Shown one piece after another: positions 1-64,000 of a stretch of DNA of 64,000 nt. The notes beneath the pieces are model-generated. The model did not search any database and had not been told where the DNA came from. It saw only the letters and a program-made list of their open reading frames with translations. A program made the translations under genes and the position numbers. The first letter of the stretch is position 1, and the number at the start of each line of letters is the position of its first letter. Source of the stretch: Hyaloperonospora brassicae (Eukaryota > Oomycota > Peronosporomycetes > Peronosporales > Peronosporaceae); NCBI GenBank assembly GCA_947650285.1, contig CANTFL010000323.1:1-64000 (forward strand), given 5' to 3'.

Positions 1-307
1 GACATAGTGTGTGCATTATGGACACAAAGGCGATCGTAGCAACGACGTGCACGAGCCGAAGCAGGACGAACGAGGGCATCTGCGCTTGCAACAGCTGCGT
101 CGCGTATGATTGTGCGGCAGATGTTGCCGACCGCATCGATGATGCGCTGTGCACGAACAACAACAACACCAGACGCAACGGCTCGGACGAGAGCGAGCGA
201 TGTTGGTACCGCTTCAGCCGCTTTCCAATCGACTGTAGCTGCTCGCGAACGAACACGTGCACGAAGACGTCGATCGATCTCGGAGAGCTCATGGACGACG
301 ACGGCAT
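1..307 (-). CDS. Partial hypothetical membrane protein, runs off the window
   Basis: On the minus strand an open frame starts at ATG 305-307 and continues without a stop to position 1, at least 102 codons, so the 3' end is missing. An in-frame stop (TGA, plus positions 323-325) lies just upstream and fixes the longest start. The predicted protein has a basic N-terminal part and two hydrophobic stretches, one of them rich in Leu/Val around residues 50-57 and a second near the window edge, so it may be membrane-associated. Codon use is GC-rich at third positions, like the elicitin genes next to it. It lies 118 bp downstream of the elicitin-like stop on the same strand. I do not recognise a family. 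It could be a chance ORF in GC-rich DNA. Confidence 0.4.
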   Translation of the reverse strand, partial: MPSSSMSSPRSIDVFVHVFVREQLQSIGKRLKRYQHRSLSSEPLRLVLLLFVHSASSMRSATSAAQSYATQLLQAQMPSFVLLRLVHVVATIAFVSIMHTLC

Positions 308-425
308 ATAGCACGAACAGCGTCAACAGCAAAGACCAGTCAGTCTCTATTGGGAAAATAAAAAACTGCACAAATGCTGGGCATACACAAAGCTGCAGCC
401 CTCCTTCGAGACTCGACATTGCTCT

Positions 426-947
426 CTACTGCAGCGCCATCACAAGGGTAGAAGCAACGCAATAGAAGACAAGTGAGAGGGCGTGGGCGCCCGAGGCCTC
501 GTTGGAACCGGCAGACTTCGGCGGCGCAATTGTTCGTTCGAGGGAATCCGATCCAGAGTCGCTGGCACTTGGGATCTCGACGGATCCGCTGCCCGAGTCC
601 GACTCGTTGCCCGTCTTTCCTGTGAGAAAGCTGGCAATGAGCTTTCCGAAGTTGATGTCCACGCCCTCGATCGTCACGTTGCACTGGGTCTCCGTGTTGG
701 CCACCTGGTTGATCTGGTTCAAGTAGTCGGCGCAGTCCACGTTCTGGGACAGCTCTGTGACCTGCTCCAGCGTGGGAAACTCACTGACCGAGAAAATGTC
801 AATGCCTGTGGCGTTCTTGCAACTCGCGAGGCCTTTGGTCGCGTTCGAGTAGAGTTTGCCCTCGATCCCGGCCATGTCGCAGTCGGCAGCGACAGAGTGA
901 GCGATAGCAACGGCAAGAGTAGCAGTGGACAAGAAGGCGGTCTTCAT
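426..947 (-). CDS. Elicitin-like secreted protein, probably GPI-anchored
   Basis: A 173-residue protein. I chose ATG 945-947 because it begins a clean signal peptide (Met-Lys-Thr-Ala-Phe, then a hydrophobic run ending in Ala-Ala); the longer frame from 1019 would bury it and would start upstream of the predicted transcription start. The mature part (about residues 22-110) has the elicitin pattern: Cys shortly after cleavage, Cys about 20 later, a long helix segment, Cys-Ala-Asp-Tyr-Leu-Asn, and Cys 17 residues further. Elicitins normally bind sterols and have six Cys in three disulfides. Here only four are present; by spacing they match Cys 1, 2, 4 and 5, so the Cys3-Cys6 bridge is missing. 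A Ser/Gly-rich linker follows, then a hydrophobic C-terminus typical of GPI attachment. It is divergent from a related gene at 2400-3014. Confidence 0.85.
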   Translation of the reverse strand: MKTAFLSTATLAVAIAHSVAADCDMAGIEGKLYSNATKGLASCKNATGIDIFSVSEFPTLEQVTELSQNVDCADYLNQINQVANTETQCNVTIEGVDINFGKLIASFLTGKTGNESDSGSGSVEIPSASDSGSDSLERTIAPPKSAGSNEASGAHALSLVFYCVASTLVMALQ

Positions 948-991
948 ATTTGAGAGGCTCGAAAGGGGTACTAGTGGAGTGCACGACGCAA

Positions 992-1010
992 GTAAAGTTG
1001 GAGAGTGAGA
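992..1010 (-). promoter_or_regulatory. Oomycete Inr/FPR-like core promoter of the minus-strand elicitin-like gene
   Basis: Read on the minus strand, positions 1008-1002 give TCACTCT, a full match to the oomycete initiator pattern YCAYTYY. It is followed one base later by CAACTTT, close to the flanking promoter region consensus. The implied transcription start is about 60 nt before the chosen ATG, a usual 5'-UTR length for oomycetes. The consensus is established knowledge; its use here is inferred from sequence and position. Confidence 0.6.
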
Positions 1011-1760
1011 AGAGCACAAGTTGTTGTTGTTGTTGCTGCTGCTGCTATCTTACCCACAGCAAAGGAGGGACGCCGACGAGTCTTAGCAGCCATCTGGCGC
1101 GTGTGCTCATAAAGGCATGGGCCGTTTCAGGACGACAGCTCGTCTCGCGGTGCAGTAACCGTAAACTCTCTACGGTCGAACGAGAGCTGGTGCCAGTCGT
1201 TCGTTTATCGTTGACGCTGCGTGTTGGTGATACAGAGTCGAGTGGCTGCTTTGGCCTCTGTACGTGCACTTGCTCCTCTGTCAATAGCACAGTCACGATG
1301 AACGCTTTTCGAGGTCTCGAGAGAAAGAGATAAGCGCCAGGGACGTGGTGGAAAAAGAGCTGATGAAGTTTGGCACGTTCTGTTGCTGACACAAAGTCAC
1401 AGGACTTTATGCGGTCGCCTCTGGACGGACGCAAGACCCTCTTGTAGTGAGAGAGAGAAACCAGGAAGTCGGATGGCTGAAAGGAACAGACAGTGTTCGA
1501 CGCTTTCGATCACGTCTCTCGAGACAAAGAACTCGAGCCGCTCTCGATGCCGTACGACCTACCGACTCGTTCTGGCCCAGCGAGAGAGTGAACGGCCGCG
1601 ACATGTCGTCCGAGGGGCCGATAACGAGTCGAAACAAATCGTTTCGTCTCGCTCGCTCGCGTGCGTGCGTGGGGTTGACACTTTACGTGGAAACGGCGCA
1701 ACGTATCGCGCGAAAAAATCCGTTTCCTCTGTCTACCGAGTGACAGAACGACCCAAAGAA

Positions 1761-1794
1761 CGATCGATCGATCGATCGATCAAAAGATCGACAA
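1761..1794. repeat. GATC microsatellite in the divergent elicitin intergenic region
   Basis: Five to six tandem GATC units in a run followed by AAAAGATCG. The surrounding 1011-1990 stretch has overlapping short ORFs on both strands with no recognisable domain; I see no further gene in it. Confidence 0.6.
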
Positions 1795-1990
1795 AGAGGC
1801 CGCAAAAGCTGATGCGCTGTTCGCACGTTGCGTCTAATGTAACGGACCGCCCGTTCTGTCGGTCACCCGTGCGCCAAGCGGCTTCTTGACTTGTTGCTCA
1901 GCGGTGGACCTCTGTTCGCCCCACGCTCGAATCGGCGTCGACGGTCGACAGAGAGAGGGGGCCAGACACCCAAAGACCGACCGACTGACC

Positions 1991-2095
1991 GATTGACCGA
2001 TCGACTGACTTATTGACCGTCCGATCGACTGACTTATTGACCGTCCGATCGACTGACTTATTGACCGTCCGAGTGACTGATTTATTGACCGCTCG
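1991..2095. repeat. 24-bp tandem repeat between the divergent elicitin-like genes
   Basis: Units begin with TTGACCG at 1993 (20 bp, shortened), 2013, 2037 and 2061, each ending in a GACTGACTTA-like segment, with a partial unit from 2085. The three full units are 24 bp long, a multiple of three, which keeps long spurious frames open on both strands (a Ser/Gln/Arg-rich minus-strand frame). It lies about 200-300 bp upstream of the plus-strand elicitin promoter. Confidence 0.8.
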
Positions 2096-2285
2096 CTTGC
2101 TCGCAAGTGCCCTGAGATTCCGTCCAGCGCGAGTAATCGACAGGCGGTATTACACACGGCCCATTGCATCCACTTCAACTGCACGACCGTCTGAACGTCT
2201 GATCGACTGACCGTCTGATCGGCTGGTAAACGCTCCATCGTGACCGACTCTCTCTCTCTCTCTCTCGTTGTCTCTCCCTGACGCT

Positions 2286-2302
2286 CTTCACTTTGCAATC
2301 GA
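2286..2302 (+). promoter_or_regulatory. Oomycete Inr/FPR core promoter of the plus-strand elicitin-like gene
   Basis: TCACTTT at 2288-2294 fits YCAYTYY exactly, followed after one base by CAATC (2296-2300), which matches most of the flanking CAWTTT element. The start A would be at 2290, giving a 5'-UTR of 110 nt that contains a CT microsatellite (2361-2386). A second CT run (about 2249-2267) lies just upstream of the initiator. Assignment rests on the consensus and position only. Confidence 0.65.
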
Positions 2303-2360
2303 AACCCGTCGCGAACGACCACTTTACCACTCGTCTTCTTCGCTCGACTTCGCTCTATTT

Positions 2361-2386
2361 CTCTCTCTCTCTCTCTCTCTCTCTTT
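2361..2386. repeat. CT microsatellite in the 5'-UTR of the elicitin-like gene
   Basis: Thirteen CT units immediately upstream of the start codon region (ATG at 2400). It is pyrimidine-rich, as is usual for leaders of these genes. Confidence 0.85.
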
Positions 2387-2399
2387 CGAAGCTTCTGCC

Positions 2400-3014
2400 A
2401 TGCAGACCCCAACCTGTTCCGTCCTCACTGCAATTGCTGCTACGGTTGCACTTGCCACTGTCTCTGCCGTAGACCCGTGCGACATGGGCGCCATCCAGAG
2501 CCAATTGCTCCCCAACGGTACCACGTGGCACCGCAGCTGCGCGGCCGCTACTGGCGTCGACGTGTTCGCTATGGGCCAATTCCCCACGACCGCCTCGGCC
2601 AAGAACATGACACAGTCGCGCGACTGTGTCAACTATCTGAATCAGCTCAACCAGAAGGCCAATGCACTGATTCAGTGCGAGACGCACGTGGGGAATCAGA
2701 CGATCGTTCTGGCGGAGCTCCTCACGGATCTGCTCATGGGCAAGTCGAGCAATAAGACCGACACGAAAGAACGGACTGCAGCGGACGCGGACAATATGTC
2801 CGGCAGCGCTTCGCTTGCGGCGGAGGAGGAGCCGACGGTCGCGCCCGCCACAGAGAGCCCCAGCGCCGCTTCGGGCTCGAAAGACGCGGTAACGGACCAG
2901 GACGAGCCGAACAGAGGCGCCGAGCGGGGCACGAGCAGTGCGGGCGTGACATTGACGGCCTCACTCGCTGCTGTGGCTGCAGTGGCCGTCACGGTACTCG
3001 CGAGTACGCTCTAG
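2400..3014 (+). CDS. Elicitin-like secreted protein, GPI-anchored
   Basis: A 204-residue protein starting at ATG 2400. An upstream in-frame ATG (2268) would precede the predicted transcription start and encode a CT-repeat-derived Leu/Ser tract, so it was rejected. Residues 1-24 form a signal peptide. The elicitin-type domain (about 26-115) contains four Cys with the same spacing as the gene at 426-947, including Cys-Val-Asn-Tyr-Leu-Asn followed by Cys 17 residues on; the Cys3-Cys6 pair of standard elicitins is absent. An acidic Ala/Ser/Thr/Pro-rich region (about 125-180), expected to be O-glycosylated, leads to a hydrophobic Ala/Val C-terminus fitting a GPI signal. Likely role: cell-surface sterol or lipid binding, by family analogy. 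The two genes are divergent paralogues. Confidence 0.85.
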   Translation: MQTPTCSVLTAIAATVALATVSAVDPCDMGAIQSQLLPNGTTWHRSCAAATGVDVFAMGQFPTTASAKNMTQSRDCVNYLNQLNQKANALIQCETHVGNQTIVLAELLTDLLMGKSSNKTDTKERTAADADNMSGSASLAAEEEPTVAPATESPSAASGSKDAVTDQDEPNRGAERGTSSAGVTLTASLAAVAAVAVTVLASTL

Positions 3015-3863
3015 ACCACTGCGGACGTTGGACGTCGGTCCAATGCGACAAGTGCAACAGTTCTAGTGCTACTGGTGCTAGTGGTGCTACATCCTGAGTG
3101 TAATAGATTCATGAGCAAGTGATTTGACGCAGTTTGCTCTCTTTGACACACTGTGTTTGGGCTCTTTGGTACCTGTTTCGAGTCGTGTTGTGACAGAGTG
3201 TGGTCGATGGTGGAGAAGTAAGTGTCCGAGGTGGCTGTTGGTGGTACAGGAGGTCGGAGTTACCTCAGGATAATGGAGTGAGGCTGTGCTTCTGACTTTG
3301 CGGACGTGACAGGACGACACACGCAGATGTGCTGCTGTCTGGACGCACGTCAGTGGGCAGTTCGTTTGCAAAGAGGTTCGTTGATTGGGCCCAGACGGGT
3401 CGGTGGGTACTGAATCTTTCGAGTGGTCGACGTCCATTTGTGGAAGAGAGCGGGCGTTCCTACCACTTTGACATCTGCCTGAGCTTTGATCGCGCGAGCT
3501 TTTTGGACTTTATTTTAGCGATCATAATAGAGCTGGCGCGGATCGGGGTTAATGCCAGGCGCACCTATCCACGCAGGATACAGCACGACCGTATCTTCCA
3601 AGTTGGTCGATCGTCGTCGTACATTTGTGGCTAAATTTCGCTTACCGTAATTGATTTAGAAAAGAGCTTGCTTGCCTCGATCAAATAAGTCGAGCGAAAT
3701 TACCGGTATTACGACTGCCTCAGTTACAAAGCTCCAGCTTGACTTTGTAGGCGTCGCGATAAATTACGATCACCGGAAAAGATCACGAATAGACCGATCA
3801 TCTTCTTTACCGCATCCATAAAGTGTATCTGTCTGACACAAATTGGTCCTTCACGCCCATCTT
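3015..3863. other. Intergenic region without a recognised gene
   Basis: Short frames occur on both strands (for example plus 3329-3634) but none has a recognisable domain. The last about 50 bases before the hAT element are open in the frame that continues into LINE-1 ORF1 at 7055, so the right edge may be the 5' part of LINE-1. Confidence 0.4.
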
Positions 3864-3888
3864 TAGGGCTAAGCAAATCGAATATTCG
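3864..3888 (+). repeat. hAT left terminal inverted repeat
   Basis: Begins TAGGGCTAAGC. Target duplication copy CCCATCTT is at 3856-3863. Confidence 0.88.
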
Positions 3889-4270
3889 TCGAACATTGAG
3901 GGTTTTTCGAATAATTCGACTCGAACATTTGACAGCATCGAAAATTCGAGCCACTTATAATCTTTGAGTCGAATACTCGACTTAATTGATTATAGACAAA
4001 TACATAAAATCAAACCGTTTGATAAAGTAGCCAGTTTATCTCAACAGATGAAAAGTAGCTTATTAATTTGGACCAATTCGAGAACCTATCATTATCATTA
4101 AAGCAGAATTGCTGACTGCATTAATATATGAGTTGTATATAGCCAATACAAAATCTCCATTTATAATGAATACCGTCCATGACGTGAACTTAAGCTCGAC
4201 CGCCGCCGCAGCCGCAAGCTCGAGTGCTGCCATTGATCATTAAGCTCGACTGCCGCCGAAGCCCCCCTCA

Positions 4271-6109
4271 ATGGCAATTCCGGATGAAGATGCTCAAGCT
4301 TTGGCCAGGTCAGAGTCAGCGACCTTGGAGATTAAAATGAAAGTCAATGATCACATTATAGTGGACAAAACCTGCTTAGCCAAGTGCATTCATTGCAAGA
4401 GAACGTACAGGGTGAACAAAACCACAAAAACGAATTTGACCAAGCACGTCCAAGACAAACATCCGACCAAGCTGGTGGTGCCTTTCCACCACTCGCAACG
4501 ACGTCCAGCCGGTGAAGTGCCCCGAGTTCTGCAATTGCTTGGCATCAATATTCAAGATAAGTTTGAGGCGGCACTTTTGGAATTTCTTCTACTAATTATT
4601 CAGCCTTTTGCTGTGATCGAGAGTAGATGTTTAACGAAGTTGGAGAAGGTACTGAATATCCGCGTAAATATGTATTCAAGAACAACGTTAACCCGCCGTA
4701 TCAAGGCCGCGTTTGAAAGAAAAAAAATAGCCGAATTTCTCACTAAACCTCAATCAAAGCTTTTTTTACAATGGATGTTTGGACATCGCCAGCTGGTATC
4801 CCATTCATGGCTATTACAGTGCATTTTATTGCCGACTGGAAACTCAAATCGCTGATGATCGATTTTGTGCACGTGCCTGGTTCACATACAGGAATGAACA
4901 TGGCAGAGGTGGTCAAAAATTCATCAGACGATATGGGTCTTTTAGACAAGACCTGGGGGTTACCGTTGACAATGCCGGAAACAACGGAACGATGCTTAAG
5001 CAGCTACAGGATGACCCTGATGTGAAGCTGTCTCCAGACATACACTTTCGTTGCTTTGCGCATGAATTAAACTTAGCGGTATAGAACACCATTGAAATTT
5101 ATGAAAGGCAGTATTACCGCCATTAGAGACACCGCCCATGCTACTCGATACCCGCCTCGCAAATTTTATTTAGCTGGAAGATTACTGCAAGGCAAATATA
5201 GATGGAAACGGCCAGAGTACTCCAATAAAGCTCTTTAAGCCCGTAATGGACGTTAAGACGCGTTAAAATTCAACGTACGACATGTTGAGTGGGCGTTAAA
5301 GTTACGCAAGCCATTAACCAAGCATATGCACGATCTAGCCGACGATGAAGAAGCACGAATGCAAAGACAACAACGACGCGCAGCTCGAGAATGGTATTAC
5401 AGCACCAGAATATAAATTATTAAAGTTCAATCTGTCGGCCACAGAGTGGGACACTGTCAAGACTCTTCACGAATTTCTTTGGGCCTTCAAGAGCCCTACG
5501 GGAGTGACATGCGGGGACACGTACGTTACGCTATCTAAAGTGGTACCGCTCTATACCTAGCTATTGGATCATATTGATATATTTTTGGAGAATTCGACGA
5601 TCACTAACAAGATGAAAGGAGCTATCAATAAATACAAGGAAACTCTTAAACGCTACTACGACATTACAAGCCATAGCTGCACAATGGCGACTCTGCTTGA
5701 TCCACTATTTCGGCTTGGCTACTACTCTGTTCGGTATGATAAAGACCCTTATGAAAACGAACACCCAGAGGATATACGTCGGATCGCGCGACATATATAC
5801 ACCTTAGGCTATGAAACGAGCGGATTGGGTGCCGCCAACACAGAATTGAAGAGCTGTATCCCTAATGAGTTTGGGAGCCGAATGTTTAAGAAGCCAAGGA
5901 CGGCCCTTGTGACACTAATTGATGAACTCGACATTTATTTGCGGGGCGCACAAGAAGGTCCTATGACACTACCACTTTTGTTATGGAAGTCACACGAAAA
6001 AACGTTTCCAAAATTGGCGAAAATGGCAATGGACTATCTGGCCATTCCTGGGACCTCGACATCATCGAAACGAGCTTTCTCCGCGGCAAGCAAGCCTGTT
6101 GGTTACTGA
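4271..6109 (+). pseudogene. hAT transposase, frameshifted
   Basis: The N-terminal piece (4271-4855) has a BED-type zinc finger: Cys-x2-Cys, then 17 residues, then His-x4-His, preceded by an acidic start. The next pieces (4771-5025 and 4779-5084, different frames) hold the RNase H-like core start, including an Asp-x-Trp-Thr-Ser segment and a later Asp-Asn-Ala-Gly-Asn-Asn motif followed by a Cys-Phe-Ala-His segment, all typical of hAT transposases. The frame from 5345 to 6109, broken by one TAG at 5558-5560, ends with the hAT dimerisation domain (Leu-Ala-Ile-Pro-Gly-Thr-Ser-x-Ser-Ser-Lys-Arg-x-Phe-Ser). At least two frameshifts and two stop codons separate the pieces, so this copy cannot make transposase. 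Confidence 0.85.
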
Positions 6110-7029
6110 CGAACCATGTCACTGTGGGCACGCACCATTCGCGCAAGTTGCTGCCTTAGGAATTGGCTTAAAAGGAAGGCATATAAGTAGTACGCTAAAA
6201 ATCATTACATTGGTAGCAGCTTCAAAATTCGCTTATCATGGGGTTAGATCTTCTATATTAAAGCTATTTATCACTTATAAGACAAACGTAGAGTGGAAAC
6301 CACCTCTGTCATCTATCATGACACGAACATTTTCTATCCACTTTTATCGTTCTGCTTGCTTGGTACTACATAAGTCAGGGAGGAAGCACTCAAAAGACCA
6401 AGTGATAATGACTATTAACCAAATTCGATATTCGGACTTTGTGCGCACTCTTGGCCGTATGGCTGGACTGTGCGTCGCGTCACGCTTGCATCCGCTTCAG
6501 GAGGTAGATGACGCATGGCTATGAGGCCTGATCCACTTCAGAAGTCCTAGCGTGCCATCTTGACGTAATCCCTGGACGCTTCCGTGGTGATTGATTTGCT
6601 CAGCTCTTCACGCCTATACCATTGCACAACTAGCGCAGAATTCCCTGGCGCACCACACGACGAATAATATCTTGGACTGGTGCTTGCTCTGCATTAACAA
6701 CCTGTTCACACAGCGAACGGGTCGGCGCGAGGTGAGGCACTTCGTGCGTATAAACGAACATTGGCACGGGTCCATCAATCTCTGTCACATACCTTGTTTT
6801 GCGGTATACCAATGTGTTGCTTAACTTTCGGGTTGTACGATGCGTAGCCTCCCGTAGAACGCACAGAGAAGATAATATCTCTCAGGTGATCTTCATCTCT
6901 TACCGCTGTAGGTCGGAGAGCTCATATTGGTAAGTGACTGTCGCTTTTCGAACTAAAGTTCGACTAGACCACTCGAATATTCGACAATCGAATTATTCGA
7001 TTGATTTAGAGGTCTCGAATATTCGATTT

Positions 7030-7054
7030 CAAATGTTCGATTTGCCCAGCCCTA
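7030..7054 (-). repeat. hAT right terminal inverted repeat
   Basis: Ends GCCCAGCCCTA. Target duplication copy CCCATCCT follows at 7055-7062. Confidence 0.88.
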
Positions 7055-7069
7055 CCCATCCTACAGAAT

Positions 7070-10000
7070 ATGATCAGCAAGGTCAAATGGGCGAAGTTGA
7101 CACCACTCAACCCGTGGACGACGACTGCCACGCCGACCTCCGACTCAGTGGAAGGTGCCGACGGTAGCCATAGAATACAGGCAACCTACAAGCCATTTAT
7201 GTTCAATCCAGCAGTCTACACAGCGAAGGACATAAAAAATTTGCGTGTACTCTACCTACAGCCCGCGGTGTGCAACAGCAGGGGCCGACTTCGTGACGGC
7301 ACGCATGACGAATGGCGCGTAATCAGCGGCCTAGCTGAAGGGGGTATTGTTTGCAGTCGTTTACCCGTTCTTTGATAACGTTCTGGATTCCAAGGAACCA
7401 GTCCGTCTGTACAGGACAATTCAGGCTCAAGTTGAAGGAGAAATCCTTTTACACCTGCGCATCGGACTCAACATCAGGATGTGTCGCCAGAATACGAGTG
7501 CGATCAAGGAGGACATTTCGATGGCAGCGGAGCGCTTGCGAGTGAACCAGGATGAGCTGCGGCGGCTACTTAATGTAGCCAAGACGGTCAGCTACAACCA
7601 GGTGAAACGCAGCATCCAATTTTACTTATTCGATCGGGCGACGGCACGTGAATTAGAGTCCATCGAAATTCCGTTGCGAAGCGCGGTTTATCGAATTTTC
7701 AACGTATATCTGCCAGCTCCGGGGTCCGTATGGGCCCAGTAAAAATGGTAGGGATGGACTTGGTGTTGCAGCAGCCAAGGAGTATACCGTGGAGCTACAT
7801 AACGTCACCAGGTTTACGGATATCGGAAAGCTAACCGCGTATTTCCAGGCTCATGCTGCAGCGGATTTCGAACTGGAAGACTTATAAATTTGCACTCCTA
7901 ACTCCCGGACATCTACGGTCTGGCGGCTAACAGTCCAATTCGCTGACTGTCCAGACTTCTTGCGTGGTGTGGTACGCATTATCTGGTTTAGGCGACCAAT
8001 CATACTAAAGCACCCTGAGGTTGGATGCCGTCTTCAGTGCTTGGCTTGCGGGGAGTTGCGCCATACCATGGCCCGGTGCCGCTTCACGGAAGCTCAGTTG
8101 AGCGGTCCCGGTAGCAGAGTCGCTACCGAACGGGAAATTGCAGCGCTACAGAATTTGGCCACACCAATTCACAGCCTAGACGATACTAAAGAAACGGCAG
8201 CGCGCAGACTGCATTTACAGCACGGCGAGGATAAGAGGGCTCAAGAGGCAGTTGCCACATCCGCGACATATGCTGGATCTTCCGACGTACCCAGGATACA
8301 AGCGCCTAGTCCGAGCGGCCCTCAGCCTCCTTTAAGCGCTCCGCAGACCGCGCCATATCCGAAGAAGAGTTGGGTGAAGGTGCCTATAAGACGGCGTCGA
8401 CATCAAATTGCCCGTTCTCGGGACCGTCTGGCACGTCCTCAGACAGTCGCCTCTTTTAATGCTGACCTCGATAACTGGCCGGTGGACACGAGTGACGCAG
8501 TCGATCCCCCTTCTTACTCGCCTATGTGGGTGGGTGCAGTCGAGCTCTCGTCCGGTGATGACGAGGAAAAACTTCCGTCGCTGATAATTACGGAAGAGGA
8601 GAAGAAGCAGCTACATCTTCGTGCGACAACTCCACCAAAATGGCCGCCCACATCGCAGTTACTCACAAGTCCACAGCAGAAACGCGCTACTTTACGCCAA
8701 GCGGCAACGGATGTGCGGCCAAGCTTGAGATATGTAATTCCACCTAAGGTCTTGGACTTAGTCACGGATACCAATCTGCCCGCAATCGAGATAGGTCTTG
8801 GCCTTACGCCGGTGAAAACCCCAGCCACTGGTAAATGTATGGCAATGGCGTTAGTCCAAGCTGTTCCTGATCATGACCTGGTTGCCGACGATTGTTCTCT
8901 GGACTTTATCACGGCTTGTATTAAACGAGGTACCACTGGGAGGGACTTTTACATTTTGGTGAGCAATTCGGTCACTCTGTTTGTACTACCACACTGGTCA
9001 ATGTACAACGTGGGTGGGACAGCATGGACCCACGGGAATCAGCAAAACAATTTCAGTGGTATTTACATGAGTATGCTCCTCCCTTCTGCCCTTCTCTCTA
9101 TTATTGAGAGGCACACCTGGGGCAGCAGTGAAATTTTATCGATCGCTGCTAATTTTTTACGACGAAAGGTATTTGCACTAGGATGCAACGCGGACGGCAA
9201 GCAATCGTAGGAATGTTCCTTGTTTCGCCCTAGTACCAACACGATAGGAGCAAAACTTTACGAGTTGGGCAACAAATTCCCTTTGATATACTCCAGTGCG
9301 TCAAGGCTATTTCACTTACAAAAAAGGCAGGACCAGCAGCAACCACTGGTGATCCAATTCTGGGGCGTCCATTAATCAGCCTATGTCCACACGCGGTCTC
9401 CGGACACTGAACAATGCTCGACAATATCCAATTCACACACACGGTCGACACATATCGGTTAGCAATCGGATCTAGTAGGCACTCAGCCTCTTGCGTATAC
9501 CCAGAACTCCACAGAAGACTGCCTGACACCAGCATCTCTAAGTCACAAAGATGACAGCAGCGACACCAAACAGCTAGCGTTATTGACCAGCAGTCGCGAT
9601 ATCTCTGATCCTCCAGTTGCTCAAGAGAGAGCGCACTCTACCACTCCTGCTGAGGGAGAGCAAATTGGACAAATACTGCGCACAAGTGTTGCGATTCATG
9701 GGCAAGATGGAGACGCGGTCATGTCAGACTCTTCTATGCAAATTGTTTTACGTGATCCGGCTAAAACTCGAGGGATTTGGCCGGAGCTTTGGCTGAAACA
9801 AGGTGAGGCTTGGTCAGCCTCGGCCGCGGCTGTTTTCTCACATGTACATAGCAGTCCTGACGAATTGGTCACGGCGGCGCACCAAGATTTAAAGCTGCTA
9901 TATCCATGATTCAAATCTTCCCGTATCCGGACGAAGTTCTAAACGCTTTGACCGACCAGGTTCTAGAAATCTGGACGGCGGCCTGGCGACGTGGATGCAT

Positions 10001-10346
10001 ACAAGTTCGTTTGGGAGCCTATCGCTCTAGAACAAACGATCCATCGACGAAAACGTGGTTGGAGTCTTGGTGTACCAAATTCACCAGACCGAACCCGTAC
10101 AATTTACCGGCGCTTACAGATAGCCGCGACGACTGGGTACGATTACGTACCAGCGCTTACGGGGATGATCCTATCTCAAAACTATGGGATGTGACCGACA
10201 GAGCTCGATTTGCTAAGCACATAATTTGCGCGGGCTTATACGAGCACGAAATCAAAATTCTCCTGGGTCAAGAGGATCGCGCGTCAAAGTTTACGTTACC
10301 CAGCCTGGGTCGGCATTCTAATGCGCTTAAATTGATTGCCACGTAA
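7070..10346 (+). pseudogene. LINE-1 ORF1 (gag-like, CCHC knuckle and OTU-like domain), broken
   Basis: Pieces at 7070-7375, 7347-7742, 7960-9210 (open in frame past its TAG to 9375), 9583-9909 and 9906-10346 give a long, discontinuous ORF1. The 7960 piece carries a zinc knuckle (Cys-Leu-Ala-Cys-Gly-Glu-Leu-Arg-His, then Cys) near its residue 25, a basic Pro/Ser-rich middle, and from about residue 285 a segment like OTU cysteine peptidases. ORF1 proteins of this LINE group bind nucleic acid and form the particle with the RT. Frameshifts lie near 7350, 7740-7960 and 9400-9580, and stop codons occur at 9208-9210 and 9373-9375. The order of domains is as expected for a LINE ORF1, with the OTU-like part being the odd addition. 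Confidence 0.7.
8800..9400 (+). other. OTU-like cysteine peptidase domain inside LINE-1 ORF1
   Basis: In one frame, Ala-Thr-Gly-Lys-Cys-Met-Ala-Met-Ala-Leu puts a candidate nucleophile Cys at 8836-8838 in the context seen around the OTU catalytic Cys. A Trp-Gly-Ser-Ser-Glu-Ile-Leu-Ser-Ile-Ala segment (about 9118-9147) fits the Trp-Gly-(x)2-x-Glu-Leu helix of OTU proteins. Gln-Phe-Trp-Gly-Val-His (His 9370-9372) sits where the catalytic His is expected, with a premature stop directly after it. The same frame is interrupted only by TAG 9208-9210 before that. The assignment is by motif spacing and recall of the family, not by alignment. Confidence 0.55.
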
Positions 10347-10579
10347 CAAGAGATTCGACGAATGCCTATATGACCACCGCAATTGGTGCTCTATCGCGCG
10401 CTTCTTTTCTACTGCATTTGAGCATGGGAGTATAGAGACCGTCCACAGTTGCTAAGGGCATCCCTATACTAGACACGGGGCATCGGTCTGCACAGGACGC
10501 CACACACCCACAGACGGCTACGGCAGACATCACTTTCTACGGCAACCACGCACCATGTAGAGGAGTCTTCAAGGTGTAG

Positions 10580-12299
10580 TGCAATTTAACGGGTCCAAAC
10601 GGATAGAAATCCAGAATGTCAGGGGGGTTCAGGTCAAGTCTCGAATTACGCGGCTCAATGCATGGCATCGGACTCCGGTACAAGAACGCCCACTTGCCTG
10701 AATGATCTAAGAGACTCAAGTAAGCAGCCAAGACATAGGGGATCAGCTAACTTCCGCATGGTCCCGCTTTTGGGGTCAACATGAGCAGCACAGTGGGCCA
10801 CCGATGTCGTATTGAAGCATCGGGGATGAATGGACTGCGGGAGTAGCAATTTTATTGATATCTATGGCAACTGCCTTGACTACTCCTTGGAACGCAACGG
10901 GATGGTCGACTCGGGTCATTGCTGTCGACCTGGGTGATACCCAATTGGTGAACATATATGCGTCGAACAAACCAGTCTGTCGTGATCGTTTCTTCACTGA
11001 ATTGCAGGCATGGTCGTGGAATCAACGACCGACATTACTCGCCGGCGACTTCAATTGTGCTCAAAGTCCGCCTCTCGACAGGCTTGGCGGTACACGGGAG
11101 TAACGGTCGGAAAGCGCAGCACTTACAGGGTTTGATAGAAGCTAACTTTCTGGGGGACGCTTGCATTCTCAGTGCGCCAGTGAGTGAGGAAGGTGATGAC
11201 CCTGAACCCAATGATTTTTTACGTACTGGGGCCCGATGCGGCGAGTCGCATAGACCGTTCTATGTGCCGCAGTCCTGGTACTCCGTGGTGCAAGATGTGT
11301 CAGTATCTGAACCGCGGGTATCGTCAGACCATCAGCGTGTGCAGTTGCATCACAAGGATAACGTACTACATTCCCAGTCACGACGACAGCGTCGTACGGC
11401 TACATATCCCATTCGATGCGCACAGCCCTCTCGAGTTATCAAGGAGCTCCTGGAAGCTCTTATCGATGGACGAATGGGCTACAAGCGACATGCGCGACTT
11501 GGGACTCTACCGCTAGAGGGTGTGTGACGTTTATTCAGTAGCTGCGGCAGCGAATGGACCAACGAAGGAAAGCAGTAATGCGGCGGATCAAGGCTCAGAG
11601 CCGAGCGCATCTATCAACTCGTCGGGAGCGTCTTGCGGTCACAAGCAAGGAGGCGAGGGAAGAACATTTAGTGCGAATGGGTGACAGATTAAAACGGACG
11701 ATGGGTCAGATTAGATGGAATTTTAAGCGAGTTTCTGCGTTGGAAAGGATCAACCCATTACATCCGTTCGAAACATTAATGGGGATGCGTTTACGCGAGA
11801 CATGTCAACGACAGATCCGTCTGCATCGGAATGGAAGCCAATCTTGGGTGCTTTCCACAATTTAGCACCCCCTCAACTTCTGGATGCCCAGTTCGACGAC
11901 TTTGTCATGATTTAGGATACCATACACTTATCAGCGACTGATAATGGTTTATTGATGCGCGCGATATTTCTCAATGAGGTGATCGAAGCCATTGATGAAC
12001 TGAACCGCCACAAAGCAGCTGGAGCGGATGGGCTTAATAATGATTTCTTCAAGTATACCCAATCCGTACTCGCATCGCGATGGTCGCTATTGGCAACGAG
12101 ATACTTCAAGGCGGTCACCCACCGCAATGATTGTTAAAAGAGCTGGTCATTACGTTACGCAAACAGGGGGATTCTGAGGATGCGATAGATTACAGACCAA
12201 TCGCACTTCTACAAACCAATTACAAGATATTGGCGAAGGCCATCGCCACGCGGGTCCAGCGCGTACTGGGGAAATAAATTGGAGATTCTCAGCAAGGCT
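10580..12299 (+). pseudogene. LINE-1 ORF2, endonuclease and N-terminal RT part, broken
   Basis: The frame 10855-11103 contains Leu-Leu-Ala-Gly-Asp-Phe-Asn-Cys with a following Leu-Asp-Arg, the conserved Asp-Phe-Asn core of APE-type LINE endonucleases, which nick target DNA for priming. Pieces at 10958-11527, 11554-11865 and 11952-12137 continue in changing frames. The 11952 piece has the first RT block (Asn-Arg-His-Lys-Ala-Ala-Gly-Ala-Asp-Gly-Leu). The segment just before 12300 encodes the RT Ile-Ala-Leu-Leu-Gln-Thr-Asn-Tyr-Lys block and Gln-Gln-Gly-Phe-Val, where Copia interrupts it. At least four frameshifts are visible. Confidence 0.72.
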
Positions 12300-12304
12300 T
12301 TGTT

Positions 12305-12499
12305 TTAGAACAGGAAGATGCCAATGCAAAAAGTAGAAGTGTTATTGCCGTTACCAAGTTGCTACTATTCTTTTATCTCTTCGACACCAACCATTTCCGC
12401 CTTGACTTTACTACTCCATCCCAGGATAGAAACTGCCGTTCAACTGAAGGAGTCGGCCGACTGCCACGTTTTTGCAGCGACTATTGCTTCTTCAATACT
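12305..12499 (-). repeat. Copia 3' LTR
   Basis: Left copy, about 92% identical to 16977-17172. On the minus strand it is preceded by a purine tract GAGGAGG (12500-12506), the likely polypurine primer. Confidence 0.88.
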
Positions 12500-12508
12500 C
12501 CTCCTCGG
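12500..12508 (-). other. Copia polypurine tract
   Basis: CCGAGGAGG on the minus strand abuts the 3' LTR, the expected place and composition for plus-strand DNA priming. Confidence 0.6.
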
Positions 12509-12540
12509 ACTACGCACTTCATCCGGACCTCCTGCAACAT

Positions 12541-15500
12541 TCAAACGAGGTTAAACAATTCGCGTCGCTTCACCACTCTTGGCGCCGGCAGTGGCTTCGT
12601 CAACAGGTCCGCTCTCATCAGCTTCGACTCGACGATTTCAGGTTTGACGATACCCTTTTTGGCATAATCACAGATTGATTTCATCCGCACATCCACGCGC
12701 TTCGCACTCGCCATGCTTCCTTCGGACTGTAACATCTTGATTTCTGCTTTATTGTCCAACAGCATGCTCATTGGCTCCGTCACAGGAAGTCCAATCTTCT
12801 TCAGCAATTCTCGCAATCCCAACAGCTCTCGTCCAGCGTGCGACGCCGAGGTAAATTCGGCCTCCATGGTGGACAAGGATGCTCCGGTCTGCTTTTTACA
12901 GATCCAATGCACGATAACTCCACTCACCGTAAGTACTCCACCGGTTATTGACTTGCGGTCGGAATTATCTGCCGCAAAGTCTAAGTCACTCCAACATGTC
13001 ACCGTGATAACATATTTTTTTATCTTCGAGACTTTTCTTGAGTTTTATGTGTTTTTGCTGCCTTCAGGTATCTCGCGACGCGTTTTGCCGATTTCCAGTC
13101 GCTGACAGTGGGCTGGTGCGTACGTCTCGTGGATTTGTGTACCGCGAAGCTAATGTCAGGCCTTGAACACCGGACAATCCATAGAAGGCTACCCACTAAC
13201 GACTGAAAGTCTCAGACAGTAGGCTCGCCTTTCTTGTCCCGTTTTGCTGACAGGAACGCTTATTCTGATACACCGTCGTTGCTGTCGTCACCGATGGGCG
13301 CCCTCAAGCCGTTTGCTTCATCCAGACCATGTTGATTCAGTATCTCATCAATCGCCGAAGCCCGATCGACAGTGTAAGTCTTCGAGTCCTTTAATGCCAC
13401 CTCATGCCTAGAACCTTGTTAACTTGACCCAAATCATTAATGGAGAGATCACTCATCGCTTTATAGAATTCTTCCATCTTGTCCCGTCTTGATGCTGTCA
13501 CCAACAAATCATTAACATATACCCCGACAATTGTCAGCTCGCCTCCGTCGCGGCTGAAATACAGACATGCGTTGGACACGCATCGAATAAACTCAGCCTC
13601 GGCCAGTTTCGTATTCAGAAGTTTGCATCAAATAATACCCTCCTGTTGAAGGCCGTAAAGCGACGTTTTAAGCCTGAGCGCCAGTTTGTCGCTTCCTTGC
13701 GCTCCAAGCTGATTCAAAGTCGCATCAGGTACAATCATTCCTTGAGGTATGGCAAGAAAAATCTCCAAGTGTTTCTCTTTGCTCGCCTTCACGTAGGCGT
13801 TAGGTATGTCACCATGCCTTGCTGGTACTCCCCAACGTAGGGCAAGTATCAGTATGACCTTCACCGTGCTCAATTCCATGACCACAGCAAACGTCAACCC
13901 GTAGTCGACACCAAAGACTTGCTCGTTCCCGCATGCCACGAGCCTCGCTTTGAAACGATCGATCTCTCCGTATGCGTCCAACTTAGTTTTGAACACCCAT
14001 TTGGTGTGTAGGATATGGCTTCCGTTTGGAGGCATTTCCACCTTCCACACATCGTTGTCTTTTAAAGATCGCAGCTCCTCATCCATTGCTGCCACACACT
14101 TATCTTTCAAGCCGCTCTTCATGGCCTGGCCGTAGGAAATTGGGTCGCGTTCGCGAATAATATTCACCACATCCGAAACCTCCTCCTCTTTCCGTTCTTC
14201 ATTGCCTTCGCGTGACTATCTCGAAGTCGCCCTCGTCACATGCGCCTTTTGCGTCCAGCCGCCACCGCTCGAGAAGTTTCTTCTCATCGCATCATGAACA
14301 GTCGCTTGCGTCTTCTGTTTCTGCGTCGAACTGTCGCACGCAACTTCATCAACTTCCTTCAGATGAACTCGCCGTAGTTGATCTTTTTGTTCCTTCGTTA
14401 GGGTTTCAACATTTTTAACATGTTGAGTTACGACCACGACCTTGTCCCCTGGAATGTACACACGGTACCCTTTCACTTCATTGCTCTTGCCTATGATCAC
14501 GCCTTGCTTGCCACGAGCTCCTAGTGACTTGTTCTTCGCGTCCTGGTGCACGGTGCACAGTGACCCAACAGCCACAATATCACTTAAAACAGGTACATCC
14601 GTGGCCAACATATGTAGAGGTGATAGACGACCAGCGTTGGCTTTACTTGGGCTTCGATTTAGTATGTAGGCCGCATTCTCGGCCGCATCGCCCCCAGAAG
14701 CTCAGCGGCAGTCCGCACGCAAACACCATGCTACGCACCATATTCATAATGGTGCGATGCATCCTCTCGGCCTTCCCATTGCTGGCTTGGTTTCTTGGCT
14801 CACTGATTTGCCTCGCAATTTCTGTGTCCTTGCAAAAGAGGTCCAGAGTACGATATTCTTTTCCGCCGTCCGTTCGCAGCACGTGAATGCGACAATTAAA
14901 TTGCCTCTCGAAAAATGCCATGAAGGGTTTAAAGTTTTGGGCCGCCATGTCTTTGCTCTTCGCCAGGAGATCTCTGCAGTAGTATCGTGCGATGATCCAC
15001 AAAATTAACCATATAACGATTTCTCAATCTGTCGCGAGGAGTCATGGTACCCTTCAGGTCAGAGCAGATGACTCCTCCGATAACATCGATCGGCGAATTC
15101 TTGCCAGCGTCTTTTCTCGACTGCCGGTTCTTGGTCTGCTTACCTTGAGCGCAATCTAGACAGTTCGCACGCGTTTCATCGGTCGGATGTATGCCGAAGG
15201 CTGGATCCTTTGCCATGAGAAGGATCGTGTCATAATCAAGGTGAGACAACCTTCTGTGAAAGTTTATAAGCGTACCCCGTTGCACGTCTTGACTCACTTC
15301 GAATTCGCTCTGCGCAAAAGCCGTCATTAGCACGTCCGATGGTAGTTTAACACTTCCGCGATCGTGGTCCCGCACTATTAGCACGTTTTTCTTCTTGTCC
15401 ACGTCAAAGATAACCACCCCACTGTCGATGTTGCCGACGACCCTGCGATCACCCATGTAGGCTATCCCAAACCCTTTAGCCTCCAACATTCCGTAGGATA

Positions 15501-15918
15501 TAATGTTCCTTTCGAGTTTCTGGGCATATTGCACGTCCAGGAGTCGCACTTTCGTGACCTTGACCATCACAGTGGTCGTGATTGTGACGCTTCCTCGCTT
15601 CTTTATGCGCAGGGGTCCTTCGTCAGCTGCAATACACTCGCTTTGGCAGTCCTCTGGGTTCTCTAGCATGCTCACATCGTTGACCAATAAATGGCTCGAG
15701 CCACTGTCCAGTATACAATATCCGTAGTTAGCGCTCGAGTAGACCACTGCAAGCACAAAGTCCACGTCGTCGCTCGCTTCTCTTGCAGCCTTGTTTCCTG
15801 GGCACGCAGATTTCATGTGCCCAGATTTCCCACAACTGTAGCTACTTCCGATCGTCCTTACGCCCGATTCGCGCTTTTTCGCGCACATGTCGAACGTTGT
15901 TGACGACCTCCTTTCCAA
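12541..15918 (-). pseudogene. Copia pol (knuckle, protease, integrase, RT, RNase H), broken
   Basis: In order: zinc knuckle Cys-Gly-Lys-Ser-Gly-His-Met-Lys-Ser-Ala-Cys and protease Leu-Asp-Ser-Gly-Ser-Ser-His with an intact Asp-Ser-Gly (15918-14929 piece), then the pre-integrase His/Cys finger (His-Arg-Arg-Leu-Ser-His ... Cys-Leu-Asp-Cys). The integrase core continues in another frame at 15002-14643 and 14611-14216. RT is at 14170-13628 (Trp-Val-Phe-Lys-Thr-Lys, Lys-Ala-Arg-Leu-Val-Ala, Lys-Thr-Ser-Leu-Tyr-Gly-Leu) and 13579-13391. RNase H is at 13002-12541 (Trp-Ser-Asp-Leu-Asp-Phe-Ala, Thr-Met-Glu-Ala-Glu-Phe, Lys-Arg-Val-Asp-Val). The RT catalytic motif reads Tyr-Val-Asn-Asp instead of Tyr-Val-Asp-Asp, removing one metal-binding Asp. 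Frameshifts or stops occur near 15000, 14630, 14190, 13600 and 13390-13000. Confidence 0.85.
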
Positions 15919-16098
15919 TGTGCTTTCCGTGCAGCTTGATCTACGTCGACTGCGCGAAGTGGGCCAGCTCCTTGGCTTTGCGCAAGTATGAAATTCTTGT
16001 TAGGTTTAAACGCGCCAGCATTAAAACTCCCATCGCCGGGTCAGCGTCGTGTACGATGTTGTCTTAAACCAAGTTGTCTGCTTTACCGCATATCTCGC

Positions 16099-16970
16099 TT
16101 ACTGCGACCAGATACAAATAGTGTTCTGTCCAGCTGCGCTCTTGGGGCTCTTGGCAGCGGTAAATAGCTTCATACTTTGCTCTGGCGTTATCTTAGGTGA
16201 TAATGTATGAAGCAGCCTTTGCATGGCATGTTCCAATGTTGGCTCCTCTTGCCACCACCCTCCGACTTGGCGATTATAGTACCGCTCAGCTATTTCCGTA
16301 AGATTGTGTCCAATAAGGTCTATCTTGGCATCCTCGCTCCACGGGAATCCGCTCGCTCGCTTAGCAAAAGAGACTTCCCGTACGAACTTCTTCCCCCAGG
16401 ATAGAAAACCGCTTCCTAGCCCCTGGTAAAGTTCTTTTCCATCGAAATGAAGGATGTTCAGCTTGCGCTGTATAGCGTCCGGCACTCTCGCATACGACGG
16501 GACGTGCTGCGGTATCGGTGCCTGCTGGTACACTGGAGGTGGCACAAAGTTCTGTGGTAACCCCGGCTTCGGCGCCTGTGCCCTCTCGACATTCTCAGCA
16601 GCCCTTGCATTCCTTGGTCGATTCTCCCTAAGTACGTCCCTGGCGACATACGTGTAGACCAAGCCCTCGGCGGTGTCACGTCGAGAGCACGCAGATTCAT
16701 CGGTTGCCCCAGGCCTATTATCGACCCAAACACACTAAACTCCTTTTACATCGGCTGGTCCTTGGTTCCTTGTGACGCCTCTAGCTTAGCCATCCGCTCC
16801 GCTAGTCTCGTCAGTAGGTCCAACCTCCTTTCATCCGTGTTCCGTGACACCGCCTCTGCCTTTACTTCTAAATCTTCGTCTTGTAGACTACTGGCACTTT
16901 CGCGACCAGTCACTGTACGTGGCCCCGCGGTAGATTCCGCACCGTGGGCAGCATTATCCGTTGAGCTCAT
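16099..16970 (-). pseudogene. Copia gag, broken
   Basis: It begins at ATG 16968-16970 inside the primer-binding site, with an acidic N-terminal part and a heptad-like Leu-rich stretch (Leu-Leu-Thr-Arg-Leu-Ala-Glu-Arg-Met-Ala-Lys-Leu). A stop at about 16746 and a frameshift separate this from the 16662-16099 frame, which holds the gag core (Lys-Leu-Asn-Ile-Leu-His-Phe-Asp-Gly-Lys-Glu-Leu-Tyr, then Phe-Leu-Ser-Trp-Gly-Lys-Lys-Phe). This is the UBN2/retrotrans_gag type core of Copia elements. Gag forms the particle around the element RNA. It continues into pol at about 15918 across another break. Confidence 0.75.
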
Positions 16971-16974
16971 AACC
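16965..16974 (-). promoter_or_regulatory. Copia primer-binding site complementary to the tRNA-Met anticodon loop
   Basis: Two bases inside the 5' LTR the minus strand reads GGTTATGAGC, the exact complement of GCTCATAACC, the anticodon stem-loop sequence of eukaryotic (initiator) tRNA-Met. Drosophila copia is known to prime with a 5' half of initiator tRNA-Met by pairing at this place. The gag start codon ATG (16968-16970) lies within the site and pairs with the CAT anticodon. Confidence 0.65.
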
Positions 16975-16976
16975 TT

Positions 16977-17172
16977 TTAGAATAGGAAGATGCCAATGAA
17001 AAAAGTAGAAGTGTTATTGCCGTTACCAAGTTGCAACCATGCTTCCATCTCTTCGACACCAACCATTTCACGCCCTGACTTTACTACACCATCCCAGGAT
17101 AGAAACTGGCGTTCAACTGAAGGGGTCGGCCGACTGCCACGTTTTTGCAGCGACTTCTGCTTCTTCAATTCT
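16977..17172 (-). repeat. Copia 5' LTR
   Basis: Right copy, upstream in element orientation. Target duplication TTGTT follows at 17173-17177. Confidence 0.88.
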
Positions 17173-17177
17173 TTGTT

Positions 17178-18773
17178 CATGGACGGCAGATGCAGAAGAC
17201 CGTCCTGATGATGATGGCTATCCTCAACACTGTTGCGGTCAAACCTGAGGTGGCGGACATGCACAGTGCAGCAATACTCTTACTCGACTTTCGCAAGGAA
17301 TATGATACTGTTACCAGAGATTTTCTTCCGACTTGACGCTGACGCGGTTTGGATTCTCGCCGGAGTTTCTTCCTATGATTCGGAAGATTCATCACGGGTC
17401 TACAGAACAATTTCTGGTCAAGAGGGAGCTTTCGAGGACACAGGAAGTGCGCTCGCGTATCCGCTAAAGATGCTCGCTGGCTCCTATATTATTCATCATC
17501 GCAGCGGAAGTGCTTGCGCTGGCAATCCATGATGACCCTACTGACCCAGGCATCACCGTTCCACATGGAGGAGGCACTCGACACAAATTATTAGCGTTCG
17601 TCGATGATTCGACTGTCTTTTTACAAGAAGCGAGGCATATTCTATGTGTCCTGCAGATCTTGGGACAGTTTGGCCGTCTGTCGGAACTTTGGATGCAACC
17701 ACGCAAGAGAAATCTTTTTTCTAAACGTGACTGTCCACAGTGAAGAGTTCTGTGGTTATCCAGTGCTTCGTCACGGAGAAACGACGCGGTACTTAAGCTA
17801 CCTAATTGAGACTGGTGAGCTCACGGACGCGAACTGGACAGCGCGCGTACGCAACGTCCAAGGACGTCTTGCCACAGCGACGCAGATTACCACAAGTGTC
17901 GAGATCCGTGTATTAATTCTAAATGTCATCATGCTACCGTCGGTTTTGTTCACAGCAGCGGTGTTTGATCTCCCGGCCTGGGCTGAAAAACAGCTCCGGG
18001 TTCTTTAGAAGCAGTATTTGTGGAAATGCTCGACCAGTACCGACGACACGAGACACAAAGTGAACCCGGCTCTCCTTCACACGCCCAGACAAGCCGGCGG
18101 TGTCGGGCTAGCTTCGATTGTGATCGCATGCGAGACTCAGCGTTGAAAACAAGCTATATTATGGCTTACACAACGCAACGATGTAAACTATTCGGCATGG
18201 CAGGCTTGGTTCTTTGGATGGACTTACGATCCGAGGCCTGCTGTTACATCGCCACTGGACGAACGAACGACTCGGCGGTCTGACCCTCTACAGCACACCG
18301 GAAGATATCTTTTGCAACTGCTACAGCCGTGGCTGGCCTCCAGTCTACCTGATCTCGCAAGCAGGCAGCAAAGGTACATGGAGGATCTTGAAAGTCTGGC
18401 TTCGACAGCCATCAGCTGGACTACATCGGCGTAATGGGTCGTAGAGCTTTCACGGTCACTTACCCGCTGTTTCCGAGCGATGATGGATGAAGATCAAGCC
18501 TTCTGGCCCACGTACTCCTGGGCTGATAACCCTTGGAATTTTAGATCGACGGGGAGACCCTCTGACCGCCATAAAGTATGACCGAATTCGGCCTTGCTAC
18601 ATCGAGGAGCTGGGCCTGTAGAGAACCGGAGTCCACACCTACTCCATAGTCATCCCCTCGGTCGATCACAGAACCCATCAACAGGCCAAGCTGCGTCGCT
18701 AGGAAGTTGCGATACTGCTGAGTGCGCCACATATGACAGTCGGGGCCAGCCTCCACGTTCAGCGACCCCTGCT
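17178..18773 (+). pseudogene. LINE-1 RT, continuation between Copia and Gypsy-1
   Basis: The RT resumes with His-Gly-Arg-Gln-Met-Gln-Lys-Thr-Val-Leu-Met-Met and Ala-Ala-Ile-Leu-Leu-Leu-Asp-Phe-Arg-Lys-Glu-Tyr-Asp-Thr-Val (catalytic block A; 17145-17336). After a frameshift the active-site block reads Leu-Leu-Ala-Phe-Val-Asp-Asp-Ser-Thr-Val-Phe-Leu (17510-17743), keeping both Asp. Downstream, 17604-18008 gives the thumb region and about 18000-18110 encodes the Asn-Pro-Ala-Leu-Leu-His-Thr-Pro-Arg-Gln-Ala-Gly-Gly-Val-Gly-Leu block common after LINE RTs. At least four frame changes are visible. The piece ends at CTGCT (18769-18773), the target duplication of Gypsy-1. Confidence 0.75.
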
Positions 18774-19164
18774 TGTAACGGGGCACACCCTTGCGTGAAC
18801 TTAACGCAAGGGTTTCGGTGCCCCGACAGACGTACACGTGGCAAGCGAGGAAGCGTAGGCAAGGTAAAAGCAGAACTGTTATATTAATATAATCAAGTCT
18901 TTAAACTACTGTCTCTCTGTTTGACTTCACTTAATTATCTTAATATAACTGAGTGTATGGTGACGTCTCGTCACCACTCATTGCGCGCGTCTTGCAGCGA
19001 TTGGTGGGTTGATATCATCAAGATATAAACCAATGAACAGACTCTTTGGTCGACCCTTCAATATCACCACTTTGGTGATATTGTTCAAAGAATATTCAAA
19101 TTCATATTCTTTATTGTCACTTTCCTTAAAGTGACAATTCCATGTAACGGGCTGCCCCGTTACA
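18774..19164 (-). repeat. Gypsy-1 3' LTR
   Basis: 391 bp. Ends are an 11-bp inverted repeat TGTAACGGGGC/GCCCCGTTACA, here with a G at the position where the other LTR has A. It contains nested hairpins: GGGGCAC closing over a 10-bp stem (CCCTTGCGTG-type), and an 11-bp arm hairpin at 19059-19083. Confidence 0.95.
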
Positions 19165-19165
19165 T

Positions 19166-19180
19166 CACCCCCCCCCTCTT
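19166..19180 (-). other. Gypsy-1 polypurine tract
   Basis: On the minus strand AAGAGGGGGGGGGTG lies one base before the 3' LTR, the expected primer for plus-strand DNA synthesis. Confidence 0.8.
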
Positions 19181-19312
19181 AACTGATAGTCACCGTGTGA
19201 CTATCGAAAATATGGCGGCCACCCGTTGGCCACCATTGGGACAGGGAGCACTTGTTGGGTCCGTTCCATTCACTTTTCACCCGACCTCGCATAGATAACA
19301 TGTCTATGCGAG

Positions 19313-20908
19313 GTGACATCAAGACCTACACAGCCCGGTGCTGTGCCAGCCTCTGCGGCAGGCGATTCGTCGTCTTCTGTTCCTTCTTTGCCTAAAGCAA
19401 CAGGTGCTGCAGGTTCACGCGGCACCTCACCGCGTGCGCATGATGACCTCGACGTAGAGGTCATCTACTCTGGCGAGTCAGACGTGTCTGACTCGGGCAA
19501 TGCGCCAGAGGCGTCTCGCTCACCGTCGACGCCTCAGTGTTTGCCAAGGCCACTGCCGAACGAACGGACTCGTGATTTGCATCACAATCTGTTCGGCAGT
19601 GATGACGATGAGCAGGGCGGTGAGGAATATTATTCCTTACCACCACCGGCTCGTGCGTCTTCGCACGAGCGTGATGACGATGGCGCGAGCCGTCGTCAAT
19701 CTGGGAGCCGTGGTACCGACAAGGGTACCACTGTGAAGCGTGATGAGTTGAAGCCGTGGCGTTTGCCCGAACGGCTCATCAATAGCTTGTCTCACGAGAC
19801 AAGCCAACACCATCGAATACCCGTATTCGATGCAACTGAGCTTCACGGCTTGCGTTCCAGCGCGAAGAACTTTCGCGGTGAAGAAGATTTTTATCTCGAT
19901 GTCTTTCTTAGACATCTATGGTACAACAGCAACCAAAAGCGTGACAAAGCATCGCTTTTGGCTGCGTGGAACGCGTTCGTCCAAAACGTAAAGAATTTTG
20001 GACGAGAAGGGTGGCTCAAGAAACTTGAGGCGACACGCCTCAGGTTCGAAAGGCGAACGCCAACCGGTGCTAGGTACCGGTTGCACTGTTTATCGAGTGA
20101 GGCAGGCATTCCTTGACTCACATGGGGAGACCCCTGTGCGAGTTGTGTTGACAACTCGCAGCGTGCACATAGGGATGTGTACTCCCTAAATTCGCCCTGG
20201 GGAAGGGCACACATCTCGGCTGAGATGCGTGACGCGATTGCAAACTTGCAATCCGTCTACAAGCGCCTAGGGCGCGTGTTTACCGATGGGCCACAGGACT
20301 CATCGGATGGGTCTCGTCATACTGGCGGACGAGACCTTCAACATCCATCAACAGCTGAGAGCGGGGCTCCCAGCTGTTCCAAGAGGGTGGATACCCCCGC
20401 CACTGGACGAGGTGGCTCGTCCTTGATCCTGAATCGTCACGGTGATTCAAGATACGCTCCACTAGAAAGCGTTGATCACCGTGAGCATCCACCAAAGGAT
20501 GTGGTGGAGGAGGAAAGACCTCCTCCAGATGATTCGGTTCACCATCTCGACCCTTACGAGATGGATCGCGCAATCGATGAATTGCGCGATGACTTGAAGC
20601 ACGAGAGCGACCGGCGCTACGCTTTGACTGATACCGTGCGGAAGAACCGCAAGGATCACGAGGCTGATCGGGCGAGGGATCGCGCCGATTATGCCACAGC
20701 GTAGCTTCAGGTCGAGCGGGATGTCCGCTTCCTATTCGGCGAGCTGGCGACAGCTCGCGGGGAGATATCTCGGTTGAGCTCCGAGGTATCTTATCTGCGC
20801 GACCAGACGGATCGTCTGTAGCGCGAACGCAAGAACTTGATGGATGTTCTTGAACGTGGGGGCTATATTCATCGGAAGAAGAAGGCTCGTATCGACGGTA
20901 CGGTCTGA
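19313..20908 (+). pseudogene. Antisense reading frame of Gypsy-1, unknown function, 532 codons with three internal stops
   Basis: One plus-strand frame runs from 19313 (GTG, perhaps a decayed ATG) to TGA 20906-20908, interrupted only by TGA 20114-20116, TAG 20702-20704 and TAG 20819-20821. The predicted protein has a Ser/Ala/Pro-rich acidic N-terminus (about residues 1-140), a folded-looking middle (about 145-265: Trp-Arg-Leu-Pro-Glu-Arg-Leu-Ile-Asn-Ser-Leu-Ser-His-Glu and a Trp/Phe/Leu-rich block), an acidic/polar linker, and a C-terminal coiled coil (about 410-505) ending in a Lys-rich tail. Positions 20280-20908 overlap the linker and chromodomain of pol on the other strand. I know no function. 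I recall similar predicted proteins as repeated families in oomycetes, which is unverified. Confidence 0.6.
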
Positions 20909-23900
20909 GTCGCCCCACGTAAAACGTAGGATGCGCGCGCATCCTACGTGGCAATTCGATCGTGTATGCATTGCCCTTGCGATGCAACACTCGAAATGGC
21001 CCAATGTATTTCGGCAGTAGTAAACTACTGCCGACACTAGTGACTGCATGTCCAGGTAAGTTTACCGTAGACAGTAGTACTAGGTCATTAACTTTAAATG
21101 AAAGAACATTTGCTCTTCCATTCTTGTCTGCGTTCCGTTTCTGACGGTCCACCGCATTTGCGATGGAGTCCTGAACGAAAAGGACTACCGCCTCTCGAGT
21201 CAGCAGGAAGTTCTCTGTTGACTCTTTGTTTTGCCTTTCAGTGCGCTTCGTGCGCACTGCTAAGAGATTGTTCTCTTCTTCAGCGAGGTTGTCTTCTTCC
21301 TCGCTGGAATAATCGTTGACGATGCTGAATATCCCAGCATCGTCATCATCATCCGAGTCAGTAATAGCGTCGTCGCTATTATTGAGATGATCTTCTTCAT
21401 CGATGTCGACTTGATCGACATCGGCATCATACGTGACGACGTTAGCGTCGACACGTGATGAGCAAGAGCCAAAACGGTTTTTGCTCGAGCGAGTCCCTCC
21501 CCCCTTATCCAAGAGTCACACTCTATAAGGGCGGGCACACGTGGATGGCGTAGGCCATTCACGTAAAACGGTGTGTGCTGTGTTGAGGCATGCACCGAAT
21601 TATTGATGGCGAATTCCACCATGGGTAGGAATTCGCTCCAACTCGAAAACGAGTGGACATATCCTCGAAGGATCTATTCGAGGACACGATTCGCACGTTC
21701 CGTCTGACCATCTGTTTCGGGATGGTCAGAAGTGGACATCGCCAACCGTGTTCCGAGAGAACGGAACACGGATTGCCAAAGTTCCACCGTGAATCGAGGG
21801 TCACGGTCGGATACGAGTTCACGGGGTAACCCGTGGAGTCTAAAGACAGTGTCGAGAAAGACACGAGCACAACCTTGAGCCTTGATCGACTCGGGTACAG
21901 CAGCAAGATGGACCATCTTGCTGAATCGGTCAACAAACACAAGAATACCATTATTCTTGTGAGCGTCTTCGGGAAAACCGAAGACGAAGTCCATTGAAAC
22001 GGACTACCAGCACTCTGCTGGAACAGGCAGAGGTTGCAATGGTGCACGGGATGAAGGACTAGGCTTCACCCGCTGACAAACCTCGCAATCACGTATGTAC
22101 TTGCGGACAAACTGATACTGGCGTGGCTAGTAAAAGTCACGACTTACCGTGAGGTAAGTCTTTTCTCTCCCACGATGGCCGCTTGTTGGGGCATCGTGAC
22201 AATCGTACATGATGCGTAAACGCATATCATCATGAGCGGGTACGACGACACGAGGCGTGTCGCCGGCAACAGCTGTATAATACAGCAACCCGTTGCGTGT
22301 CGTATACCGATCCGATGAGGATCGGTACAAAGCCGGTAAATCTTTCAATGATTTACTGGATGGATTCAACAGATGATCCATCAATCGCAGAAGATCTTTA
22401 TCTTCTGCGTATGCCTTTCGTACGTCGTCAAGTAAGCTTGACGACGGAACACTGGCTGTCAGTGTCGCAACAGTGGGCTTATCCTCACTGTTGAATTGTG
22501 CGACCGGCTCGAAATCGGGCCGGCGCGAAAGCGCATCAGCGACGACGTTTAGTCGTCCTGGTTTATACTCCACGGAGGAGTTATACTCCGCGAAGAAAGA
22601 CAGCCACCTCGCCATCCTTTGCGAGAGGTGTGGGCTGTTTACGGCCGTGCGTAGTGACGCATGGTCCGTATAGACAACAAACGGTCTATCTCCCAAGAGA
22701 TAGACGCGAAACTTAGCCAGTGCGTACTTCATGGCAAGGAGTTCCTTGTCATGCACTTGGTATTTGCGCTCAGCTGCCTGCAGCTGACGCGACTGATAAC
22801 AGATGACGCGCTCTGCGCCATCTGCATCGAATTGCATTAAAGCACAGCCGATTGCAAAATCGCTGGCGTCACAGACCACATCAAATGGCCTGTCCTGATC
22901 TGCAATCGCCAAGGTCGGCGACTGCATCAAGCTCCGCTTGATACCTTCAAAGGAACGCTGGCACTCAGCGTTCCATGACCACTTGACATTTTTCTTGAGC
23001 AAGCAAGAAAGATGAACAGTCATCTCGGCGTAGTTGCGCGAGTACTTGGGTAAGTACGCTGCTAGCTCAAGGAATTTCTATAGTCCCTTGACATCGACTG
23101 GCACTGGCCAGTCGGTGATCGCCTTGATCTTCTCGGGATCAGGGCGTACGCCGTGTTTACCCACGATGCACCCAAGAAGTGGTATTTCGCTAGCCGCGTA
23201 TATACACTTCTTGAGGTTGGCGTACAACTTATGCTTCTGCTTAAGCTGAATAACCTAAAGAATGTGTCTTCTGATGAATTGTAACGTCCGTCTTTCCTTC
23301 TATAATCTGGCAATGAACGAACACATCGTCAAAGTAACTCGGTGCGAAATCCCGCACCGGTCTCAACAGATTTGTGACACATCTGTTGAATGTTGCAGGG
23401 GCGTTGCTCAGCCCCTGTGGCATCACTAGCCACTCCCACAGCATCCCGCTGGGGGTATTCACTGCCGTGAACGGGATGTCCCGTTCACGCATGAGGATCT
23501 GATAGAATCCATCCATCAGATCCATGGACGAAAAGATGGTACTCTTTGACATACCATCTAGGATTACGTCCTTCCTCGGTATCGGCGTCTGAGCCGGTAC
23601 CGTTGCAGCATTCAACTTGTTGAATGCGTGCACTATCCGCCACCCTCCTGTGGCCTTTCGCACACAGAAGGTCGGAGAGCTGTGAGGGGATGTTGATTCT
23701 CTCACATGGCCCGCTGCTAAGCGATCGGCAAAGAACTTGTCGATCGCTAGTACTTGTTCACGAGGCAGTGGCCACTGCTTCATGACACAGTACTTCGAGC
23801 CCGGTTTGAGATCGATCTCGTGTCGAGTGCCTTTGTCCTTAGGCAACTCGCAAGGTACTGATTCAGGGAATACATCCCTGAATTCGATCAAATCCTTATA

Positions 23901-25189
23901 CAAAGGATTTGCCTGAAGTGACTCCCAGGATTGAGACGTGTATCGCTCAATCCGAGTCTTCTCATCGAGGACACTTTCGTCCATCGATGAGCTGCTGAGA
24001 ACCCTCTTGGTCTCAGCAAATACTGTTGCCGAACGAATACCGGCCACATACTCATCCTCCGTGACGAGTATGCAGATCTGCTTGACTTTGCCACTACGCA
24101 TATCACGCAAGAACCGTTTCGGTTCTAGCGTTGGCAACTGAGTTATCTCCGAAGTTAACTTCGGAGGCACAATCAGATCAAGCGTATAATCGCCTACGCT
24201 TGATCCGTCATTAACCAAGACGTTCAACGTCTCGGTTTCTTCCCGGGAACTTGCTTCCACAGGTTGCTGAGGGCCTGATCCCTCAGCAAGTGACTCTTGA
24301 GGAATTACTTCCTCAAGTACGTGGGGACTTATTCCCTCGACGTCTTCTGACTGTGGCTGTGCAACCACAGTCAGGCACCGATCCTCTACGGTCGACTCTC
24401 CAGTCGACCTAGGATTTCCATGTTGCCCCTTGGAGGCAACAGGTTTCTTTTGTCTAAGATGCTGCCCGCTAGGCATGCATCCATGTCCCGGTCCACTCGA
24501 CTTATTCGAGTGGTGGACCTTCGGCGCTGCCTGTACTTCTGTACAGCCGCCGGGAGCTTGCTCCACAGTGTAGTGATTAACTACACTGTGATCTTGTGCA
24601 GTCGTGCTAACGACCGTACCGAAAGTGAGGCCATCGCACTCACTCGCAGAACATCCACACGCTTGTGGACGCTCCAAGATGTTCATCAGATGGCCATCTG
24701 ATGAACAAGCAGCAGTCATCTTCACGGATCGATGCTGCCAGCTCACCTTTGGCTCGTACTTTCTGATCCAAGGTAATCCCAGGATGACATCAAACTTGTC
24801 ATCCAGATCCAGTACGATGAAGTCACCATCGTACTGTTCGCCCTCTAACGTGTAGTGGATTCCTACTACACGTTTCTCAACGGTTATCGATGCGCCTGTT
24901 GCAAGGCGCACCGTCATCCTTGTGAGGGGAATGTCGCGCTCAACGAACTTGAGCCTACGACCCTCTGGTGACTGGCATCGAACAACTTTGTTCGACGCCC
25001 CACAGTACACTAGGGCACGAAGCGACAAATCATTTGTCGCTTCCAACTTCAAGGTGATGAGCGAAACGTCATCACCAGGTGCAGAGACACACAATGATTG
25101 TGTATCTGGAGCAACTTTCGTCAAGAGATTTGCAAATTCTCTTGAGGTTGCTGGATTAGTAGGGCGCTCCGCCCCTACTAACCCCGACC
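20280..25189 (-). pseudogene. Gypsy-1 pol (protease, RT, RNase H, integrase, chromodomain), several lesions
   Basis: Pol opens in the -1 frame from the gag end. Protease: Ala-Leu-Val-Tyr-Cys-Gly-Ala-Ser, where the catalytic Asp is replaced by Tyr (GAC to TAC). The pepsin-like flap and Ile-Leu-Gly-Leu-Pro-Trp are kept. RT has Tyr-Phe-Asp-Asp near 23330. RNase H (23023-22127) has Asp-Ala-Ser-Asp, Glu-Leu-Leu-Ala and Tyr-Thr-Asp-His-Ala-Ser. Integrase has the His-Cys finger, Met-Asp-Phe-Val, Ser-Asp-Arg-Asp-Pro-Arg-Phe and a Glu in the third block. After an acidic insert and Gly-Arg-Leu-Arg-Pro-Tyr, a linker leads to a C-terminal chromodomain (about 20282-20480; [18 protein letters not shown]). 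Lesions: frameshifts near 23250 and 21510-21530; stops at 23078, 22127, 22004 and 21674. Confidence 0.9.
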
Positions 25190-25196
25190 ATTTTTT
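25156..25196 (-). promoter_or_regulatory. -1 programmed ribosomal frameshift signal between gag and pol
   Basis: On the minus strand, codons TCA AAA AAT contain the slippery heptamer A AAA AAT (25196-25190). After an 8-nt spacer (25189-25182) comes a 9-bp stem, TTAGTAGGG/CCCTACTAA (25181-25173 with 25164-25156), enclosing 8 nt. Gag ends 8-10 nt past the heptamer at TAG, and the -1 frame is open straight into the protease. This is the standard heptamer-spacer-stem layout for retroelement gag-pol frameshifting. Confidence 0.75.
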
Positions 25197-26329
25197 GATG
25201 GCCCGTCTCGCTGTTGCGGCTTCGCAACAGCGCTGGACCCACGCCCATTGCCCTTTCTGGCAAAAGGTCGTCCATTTCGCTCAGTACTGTTTGGTACTGG
25301 GCGTGGAGCACTACACTCGTATGCGTAGTGCCCTAACTTCTGACAGCGATTGCACTTCTGCAATCGCTTGATGTTCGAAGAGCGAGGTCTCTCGCTCTCA
25401 ACATAGCAGAGGTCCATTGGTTCTGGACCTCCGATCTCTTGTCGTCTCGGTGGACGATAAGAGTTTGAGCTAGCATGAGCCTGTCTCATGCTTAAGTCTT
25501 CCTGTTCCGCGGCTGATATCGCATCTTCCAGCGTATTCAGCTCAAGGCGGAACCGATGGCTCGTGACGGGCCCTCCTGTGAGCCCTTGCATGAACACCGT
25601 AATCAACGTGTGTTCATGTACTGGGTTAGCAGTTATACTACTCGCGAGGAGTCGTATATGTTGTGCGTAAGCGTGCACATCACGCTTACCCTGCTTGAGT
25701 TTCAGGAGCTCTGAACGAGCCCTGAACTCAGCCCGTGGCGGCTCAAACGTTTGTCTGAGCCGGAAGTTGAAGTCATCTAGCGACCTAAACTCGTTTGGGT
25801 CGCTACTCTCGAGTCCCAGGGACCAAGTTTTGGCACGCCCTGCCAAGTGGGTTTGAGCAAATGTGAGTTTCATTTGCTCATCTTCGACGCGACGAGACCT
25901 TAGGGCTCTGTCGAGTTCGACAAACCATAGTAACAGGGAGTCCTCCGGGACTCCACTGTACTTGGAGATGTCAACTTTCATGACTTCGGGACGACGCGCA
26001 TGCGCCGTCCCGCCCACAGCAGCATGGAATTGCTGCTGTCTCAACAGCTCTGTCTGTTGAGCACCGAGTTCTCTCAACTGCTCGGCCTGTTGAGAGCCTT
26101 GCTGGTGAAGCAAGGCTACTTTTTCCCTTTCGGCGACAAGTTCATTTTGAATGAACTTGGCTATAGCGGCATGTTGTTGGTCTCTGTCTAGAGACTCCAA
26201 CATGGCGCTAATGGCGAGTTCGCCTACGGTAGAACTCATTCGTTCTACCGCACCCCATTCGATGTCACTCAAATGGGTAAACCCTTCACGCGTGGTGTGA
26301 AAGGTCTCTTCATCATCCAACATGTTCAT
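25178..26329 (-). CDS. Gypsy-1 Gag, intact
   Basis: 383 residues from ATG 26327-26329 to TAG 25178-25180. The N-terminal third is rich in Gln/Glu/Leu with heptad character (about residues 50-100) and probably forms a coiled coil. The retrotransposon gag core follows (about 115-270; Leu-Leu-Trp-Phe-Val-Glu-Leu-Asp-Arg-Ala-Leu, then Leu-Ala-Gly-Arg-Ala-Lys-Thr-Trp). The C-terminal part is basic and carries one zinc knuckle, Cys-Asn-Arg-Cys-Gln-Lys-Leu-Gly-His-Tyr-Ala-Tyr-Glu-Cys (about 330-343). It would form the particle and bind the element RNA. This is the only full-length transposon protein in the window without visible damage. Confidence 0.9.
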   Translation of the reverse strand: MNMLDDEETFHTTREGFTHLSDIEWGAVERMSSTVGELAISAMLESLDRDQQHAAIAKFIQNELVAEREKVALLHQQGSQQAEQLRELGAQQTELLRQQQFHAAVGGTAHARRPEVMKVDISKYSGVPEDSLLLWFVELDRALRSRRVEDEQMKLTFAQTHLAGRAKTWSLGLESSDPNEFRSLDDFNFRLRQTFEPPRAEFRARSELLKLKQGKRDVHAYAQHIRLLASSITANPVHEHTLITVFMQGLTGGPVTSHRFRLELNTLEDAISAAEQEDLSMRQAHASSNSYRPPRRQEIGGPEPMDLCYVESERPRSSNIKRLQKCNRCQKLGHYAYECSAPRPVPNSTERNGRPFARKGNGRGSSAVAKPQQRDGPSKNGRG

Positions 26330-26354
26330 GTTGGATGTTGTGGTCCTTGGAAGG

Positions 26355-26371
26355 ACTACAAAGTGCTACCA
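26355..26371 (-). promoter_or_regulatory. Gypsy-1 candidate primer-binding site
   Basis: Two bases after the 5' LTR the minus strand starts TGGTAGCACT. TGG is the complement of the universal tRNA CCA end. I cannot name the tRNA. Confidence 0.5.
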
Positions 26372-26373
26372 GG

Positions 26374-26764
26374 TGTAACGGGGCACACCCTTGCGTGAAC
26401 TTAACGCAAGGGTTTCGGTGCCCCGACAGACGTACACGTGGCAAGCGAGGAAGCGTAGGCAAGGTAAAAGCAGAACTGTTATATTAATATAATCAAGTCT
26501 TTAAACTACTGTCTCTCTGTTTGACTTCACTTAATTATCTTAATATAACTGAGTGTATGGTGACGTCTCGTCACCACTCATTGCGCGCGTCTTGCGGCGA
26601 TTGGTGGGTTGATATCATCAAGATATCAACCAATGAACAGACTCTTTGGTCGACCCTTCAATATCACCACTTTGGTGATATTGTTCAAAGAATATTCAAA
26701 TTCATATTCTTTATTGTCACTTTCCTTAAAGTGACAATTCCATGTAACGAGCTGCCCCGTTACA
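26374..26764 (-). repeat. Gypsy-1 5' LTR
   Basis: 391 bp, differing from the 3' LTR at three positions. Here a 10-bp hairpin GGTTGATATC/GATATCAACC is perfect, while the 3' LTR has one mismatch in it. Target duplication CTGCT follows at 26765-26769. Confidence 0.95.
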
Positions 26765-26769
26765 CTGCT

Positions 26770-27900
26770 CCTGCGGCACGCACCCGACTTGGTACGGGCA
26801 TATGACTGGAGACTTCTAGCGCCGGGGCGTGTCCAGAAGACAGGTGAGTGTCAGTACCCGGAGCAGCGAATTATTATCCAGCTCGAGCAGTAGCAAGACG
26901 GTATCCATCGGTACATTGCGGCAGACAACGTTGAAGATTAGCGAACGGCGGCCGACTGTCTGACGCTACGCCGGAGTAAAGCCGCCTAAGGCATAGTCTT
27001 TTACGCGCATCCGCAAGTCCACGGGCTTCCGTGGAGTGACCCGGACTCTATAGCAAACAAACACGTCCAACGGGCATTAAAAACCTAACCATTTCGGTTG
27101 TTGAAAGGGTCAGGAATTGCACTCACTCTACCGGTGGTTAGGCTCGAGGAGGCAGCGCGTACTAGCGCTTGGCAAGCGGACGCATTATCACAGACACCAG
27201 TTTATTTGTGGGCCTACGGCACCGAACTCACAGCATACCAGGTCTGGGTCTGCTATCGGGTCGCGGTCCGGCAACTAAATCTGTATTTTACGGGAAGGGG
27301 GCTTGACCCCTCTTGTCACAAGCTTCATTGCTGTCGTGGGGCGAGCGAGACGCTGGAACACATCTTCTAATCCTGCCCCTGCGCGCAGTCCTGTTGGCAG
27401 AAACTGATATGCCATTGGACGGGAGAACGCTGGAGGATGGATCAACTACACGACTTTCGCTCCAATAGTGCAAGTAGGTCGGCGCCGACGCTATCCAAGG
27501 TGGCCGAAGACCGTTTAACGCGGGATCATCCGGACGAAGATACGGAATATGCGAAGGTCTGGAGGAGGCTCTGGCGTCTGCTGAGCAGCATCTGTGTAAC
27601 TACGTTGTGAATCCAAGGGAACAGAGTTGTTTTTTAACGCGAGGAAGTCACGCTCGCAAGAAGATTCGAGGCGTTTTGGCAAAACGGCATGCGGCAACTC
27701 CGGGCTGTAGCAAAGTGGGAATTCCGCAGGACCGAGACGAAAATTCATGAAGCACGCCTGCTATTATGTCATCGACACATCGCAAGGCAACCAAGAGAGC
27801 CGTCGCCTATGGTGACCAGCCCCGTACACCGCCGGACTCGAACGAGGCACCGGCGTTGCTAACCAGGCATAAGATCTATCAGGTATCTTGCAACCGGTAA
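26770..27900 (+). pseudogene. LINE-1 C-terminal part
   Basis: The frame 27098-27370 (Trp-Gln-Ala-Asp-Ala-Leu ... Tyr-Arg-Val-Ala-Val-Arg-Gln-Leu) continues LINE-1 and ends in the Cys/His finger found after many LINE RTs (His-Cys-Cys-Arg-Gly-Ala-Ser-Glu-Thr-Leu-Glu-His-Ile-Phe, with Ser-Cys-Pro-Cys after a stop). The frame after it (about 27500-27800) resembles the fragment at 29254-29790: Ile-Cys-Val-Thr-Thr-Leu here against Ile-Cys-Lys-Thr-Thr-Leu there, then Met-Arg-Gln-Leu-Arg-Ala against Ile-Arg-Gln-Leu-Arg-Ala. Several stops are present. The 3' end of the element is not sharply defined. Confidence 0.6.
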
Positions 27901-29253
27901 ATGGTGAAATAGACACGTCTGCTTCTCTCTCTATCTCACAAAGCGTATCTTACGTGATGTCCTACAGTTAATATCTTGTTGTCGCAGGTTCAGCGTGGCT
28001 TCAACAAAGATCATTTTCTTTACCGGCAAGCCATCAGTAGCCATGATAAGCCACTTCCCAATATGGGCTCTTCAAACAACAACGGACCGAGACGAAGACC
28101 TCCTAAGAGCCACTCATCTGCCCCCCTTACCTTGGACGGGAAGTCCCCCTTCGTGGGGCCAACGTGAAAAGGGGGGGCTCTTCTCCGCTGCGCGTGCTAC
28201 GGGAGGCAACGCAGCGTGCGACCCGAGAGGGAAGCAATCCTCCGGCATCCGGGAGGGAAGGCGACAGAGGTCGGCATCCCCGTGACTTTTTTAGTTCCTG
28301 CTCTTCACGAAGTGCCTCCCCTCGCGCCGACTCGTTCGCTGCGCGCGATACCCTTTCCCACGAAGTGAACTCTTCTAAGAACGTGATGACCTGTTGAGAT
28401 CCAGTACCGGTCGTTTATGTCTTGAAGCACCAGGCCACGATACTCTTCGTCTCGTGATGCGCCTGGGCACGTCTGCACTAGATTGTGCAATGGGATCGGC
28501 CCGAAGGGCAGGGCAAGTCGATCACCACGGAAGCGGCCAAGGATTACGACAAGATGGCACGTTGGGACTTCCTAAGTGGAACAGGCCTCCTAGTCATGCG
28601 CCCTCTGTCCCCTGAAGCAGATGAAGCGCGAAGCGACGCGTAGCCCAGCCCGGCCATCCGGTCAAGCGTGCGCACAAAGCTCTAACCCCGGACTTGGTCA
28701 ACAGTCATTATCACGTGGCCTTTCGAGAGTGTCTTCCGTGACGTCTGGAGCATCGAGCCAGCAGAATGAGAAACGTGGTAGGCGAGAGTTCGTGTCATAA
28801 TAGATGGCCGAGGTGGTTTCCACACAACAGACATCTTACGAGTGATAAGTAGCTCTAATGGACGATCAGACCTCTCTTTCTAGCCATCATGATAAGCCAT
28901 CGTCCTCCTTTCATGTTGGTACTGCTTAGCAAGTTAGGGACAAAGGTGCCCTGTGGCACTAGCCCTCGCCGTTGCGCTCCATAAGTCGATCTGACGCGAT
29001 ATTGTACACACGCAGATGAACGCCGGCTTTGTCTAATATCTGACCACTACTTGTGCACATCAGACAGATGACACACATCAGAATACTGTGCTTTGCTGCC
29101 GACTCGGCAGAACGCTAAGATATTTACACAAATTACACATTAGGACTGCAAATGACCGCATCACACCACACAATATTTGTTGTTGTTCGCAGATGGTCTA
29201 TTTACACGGAATTAACTATGTGCATGATCTCTGGTACAGCCTTAGCCAAGATG
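27901..29253. other. Unassigned sequence between LINE pieces
   Basis: No recognisable gene. A frame at 27995-28285 is Gly/Arg/Ser-rich with no known motif. A GC-rich stretch around 28125-28330 contains G runs and AGG/GGGAGG repeats. Confidence 0.4.
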
Positions 29254-29790
29254 TCAGCGCCGGAGGATCCGGGGGCTGATCTGGGCTGTGCCCAGGTAAG
29301 CTTGGTGACCCTTTCGGGTCGTGTTCGAGTAACTCGATGCACGCATATAGCATGGCTCCCCGAACAGTCGAAGACACTTGTCTGTGCGCTCTGGTCGCGA
29401 GTGCGCGAAGTTGGCGGATGCATGTAGCGTAAATATAGGTCGTAGTGCTGGTAATGTCTTTCTTAAGTGCCTGATAGACCGCGTCGTTCCGGTCCGCTCA
29501 TAGCGTGGTCTTACAGATCGTCGCGAGAATGTGCCATATTTGCTTCCACATCCGCTCAGCCGCTTCCTGATCCTCCTGAAATCGGTCCGCAAGGAGTGCC
29601 TTCCTGTTCTCTGGTATGCTGGCGAACTGTCTGCTGGCACACGCGCCAAAGTAGTGTTTGAGTACCTGGGAGATGCACGATCCCCCATCCAGTGCCCGAC
29701 CAGCTTGGTCCACCCCGCGACAGCATAGGAGCAGTCCCAAAACAAGTGCGCCAATGTCTCCACTCCACCCTCACACCACACAATGGTCAT
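29254..29790 (-). pseudogene. LINE C-terminal fragment of the LINE-1 type
   Basis: Minus-strand pieces in alternating frames read Cys-Glu-Gly-Gly-Val-Glu-Thr-Leu-Ala-His-Leu-Phe-Trp-Asp-Cys-Ser-Tyr, the post-RT Cys/His finger, then a conserved segment with Trp-Lys-Gln-Ile-Trp-His-Ile-Leu-Ala-Thr-Ile-Cys-Lys-Thr-Thr-Leu. The same arrangement follows the finger in LINE-1 at about 27340-27720. It is therefore a 5'-truncated relic of the same LINE group in the opposite orientation. At least two frameshifts are present. Confidence 0.65.
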
Positions 29791-30402
29791 GCACCATCGA
29801 CTTGATGTCGAGACAAAGCTGCGTCCTCAGTCCTGAATAGATGATCTGCGACGACTCGACATCCCCGTCATCCCCGATGTCGATATCTTTTTGTAATATT
29901 TAGCTGTCACCCTGACGCATCGCAAGCCATGCAAGCAGCAGGCGACGAATGTAGAGTCAACCGTCGACCAGCGACGCAATCACATTATACAGCGCGTGTC
30001 GCTCACTCTCTTGCGACATCTGCCGACGTCATCGACGACATCACTGTGACCCGAGTTGGTCGTCCGCCACCAGAGCTGCCCAAAATCACGAGGGGCGAAC
30101 CCATCCACCCAACTCGGCCACGACGCTGCAGAAGTCAAGTCATACCCTAAGGTCCGCTCCAAGAGCGGACAAAGTCAGTTTTCCGACCAGCTCTCGTACG
30201 CTCCGCCACATTACATCCGCTCCATCCACCCAACTATCCTAACTTTCTACTCCACACCCATCCTAAACATCCTCCCATCCTAAACATCCACCCACACATC
30301 CACACTTCATCCCCATCCTAAACATCCGCCTTTACCGTCCCATATCCCCCTCGCCGTCCCGCCTCATGCTTCCGTCCCGGCAGCCGCCGCGTCCGCCGCC
30401 CT
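29791..30402. other. Upstream region of the glycosyltransferase-like gene, with short repeats
   Basis: A pyrimidine-rich leader (about 30180-30400). CCCATCCTAAACATCC occurs three times, at 30257-30272, 30274-30289 and 30312-30327. A 7-bp-arm hairpin GTCCGCT/AGCGGAC lies at 30152-30170. No convincing Inr match was found; TTCATCCCCATCCT (30306-30319) is the closest, with two mismatches. Confidence 0.5.
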
Positions 30403-33265
30403 ATGGCCGCCGCCTCTCCCCACCGCACGCGCTTCGCCACGCGCCGCTACGCCCTCGCGCTCCTCGCGCTCCTCGTGCTGCTCTACACGTACCTCAACGT
30501 GCGCTTCTTCGCGTCGTCCTCCGCCGCCACGAACGCGACGAACCCCCCCCCCCGCCACGACCCACTCGCCCATCGACGCATACAAACATCAAATGAAACG
30601 CCGCCCAGCAGCCCCCAAAGACAGCGACATCGACAGCGCCGCCCCACGTCCTATACAGCACATTGTGTTCACGTCGACGTGTCGCCCACGCGACGCCGTT
30701 CAGGCCAAAGTGCTGTCGTTCACACTGCGCCGCGCGGGCTACAGCGGGAACCTCACGCAGCTGCTGTACAACTGTTCGGCCGCCGACGCCGCGCAACTCG
30801 GGCGCCAACAGGACGCGCGACACGACGTGCAGACGCTCACGTTCCCCGACGGACCGTCAGCTGCGCCCACTTCAACTTCGCCGCTCTTTGGCGCGCAACT
30901 GCTCACAACGACTCTACACGTCGCAGTACTGGCCAAGTGGGTACATTCCATCACAGCAGACGGAGCCGACCGAGCAGCAGACAGAGCAGCAGCAGATGAT
31001 GATCTCGTGATGGCTATTGACAGTGACGCGATCGTCACAAAGCTATTGGACGTGCAGACGCTCTGGACAGACACGACGGCGTCACGGCCTATGATTGCGG
31101 GACAAGACGCGGCGTGGTACTGGCCGCAGACGCTGCCGCTGTCGCGCGAGGATCTCGCGCGGGTGTTGCCGGCGGACTCTCCGGCGCTGCAGCTCAGTGA
31201 CTGGCGCGCGTACGCTGCAATTGCGCCGTTTGTCGCGTCTGTGCGCGTGTGGCGGCAGCTGCTGCCGACGGCAGTGGACGTGTGGGCCCAACTCGCGCAC
31301 GAGCAGCGGCACTTGGCAGTGCCACTTGCGGCGGCGCACACGCAGACAGCGATTAGCATTGCGAGTGTGCTCAGTGTCCACCACTACCCCTCGCGGTACC
31401 AGAACTGGGACTTTGCCGACGACGTGAAGCACAACCCGTGCAGCGAGCGCGCCACTGGTCGCGATCTGGCGCTGTCATCGTACCCCATCTCGATCCGCGC
31501 GCTCAACTTGACGCTCCCGCAGTGGATCGACGGCCGCGAGTGGAGTTTCTTTGCCGATCGGGTGCCAGTGGACTTTTTTGCGTGCGACGCGTATTTGCTG
31601 CGCCAGCCGCCGGCCCATATGTGGCACCTCGCGAGCCACACGAGTGGGTACGAGCACGTGCCGAACGTGCTTCGTCGGCGCCACATGATTAGTGTGTGTC
31701 TGGCAGTGGAGGCGTACAATAGCGCGTCGGAGAGCTACCGCGCGCACGTGTGCCCTACTGGCTACAATCACAACCGTCGCATGCCAATGGAGTTTCAAGA
31801 GGAAGCGTGGCGCACTGCTGTAGCGCTCGCGGATGGCTCGCCCCTGGAAACGGACCCACCCGTCTACTTTGGCGACTATAAGCAAAAGCAGAGCAGTGAC
31901 GTGGTGAACGAGAGCAACGTGAAGCCAGGGCAAGAAGAGAGCGACGAGCTGCACTTTGTCTTTACGACGTCTTGCGAGCCGCACCAGCACTGGCAGAGCG
32001 AGGCGCTTGCGCAGAGTTTTGCACGAGTTGGTCAGCGCGGGGCGCTCACTCGCATTGTGAGCGGTTGCTCGATTGACGAGGAGGAGGAGCTGCTTCGTCG
32101 TTCGTATCAGTCTTCGCCGCACCTGCGTATCCACGTGACGCGCGACTTCCGCTCACTCCCTGCTCCGATAGAAGCTTCCAACGAGACGGAGCAGCAATCG
32201 TCGACGCCTGATGATTATGTGCCGTACAACAAGCCGTTTGGACTTCGGGACTGGCTGGAGTCTGCCAATCCGCCCGTGCGCGAGGACCTTGTTGTGGTGC
32301 TGGACCCGGACTTTTTGTTCATCCGGCGATTTGCCGTGAACACTGGTGGTCGAGTGACGTCCGCGAAAGGTGTCAACTCGGGAGACTACGCGCGCGACGC
32401 GGAGGTCATTGAAGGCATGCGACAGTACAAGCGCTTTTTTGTGTACAGTGGCTCGCGCGAAAATGTGAGCGATACTGTGACGGATGGCGTCGCGGTGGCG
32501 CAGCGATGGTCGCAGTATCTGGGCACGACGGCCTTCAAGAATAGCAGCTCCATCTGCCCCGAATGCGCAAAGGTGTCGGAGGCCAACGCCTCTGAGTTTT
32601 TCGCTGTCGGTCCTCCGTACGCTCTCACACGCAAGGACCTGACCCAGCTGATTGACGACTACTGCAACATGACGGTGCTCATGCGTGAGCAAAGGAACCG
32701 CGAGTTCTGGATGAGCGAGATGCTGGGATACTTGCTTGCAGCAGCAAAGCACGGAGTAAAGCATACGACGTTTGACAATTTGGCGCTTGGCAACAAAGGG
32801 GACGACTACACTGGTTTTGTCAGTATGCTGAAGCGCAATCCGTGCGCGGACCCTGCGACTCCCATTATTCCAGGAGAAGCGCCGCCTCTGCTGCATATGC
32901 GCCAGTCGTACGAAGCCAGCGACGACCGTGGCCTCAAATGGCTATTTGACAAGCAGCTTCTGCCCCACAACTTGTTTGCGTGCGACTCGTGGCTGCTGGC
33001 GTCACCGCCTGCGAGCGTCTGGTCGCTAGCCAAGCAAAGTGGCGACGACCAGCAGCATTTACTGGAGGCTTATGGTGTGTGCACGAGTATCAAGGTCCTT
33101 AACCAGGCGCTGGTCGACCACAAGACCAAGATGTGCCCGAACGGATTCAACGAGAACCGACGTTTGCGACTCGTAAAGGGCGTTCGCCAGGATTTGCTTA
33201 CGGTGGGCAGCGTGCACACGCCATGGCAGGAGGCCGCCGAGGAGAACGCACCTGAAGGAGTTTAA
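30403..33265 (+). CDS. Two-module type II membrane glycosyltransferase-like protein (peptidyl-Ser/Hyp glycosyltransferase type), one frameshift
   Basis: ATG 30403 opens a basic N-terminus and a Leu-rich membrane anchor (about residues 14-28), then runs into a run of 11 C at 30543-30553. Beyond it the protein continues in the +1 frame (open from the C run; ATG 30593 is internal) for about 900 residues to 33265. Two similar modules follow: His-Ile-Val-Phe-Thr-Ser-Thr-Cys with Asp-Ser-Asp (residues 143-145 counted from 30593), and His-Phe-Val-Phe-Thr-Thr-Ser-Cys with Asp-Pro-Asp (571-573). Each module ends in a Cys-Pro-x-Gly-(Tyr/Phe)-Asn-x-Asn-Arg-Arg segment. This layout fits the family of plant/algal peptidyl-serine galactosyl- and hydroxyproline arabinosyltransferases of the Golgi, by recall. 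Gene or error: the C run may be a sequencing slip. Confidence 0.75.
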
Positions 33266-34080
33266 GCTGAAAGCGCAGTGTTGGCGCATGGCGAACTGCA
33301 AACGATTATGTGTGACACGTGGATACCAGTCCCTGAAGATCGTACAACTTGTGTTACCTCTGCCAACAAGTGCAAGAATGGAGGGGTATATAGAAGCACA
33401 TTGACGCGCCGCACGAAGACAATCTCCGGTGCAAGTAAAAGCATCGATGGGGGCAAGCATAATCCGGACCACTGTTATGGGAACATGTGACCCAGGGTAT
33501 CGTATAACATGAGCGAAACGTGACGGAAATAGAATGGAAAATTGGTCTCGGTCGGCAAGTGTAGGGTCTTGCTATCACTTTTTATGCACACTGCTGATGG
33601 AGAGACAGAGAGATACACACTCGGATTGGCGCAGCTCGTGCCAGACCGCCAGACCTCTGAGATTATTTCTGCCGTTTGATCGAAAAACAAATTACCAATA
33701 ACCGAATAGGTCGAAAATATTAATGCATCGTGATTGATTAGAGATTAGGAATATTAATATATACTGAGCCAAAGAGGCTGAAAACAACTTCACCGCATCT
33801 ATTTAGATACCTTCTACTGGCCCTTTTGGCACGTACGATGGAGATTGTCTCATACACCTTACAGTGATATCGTTGCGATGACCCAAGGGTCTACTCATTG
33901 ATCAATATAACGATTAAATCGATCCACCAATCGCTGCTAGACGCGCGCAATAGGTGGATAGTAGACGTCAGCATACATGGTTTGGTACTTTTAGAGCAAG
34001 ACAAGAAGTAAGAGACCTATAGGGCTTTATATATTTGTACAGTTTTACGTTTTCCCTCTACTAAACTATGTCATTTGGTG
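33266..34080. other. Intergenic region downstream of the glycosyltransferase-like gene
   Basis: AT-richer sequence with only short frames. No recognised gene. The last part may belong to the relic LTR at 34090-34200. Confidence 0.4.
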
Positions 34081-34089
34081 CCTTGTCTT

Positions 34090-34200
34090 TCTATGAGCAC
34101 GTACGGTGTACGCAAGTTAACGAGGGCACTGGTTCTCACTGCATTCAGTGAGAACTTACTACGCACTGCTGCCAGTTCGTAGTTCCAGTGCCCCATTACA
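34090..34200 (-). repeat. Relic LTR start related to Gypsy-1, with a nested three-stem fold
   Basis: On the minus strand from 34200 it reads TGTAATGGGGCAC, against TGTAACGGGGCAC at the Gypsy-1 LTR start. Like that LTR it then folds: a closing stem GGGCACTGG/CCAGTGCCC (34124-34132 with 34185-34193) encloses hairpins at 34132-34155 (10-bp arms) and 34158-34183 (6-bp arms). CGTACAC occurs after the fold in both. The distal end cannot be placed; it may extend to about 33800. Confidence 0.5.
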
Positions 34201-37200
34201 CGGGGTGTATTATTGATCTCATCAGTCAATGCATCCTTCCAACCGTCGAGGGCCTCATTACATAGGTATTAGTCACCTTTTTTCCAATTTCCATCAGCCA
34301 ATGTTCCACTTTCCATGTAGTTTGACCTGAATCGGAAAGTATAAATGCGACAGACCGATCGAGGCTCTTAAAAAGCGGTACCTGGTCCTAGATCGAGGTC
34401 GTTTTACTTAAACTTTTATCGATGTGTACGAAAAACGAGTTTTAATTCCCAGCTATTGGTTGTCACGCATCCGAATAATGTATTTATTTAAGACGGACAA
34501 GGAGTAAGGACGTCGTTGTCCACAATGCATTTTCTCGCCCGCCACCTATATTGAGGTCAATAGTACAAGCACCACCCTATGTATACTGATTTTATCAAAC
34601 ATGCCATAAGTCATCATGTCGCCTCGCCCGTCTTCCCCTTCCAACCGTCTGACTTCACCGGTACCGTCGGATGTTCCGATGTTATAACTCTTTAAACATC
34701 GCGGCACGTCACTTAAATCGCCAGTTCATCAAGCTGACTCGATATCGTGAATCGACTGACGATATCAAACGCTCGAATGCTGATGCACCCTTCCGCCTCC
34801 TGTCGAAATGTCAGAGCATCTAGATCGCTTTGGTTTGTAATTCACCCACATCATCTGCCGCGATGGTTCGTCCTCGAATGTATTTCGACTCAGGTAACGA
34901 TCTCTTCTACTTAAGCTTCGGCAGTGCATGTGGACGACGTGTAATACACCTTTGCCACTATATATGCCTTGGTGATTCGATCGATCGCCTTCATCCTAAT
35001 TAAATTAAATATACTATCTTCAGCTGTATTGAGCAGCTGACTTAAAAAGAGATCGCTGAGAATAATCATATCTCTTCCGTACATATAGGCTTCTTTTTAC
35101 GTATCCCTTTTCCAGCGACAGCATGCCATATTAAACGATCCGTTCATCTTAGAAGCACCTCCTAGCACGAATAATGGCAAAAAAATGCTTATTTAATCTT
35201 GGAACTAAAAAGATTCCCCCGTCATAGTATACTCAAGTTAATGTGGCACGCATATAATCCACGTCTTAAACCATCTTTGTTATACCACTTTACGACCGTG
35301 ACCAACCCCGCCCTGTTTCGGAAGCCGCGGAGAGGGTTCTGCCGTGGGCGTGCTGCGCTTGTGGCCACCAGTTGCGGGCGTATTGCGCTTGCAGCCATCA
35401 GTTGCAGGCGCAGAGGATGTTATGAGGACATAAACGCGTCGTCGTATCATCGGTCGCGGCCGTAACCACAGTCAGTCGGTACTTGTGTTGTTGATATTAA
35501 TATAATTGCTTATTTACTGTTGTTTCAGTTGCTATTATTGATGTTGCTGCTGCTTTTGTTGTTGCTGTAGGTGATGCGGTTGCTATAAATGTTACACTAC
35601 TTGTGGGATCTCAATTCCCTTCCTGCTTATCAAATTGAATACTGATAAGACCTTAATCATAACAGTAGACCAAAATGACTCTATTCTTTCTGTGTAGCTC
35701 TCATTGATGACTATAATGCCTGTAGACTTCTTCGTCTGTAGGCATATTTCAGGAAGGAAATGTGCGATGGTGCCTTAAGCGTATTCGTCAAAGTTTTTGT
35801 CAGTTAGTTGAACGACAACGTGGATATAACTCTTTTTGTCCTGATTAACTTAAGTAAACTAGGACGTGGGGCCTTTTTCTATTTTCTAAGTATCTGGGAC
35901 ATTTTAAATTTCGTGATTAAACGGGGCGTTTTTTATTTTCCCACGAATAATAGATGTATTTGTCTGAAAATCGGCATCAGTCCTTGTACATTAGTCGTCA
36001 ATGGAAGTTGCTGTGCGCAGAACAGTCATATCGAGATGGTGATTTTGATCATCTCTATCGCGAGACTACCGCCATTTCTGATCAATTAAACGAATTGCAT
36101 CTGCAGGATTAACAAAAGCCCCGGAAGATCCATGACCAAGATCTAGCCGTTCTGGGTAAGATAGCAGCAATAGCGAAAGAAATGAGCGCTAGTCTATATA
36201 CCCAAGTCGAAGCACGCTAGGTTGACTAAAACTTCCTTCTCACCGAATTGTCCAAATTTGGACAAGAACGTTCACGTCAACCTGCTGATAAATTGGTAAG
36301 TTAAAGAAGATTTAGACCAGGCGCAAGTCGATGTCGCAGGAGGTTTATCTGCGACCAGTATTCACATCGAATGAATGGATCAATTGACTCTGTGGTGGAG
36401 AGTCGATCCCAAGATTCTTGTGATCCCGACTCTTCACTAGACCCCAGACAGTCGACTACTTGATCACGATCTCGTCGCCGACCGCGATTGCGTACGGCGT
36501 AAATACTCCTTCTCCACACCAGTCACCCTATAATCTCAGAACGGAATTTCGATTACACCGACTATCCCCACTAGTCCAACTGACGTAATGAGACTGTTAT
36601 GGTCGTATCTACCACTCGTTTGCCACACCAGAGTTAGCCGGAGCGCGATCAGTCCTTCTGTCACGAAATTACTAGACCCACTTCCCCAAAACTTCTCGTA
36701 AGAATTCGTTAACAATTTAAAAAAATAACGATGCTCTTCGCTGGCAGCTGCAAGTGAGCAACTAAATTGACAATCAGCTGCGTGTCAGCAAACAAGAAAG
36801 AAATTAGGCGATGTTAATTTTTTTGGCTACTTCAGGACATCATCGCCAGCGCTGAAAAGTTGTTCGAAACCTCCATATTGCCGATATAAATTACATCGGG
36901 GAATACAACTACATTCATATCGCGCTCTCCCCATGACAACTAGAATTCAAGATCGTCTGTTTGCATGTCATGATCGCATTCACCGTCCTAAACATTCTAA
37001 ATGCAACGTCTAGAATCGAAGTCGCGATCTCGAAGTCCTTGATGAAGCCGACCTAGGTCCCGAATTTTAAACCAGAGCCCACAGGCTCACTAACCACGAC
37101 CTCAGACTTTCAGACACCAACAGCATGTATGTACACGCATGTCTTATCGATTTTCTTCGACTCACCCCACGTCTCCGGACGCGGGATCGGGTGATTAAGG

Positions 37201-37690
37201 ATCACCGGGATCGTGATGCAGTTTAAGGAGCTTACGCGTTCTGCATTTTTCAGGTTCAGCTTGACCACTCGCCGCAGCGTTATTTCAGTCGGCCGTCGTA
37301 ATCGAATCAAACGTTTCGTAAGTGCCTTTGTTGGCAATGCCAATACATTGTCATTCTTTAGTGTTCAAGATTCACCAAGCTCGCCATCGCCGAATTAGAC
37401 AGCGCCTCGTTGTATATCCTATTCGCCGTCAACAACGTCATCCGATCCCGTAGTGAAGCTAAACGACGACATTATAGCTGATGTGGGGTAGAGAAATTAA
37501 CCCCTTTAATCCCAGAGTGGGGTAAAGCGAACCGGTGGTGACCGATTCGATCACCGAGAAAGACGCGACGAACACAGCATCTTCAGCAGAGACAGAAAAC
37601 CTTGTCGCAAAGGACGGAAAGGGTGATACGAGCAAGATTATAGCCACCATATCACCCTCGCTTCGGCGAATACGGACGATTTACGGGATG
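34201..37690. other. Long region without a recognised gene
   Basis: AT-rich, mostly short frames (longest 35808-36089, plus, 93 codons, no motif). It contains a duplicated 30-bp unit at 35347-35406. The right part may include the unrecognised 5' end of Gypsy-3. Confidence 0.4.
35347..35406. repeat. 30-bp direct repeat, two copies
   Basis: Copies at 35347-35376 and 35377-35406, both of the form GGCGT.(C/T)TGCGCTTG..GCCA.CAGTTGC, followed by a partial third start. Confidence 0.75.
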
Positions 37691-37719
37691 TCTCTGAAGA
37701 ACTGAGACAACACGCTGAT

Positions 37720-38300
37720 CAGTACGAGTCACAGGATGAAGAAAGCGACTATGACCACTCGAACGACTACGAACCGAACCATGACACCGATTACATGGAG
37801 ATGGGCAGAGGAATGAACAGGGTGATGTTGACGATAGAACGCGGCAAGCGGGTACGATCTGGTCCTAACACTATGGGTCGGGAGGGCGTACCAGCTGAGC
37901 ATGAGGCACGAAATGATCAACGTGACCAAGTCAACTAGCGTCATCGGCAAGACTACTTGTGAGAACGCCGACCATGGGGTACCTGTGGTGCGTGTGGTGC
38001 AGCAGGAAACGACGCTCAATTTTGCAGACGCCGGTGCAAATTCTGCAAATAAGTGCATGACGTCGGCAGGTGTGAACTGTTCACGGAGTTTGAAAAGCTG
38101 ATTAAGTCCGTCAAGTCATCGATTGATCGAATAACTGTACCCGAAAAACTACAACATATTTATTCACCAGGCCAATCAACTAGGAGGCTCGCTGACTTCG
38201 ACCGGGTCGGGACACAACAGGATGCCACAGTCAAAAGAACCAGCAGTCCACGCGAACTGCGTGTTCGCTTTTGTTGGAGACACAAAAAGGCCCCGCGATG
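37720..38300 (+). pseudogene. Gypsy-3 gag with Cys-rich finger region
   Basis: An acidic Asp/Tyr/Asn-rich stretch (37735-37800) is followed by Cys-Gly-Ala-Cys-Gly-Ala-Ala-Gly-Asn-Asp-Ala-Gln-Phe-Cys-Arg-Arg-Arg-Cys-Lys-Phe-Cys, a stop, then Val-His-Asp-Val-Gly-Arg-Cys-Glu and a Lys/Glu-rich tail (about 37985-38160). This extended Cys/His array is typical of gag proteins of one oomycete Gypsy group, by recall. Several stops and frame changes. Confidence 0.55.
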
Positions 38301-38517
38301 AAGTGTGGGGAAGCGTAAATCGATTGCAAGATCAACCGGAGTCGTAAACTATCGATGAAAAAATCGATGGTGAAAAAGCGATGACTCGGATGAACGCATC
38401 GCCCAACTCTCGGCGACAGATGGAATCGGAGAAGCCACTTAAGTTGTTACAAGGGGAGCGACTAGGATGGTAATCGTCCAAGATGTTTTATCGGAGAGTA
38501 AGAATGAGATATTTTGA

Positions 38518-41500
38518 ATGGGAGCAGTAAATGATCAACGGACTGCGACACTTCTTGAAACCGAAGCTAACATCTCGACGATCAGTGAGTCTTTCGCACG
38601 AAAATTTACGCTCAAGGGTCACATGAGCACGGACAAACAGATTGATGTCCAAGGAATCGGAAGCTTGAAGGTCGTCACCACGTCACGAACAACATCGAAG
38701 GTCACTCTTGGATGGGAAGTAGTTCACAAATTTGAAGTGTGAATTATGCCGCATCATGCAGGGGTAGACCTCATCCTCGAGACGGATTCATGATACCAGC
38801 CGGTATCCGACTGGACTTGTTCAACACGACATCCAAACAGCCGAATAATATAGACATATCTCCATTAAGGTCAGCGAGAGATGTCAACGACACCTCATAC
38901 GGGGACGAGGTCGCTGGAGGACCAGCTAGCTCATTGGATGTCGAGAGCCGGTTGTATGAATAATTCCGGCTGTAGCGGAATCAAGACAACAAGTCGACAA
39001 ATGAGCTATGGATCCGTCGCCTACCTACAATCGTGCCGACGGCGATATACAATAAGAAAAAGATGGGTACGAGAGCACGGCTGACGAGCGTCTCGACGAG
39101 AAGCGCTTCGTGTCCAGCGCACCATCCAGTCGTGCTATGGTAACCACACGGAATTATACCGCCTAATGACGGCTACGTAAGACTGAACGCGACGAAGTAT
39201 CACGACTGACAGGTGTTAGCATATGAGAACGTGATGGAAAGACGGTTGTTTAAGAGAGAGCATCAGCAGTATGCGGAATGGCTGAGTCAACAACCACCTG
39301 ATGTCGAGCGGCGAGCCTATACACAACCTACAGGAATTTTACGACGGGGTGATCACGTCCGCCATGACAGAGCGACTACGTCTGACGAAGAAGTCGACAC
39401 AACCATAGAGCGCTGCGATAATGAATATGCCCAGACCGAGACAGATCGTGCACACGATATGAGGAACATCACGGGACTGACAAAAAAAAACGACCGCCAG
39501 ACGAAGCCTATGCAACTCTACTCCCGCTCGAAAGTTGTGCTCAGTCACGTGCATGGGAAGTAAAAGCAGTAGTATCGACCTTTTCTATTCAGCTCAATCC
39601 GACGAGTCGAGCGCTGCAGACGGTCAAGTTGACACCGAGCCAGTTCCTGCCAGCCGAATCGACGACCCACGATACGATACGACGACAGGCGGGTACGGGT
39701 CACAGTTTGATGACCTAGAACGCCGATTCCTGTGTGCGTTAGAGGCGGTAAGTGCGACGAATATGGGTGATACATCGACACCTTCTCCGATTGAAACACC
39801 ACATTTTATTCATATCGCGAGCAACATCAGCCTGGTATATTATGCTCAAGAACTTGCGTTCTTACCGGATCTCACGGAATTAGCGCCAAACAAGCAAAGC
39901 TACACCGGATATAATGCTGTGTGCATGGATCACACGAAAGCCCGACACGAAAAGTTGATTGGTGTGATGCAAAAACACGAAGGGATCAGGATCTCCAGTG
40001 TTAACGCGTTACCACCTCCAGCATACGGGGCGGTTTGCGATACCGACGTTTAAGGTCATGGTCCCATCAAGCAACGGGCCAGAAGGGTTCCATTATGCTA
40101 TCTATTAAAGCTTTACGAGCTGTTGAAGCGATTATAAAGGAAAAAATTGATCTCGTTATCCCGGAGTCCATGGGCATCGCCCATGGTAATCGTCCCAGAG
40201 AAAAATGGGACATCCGGTAATGCGTCGATTATAAACTCGCCAACGCAGTCACGGTCAGTGTGGAGTACGCAATGCCCCTAGTCGACGAGCTGTTATTCGA
40301 GTTAGTTATCTACAAGTGCTTTTGCTCACTCGATGCGGACAGTGGATATTGGGCGGTAATGATGACGGAACGAGCGCGGCATGTGTATGTGCCCTAGAGC
40401 ATTTTGAGTGGTGGCGTATGCCGTTTGGACTTAAGAACGCTCCCATGATCTATCAACAACTCGTCGACAACTCGTTGGTGGGGAATGTTCACCCGAAAGG
40501 TGGTTGGTAAAACTTCGCCACCAAAATTAAAGTTTCCGAAGATGAATCAGCGAGTAAGCGTGCAACCGAAACCACAGAGATCAACGAGTTAGGCTCGGGT
40601 GGATCAGCGTTGACAAATCTCGAAGATGATTATCGAGCACTCGACGAGTCGGATCCGTTGCGACGTCTGGTCAATGATCTGGCGAGCAACATTTTTGCCA
40701 CAGGCGAACTTGATGACTCAACTGCTGTCTCCGTGTTCTGTCGACGATCGTTTGTAGACGATATATGTTTTGGAGGCAAAAATTTCGACGAATGTTTAGC
40801 GACGCTCGAACGGTTGCTGGTACGCTCCACAAAGTGTAGAATTAGCATCATCTTTACAAAGAGCATCTTCGTACAGCCCTAAGTGAATAACCAATCGGTA
40901 AAGTGACAGCACAGGGCATTGCGGTCGACCCGACCAAACCAGTGTAACTCACTGAGTAGCCATTTCAGCGCCTAAAAGGGTATGAAAGCGTTTCTCGGTG
41001 CGATTAACTATTACAGCCAGTTCATCCAAACATCGCTGCGTACGGAGAACAACTTTGTCAACTCAATGACGACGATTTCTTGTCAAGAGCAAACCTGATC
41101 GGCCCGCGCGCGTCTTTTGCTATGTTGCAACAGCAAATCGTCAAGGCTCCAGTCCTGCGTCACTTTCTTTTCACAGCCGAACTTCATGTGATGCTTTTGC
41201 TAATGATTGGGCGTTGAGAAGTACATTGATGCAAATGCAGGACGGATTATTGCACCCGGTATGGTTTTTGGTCGAGTGTTGAAGGAAGGCGAGCTCAATT
41301 ACCACCCTGCGGAAGCGCGAAGTCCTAGATTTGCTTCAGTTGCTGAAGATTACGCCTGCTCTACTCGCAGGAAATGGCATCTACGTATACACTCAATTAT
41401 CGACGATGAAATGGCTCTTCACGTCCAACTCATTGTACGGAATATCCGTCAGCTCCACTGTATTACTCTTCCCGTATCATCTGAAGATAAAGGGATTGAG

Positions 41501-42850
41501 CGAACGCGATGTGGATTTCGCTCAGTTGTTACAAGCTTCCATCACACCATCGATTAGACTAGACGAGTCGTTAAGGCACATTGCTCCACCTGTTAACCCC
41601 TCAGCGAGTGTTCGGCTATATCCTGATCTTCTATATGCGCGCGTGCCTACAACATTTTTCGGCTTTGTACTTTCGTTAGATACCTCCGCGAAGACAGCGA
41701 AGCACGGGGGTTTTGGAAGTTGCTCGTAGATACTGTGGAAATTGCCCGAATGGACCATTGTGATTGCTGCGAGTGCCTACCTGTCGGCAACGACAGTTTA
41801 TCTAGCAGAGTACACAGGGATGCATTACGGAACACAAGCGTCCTTAGACAACAAAGTGCCCTTTTTATGACCGTGGGTGACTCCAGGCCCGCAATCCATC
41901 AATCAATGGGGGCGATCGCATGCAAGAAAGATTCGTTACAGGTGATGTTAGAGCGTCACAACGAGTTAGCCGCCCAGTTATACTCGGTCCGGTATTTGCA
42001 CGTTACACGGTGCTACAACGCAGCAGCAAATACGCTGGCCACCGAAGCGTTGGAAACTCAATCGGGACAAGTGGTGGAAGACCCAGGACGATTGAGCGAG
42101 CTGCAGCATCTTACCAGATACGAGACAGGTTACTTGTTGATACTCCCTCGTTGAAAGAAAAGAAGGAGCCGCCAATGATGACAGCAAATACGCGGACCAT
42201 TACCGGACGAGCCCGATATGATGATCAACCGACCCGAGAACAACTGGACACACCAAGCTGCGCGAGAACACACCGGGACAAGGACGATCAAGCGCTAGAG
42301 TTCTTCGAGAAAACAGACATGCTGGACGAACTCATAAGGACCACTTGAAGATCCGAGACTCGACGAGTACCAAAACAATCGGCATTAGCGCCTAGGCGCC
42401 GAGAACCGCGAAATATTCAAGACATCGATCCGTTAGTCGTACAGGCCGAACGCAGAGAAAGGATCTCAAAGCTCAAGATGAGAAAGCGAAGTGGGAAACA
42501 CTCGTGATGTTCTTTGGATGCAAATTTTGCAAGCTGACTCATGGACAAGTTACCTACGCATCTACCTCGTGGATCGCTTCGTAATAAGCAAGGACGGTAT
42601 ACGATACTACCTAGTACGACGTCGTGAGGTGATGGAATTGATTGACGAAGACCTCAAGTTACGATTGATTGTTCCAACGACTCTGATCGATACGACTATG
42701 CTAAACTGTTATGACTCTGTGGGTGGCGGACACCAAGGGATCGTAACGACATTTCACCGAAACAAGTCCGACTTTTACTCGACCGTGCTCTACGCTGATA
42801 TGGCGAAACAAAAACATGCATGTGAAGATTTCAGTGCTAGTAAGAGCCAA
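38518..42850 (+). pseudogene. Gypsy-3 pol, 5' part
   Basis: Protease-like 38518-38742, with Leu-Leu-Glu-Thr-Glu-Ala where Leu-(Leu/Val)-Asp-(Ser/Thr)-Gly-Ala is normal, so the catalytic Asp is gone. RT pieces: about 40316-40510 (Cys-Phe-Cys-Ser-Leu-Asp-Ala-Asp-Ser-Gly-Tyr-Trp, then Trp-Trp-Arg-Met-Pro-Phe-Gly-Leu-Lys-Asn-Ala) and 40610-40882 (Arg-Ser-Phe-Val-Asp-Asp-Ile-Cys-Phe-Gly). Phe-Leu-Gly-Ala-Ile-Asn-Tyr-Tyr near 40990 is the post-RT block. An RNase H-like remnant is at 41720-42154 and the integrase finger at 42491-42850 (Gly-Gly-His-Gln-Gly ... Cys-Glu-Asp). Multiple frame changes; no single domain is complete. Confidence 0.65.
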
Positions 42851-42875
42851 TGCTCAGCTTGGGCATAGACAAGTC

Positions 42876-45753
42876 GAGTCGGCGACAAAGTTTCAGACGG
42901 TCAACGGAGAAGTCGCTAGTGCTGGTAGTACGATGGTACAGTTCCGCTTTCCGTCTCTCCAGCCTTCGACCATAATCACGCACAAGTTCGAAATTCTGGA
43001 TCAGAGCCAGGATGCCATGGTGATCGGTCGTGATATCCTGAATGAACTAGGAATCGTGCTCAATTTTAAAGACAAACTGGTTCAGTGGGATGGTCACTAT
43101 ACACATTTAAACACCGGCGGGTCATCGTCTCCCAACGCAAGTGATTATGAATTCCCCGAAGAGAGCAAAGAAGTCGATAACACTGCAGTGCGACCAGAAG
43201 ACCTCATGCCAGACAGGCTATCCAAGCCACTCGTCGGCAAATATCTCCAGCTTCTTCGTGATAACGAGCATCTCTATGACGGTCACTTGGGGAGGATGAG
43301 ATTCGAAGACTACGCTCTACCAATAGTGCCGGAGTACAAGCCTGTACACGCAAAACCGTATCCAGTCCCAAGAAGCCTCGAAAACAAGGCTCGAGAGCTC
43401 ATCCAGCATTTGGTCAGCATCGACGTGCTGGAGCAGATTTTTGATTCAGAAATGGCATCGCCTGCTTTTTTCTCAAGAAGCCCAACGGATCACTTCGTCT
43501 ACTGATAGATTTTCGCGGACTTAACCGATATCTGAAACGCAGCCCTTATTACGTCCCACGTATACGCGAGATCCTGTTGCGTCTCGCAGGAGCCAAGTAT
43601 CTGTCAACATTCGATGCTAACATGGGGTATTACGCGCGTCGCCTTGCTGCCTCAAGCCGTGGTCACACAGCTTTCTGTCTTCCGTTCGGGAAGTATCAAT
43701 ACAAGCGACTCCCAATGGGCATTTCTACAGCACCGGACGAATACCAAGCCTGCATGGAGAAGATTTTTGGCGATCTGGCTTTTGTGGTAGTCTATTTGGA
43801 TGATATACTCGTCTACTCCGATAGTGAAGAGACGCACCTAGAGCACCTACACATTGTGTTCAAGCGACTAACCAAGTATGGGGTAACTCTCAACGGAAAG
43901 AAGTGCCACATCCTCAGACAGTCCGTCGACTATCTCGGCTTTACGCTGACATCTCAAGGGATCCAGCCCCAACAAAAGAAGATTCAAGCCATCCAACAAA
44001 TTTCCGTCCCCAAAACCAGGAAGGAACTACGCCGCTTCCTCGGAATGATTAATTACTATAGAGATATGGTACCCAACAAGACGGCATTGTGCCAACCTCT
44101 CAACCGATTCACCAGCTCCAAAGTCCCGTTCGACTGGTTGTCTAGCGACACGGAAGCATTTCACGCTATCCAGAAAGCGTTTGCCCAAGCCGTACTGCTC
44201 GCGTTTCCTGACTTTGAGCAACCATTTCACGTCTACGCCGATGCCAGCGGAAAGCAAATCGGTGGCATCATTATGCAGAAGAACAAGATTCTCGCCTGCT
44301 ATTCCCGAAGTCTCAACAAGCATCAAGTGAATTACACAACGATGGAGCTTGAGCTACTCTCTAGCGTTGAAATGCTGCGCGAATACCGCACCATGCTGCT
44401 CGGGTTCCCTGTGGTTGCTCACACCGACCATAAGAACCTAATTTATCCGACCGAAACCAGCCTGCGCGTTAAGCGCTGGAAGCTCCTGTTGGCTGAGTAC
44501 AGGCTATCGATGCATTACATCAAGGGAACCAAGAATGTTGGTGCTGATGCGTTTTCCCGGATGAGATTCGATGCGATTAACACGAAGACTCATTTGCAGC
44601 TCGCGGACGAGATATGCGCTACCGCTGATGAACCAGATTGTGTCATGCATGGTCGGTTCTTCGCGAACATCAAGATAAGGACTTGATGATTCAAAAAATC
44701 AAGACAGCTTGCCTCAACGGCAACAACAATCCTGACTATCAGCTTCTACCTCTACTCGGCTGCACGCTGGTCGCGTACCACAAGCGCGTCATCGTGCCCG
44801 ATAGCTTGCGAGAAGATCTCATTCGTTGGTATCACTTAACGCTCAGTCACCCTGGCGGTGAACGACAGTACAAGACAATGAGGCAGGTTCTCTACTGGCC
44901 CGGAATGGAAGCCGCGATCACCAAGAATGCGAAAGATTGTCTAACTTGCAAGAAGGCAAAGGTCCACGGAGGCAAGCAGGACTATGGATTACTACCACCA
45001 CGAACACTCAAGACGGTGAACCCCTTTGACACCGTTCATGTCGATCTCATTGGTCCCTACGAAGACGGACACTACGGTATTACCATGATTGACCATGCGA
45101 CGCGTTGGCTGGAAGTGGGTATTCAGCACGACAAAACTTCGCTGACCACAGCCGAAAGCTTCGATCGTGAATGGCTGTGCCGCTACCCGCGTCCTGTAAC
45201 GGTTATACACGACCTAGGAACGGAATTCACTGGTGACGAGTTTCAAGAATTGCTCCGCAGCTACGGGATACAAGCCAAGCCTATAACAAGCAAGAACCCT
45301 CAAGCTAACGCTATTTGTGAACGCGTTCACCTCGAGATTTTAAATGTCATCAGGTGCCACGATGGCGCTGACTGGAAGAAAACCATTCACTACGCTGCAT
45401 TCGCCGTGCGAGCAAGCTACCACAGCATTCTTAATGCTTCCCCAGGTCAACTACTCTTCGGTCACGATATGATCACTCGTCAGCTTTATAACGCCAACTG
45501 GAGCTATCTATCGAAGCGTCGTTTTGATGCAATTCTCGCCGACAATGACCGCGAGAATAGCAAACGCCTCGAGCATTTCTACAATACGGGAGACCACGTG
45601 ATGTTACGCGTCCCCAAGAAGTTCCGTGCAAAATTGCACGCAGTGGCAACCGGACCTTTTGTTATCCGCCAAGTTCACAGCAACGGCACTGTGACCATCG
45701 ACAAGGGAGCAATGGCAGAACGTGTGAGCATCCGCCGCATTTTTCCGTGCTAA
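42876..45753 (+). pseudogene. Gypsy-2 pol (protease remnant, RT, RNase H, integrase)
   Basis: Protease C-terminal half (Val-Ile-Gly-Arg-Asp-Ile-Leu-Asn-Glu-Leu-Gly-Ile) without its active site. RT begins in the 42816-43505 frame (Tyr-Lys-Pro-Val-His-Ala-Lys-Pro-Tyr) and after a frame change at about 43500 continues through 43577-44686, with Tyr-Leu-Asp-Asp-Ile-Leu-Val-Tyr-Ser, then RNase H (Ala-Asp-Ala-Ser-Gly, Thr-Met-Glu-Leu-Glu-Leu, His-Thr-Asp-His-Lys-Asn). A second frame change at about 44640-44690 leads to the integrase (44638-45753): finger His-(x)3-4-His...Cys-Leu-Thr-Cys, core Val-Asp-Leu-Ile-Gly, His-Asp-Leu-Gly-Thr-Glu-Phe, Pro-Gln-Ala-Asn-Ala-Ile-Cys-Glu. All catalytic acids of RT and integrase are present. 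No chromodomain. Confidence 0.88.
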
Positions 45754-45777
45754 ATCTCACAGATCATGGGGGGAGTA

Positions 45778-45991
45778 TGACATGGGTTGTCTATCGATAT
45801 GACCTGCGAGACCATCCTTGGATTGCGCCAGACGAAAGAAGATTGCGCCAGACGAAAGAAGATTGCGCCAGACTGGATATGATGACACCAGACTAGCCTA
45901 CCAAGTTTAACACTCCTCCTCAATATATTCATTCTCCATTTCACTACATTAGACTCGAGCCCCTCTGCAAGCCACGGGCCGGGTTTGTCAT
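45778..45991 (+). repeat. Gypsy-2 3' LTR with 20-bp tandem repeats
   Basis: Begins TGACATGGG directly after a purine tract (ATGGGGGGAGTA, 45766-45777) and ends GGGTTTGTCA. It contains three tandem copies of a 20-bp unit starting GATTGCGCCAGACGAAAGAA at 45821, 45841 and 45861 (last one partial), within a promoter-like part. Boundaries follow TG...CA and the purine tract; the partner LTR is missing. Confidence 0.65.
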
Positions 45992-46019
45992 TTTGATATA
46001 AAAACACGTGCGGGTTAAC

Positions 46020-47210
46020 GTCGTATCCGACCGGCCTTTTCAGGTGGTATAAGTGGACTTTGTGATTACTTTATCAATTCCCGAAGAGGGAATGCTGCGC
46101 TGCTATTGGTTCGAGATCACTAGACGGAATTCGTGATTGCAAAGGCCATGAGTGCAACATGTGCATTAGAAATGGCGAAGGCTTTAGAAGAAAACATGTT
46201 CCGTCGTTTTGGAGCTCCCAGCCTCATTCGCCATGACAAAGACTCAAGATTCATGAGTGAAGATTTTAAACTTTCGCCGAGATGATAAGGTTTAAATCTC
46301 GAGCTACGTTGAGTTACAGTTCCCAAGCGAACGGACAACAAGAACGCAGCAAGAAAACAATGATACAGACAGTGCGGGCGTATGTAGAAGACCGACTCGA
46401 AGCAGACTGGGAAGACATTGCCGAGCGATTGGTACACGCCATCAATAAAGTCCGAGAATCTACGAGGAAGGAGACCCCCCTTCTACCTAGTTCATGGTTG
46501 GGACGCGCACTCTACACTGAAGGCCATGACCGAGCCTATCCGGCAGACACCGGCTGTAGTTGGCAAAGGGATAGCACTAACAGACCCGGTCATGTAAAGA
46601 CGCGAATTTAACCGCCAGTGAGAGAGAGCGCTCAGGCTCGCGAAGGAATACCAAGTGTGTGCGAAAGTTCGACGAGCAAGATATCACAATGAAAGGCTAT
46701 CCCCGGCAAAACGACGAACCCTCCCACGAATAGCGCGATCAGATCATACTAAAGAATCGGGTCAACAAGATGAAGAAAGAGAATCGCAATTTGAGAATAG
46801 ATTCGAAGAAGGGGTTTAAGTATGGCTGTTCATGGAGAAAGTGAAGCCTGGTCTGAAGCAGACGCTGGCTCATCGATGACATGGGCCGTTCCGAATAAAG
46901 AGACGAGTGGGCCATTTTGCTTTCGAATTAGAAACACCCAATAGATGTGGGTATCGATTCTATCCTATCGTACATGTGTCACGCTTGAGGAATGTTAGGG
47001 GCCGTGGTGAACGTCGCGCTAGACGGTTAGTAACTGGACTGGCGGAGGCTGACCGTTTCGACTTCGATGAAGAACGTCTATGAGAGATTAGTTGGGAGCC
47101 AGGTAAAGTAAGCAGGAGATACGAAGTAGAATCAATCGTCGATGACGACTTATCACTCTCGACGAGCATTGTCAGAACTCAGCGACGGTTCCTGGTAAAG
47201 TAAAATGTTT
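46020..47210 (+). pseudogene. Gypsy-3 pol, 3' part (integrase core and chromodomain-like end)
   Basis: Arg-Pro-Phe-Gln-Val-Val, stop, Val-Asp-Phe-Val-Ile (about 46036-46070) starts the integrase core. Ile-Arg-His-Asp-Lys-Asp-Ser-Arg-Phe-Met-Ser-Glu (46226-46261) is the second acid block, and Ser-Gln-Ala-Asn-Gly-Gln-Gln-Glu-Arg (46322-46348) the third. Near 47085-47205 a segment with Ser-Trp-Glu-Pro-Gly-Lys and Tyr-Glu-Val-Glu-Ser-Ile-Val-Asp-Asp ends in Phe-Leu-Val-Lys and looks like the chromodomain start of this Gypsy group. Frameshifts throughout. Confidence 0.65.
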
Positions 47211-47577
47211 ATGACTTACCGACATGGGAGCCGTTATCTAGTCTGTCATGCGGAGGTCTGTTTTACGATTACCTACGGCAGAAAATGCGAGAATGAATTC
47301 AAGATGGTGCGAATGGAAGATGAGTGTTGGCCACGCACCACGGGATCAATACCCTTATCTCTGTGATGGCAAGCAGGCCAAAATGAAGAAGTAAGCAACT
47401 GGGTCAATATTGCACAAGGTACATAAAAGAGAAGTACTGAATTACTCAAATGGATGACCAAAAGATCGACGAGGATAGACTCGACGAACCAAGCCCCGGC
47501 GAGACGAGATCCCAGCCAGATTAAATGCGGGAATTAGATGTCATTGACAACATCGACAGACTCGTTGAGTCGCGAAA

Positions 47578-47766
47578 TTGAACGCTAAGCGACCGAAGAG
47601 GCAAAAATTTGCGTTTCACGAAGCTTTACAGGAACGGGTGCAACAGATCTCACAGCAGAAGGAGCAAGTTCGTCGGGATCGACGTCGTCGACGATACGAG
47701 ACACCACATCTCTCGCAAAAATTCCCACCGGCACAAATACTGGGAGCTCAGGATGATGTGGCCTGA
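47578..47766 (+). pseudogene. Short basic coiled-coil ORF downstream of Gypsy-3
   Basis: A 62-codon frame, Lys/Arg/Gln-rich (Phe-His-Glu-Ala-Leu-Gln-Glu-Arg-Val-Gln-Gln, then Arg-Arg-Asp-Arg-Arg-Arg-Arg-Arg-Tyr), with helical, coiled-coil-like composition. It may be the tail of the Gypsy-3 polyprotein or a chance frame. No ATG is needed if it is a pol remnant. Confidence 0.3.
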
Positions 47767-47799
47767 AGTAAATGTTGTTAGGGTGCTCTCCCGGCTAAG

Positions 47800-48747
47800 T
47801 CAACCTCCGACCCGCCATGGCTTCAAAGCATCCAACGCAACGAGCTTGGCATACCAGTCAGGCCTGGAAGGAACCCACGCGTGAGTCACGCGTGGGTAGT
47901 AGAGCATGAAAGGTTCATAATAGAGCTCAGGATCGAGCGCAGGAGCCGGAACGTCCGGCATTTGCACGTAGACTGCTTCGTCCACGATACGGTTAAGAGA
48001 CTTAACACCTAGCCGGAGGAGGCGTCCAAGGCGCTTGCGAGCAGCGGAGTACTCCGACTAAAGCGCGAAAAGAGTGCTTACATCAGCAGTCGACCGGGTA
48101 TGGTCAAAGCCCGAGTGCATCTCCATCAGCACGCTGGAATCGACGAGCCTGTGACTTCTCTCCCATAAAGCGACGTACACCTTCGACCGAGAATTAACAG
48201 TCCCATCACTGTCGACTTCATGACGGAACCCGCGGTATCGAACCAGGAATGACAGACAGCGTCCAGAATACTGTAAGTCGGGAGATACCTTTTGGAAGAC
48301 AAGAGTCTGGCCCGAGCATTATGAAGGCGAGCCGCCGCCATATACATAGGTGCAGCCGGGAAAAAAATCGAGATCCACCTGACAGGGATGATACGGGATG
48401 AACACGTCCATCTTCGCGCGAATAGCATCATCTGAAACGGGAGTAGCCGCGACGACAGGTCGTCCATGGATATCTTCAATGAGGAGAGGCGACCGAGCGG
48501 CAGTAATCTGGGCCCAACACCAGGCCGAACCGGGGTGATAAAACGTGATATCCACACTTTTTTGCATCGCGGGGATATGACGAGAATAACGTGCCACAGC
48601 CCGGGCCGCACGGGTGCGAAGCACCGACAGGGGCACACACAACAAGGGAGGCATCTCAAACATCACAGATGCGGGGACAGGTGGTGCGACAGCGGTCTCA
48701 GCCGTTTCAATGGCCTCAGACGTAGAAATGCTAAATCGACGAGTCAA
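47800..48747 (-). pseudogene. Unknown protein remnant
   Basis: Minus-strand frames 48747-48319 (Phe-Tyr-His-Pro-Gly-Ser-Ala-Trp-Cys-Trp-Ala-Gln, then Val-Asp-Leu-Asp-Phe-Phe-Pro-Gly) and 47985-47800 (Tyr-Tyr-Glu-Pro-Phe-Met-Leu-Tyr-Tyr-Pro-Arg-Val, ending Trp-Arg-Val-Gly-Gly) have protein-like composition with aromatic-rich segments. Frames between them are broken by stops. I do not recognise the family. It lies between Gypsy-3 and LINE-2 and could be a host pseudogene or part of another transposon. Confidence 0.35.
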
Positions 48748-48827
48748 TACCGTCCGAGGTGCAGCTTGAGAGACAGTAGAGCTGGTACACGGTGAAGGTG
48801 CCTTTTGGGAAGGTTTGGCGGACGTAG

Positions 48828-49537
48828 ATGCGGACGAGCGACCCGACCAACGTTTTTTTATCGGTGTCGCTGGATGCGCGGTGGTGGGAACCAGGCTCGG
48901 CGGCGATGAGGATGCGGGGACGGCAGGAGAAGATGGAGGAGACGGATGTTCTTAAGACAACCACGGCCGGAGACACAGGAACCGACGTCAACGAGGTCGA
49001 AGGGGCCACCGACGCCAGCGAAGTCGAGGTTGTCACAGACGTCAGCAAAGCCGACGAAGTAACTGACTCCGATCTAGAAACTCTAGAACCAACTCGTCGA
49101 GATCTAGCTGACATATGTGGGCGACGACCATGAACTAGAGAAGCACGCGATCGCGTGGCAACAGAACACGTGGCCAAGGTGCTGGGTCCATGCCTGCGGA
49201 CGTGTATATAGTAGTCGACATGCCGGACGTCATACCCAGTGAGAGAGGAACCGCGATTAAAGACGAATACGGCATCAACGACGTCGATCCGGACACGGGA
49301 GAATACACTCGTCGAGACCTAGCGGACGCAAGTGAAGGATTAACCCAATCGCGACTTCGAAGAACACGCGACTGCACGGCCGTCAAACTACCCAATCAAT
49401 TCTCTGTGATGGACAAGCGGCGATTCCTAGTGCTTCGCCGAGCCGGCGAGTCAGTAACAATCGTAGAACGCGGGGAGGTTACATACGATGGCAAGGATTA
49501 CACTTTATCACTGCTTGCAGCCGGGGCCGATGGATAA
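48828..49537 (+). pseudogene. Unknown acidic protein remnant, two pieces
   Basis: Frames 48828-49133 and 49190-49537. The first is Asp/Glu/Thr/Val-rich with repeated Thr-Asp-x-Ser/Asn-(Lys/Glu)-(Ala/Val) units. Both contain an Arg-Arg-Asp-Leu-Ala-Asp motif (ends of Glu-Pro-Thr-Arg-Arg-Asp-Leu-Ala-Asp and Glu-Tyr-Thr-Arg-Arg-Asp-Leu-Ala-Asp), which suggests a duplicated or frameshifted segment. The second piece ends Ser-Leu-Leu-Ala-Ala-Gly-Ala-Asp-Gly just before the LINE-2 tail. Function unknown. Confidence 0.3.
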
Positions 49538-49630
49538 ATATGATGATGATAAGTTGAGGTATATTTAGGTACGCTAGCGACCCACTATATCCTGTCATCG
49601 GGCAGCAGAGCTGCCGCGGCAACGACTATT

Positions 49631-50671
49631 TTATATACTAGGTAGAACTAGTCCTCGGACAATAGAGCGCCTACGCGCAGCCTCTTGTCTCGAGATGATC
49701 CGGTTCCTCGGCGTCAGCGTGGGGCCCGGTATGTCTATATGTTCGATGTGAGAAGTCTCTAGCCAGTGATTGACATCATTATCGAGAAACGCTGTAGCCG
49801 CCTTGACCACAATGTGGTCGGAGGACGCGTGCACCTGTATTGACGCCCTTGTATCCATGGCGATATTTGCCAGTCGATCTGCCATTTTGTTGTATGTGCG
49901 ATAATGATGTCCCCAGCTGGAGACCTCAATAGCAGTAGCGAGGACGCACGCTTCGCGAAATAACCGGAGTAAGTGAGGCGCGCGTGGAGGGTGGCTAGTT
50001 CGAAGTTGCGAAAGTACTATCGCACTGTCCCCCACAACATGCAGAGGATAGAAGCCGCTGTTCTTCGCCTGTCGAAGACCTACGACGAGGCCGCAGTATT
50101 CAGCTACATTGTTAGTGGTATCGGGAGAACCATACGACATGCTTGACACCCACTGGACGCAAGCGGCGTGTGTCTGAGTGTGTAGTTGGACAATGACGGA
50201 TCCAGCTCCGCCCGGACCAGGATTGCCTCTAGATCCTCCGTCGAAAAATAGAAGGAACATCACTCCAGGGCACCGCGCAAGAGGAAGCCGTTGTAGCGCA
50301 GGCGGGTCGCCGGAGCTGAGAAGCTTATCAGCCAATGCTGACCTGACTTGTGCAAAGAGTTGCTCGGCCCCGCCCTTGTCAGGCTGGTAGGTTGACCCAC
50401 GAAACCGGCTGACCGCACGTCGAAAGAGAGTATGAAATCTGGCTGTATGTACCTCCTGAGGCAAAGACGAGTCGTCCATGCGGTGGAGGCGCTCGACCCA
50501 GATGGCATGGAGTGTTGTTGATACGACAAAACGCCATAGCTCTCGAGAATTAGGGAATACTGCAGCCTGAGCTTTCGTAGCATCTGTGCCAGGATGGAAA
50601 GATTGTTTGATAGCATCCCATGCGGCATGCGGTATATCCGGGAGGTCGAGGCCAAACACCCATACGTTCAA
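49631..50671 (-). CDS. LINE-2 C-terminal RNase H region
   Basis: 346 open codons. After about 135 residues of linker, RNase H starts: Leu-Phe-Phe-Asp-Gly-Gly-Ser-Arg-Gly-Asn-Pro-Gly (first catalytic Asp), Thr-Asn-Asn-Val-Ala-Glu-Tyr (catalytic Glu), Val-Val-Gly-Asp-Ser-Ala-Ile-Val (second Asp) and Asn-Lys-Met-Ala-Asp-Arg-Leu-Ala-Asn (last Asp). All four acids are intact. It removes RNA from the hybrid during reverse transcription. It is the 3' end of ORF2 separated by a frame change from RT. Confidence 0.85.
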   Translation of the reverse strand: MNVWVFGLDLPDIPHAAWDAIKQSFHPGTDATKAQAAVFPNSRELWRFVVSTTLHAIWVERLHRMDDSSLPQEVHTARFHTLFRRAVSRFRGSTYQPDKGGAEQLFAQVRSALADKLLSSGDPPALQRLPLARCPGVMFLLFFDGGSRGNPGPGGAGSVIVQLHTQTHAACVQWVSSMSYGSPDTTNNVAEYCGLVVGLRQAKNSGFYPLHVVGDSAIVLSQLRTSHPPRAPHLLRLFREACVLATAIEVSSWGHHYRTYNKMADRLANIAMDTRASIQVHASSDHIVVKAATAFLDNDVNHWLETSHIEHIDIPGPTLTPRNRIISRQEAARRRSIVRGLVLPSI

Positions 50672-51022
50672 GTCGGTCGCCGTAAAAGAGCCGAGCCCCC
50701 GCCACCGATCCAGGATATAGGTCCAGTGGCGACGTGCGCTAGGGCAGGTCCAGAATACATGGCTAGCCGTCGCCGGACCTGTAGCAACACACTCTGGGAC
50801 GGGGCACGACAGATCATGTTAAGCCCAATTCCATAGAGGGAAGCTGTTACTCTTCAGTCTATACAGCGTCTGAGTATTGGTAGGAAAGGAAGCTCGAATC
50901 TGCCGGATTCCTCGCCAAGTAATTAACGGCGTGCCTTCCGAGATCAATTTATAGTCCTCCTTTGCCCCACGATCACTGAGGATGCGAGCGCCTGCAGTGC
51001 GACGGTGTTGGCAGATCGTCCG

Positions 51023-53340
51023 TTAAAGTTTGTGGCGTTGTGGCTGCCATCGTCTCCTCCCAGCCCAAAATTGTACAACGCGCGTAAGCGCCGGATGCGC
51101 GCCAAAGTGCACAGGGGTACCACTGGCCGTAGACGCGGCAGCATCACAGGCCGCCATGGACGAGATGGGCTGTACTCCGCCGTCCATGCCCGTATCAAAA
51201 TGATTCATCGATGTACCATCAGGATGAAGTAGCCAATCATGATACCGGTGCACCTTGGTCGAGTACGCAATCAACGCGCCCGGCTCAATTGCCCGATACA
51301 TCAATGTTGGAAAGTTGTACAAGAGGGCGACGCAAAAGGACCCATAGTGCCGCTGTTTCGCCATCGATTGGTTAGCCATGTCACGCGTAGGTAAAAAACA
51401 GACAATCCCGCTCTGTAAATTTCTCCAAGACAATATATCGCCAAGGTAACGCAGTCCCCTCGCGAATTCGACCCCCTTTAAGTTATATGCCCTACCGCGG
51501 CTATCTCTCAGCCATGACATATCCTGGAGCGTTGCGTGCACCAACCACCGGTAGTTAAAACGCCCCGAGGACGCTACTTCCGCTCGCATCCCGGAACGCA
51601 GTTGATCATCAATTACTCTGCGAGCATAAATTGTGATACTACCATCGTCTATATAGTCGACCTGGGCTCTCGATGTAAAAGACATAGCCCGCCGGCAAAT
51701 CTCCTGAACCCCACCTAGACGGGCATGTCTAGCCCCCTCGATACCAACAACGGCCGACCCAGTAAGCCAGATAGTCGCGTGATATCTAGGTTGCTTATCA
51801 TTCACCCAGCAAGGAGTGATGTATGCCGACCCCGTCTGAGGACATCCCCATAAGTAGTCACCAATCAGTAACTCGCGCGAACTAACAGTAGCAGACCACT
51901 GACCGACCGCCGTTGCCGCCATAGTCATTAGATCCGTTCTAATACAAGGCACGGCTAATCCCCCTTGCTGGATCGGGAGAGACGCCATGTCGGAGGGAAC
52001 CCATGGTCGGGACCTCTTGCCATCAAGGACGCCCCATACAAAGTCCATAATCAAGATGTGCAACCGGGTAACCACAGCCGGAGGAGGCCAACAGTGCCGA
52101 GCTAAAAATGTTATTTTGGGCACCGCAACAGCGCTGGCAATCCTAGCCCGTTGTTCCACCGTGTGAGTTTTCTCCCGGGCTAATACAAGCCGGATCCAGA
52201 GAGATCGTTGGCATTTGTTCCAGTTTTCAGCCACCGCATCCTGTTGACCCACTAAGACACCCCAATACCTGCAAGATGCAGTGAAGACTGTAGAGTGAGT
52301 CCACAGGTGTCGAGTGGCAGAGATGACCCACGAGAGTCCAGCTCAATAACCATCGATTTTGCTCGATTTGCTAGGAGGCCCGAAACGGTGGCAAAGTCAT
52401 CGAGAATAGCTACGACAGTTGTAACCGCCGACCGATCGCGAAGGTATACAGCGGTGTCGTCAGCGTATCCCGAGACTTTGAACTCGGCAGTACGTCGTCC
52501 AGCCGTCAGAGGTACCCCGCGAATGTCCCCCCGTCCCTGGATTACCCTGTATACACCATCAAGTGCGAGAATAAAAAGCAGTGGGGCCAGGGGACAACCT
52601 TGCCGAATACCACAGACAACGTTTCTGCGACTTGAGCGGTAACCATTGACAAGAAATCGGCAGGTAGTATCATGGTGTAACGCCGCAATGACTGATACAA
52701 ATTGAGTTGAAAAGCCAAGCCACGTAAGCGCCGCAAGTAGATAAGGACGTTGCAACGTGTCGTACGCCTTGGCAAAATCGAGAAGCAAGACAATGGAACC
52801 ATGTAAATCACTGTCTAAAGTCGCGGCTTTGCGAGCCGCAGTAAAAATATCAAGAGCCGTATGGATTGAACGATGCGGGACAAAACCAACTTGAGCTGGA
52901 AGAACGAGACTTGTGAGCATCGGACGCACTCGAAATGAGAGAATCTTGGCAAATAACTTGTATTCGCTGTTGAGCAACGCTATTGGGCGATGATCAAGTG
53001 GCACGGCGGAAGCCGACGTTTTCTTCAGACATTGAATGTTCGCTTCACCAAACGACGCCGGAAAGACGCTGCACTTTAGCCATCTGGTGTACAATGCGGC
53101 GAGTACAGGCGCGAGCACATCCGCGTAATCTCTGTAAAAGGTATTGTTGAGCTCATCCGGACCCGCGGCTTTACCGCGTTTGAGCCGCTTTAAGGCCCCG
53201 CTCACATCTTCTTGATCAATGTCTGATGTCACGTTGGAGTCGTCAACTCGGTCCGGTGGGGATGCCCTGGCTAAAAATGCGGAGGTTTCTTCGGGAGAGG
53301 CGAAAGCATAAGTCATAATACGCTCCCAACCGTCAGCCAT
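51023..53340 (-). pseudogene. LINE-2 reverse transcriptase
   Basis: The frame 53340-52252 holds all RT blocks: Lys-Arg-Gly-Lys-Ala-Ala-Gly-Pro-Asp-Glu-Leu, Arg-Pro-Ile-Ala-Leu-Leu-Asn, Gln-Val-Gly-Phe-Val-Pro-His-Arg-Ser, Leu-Leu-Asp-Phe-Ala-Lys-Ala-Tyr-Asp, Gly-Ile-Arg-Gln-Gly-Cys-Pro-Leu-Ala-Pro-Leu-Leu-Phe, and Gly-Tyr-Ala-Asp-Asp-Thr-Ala-Val. The catalytic Asp triad is intact. It ends at a stop (52252) in the thumb; the following frame 52252-51023 continues the thumb and C-terminal region (Lys-Ile-Thr-Phe-Leu-Ala-Arg-His-Cys-Trp) after a frameshift at about 52252. The Cys/His finger expected after RT is at about 50700-50850 in poor shape. Confidence 0.85.
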
Positions 53341-53355
53341 CTCATCAGCAAGTTT

Positions 53356-54979
53356 CTAAGACCGGTTCGGACCATATGCGGCTTTTCCTCCCAAAGAAAC
53401 GATGGTGTTGTCGTGAAATTTAGTCGACACACGGGCGTAGAAACGGCGAGATGTCTCTCCAGGAGAATATGTGTGCTGGACAAAAAGTCGCTCCTTCTTG
53501 GTACGCTGCCAGGAACGTCGACACTCGGAAACGACACGTCGAAGAGTCCCAGGAGTAGTCGCTGAAGGGTCATCGAAGCTAGATTGACCGCCGCTCACGT
53601 AGGTTCTCGCTGGTGATACATTTGGTGAACGTGCCTCCAATAGCGCCGCGTCTAAGCGGGCATATAGACGACTCAGCCGCTGCCTATAACTTTTAGTCAG
53701 ACCTTGGCGGGCGTTTTTGGTCGTCGCCAAAAGAATCTTGCGGAGTTTGGTCTTCCACTCATCCCACCAGATGGCCAAACGGCGCGCTGTGAGATAGTCC
53801 GCCGTCGGAACGCAGGTGATTTTATCGACTTGAAGCTGTGCCAGTGCAACGGCCGCAAGAATTTCTTTGTCCGCCTTCTCGCGCGCACATCAAGGAACGG
53901 GATAGACCCGCCTAGGTTTACGTACGCGCACCACAGTACGTGGAGCCCCAATACGTATACTGATTCCATTATGATCAGTTGCTGGACCAGGCACCAACAT
54001 GTCGATGTCTCGAATCCAGTCAGCATGTAAAGAGCTCACATACCACCGATCTATGCGTGAACTAGCCGATTCACCTCCCGGCAACGTGTAGAAATAGATG
54101 TGAGCCGCGGCCTGAAAATCTGATATGACTCTGTCTTCTTCGGCTAGCTCCATTGCATCTTCAAGAACGTCGCTAAGCTGTGCCCGACCGAGAAGCCGTC
54201 TGAGCGCCATAGAATCATGTCTGCCCGGTGGCGAGACAAAAGTACGGTCGAGTAACGGAACCAAAGTGCAGTTGAAGTCTCCCCTAATAAACATAGGTCC
54301 TTCGTAATCCAGAAGCAGAAGTCGAAGCCGTTCAAAAAGCGCCTCACGTGAAGTCTTATCACTCGGAGCGTAAACGTTGACCACAAGAACGGGGTCGCCC
54401 ATGATGGCAATACGTACAGCCATCCAGTGCGGTGTCCAGTGACCCTCATTCCACGGATCCATTTTTGTAATTGAAGAGTACGGGTTCAATAAATAGCCAC
54501 GCCTCCTTGAGGGTGCTCGGACTCTGTCCATAGCGTGTACCCTGGATTGTTCACAAACCCCACGTAAAAATGTAGAGATGTTGCAGCGATGCCGACTCAC
54601 CCATACCGACCCGCGTTTCTTGTAGAAGGATTAGGTCAAGGGCTCCACGTGTTTCACGCTGACGAAAGTGACTGATCCATTCTGTGCAGCGTTCTGGGTG
54701 CTTGGGAAAACCTGCGACGTTCTGTGAATGTAGACCGATGCTGTTCTCGTGCGGACGCCGGGATGTCCTAATTAAAAGGCGACGACGACGTCGATGTAGT
54801 CTGTCGTTGTGACGTTGAGCTGGGGGATACCCAATACTGTTGATCGGACAGCCGCGCTCGGAAGGATCATGAGAGGAAATGCATGTAACCACACTCCTTG
54901 ACGAGTCGTCCTCTACCGCATCCGAGATGCCCTCAGTACTGAGGGTCCAGCAGTTGATTATCTTGGGCGATAAGGTCAA
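53356..54979 (-). pseudogene. LINE-2 APE-type endonuclease and linker
   Basis: The frame 54979-54551 contains His-Ser-Gln-Asn-Val-Ala-Gly-Phe and Leu-Ile-Leu-Leu-Gln-Glu-Thr-Arg-Val (the catalytic Asn and Glu blocks). After a frameshift near 54590, the frame 54600-53890 has Val-Val-Asn-Val-Tyr-Ala-Pro-Ser-Asp, Ile-Arg-Gly-Asp-Phe-Asn-Cys, Ser-Ser-Arg-Ile-Asp-Arg-Trp and Ala-Thr-Asp-His-Asn-Gly. All classical APE motifs including the final Asp-His are present. The frame 53778-53356 is the linker to RT, separated by another frame change. The enzyme nicks the target for primed reverse transcription. Confidence 0.82.
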
Positions 54980-55145
54980 TCGCTGGTTGCCAGTTGGCAG
55001 GTTTGCATATAATACTGTAGACGGCCGCGCGCAGCTCTCTTGAGAGGTGGTATAGCGCAGCCTTTGTCTGCGGCATTACCACGTCCGTCTCCTTCTCAAC
55101 GGGTGCAAGCTTGGGGAGAAGGACACACAGGACATTAAGAACTCC

Positions 55146-58100
55146 TCATTGATCCAAGTCGTCAAGCGTTCGGACGACCGTAGGACTCAACAATTCTGGC
55201 TGTAATTTGCTAAAGCGTCGCCATCTTTGGATATTGTCCGTCGTTTTCCATCGAATTGATCCAATTTGCGCATCCGCCGTCGCGGCCCACCCTGTGCACA
55301 GATCTCGGAGTTTTGCATCTGCGTGTGAGGTGTGTTGACGAATCACCGTCAGTTGAGTTTCGCTGTTAATTGCATGTCCAAAAGCTCGCAAAGTTTCTCC
55401 CGGCATCGATGCTAGATAAGCATCCGGGTACGGCAGACCACTGACCATATCTGCCAGGTCCAGCGCGCAAAAGTTGACCCACGCAGTTTGTCCCTTTGGA
55501 CCAACAGGCATAGTAGTCGGCAGGGCAGTCCGTACTTTGTGCTAGACGACCCATGCCCGAATCGCAGTTGTGTTTGCAGCCTGTTGTTTCCTGCTTTCCG
55601 GGACGGCGGCAGTCGCGAGTGCAGCAGATGCAGATTTCGGGACCTTGCGCACTCGAGTTGCACGCAATGTCTGATCGTGAGTATCCGGAATGCGAAATTG
55701 ATCCATCGTACCTCGTAACACGAGCTGGGTTTCCTGGTCTGCCCGGTATGGGACAGGACGCGACGGTAGCGAAGGAGGACCTTGTACTGGGGCTGCTTGT
55801 TGTCCGGAAGAGGCCTGGAGCACGTCTTCAATCGCTTTAGCTAGCTCCGCCGGTATGGGAACACTAGCGGCACATGGTGGTGGAGTTACCGCTCCTCCGA
55901 CCAGATCACCCATGTGCATAGTGTTTCCAAAAGTGGTCGTAACTTCGACCATTGTAACATCGGGATCCCAAGCGTGTTGCCCATCAAAATTCTGAGGGCA
56001 AGTAGAAGGCATTTCAGCCGATACAGAATCGAGAGGCTCCACGTCAGCGGGCCCCATTCGTGGAGGGGTCGCATTGGTGGAACTCGGTAGGCCACGTCTG
56101 TGGCGAACATATGACGACAACAAACGCTCAATGGTCGCGCGACTCTTCTTCCTGGTCCTTTCCGCCATCGCAGCAGGCAATTCGTGAGGCGGAGCCGCAA
56201 CATGCGGAACCTTAAGGTCGCTCTTAGGCGTCGGTTGCGGTGTAGTTTTTGTCAAACGTCGTGTCAATGTATTCAGAATGTTCGTTGCCTTCGTTGCTTC
56301 CGCCATAGCACGGGTAGCCGCTGCACCGGCGGTCCGATAATCGTATTCCATCCTTAGTAATCCGGCATTGTTTTCGGCGATAGAAGTTGGTTCCCCACCA
56401 GATGCTGTCTCACGAGCAATAGCCTCTTCAAGTGCATGAGCATGAGCCTCGAAGTAGCAGGCACGTTTGATGTCGGCAGCGCGCTTCGTCTCCGCAGCCG
56501 TCGAAGTAAGTTCCTCGACCGCGCGTTGGGCATCCTCTAAGCTTGACCGAGCCGCCTCAATTGCCCGCTCTTTCGAGGAGGTCGAAGCCAAAGATGAATT
56601 GGCACCGTAATTGTTGCTGGAGATGCCGCGGCAACCGGTTGATCTCCCCCTAACAGTGTCGCTAGTTCATGAACCGCCCTCGTGCGCTGGTCGTTGGACT
56701 TGGAAGAAATTGATGATGCTGGCTTAGGTTGCACCGCAGCCGATTTCCCTTCGTACGAACTTTTGCCTTTTGCGGGTGTAACGAGGTTTTGTCGGACTTG
56801 TCCGTGGTAGTTGGGCTGGGCTTGGTAGGAAGTGCCGAGACTGCTTGAACAGGCTTGATTGCTCCGGTAGCAGCAGTCGACGGCGGGTGGCGAGCCGACG
56901 GCACAGCAGGGCCCGGCGATGGCTCCGATTGGGTGGCCGTGGGGCGCGGGTCCCGCTTTTCCTTTCGCTCACCTAAATCAAACCAGCCAGAGGGTGACGG
57001 ACCAGCGGTGCTAGTAGCAGGAGCACCCGGTGTCGTTCCATCACCAGGTGGGGTAGATGCGGAGCTACCTCTTGGTAGCCTAGGCTGGTGAGGTACCTGT
57101 CGAACCTTGGTCAACAGGAAATTCATGTCTCCATCTGCCTTCAACTGCTCTGTCGTTGCCGCCAAAGTGTCAGCCAACCCAGTAACGTGGCGCAGTCGCT
57201 CTGCAACGGTGAGGTGGGTATGAGTCAACCTGCTAACGGGCTGAGGCGCCGGCGTCCTACCGGGAAATACGCGGTGGTGCTCAGCCTGATAGTTGCCCTT
57301 GCGCCCACCGCACTTGGTACTCGAGTGGTAAGGCGAATAGCATGTAAAACAGGGGACCCGTTGAAAGTGCCGAAAATGGTGGAGGGAGAGCTCCGTCCCG
57401 GAAGTCGCGATATGCGTAACCAGCTTGAGTTGTTCGGGACATGCCACTGTGTCGAAAGTCGCCACGAAAAAATTGGAATCATACGCGTCCGAGCCGTGCG
57501 AGCACCTACGACTCACCGAAGTTACCGCACAGGACACACTGGACTCCAAAATGGCTAGAAGTGTGCTCGCCGCCACTCCATTGACGAGGATCCGAATTTG
57601 ATAGTGTAACATGTGACGGCCAGTTGATATTGCCGGGATTGAGGAAGCCGTAATGTCTTTTTGATCCAGAATAGCGGGACACAAAAGTTGAAGGCGCTTC
57701 CCGCGAAACAGAACTGACTTGTCATGCCAATTCGTAGCAGCCGCTTGATCGGGAAGAATGAAAGTCAATTGTCTCGTATCGGCGTCGTAACTAGTCCGCT
57801 TGGCCCCTTTGACCAGTTCCCGGCTCAAGACATCCGGATCTGTTTCCCCCTCGCTGCCCTTTAAAAGTTGGAGAAGTAGGGTCTTCTTAGCGATGTACTT
57901 GGGCATGCGTAGATACGGAGGCACAATCGCAATAATTTTCCCTTCCAGGTATGCTTCGAAAAAGTCGAGCATCGCAACCCGTGTAGCCCGCGGATACGTA
58001 CACACCGAAAACCCTGGTGGCGACGACGGAACGAGACCACCCATCATCCAGGCTGCCAGCGCGTCTTCTTCGAGCGGTATCATCGGGCGCAGATCGTCGT

Positions 58101-58714
58101 CCGCTTTTTTTCCACGCCCTCGTGGCTGTACGAATCAACACACCACTGCGATCGTGAAAAGATCCGTTACCCCTGTCCGAGGCGGCGCTTCCACGTGGCT
58201 TGGGCGTAAGTCCAGGTGCGGACTCCATGAGCTCGTCGACACAAGGCAGATGCCCGCCAGACGCAAAGCCGAAGTCACCCATAGGTGCGCACCGTGCCGA
58301 CAAGCACTCGACAGCGCCCTTTGGTGCGCCCTTACTTGACGAGCATTGACCGTCACCGTTAGGTGCGCTTTTGCTCAGCGAGCAGACGCCGTCTCCATCG
58401 TCGCAATGCTCGTAGATGCTACCGAGGGTACTTGGAGAATGGACACCCTCGACGTAGCTATTAGGTACGCCGGGGCCGGTCACCGCAGCCGCGTACGAAC
58501 TCCGACCAGCCGTACCCTTAAGTAAGGGGATTGGGTCGCCTGTGGTCTTGGATCGCACGGGTCCGTCCTCTCCGCCACCGGCGACTGAATCAAGTTCTAC
58601 GGAACGACCCGGTTCGTGTGCCTCTTGCACACGCGTACCGGACGTCCCGACCGGGAGTAATAACCCGACCTGCATCCCTCTGCCTGCCGCAGAGCTCATT
58701 ATATGTTGGCACAC
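55146..58714 (-). pseudogene. LINE-2 ORF1 (gag-like)
   Basis: ATG 58712-58714 begins a Gly/Ser/Pro-rich region; after a frameshift near 58090 (at a T run) the frame 58083-56662 carries a central domain (Leu-Asp-Phe-Phe-Glu-Ala-Tyr-Leu-Glu-Gly-Lys-Ile) and one CCHC-like finger Cys-Phe-Thr-Cys-Tyr-Ser-Pro-Tyr-His-Ser-Ser-Thr-Lys-Cys, then a Pro/Thr-rich tail. The frame 56591-55542 is Ala/Glu-rich with long helix (Ala-Arg-Ser-Ser-Leu-Glu-Asp-Ala-Gln-Arg-Ala-Val-Glu-Glu-Leu), and 55511-55146 a C-terminal domain. Breaks: about 58090, 56600-56660 and 55540. No OTU-like motif was found, unlike LINE-1. Confidence 0.72.
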
Positions 58715-58857
58715 TCCCTTGTGCCACGCTGTTTGTTTGCGTACTTAAGCGCAAATCTGGAAGTGTCCGATGTATATATAGCCGACGACAGTTAAGCGGG
58801 AATTGAAGGTCCAGGCGTCGTCGACAACGGTTGGACAGACGAAGAAATTGGACTCTA

Positions 58858-60308
58858 CTAGTGGGACAACTGGAATGTAGCAACCGGAATTGACGGCACA
58901 CTCCACGTAACTTCAGTGGATATTTCACCACACGACGAAGATGTAGGCGGTGAAGACGGCAAGTACATGATGCGCGAGCCGATCGACGGCGACGAGGGTG
59001 AGAGTGGCAATAGGTATTCGATTGGAATGGGATCCATCAACGCAGGACGAGCTTCGCTGGGCAAAACACCACTCGACGACGCAACGGCCGAGTATATCCG
59101 AAGCGATAGTAGGTAAGAACCCGCCACCGATCCGATTGAGATGACGTCGGGAAATCGCTGAGCAAGAAGACGACACAAGTGATAATTTAGATCAAGTTCA
59201 CGCGGACTCATACCCGGAGCTTCGATGCCGGTGATAGCCGCAGCATCCAGATTTGGATCAAGGGTCCATGGAAAACGATGATACCGGAGCCTTTTCCGCA
59301 AGCCGTCAATTACACGACGCTGGTCTTCAATGAGGCTTAGAGCAGAGCGCAAAGCGTGGTCACCGCCATTACACATGACCATGGTAGCTTCTTGCAACTG
59401 ACGGTAATACGCCGTCGCGACTCCGTGGATAGCAGCTTGTTGGGATCGAGACTCGGCGAGTCGACCAGTAAGACGATTGATTTCCAGCTCCCGCGCTTGT
59501 ATTTCCAGTTGCAAGCTAGAAATGATCTTTTCCGCTGACTTAACTCTTTCAGCGCGCTGGGCAGACACACAAAAGGCTTCCGTCTCATAATTAAAGACTC
59601 GATGACGCCGGTGGTCCGCAACGAAGACGCTTCCCAAGTAGCAGATTCCACCAGGGCAGTATTCGGTTGATCACGCAAATCAACGCACTCGGCGATCGCG
59701 GCTTCCATACGTCGACGGTGTGCTACGCTGCTCCGCTCTGACTGCGCAAGTGCTACGCATAGCCGAGCTACCGAGTCCGTTTGGTCAAAAGGCGCAACAG
59801 CATCTCCACCGGCGAGGACGACCAAGTCAGCGAGCGACGTAACCTGATGGATGGATTGACGCATAGATTCATCGTGCAGAGGCCGTGGCGTCTCCAATAG
59901 TGTAGCAACAATCCGCACCAGGTCTGCCTCACGCTGCTGGGCTTCGTAGTCCATACGTCTCATTGTCCGACGGCGATCAGCAACAATTGTCGAGCTCTCA
60001 ACGCCAACGTACGAAACATCACCAAGGCGACTTCTTGAAGATGAAGACTCTTGCGAAAAAGAACCTAAGGGCGGCGGCACCGTCCCGGACGCTTCAGGCT
60101 GCGGAGAAATTTGATGACCAGGCTGCAATAGTTGCAAGTTCACCGCAGCTTCGAGTCGATCAGACTGGCTCGATAAAACAACGACAACTGGTGGGACGTT
60201 GACAGCTCCAAGAAGCGAATCTATGAGAGGACTAGTGTTCCTCGGACCGACAGCACTATCGGCCAAGTTTGTGTAAAACGAAGAGAGCATGAGAACACCG
60301 CGGATCAT
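58858..60308 (-). pseudogene. Unknown coiled-coil protein, one frameshift
   Basis: ATG 60306-60308 opens a frame to 59337, and the frame 59637-58858 continues it after a frameshift at about 59590-59640. Together about 480 residues: a Ser/Pro-rich N-terminus, then Arg/Glu/Leu-rich heptads (Arg-Arg-Thr-Met-Arg-Arg-Met-Asp-Tyr-Glu-Ala-Gln-Gln-Arg-Glu-Ala-Asp-Leu) and in the second frame Glu-Lys-Ile-Ile-Ser-Ser-Leu-Gln-Leu-Glu-Ile, predicted coiled coil, ending in a Ser/Pro-rich tail. It is on the LINE-2 strand, 144 bp before LINE-2 ORF1. It could be an extra LINE ORF or a host gene. CCACTTC (60330-60324 region) fits the Inr pattern weakly. Confidence 0.5.
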
Positions 60309-60709
60309 AGAGAGTTAGGATGGAAGTGGACGTGGTTAAAAAGACAACAACACCCACCAACACAAGCGGCAAAATTGACTGGACCAGACGACGTATCCGG
60401 TGACAGATTCTGAACAGAACGATGCATTGCAGAAGGGAAAGACGCCAATTCTGCTACGGGCGAGAGAGAAAGCATGACGAGGAGCTGCGTTCCATGGGTC
60501 GACGAAAGAGAGGAGAGCAGGCTTAAGCAGGACGATTCGTGGAGAGACAAAGAAACTGGTCGAGACAATTGCCGTTTAGGTTCGTATCACGACCGAGAAG
60601 TTATGGTTTAGGGAATTTCCGAACGTGGTATTCCCTACGCTTGACTTGATTACCGGTCGAGTTAACCCGACGAGAGAAGCCGGAGCGCGTCAAAGTCCTT
60701 CAATCATGG

Positions 60710-60949
60710 CTCGACGAGAGAATACTCGACGAAAAAAGACTCGACGAAAAAAAACTGGACGAGTCAGGACTCGACGAGAGAAGATGCGACGAGAGAATAC
60801 TCGATGAGAGAAGGCTCGACAAGAGAAGACTTGACGAGTAAAGACTCGACGAGTCAAGATTCGACGAGTGAAGACTCGACGATAAAAAACTCGACGAATT
60901 AAGACTCGACGAGTGGAGACTCGACGATTGAAGACTCGACACGAGATGA
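60710..60949. repeat. 15-bp satellite, sixteen imperfect units
   Basis: Units of 15 bp with the core CTCGACGAG, for example CTCGACGAGAGAATA at 60710 and CTCGACGAGTCAAGA further on, tandem to 60949. The length is 5 codons, so several frames stay open on both strands (a Thr-Arg-Arg-Glu/Lys-rich plus frame and a Ser-Ser-Ser-Leu-rich minus frame). These frames are not genes. Confidence 0.88.
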
Positions 60950-61279
60950 TTAGAGAATGACATGAGGAATGATCCAAAGCACTAGGTATTAGTATAGGAT
61001 GATGAGGGGGGGGGTGAGTGGGATGCAGGAGAACCACTAAAGAGCCCCTTTGCGGTCAGTAAGAGAAAATTCGATAATCAATACAGCGTATAATTTTTTT
61101 TAAGTCCAGGACACTCGCACACTTAAGGTAAGTGCCTGCGTGGGCTATATCATACCTGCCATCGAACCTTGAGAGGCATGATTTGTAGATGTATCGACTG
61201 GTAGCACCTAGGGTGAAGGAAGGACCGGGTTGGGCAGCGCTCGCTACTAGAGAACGAAGGATTCTCGTCGTCGACGAGA

Positions 61280-61407
61280 CGGTGAACCTCAGCAAAGGGA
61301 CCGTTTTGACTCTCCTCAAGTGACAAGCCGGGGAGCCTCAAGCGAAGGCCCCGTTTTTTAAAGACTTGACGGAGTGACGATCCGGTGGGCCTCAGACGAG
61401 GGCACCG
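61280..61407. repeat. Three imperfect repeats, each able to form the same hairpin
   Basis: Hairpin copies at 61280-61303, 61329-61353 and 61383-61407, spaced 49 and 54 bp. Stems read CGGTGAA...GGACCG, CGGGG...CCCCG and CGGTG...CACCG, around a conserved CCTCA and AGG loop. Stem bases change together between copies 2 and 3. See findings. Confidence 0.6.
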
Positions 61408-61469
61408 AAACTCTTTTAGTCGGACGTACACTGCGTCCGGTGACCTGTCAAAACGCGTAAGCATCGGCT

Positions 61470-62260
61470 TCCATCCTTTGGTGTAAAGTCACAGCAAGAG
61501 ACAGGTTTCGAGGCTGCTAAGCTCGGGCAGGCTTCCGGAGGGATTGGTGGTAAGGAATCGGTTAGGCGAGAGCCACAATTTTACCCCGAGGGGCGAACCG
61601 CGAGGTGATATCCCAAACGTACCAGCCCTTTACGCCGACTAAGCTCGCCGATTGTTGTGTTTGTACATTAAGGCTGTCACACTACATAATTAACCAGCTA
61701 CTATACCACAGAAGCTTATCTTGGTCCGATTAATTTCTTAACGCTGCACGCAGAACCCTCTCAAAGCTATACATTTGGACGTCCGACGGCATACGTGACA
61801 CAGTTCACGCAGGGAATGTCGATAGAACACACTCATCCCTTAAACATACATCTTTGCACTACATATTGATGCATGTCTTTCCCATATTGCGATACCGTTT
61901 TGTGTAGCGCTTTGACCTCCCCTTCTACATCCTTGGTGTTTTCGTTTGCGAAAAACTCTGCAAATCTAGTACCACTGTTTGAAGAGTGAGTGGTCTCCTT
62001 GGTCTTCCTTTGTAGACGTAATATCTGTCAAGTAAATTTTTATGGAGCTCAATATTCAGACGAAAAATCGACAGTCCATAATTGCCTGAATAGGATTATT
62101 GAAAATTAGTCACGGTCATAATTGTGGAGGCTAACCGCGCCGGATTAATGTTCTATACGGGTTATATCCCAGGTATAATAATATCCAGGGCCGAATTCTT
62201 CGAGGCTACTTTCGCTAAAAGCCGTATATGTCGCGCAAAGTAGACAAGGAGAAGAGAAGG
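61470..62260. other. No recognised gene
   Basis: Only short frames; AT-richer to the right. Nothing further seen. Confidence 0.5.
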
Positions 62261-62261
62261 T

Positions 62262-62410
62262 TTGAGGTATATTCGGGTACACGTACGACCCTCTATATTC
62301 GGCTTCGTTAACCACACTCCGGCGATGTGATATCGTACCGCCCCTGCGTGGGTATCGATCCTCGTACCCCCGGTCCCGATATCAGTACCTTATCACTCAG
62401 CCACCGGGTT
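62262..62410 (-). mobile_element. tRNA-headed SINE with a tail like LINE-2
   Basis: Minus strand: TGGCTGAGTGATAAGG (62403-62388) fits the A box TRGCNNAGTGG, and GGATCGATACC (62361-62351) fits the B box GGTTCGANTCC with mismatches, at tRNA-like spacing. The acceptor stem does not pair, so this is not a working tRNA. After a short body the 3' tail (62300-62262) matches the LINE-2 3' end (about 49590-49552) at 31 of 39 positions. This head/tail design is the standard SINE plus partner-LINE form. Confidence 0.5.
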
Positions 62411-64000
62411 CGGCATATTAGCCAAGGATGTGATTGTGGGGATGGATTCCGCCGGTACTTGAAACATTCCTACACCACAACTGCCTCAGTCGCGATACAA
62501 AACGAATAGGCGATTGCCTCAGCAATAAACTCACACATATCGTTCGACCATTATTCTTCTCGTCTACTGTTCCTCTTTAGCCTCTATTCTTGCCATAGGT
62601 ATATCTTGGCGACACATCTTTGCCCATAGAATCTCGTCGACTTTTGAGGAACTTCCTGGTTTTACTTAAGGTACATACAGTTTGTCTAATCACCCTTTCG
62701 TTGTGTTTTTAGCGCATCACGGCACGATTGATATCGCCGAATAAATACCGTCCACGACTCTCAGACGTGCTCGAGGCGTCACTACTTACGCGGTCCCCTA
62801 TCTGACGGTTTTTGCCAGAGACCCGTTGCCTCGTCTCTCAAATAAGTTGTTGCCTGTCTGCGTTACATTGATATCGTGTTATCTTTAAATGTAGTCAATG
62901 TAGAGTTTTTCTCCCATGATTCGCTTCAAACGCATCATGCGGGTTTGAACATGTAACCTTCGATTCCACCCAGCCTAAAACTCTTCAACGAGAGAAAATT
63001 TGTCCGTTGCAGTCTTTTTGTAGATCTAATGTGCACGCTCTAAATCATTTTCCAGAGGCTCTCTCTTTCGTTTTCGAGAAGTCGAGCCGTCGACCCCCAC
63101 GTGATACGTAAGCCAAAACGTTTGGTGTGGTACCCCATGCCCGACAAACGTCACTAGGAACTTCCGCAGGTCCCGGTTGGTACTGGTCTGCATATATAAT
63201 CATTCATCAAGAATGCCTCTTCTTCGACGTTTCCTCGCATTTAACGTGTGATCCAACATTATCTAGCAACAGCCTTCAATGATATCAAAAGCAATTGTTC
63301 TCCTCGAGCGCGTCCTCCAACTTGGCCGTCGGACGTTCCCTTCGGTCCAGCACCGTTTCAGATCGTATAGACGATCAAGTAGCACCATCAACCACTTCTC
63401 CCCGGTAACGCTGCTCGAACGCAATTATTCGATTTGTTTTCCACTCGAAATGGTCCATGCGATCGATGTGTCAGTTTTCTCGTCATCTCAGATCTAACGC
63501 AATCCATAAACAACCACACTAGGTCTTTTGCTTCGATAAGTGTCCGGTTGCGTCATACGAACTTTAGTCGGCTTCTCTCTACCCATTTTTGTTGATGAAT
63601 ACCCTCTGCTTAGTTCAATTGCTGACGATGACTTCTTGTCTTATTTGTTGTAGCCACTCGGCTTACCTTTCGTTTTATCGTGCTCGTCGTGCCATTAACT
63701 TCGTCTAGTAGTCTGTCTCCAGCATAATAGTAGCCTCTCACTGTTAGCTAGCTTCGAGACTTCATTCATATGGTTTCGATGAGTCAACCGCTACCTTGTT
63801 TTACTAGAGACGCCTAATTGACTCTTTACGGACCTTTACCTTGGAGTGAGAATATAGCTCTTGTACCAGATAAAAGCAGAAAGGCTTCTCATTTGTCTTC
63901 GGAATATCTCGCGTTGTCAATAGTTTGGACTACATTTCCCGTGATTGCATCCCACTCAGCCTGCATCGTGCATAATCGTACACTTGGACCATCTATATCA
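62411..64000. other. No recognised gene
   Basis: Short frames only, mixed composition. No repeats or RNA genes seen. Confidence 0.5.

What the first reader, a model, noticed from the sequence alone, without database searches (positions are those of the whole stretch)
18774..26764. A retrotransposon tiled end to end with short perfect hairpins
Seen directly: perfect inverted repeats at 19059-19083 (11-bp arms), 19284-19314 (12), 19442-19465 (9), 19474-19495 (10), 20565-20590 (10), 20924-20949 (13, no spacer), 22386-22409 (10), 22423-22446 (10), 23466-23489 (11), 23608-23627 (9), 23861-23883 (9), 23889-23911 (9), 24147-24166 (10, no spacer), 24347-24374 (10), 24564-24590 (11), 24680-24707 (14, no spacer), 25156-25181 (9) and 26314-26337 (11), with spacers of 0-8 nt. 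Random 8 kb should give roughly 0.3 such repeats with arms of 9 or more (simple 4^-9 estimate). They lie in LTRs, gag, pol and the antisense frame, with many 6-8 bp ones between. I do not see this in Copia, Gypsy-2 or the LINEs here. Possible causes: selection for RNA structure (packaging, RNAi escape), or template switching by the RT that makes one arm copy the other.
Basis: partly seen in the sequence, partly recalled or inferred. Interest (0 to 1): 0.92.

Follow-up and report, generated by a model that had tools for sequence, protein, structure and literature searches.

The report
Retrotransposon tiled with conserved small hairpins
A jumping gene of a downy-mildew-like oomycete is filled from end to end with more than a hundred short, perfectly matched hairpins that evolution appears to be preserving, perhaps to stop its two strands from pairing and triggering RNA silencing.

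Summary
All 18 listed hairpins are exact. The element holds 62 perfect inverted repeats with arms of 9 or more and loops of 10 or less; dinucleotide shuffles average 0.38, and the other 56 kb of the window hold 7. The coding pieces hold 41 against 0.69 in codon-preserving shuffles. In 200 kb sampled elsewhere, such repeats are 55 times denser in stretches of this family than outside.

It is a Ty3/Gypsy LTR retrotransposon with a chromodomain, read on the minus strand, with further ORFs on the plus strand. Hairpins recur in subfamilies whose gag is about 70% identical, with compensatory changes. In the cleanest test, third codon positions inside stems are frozen while loops vary like the rest; several other comparisons show no effect. 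I read this as selection rather than RT template switching: among LTR copies 0 of 1561 stem cells differ on both sides.

Stems are strand-symmetric: unlike rRNA, G-U is not preferred over A-C. Best guess: hairpins that keep complementary strands from annealing and so limit silencing. That mechanism is untested.

The parts
18774..26764 (-). whole Ty3/Gypsy LTR retrotransposon, coding strand minus, hairpins throughout
   Evidence: LTRs, TSD, Pfam domains; 62 perfect IRs of arm >=9 (all listed)
18769..18773 (.). target-site duplication CTGCT, left
   Evidence: (flanks)
26765..26769 (.). target-site duplication CTGCT, right
18774..19164 (-). 3' LTR (left), TGTAAC...GTTACA
   Evidence: 3 mismatches in 390 compared with the other LTR
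26374..26764 (-). 5' LTR (right)
26358..26371 (-). probable primer binding site TGGTAGCACTTTGT, next to the 5' LTR
   Evidence: sequence; identification as PBS is from general knowledge of LTR elements
19168..19180 (-). probable polypurine tract AAGAGGGGGGGGG next to the 3' LTR
   Evidence: sequence; identification from general knowledge
25178..26329 (-). gag ORF, 383 aa (Retrotrans_gag, Ty3_capsid; zinc knuckle below the curated cut-off)
23241..25124 (-). protease and RT piece of pol, 627 aa (RVP_2, RVT_1)
22127..23023 (-). RNase H and integrase zinc-finger piece of pol, 298 aa
21559..22047 (-). pol piece, integrase region by position, no Pfam match
20280..21512 (-). pol C-terminal piece, 410 aa (SH3_Tf2-1, Chromo)
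19313..20116 (+). antisense ORF 1, 267 aa, no Pfam match, relatives in Hyaloperonospora
20177..20704 (+). antisense ORF 2, 175 aa, overlaps the pol 3' end
18787..18813 (.). LTR hairpin, arms 10 (repeated in the other LTR)
19059..19083 (.). LTR hairpin, arms 11
19113..19138 (.). LTR hairpin, arms 11
19284..19314 (.). hairpin, arms 12
19442..19465 (.). hairpin, arms 9
19474..19495 (.). hairpin, arms 10
20565..20590 (.). hairpin, arms 10
20924..20949 (.). palindrome, arms 13
21011..21034 (.). hairpin, arms 11
21317..21345 (.). hairpin, arms 11; one pair compensated and one broken in copy L025
21901..21923 (.). hairpin, arms 11
22386..22409 (.). hairpin, arms 10
22423..22446 (.). hairpin, arms 10; one pair compensated in L034
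23466..23489 (.). hairpin, arms 11
23608..23627 (.). hairpin, arms 9
23861..23883 (.). hairpin, arms 9
23889..23911 (.). hairpin, arms 9
24147..24166 (.). palindrome, arms 10
24176..24205 (.). hairpin, arms 11; one pair compensated in L010
24264..24289 (.). hairpin, arms 10, one pair compensated in L025, none broken
24347..24374 (.). hairpin, arms 10
24564..24590 (.). hairpin, arms 11
24680..24707 (.). palindrome, arms 14
25019..25043 (.). hairpin, arms 12, one pair compensated and two broken in L032
25156..25181 (.). hairpin, arms 9; a pair that is T-A here is C-G in L034, L042, L046 and L032
25472..25492 (.). gag hairpin, arms 8, two pairs compensated in L032, none broken
26314..26337 (.). 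gag hairpin, arms 11

Best explanation
This is a lineage of ambisense Ty3/Gypsy retrotransposons whose whole sequence, LTRs and both coding strands, has been shaped by selection into a string of more than a hundred discrete Watson-Crick hairpins, mostly of 7-11 bp. Shown: the hairpins, their concentration in this family, covariation, constraint on stems in the cleanest test, symmetry between strands. Inferred: because both strands of the sequence fold equally well, what is selected is that neither strand of the element stays open. The most likely use is to keep complementary strands (sense and antisense transcripts, or RNA and cDNA) from annealing into long duplexes, which would feed Dicer-type silencing; the single hairpins are short for Dicer substrates (general knowledge). 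RNA phages face the same annealing problem, and folding of the strands helps there.
For: Density: 62 IRs against 0.38 in shuffles, 41 against 0.69 in codon shuffles, 4.47 against 0.08 per kb in the genome sample. Maintenance: window-copy stem pairs in 12 gag copies of other clades are 74.7% Watson-Crick against 20-28% at slid partners, with 222 double-changed WC cells against 39-89 (related copies count repeatedly); clade-shared A to B changes: 28 doubles where 11.1 are expected, 21 of them WC, p=7.8e-6. Constraint with stems defined elsewhere: clade-B stems, third codon positions among the four A copies 0/79 against 36/223 outside (p=1e-5), loops 6/35; clade-C stems 2/60 against 37/252 (p=0.016); L032 stems, window copy against L034, 14/298 against 131/1249 (p=0.0013), loops 18/104. 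Window-defined stems among L034, L010, L042, L046: fourfold sites 10/288 against 76/656 (pairs of copies, not independent). Symmetry: WC+GU and WC+AC rules give nearly the same counts in four copies, while E. coli rRNA shows excess for GU only (3.96 against 0.00 per kb at 7 or more) and MS2 and Qbeta, which copy both strands as RNA, show both. Folding z: sense -3.81, antisense -3.75. Mizuuchi et al. 2020 (PMC6913131; abstract and passages read) describe intramolecular structure hindering dsRNA formation in Qbeta replicons. Longest perfect arm 14 bp.
Against: No transcript, small-RNA or structure-probing data. A full-length antisense transcript is assumed. The ambisense sister family L033 has only weak structure (z -1.42/-1.77), so ambisense layout alone does not demand hairpins. 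Spacing is random and 44 of 113 gaps between hairpins exceed 50 nt. G+C is lower in loops (0.448) but not outside hairpins (0.521 against 0.514 in stems), so the 'fewer unpaired G and C' rule is only partly met. Longer imperfect inverted repeats exist: five pairs of 21-24 nt arms, 74-90% complementary. Constraint tests without effect: A-defined stems among B (p=0.25) and among C and D (p=0.62), B-defined among C (p=1), C-defined among B (p=0.53); L018- and L025-defined stems, window copy against L034 (p=0.28, 0.32). Against it: L018-defined non-coding stems varied more than outside (22/191 against 95/1822), and in the coding part nearest the left LTR (20280 to about 20774) stems varied as much as outside among eight copies (159/3136 against 479/9539), fourfold sites even more (47/700 against 62/1748).
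Confidence: 0.42

Rival explanations
1. Selection on the sense genomic RNA alone: hairpins fold the genome for packaging by Gag, for stability, or to hide target sites from small RNAs (genome-scale ordered RNA structure).
For: Sense RNA folds far below shuffles (z -3.81); stems conserved and loops free in the cleaner tests; GU exceeds AC just outside the stems in the window copy (positions 2-4 outward: 57 against 24) and within its stems of 9 or more (66 against 47 non-WC pairs).
Against: GU(sense) is not preferred over AC elsewhere: clade-shared gag states 27 GU, 49 AC, 70 other; A to B 6 against 16, p=0.052; stems of 9 or more in L034 50 against 47, L031 43 against 54, L032 47 against 79. 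rRNA under the same test shows GU only. Arms share no words, and the loops of 4-6 nt listed show no common word by eye.
Confidence: 0.22
2. A DNA-stage role: hairpins in single-stranded cDNA during reverse transcription, or cruciforms in the integrated copy.
For: Perfect Watson-Crick, strand-symmetric stems; hairpins in the LTRs as well as in genes; clade-shared AC(sense), which is G-T in the minus-strand cDNA, is commoner than GU (49 against 27).
Against: Arms of 7-11 bp are short for stable cruciforms, and hairpins usually hinder RT (general knowledge); I know of no need for a folded cDNA.
Confidence: 0.16
3. A mutational process: the element's RT folds back on its own product and copies one arm into the other, so hairpins arise and stay perfect without being useful.
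For: Would be family-specific, strand-symmetric, motif-free and would give perfect stems and double changes; quasipalindrome template switching is described for E. coli (PMC7202029, listing with start of abstract seen). L034 has four double changes to WC pairs against 48 single ones.
Against: Unbiased copying should not slow third-position change (0/79 against 36/223) and should spread double changes freely in the non-coding LTR: 0 of 1561 cells; LTR stems differ at 35/3661 sites, outside 219/6419, loops 55/805 (pairs of eight copies). Pairing beyond the stem ends is at random level apart from a small excess at the second position. In the largely decayed B copies stems vary about as much as the rest (89/422 against 177/721), so the post-insertion mutation rate is not clearly lower there.
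Confidence: 0.13
4. Chance, base composition, low complexity or an inserted repeated hairpin unit.
For: None found.
Against: Dinucleotide and codon shuffles; no 8-mer shared between arms of different hairpins outside the LTRs, 0 of 181; repeats of arm 7 or more number 8-23 in each of the 16 gag regions compared.
Confidence: 0.01

Closest known systems
Ty3/Gypsy (Metaviridae) elements with a chromodomain; here the sister family L033 of the same genome
   Same: gag, protease, RT, RNase H, integrase and chromodomain in the same order on one strand, plus an ORF on the other strand at the 3' end
   Different: L033 (LTRs 100% identical over 477 bp, 1510-aa open pol) has 5 IRs of arm >=8 in 9 kb; three whole or near-whole copies of this family (L031, L032, L034) have 56-87 in 8.8-8.9 kb, and two older, partial ones (L018, L025) 24 and 32 in 10 kb; L033's folding z is -1.4 to -1.8 against -3.8
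[quoted passage not shown]
   Same: structure along the whole genome including genes; linked there to evasion of innate sensing of RNA
RNA phages MS2 and Qbeta and Qbeta replicons (PMC6913131, abstract and passages read)
   Same: both strands fold below shuffles; stem excess under both GU and AC rules; structure hinders duplex formation between template and product
   Different: perfect stems of 7 or more: excess of 13.7 per kb here against 3.0 in Qbeta and 1.6 in MS2; no RNA-to-RNA copying is known for an LTR element (general knowledge)
Quasipalindrome template-switch mutation (PMC7202029, listing with start of abstract seen)
   Same: can make imperfect inverted repeats perfect (recalled)
   Different: does not predict frozen third codon positions or the absence of double changes in the LTR

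Membership tests
Ty3/Gypsy LTR retrotransposon | LTRs with TG...CA ends and a short target-site duplication | tested here: met
   LTRs TGTAAC...GTTACA, 3 mismatches in 390, CTGCT on both sides
Ty3/Gypsy LTR retrotransposon | gag - protease - RT - RNase H - integrase order | tested here: met
   Pfam in the order given on the minus strand; integrase only by part of its zinc-binding domain in the window, the core by position; sister L033 has an rve match just below the cut-off
Ty3/Gypsy LTR retrotransposon | intact reading frames | tested here: not met
   pol of this copy is in four ORF pieces, not all in one frame; this is decay of one copy, others have a 1339-aa open frame
Chromodomain-bearing Gypsy (chromovirus) | C-terminal chromodomain | tested here: met
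   PF00385 E=1.6e-11 in 20280-21512
Chromodomain-bearing Gypsy (chromovirus) | place in an RT family tree | not tested
   no tree was built
GORS | folding energy along the genome below sequence-order controls | tested here: met
   mean z -3.81 sense, 87% of 79 windows below -2
GORS | single-stranded RNA genome of a persistent virus | tested here: not met
   it is an LTR retroelement by its parts
Multiple dispersed packaging signals | common motif in loops or stems | tested here: not met
   0 shared 8-mers between arms outside the LTRs; loops of 4-6 nt listed show no common word by eye, no statistical motif search was run
miRNA or hairpin-siRNA precursor | stem of about 20 bp or more | tested here: not met
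   longest perfect arm 14 bp; five imperfect pairs of 21-24 nt exist; Rfam scan of the window 0 matches
RNA-phage-like strand separation by structure | both complementary strands strongly and equally structured | tested here: met
RNA-phage-like strand separation by structure | reduced duplex formation between complementary strands | not testable with these tools
   needs a bench assay

The most novel reading that the evidence does not exclude
A retrotransposon lineage has recoded its whole genome into strand-symmetric hairpins as armour against duplex formation and RNA silencing, while keeping its proteins; a sister family shows an earlier, weaker stage, so the build-up of the armour could be traced.
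Probability: 0.35. Interest if true: 0.95.

Novelty: new variant of a known kind. Interest (0 to 1): 0.85.

Why it matters
Perfect-hairpin density here is well above what the same test finds in rRNA, MS2 and Qbeta, equal on both strands, and in part demonstrably under selection. In the listings of ten searches of open-licence papers (listings capped, most papers not opened) I saw none that describes such an LTR retrotransposon. It would be a natural, very abundant test case for whether a mobile element can escape RNA silencing by folding, and a strong example of synonymous sites under structural selection.

Tried and rejected
Chance, composition and inserted hairpin units were rejected by shuffles and by the lack of shared words. 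Regular spacing was tested and rejected. Stem identity against outside in direct comparisons with the window copy (0.841 against 0.701 in gag) was set aside because choosing hairpins in one of the two sequences by itself halves the expected divergence; L034 against L032 by codon position was set aside for a like reason. Stems defined in another clade were kept as the main evidence. A sense-strand wobble excess was looked for and, apart from the window copy's own small excess, not found. The antisense ORF as the cause of the hairpins was weakened by the hairpin-poor ambisense sister. The literature searches gave no paper on such an element; passages of a review on RNA phages (PMC6071253) did not bear on duplex avoidance.
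Full report
What is there. The stretch 18774-26764 is a complete LTR retrotransposon: LTRs of 391 bp with 3 mismatches in the 390 compared, TGTAAC...GTTACA ends, and CTGCT on both flanks. It is coded on the minus strand: gag (26329-25178), protease/RT (25124-23241), RNase H and integrase zinc finger (23023-22127), and a chromodomain at the end of pol (21512-20280). pol of this copy is broken into ORF pieces that are not all in one frame. On the plus strand, at the 3' end of the element, lie two more ORFs (19313-20116, 20177-20704) without Pfam match; the first is 69% identical to its counterpart in copy L032 and 86% in L034 over the parts aligned, and has a 78% relative in Hyaloperonospora brassicae. 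Where the gag search names an organism among its 120 listed hits it is Peronospora matthiolae, so the host is very probably a downy mildew, though no record names it.

The hairpins. All 18 claimed repeats are exact. Counting every perfect inverted repeat with loop 0-10, the element has 151, 119, 91, 62, 38 and 15 with arms of at least 6, 7, 8, 9, 10 and 11; means of 60 dinucleotide shuffles are 18, 4.9, 1.4, 0.38, 0.12 and 0.07. Loops peak at 4-5 nt and the excess is gone beyond about 16; arms are common up to 11, with four of 12-14. Pairing beyond the ends of the stems is at about random level, with a small excess (0.38 and 0.40) at the second position out. Codon-preserving shuffles of the coding pieces give 0.69 repeats of arm 9 or more against 41 observed. 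Hairpins are spread evenly over LTRs, genes and non-coding parts, with random spacing and no words in common between arms outside the LTRs. Besides these, five longer imperfect pairs (arms 21-24 nt, 74-90% complementary) were listed among the 25 shown of 104.

Where else. Twenty 10-kb stretches at round positions in six large contigs were read. Repeats of arm 9 or more occur at 4.47 per kb in the 16.3 kb that match this element at 75% or better and at 0.082 per kb in the other 183.7 kb; outside the matches, two 1-kb bins hold three repeats of arm 8 or more, both in L018, which also carries an old copy. The family is large: first looks list 1,858 to 3,146 candidate places, of which only 40 were scored. 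A related family with identical LTRs and an open pol (L033), about 64% identical in DNA over part of pol, has 5 repeats of arm 8 or more in 9 kb, where L031, L032 and L034 have 78, 56 and 87; yet it folds somewhat below shuffles (z -1.4 and -1.8) and has 48 stems of 6 or more where 14.5 are expected. So the trait is weak there and very strong here. Two other stretches with mildly low z (L023:1-2000, L029:2000-7000) were not identified.

Are the hairpins kept? gag was read in 16 copies that fall into clades A (with the window copy), B, C and a single D; A and B are about 70% identical, B and C about 84-88% (L033's gag had no usable DNA match and was left out). Each of the 16 has 8-23 repeats of arm 7 or more in about 1.3 kb. 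At stem pairs defined in the window copy, 12 copies of the other clades form Watson-Crick pairs in 74.7% of 2182 cells against 20-28% when the partner is slid by 1-4 bases; cells changed on both sides to another Watson-Crick pair number 222 against 39-89. Counting only states shared by most copies of a clade, A to B gives 21 compensated pairs, 7 doubles that do not pair, 39 single changes and 136 unchanged; 11.1 doubles are expected by chance, 28 were seen, and 21 of 28 pair (p=7.8e-6). Between the closer clades B and C only one pair is compensated in either direction, against 9 to 12 single changes. To avoid the bias of picking stems in one of the sequences compared, stems were defined in one clade and variation counted in another. 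Stems from B: third codon positions vary among the four A copies at 0 of 79 sites, outside at 36 of 223 (p=1e-5), loops 6 of 35; stems from C: 2 of 60 against 37 of 252 (p=0.016). Stems from L032: window copy against L034, 14 of 298 against 131 of 1249 (p=0.0013), loops 18 of 104. Tests that showed nothing: A-defined among B (p=0.25) and among C and D (p=0.62), B-defined among C (p=1), C-defined among B (p=0.53), and L018- and L025-defined for the window copy against L034 (p=0.28 and 0.32). Results against: L018-defined non-coding stems vary more than the rest (22/191 against 95/1822), and in the coding part nearest the left LTR stems vary as much as outside among eight copies, fourfold sites more (47/700 against 62/1748), while LTR stems of the same copies vary less (35/3661 against 219/6419 outside and 55/805 in loops; pairs of copies, not independent). 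In B and C few variable sites are shared by two or more copies, as expected for changes after insertion, so those comparisons have little power for selection.

Which strand? A structure needed in one RNA strand tolerates G-U there and not A-C. In four copies the two rules give nearly the same number of stems (for arms of 7 or more 170/163, 155/164, 127/130, 154/147); the same count in E. coli rRNA gives an excess of 3.96 per kb for G-U and none for A-C, while MS2 and Qbeta, which make both strands as RNA, show both. Clade-shared exceptions in gag are 27 G-U, 49 A-C and 70 others, counted per pair and clade, so related clades count twice. A G-U excess in the window copy (66 against 47 non-WC pairs in stems of 9 or more) is nearly absent in L034 (50 against 47) and reversed in L031 (43 against 54) and L032 (47 against 79). 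Folding energies agree: z -3.81 sense and -3.75 antisense.

Mechanism. Shown: a strand-symmetric, covarying set of hairpins concentrated in this family, with constrained stems in the tests that have power. Inferred: that selection acts on folding of both strands. The simplest reason is to keep complementary strands apart, as argued for Qbeta replicons (PMC6913131, abstract and passages read). Phytophthora species have a small-RNA class tied to transposable elements, with 25/26-nt RNAs at most feature types, and a 21-nt class tied to inverted repeats (PMC3804510, passages read), so an element with many copies and ORFs on both strands plausibly has a duplex problem. This step is untested, and a sense-RNA role, a DNA-stage role and RT copying between arms remain as rivals with the weights given.

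Novelty. The element is a Ty3/Gypsy element of a known kind; the whole-length hairpin dress was not seen described for such an element in the capped listings of ten searches of open-licence papers.

Noticed in passing
L031 (G000:C631:65800-74600): Chimeric copy: its gag region is 73% identical to the window copy and falls in gag clade B, while pol and 3' LTR are 91-95% identical to it; its two LTRs are only 82% alike over 304 bp, so the family seems to recombine between subfamilies.
   Followed up: partly
window 19313-20704 (+) and L033:1424-2725 (+): ORFs on the strand opposite to gag-pol at the 3' end in both families; the window's first one shows no detectable similarity to L033's. L033's has relatives in Hyaloperonospora, Peronospora, Albugo and Phytophthora ramorum; the window's first one matches a Hyaloperonospora arabidopsidis protein named core-binding (CB) domain-containing.
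   Followed up: partly
LTRs of L032 against the window copy: The left part of the LTR does not align between these subfamilies, yet each version carries its own strong hairpins.
   Followed up: partly
G000, RNase H domain hits: More than 100 of 150 scored hits share the same 122.4-bit score and many lie in a 1339-aa open frame: probably a recent, very uniform burst.
   Followed up: no
L023:1-2000 and L029:2000-7000: Mildly low folding z (-2.2 to -0.8 per kb) outside this family; ORFs listed but not identified.
   Followed up: partly
window 43466-45666 (+): Another Gypsy-type pol, 20-34% identical to the pol proteins used as queries, with little sign of hairpin enrichment (z -0.3, -1.1, -0.3 per kb).
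   Followed up: partly
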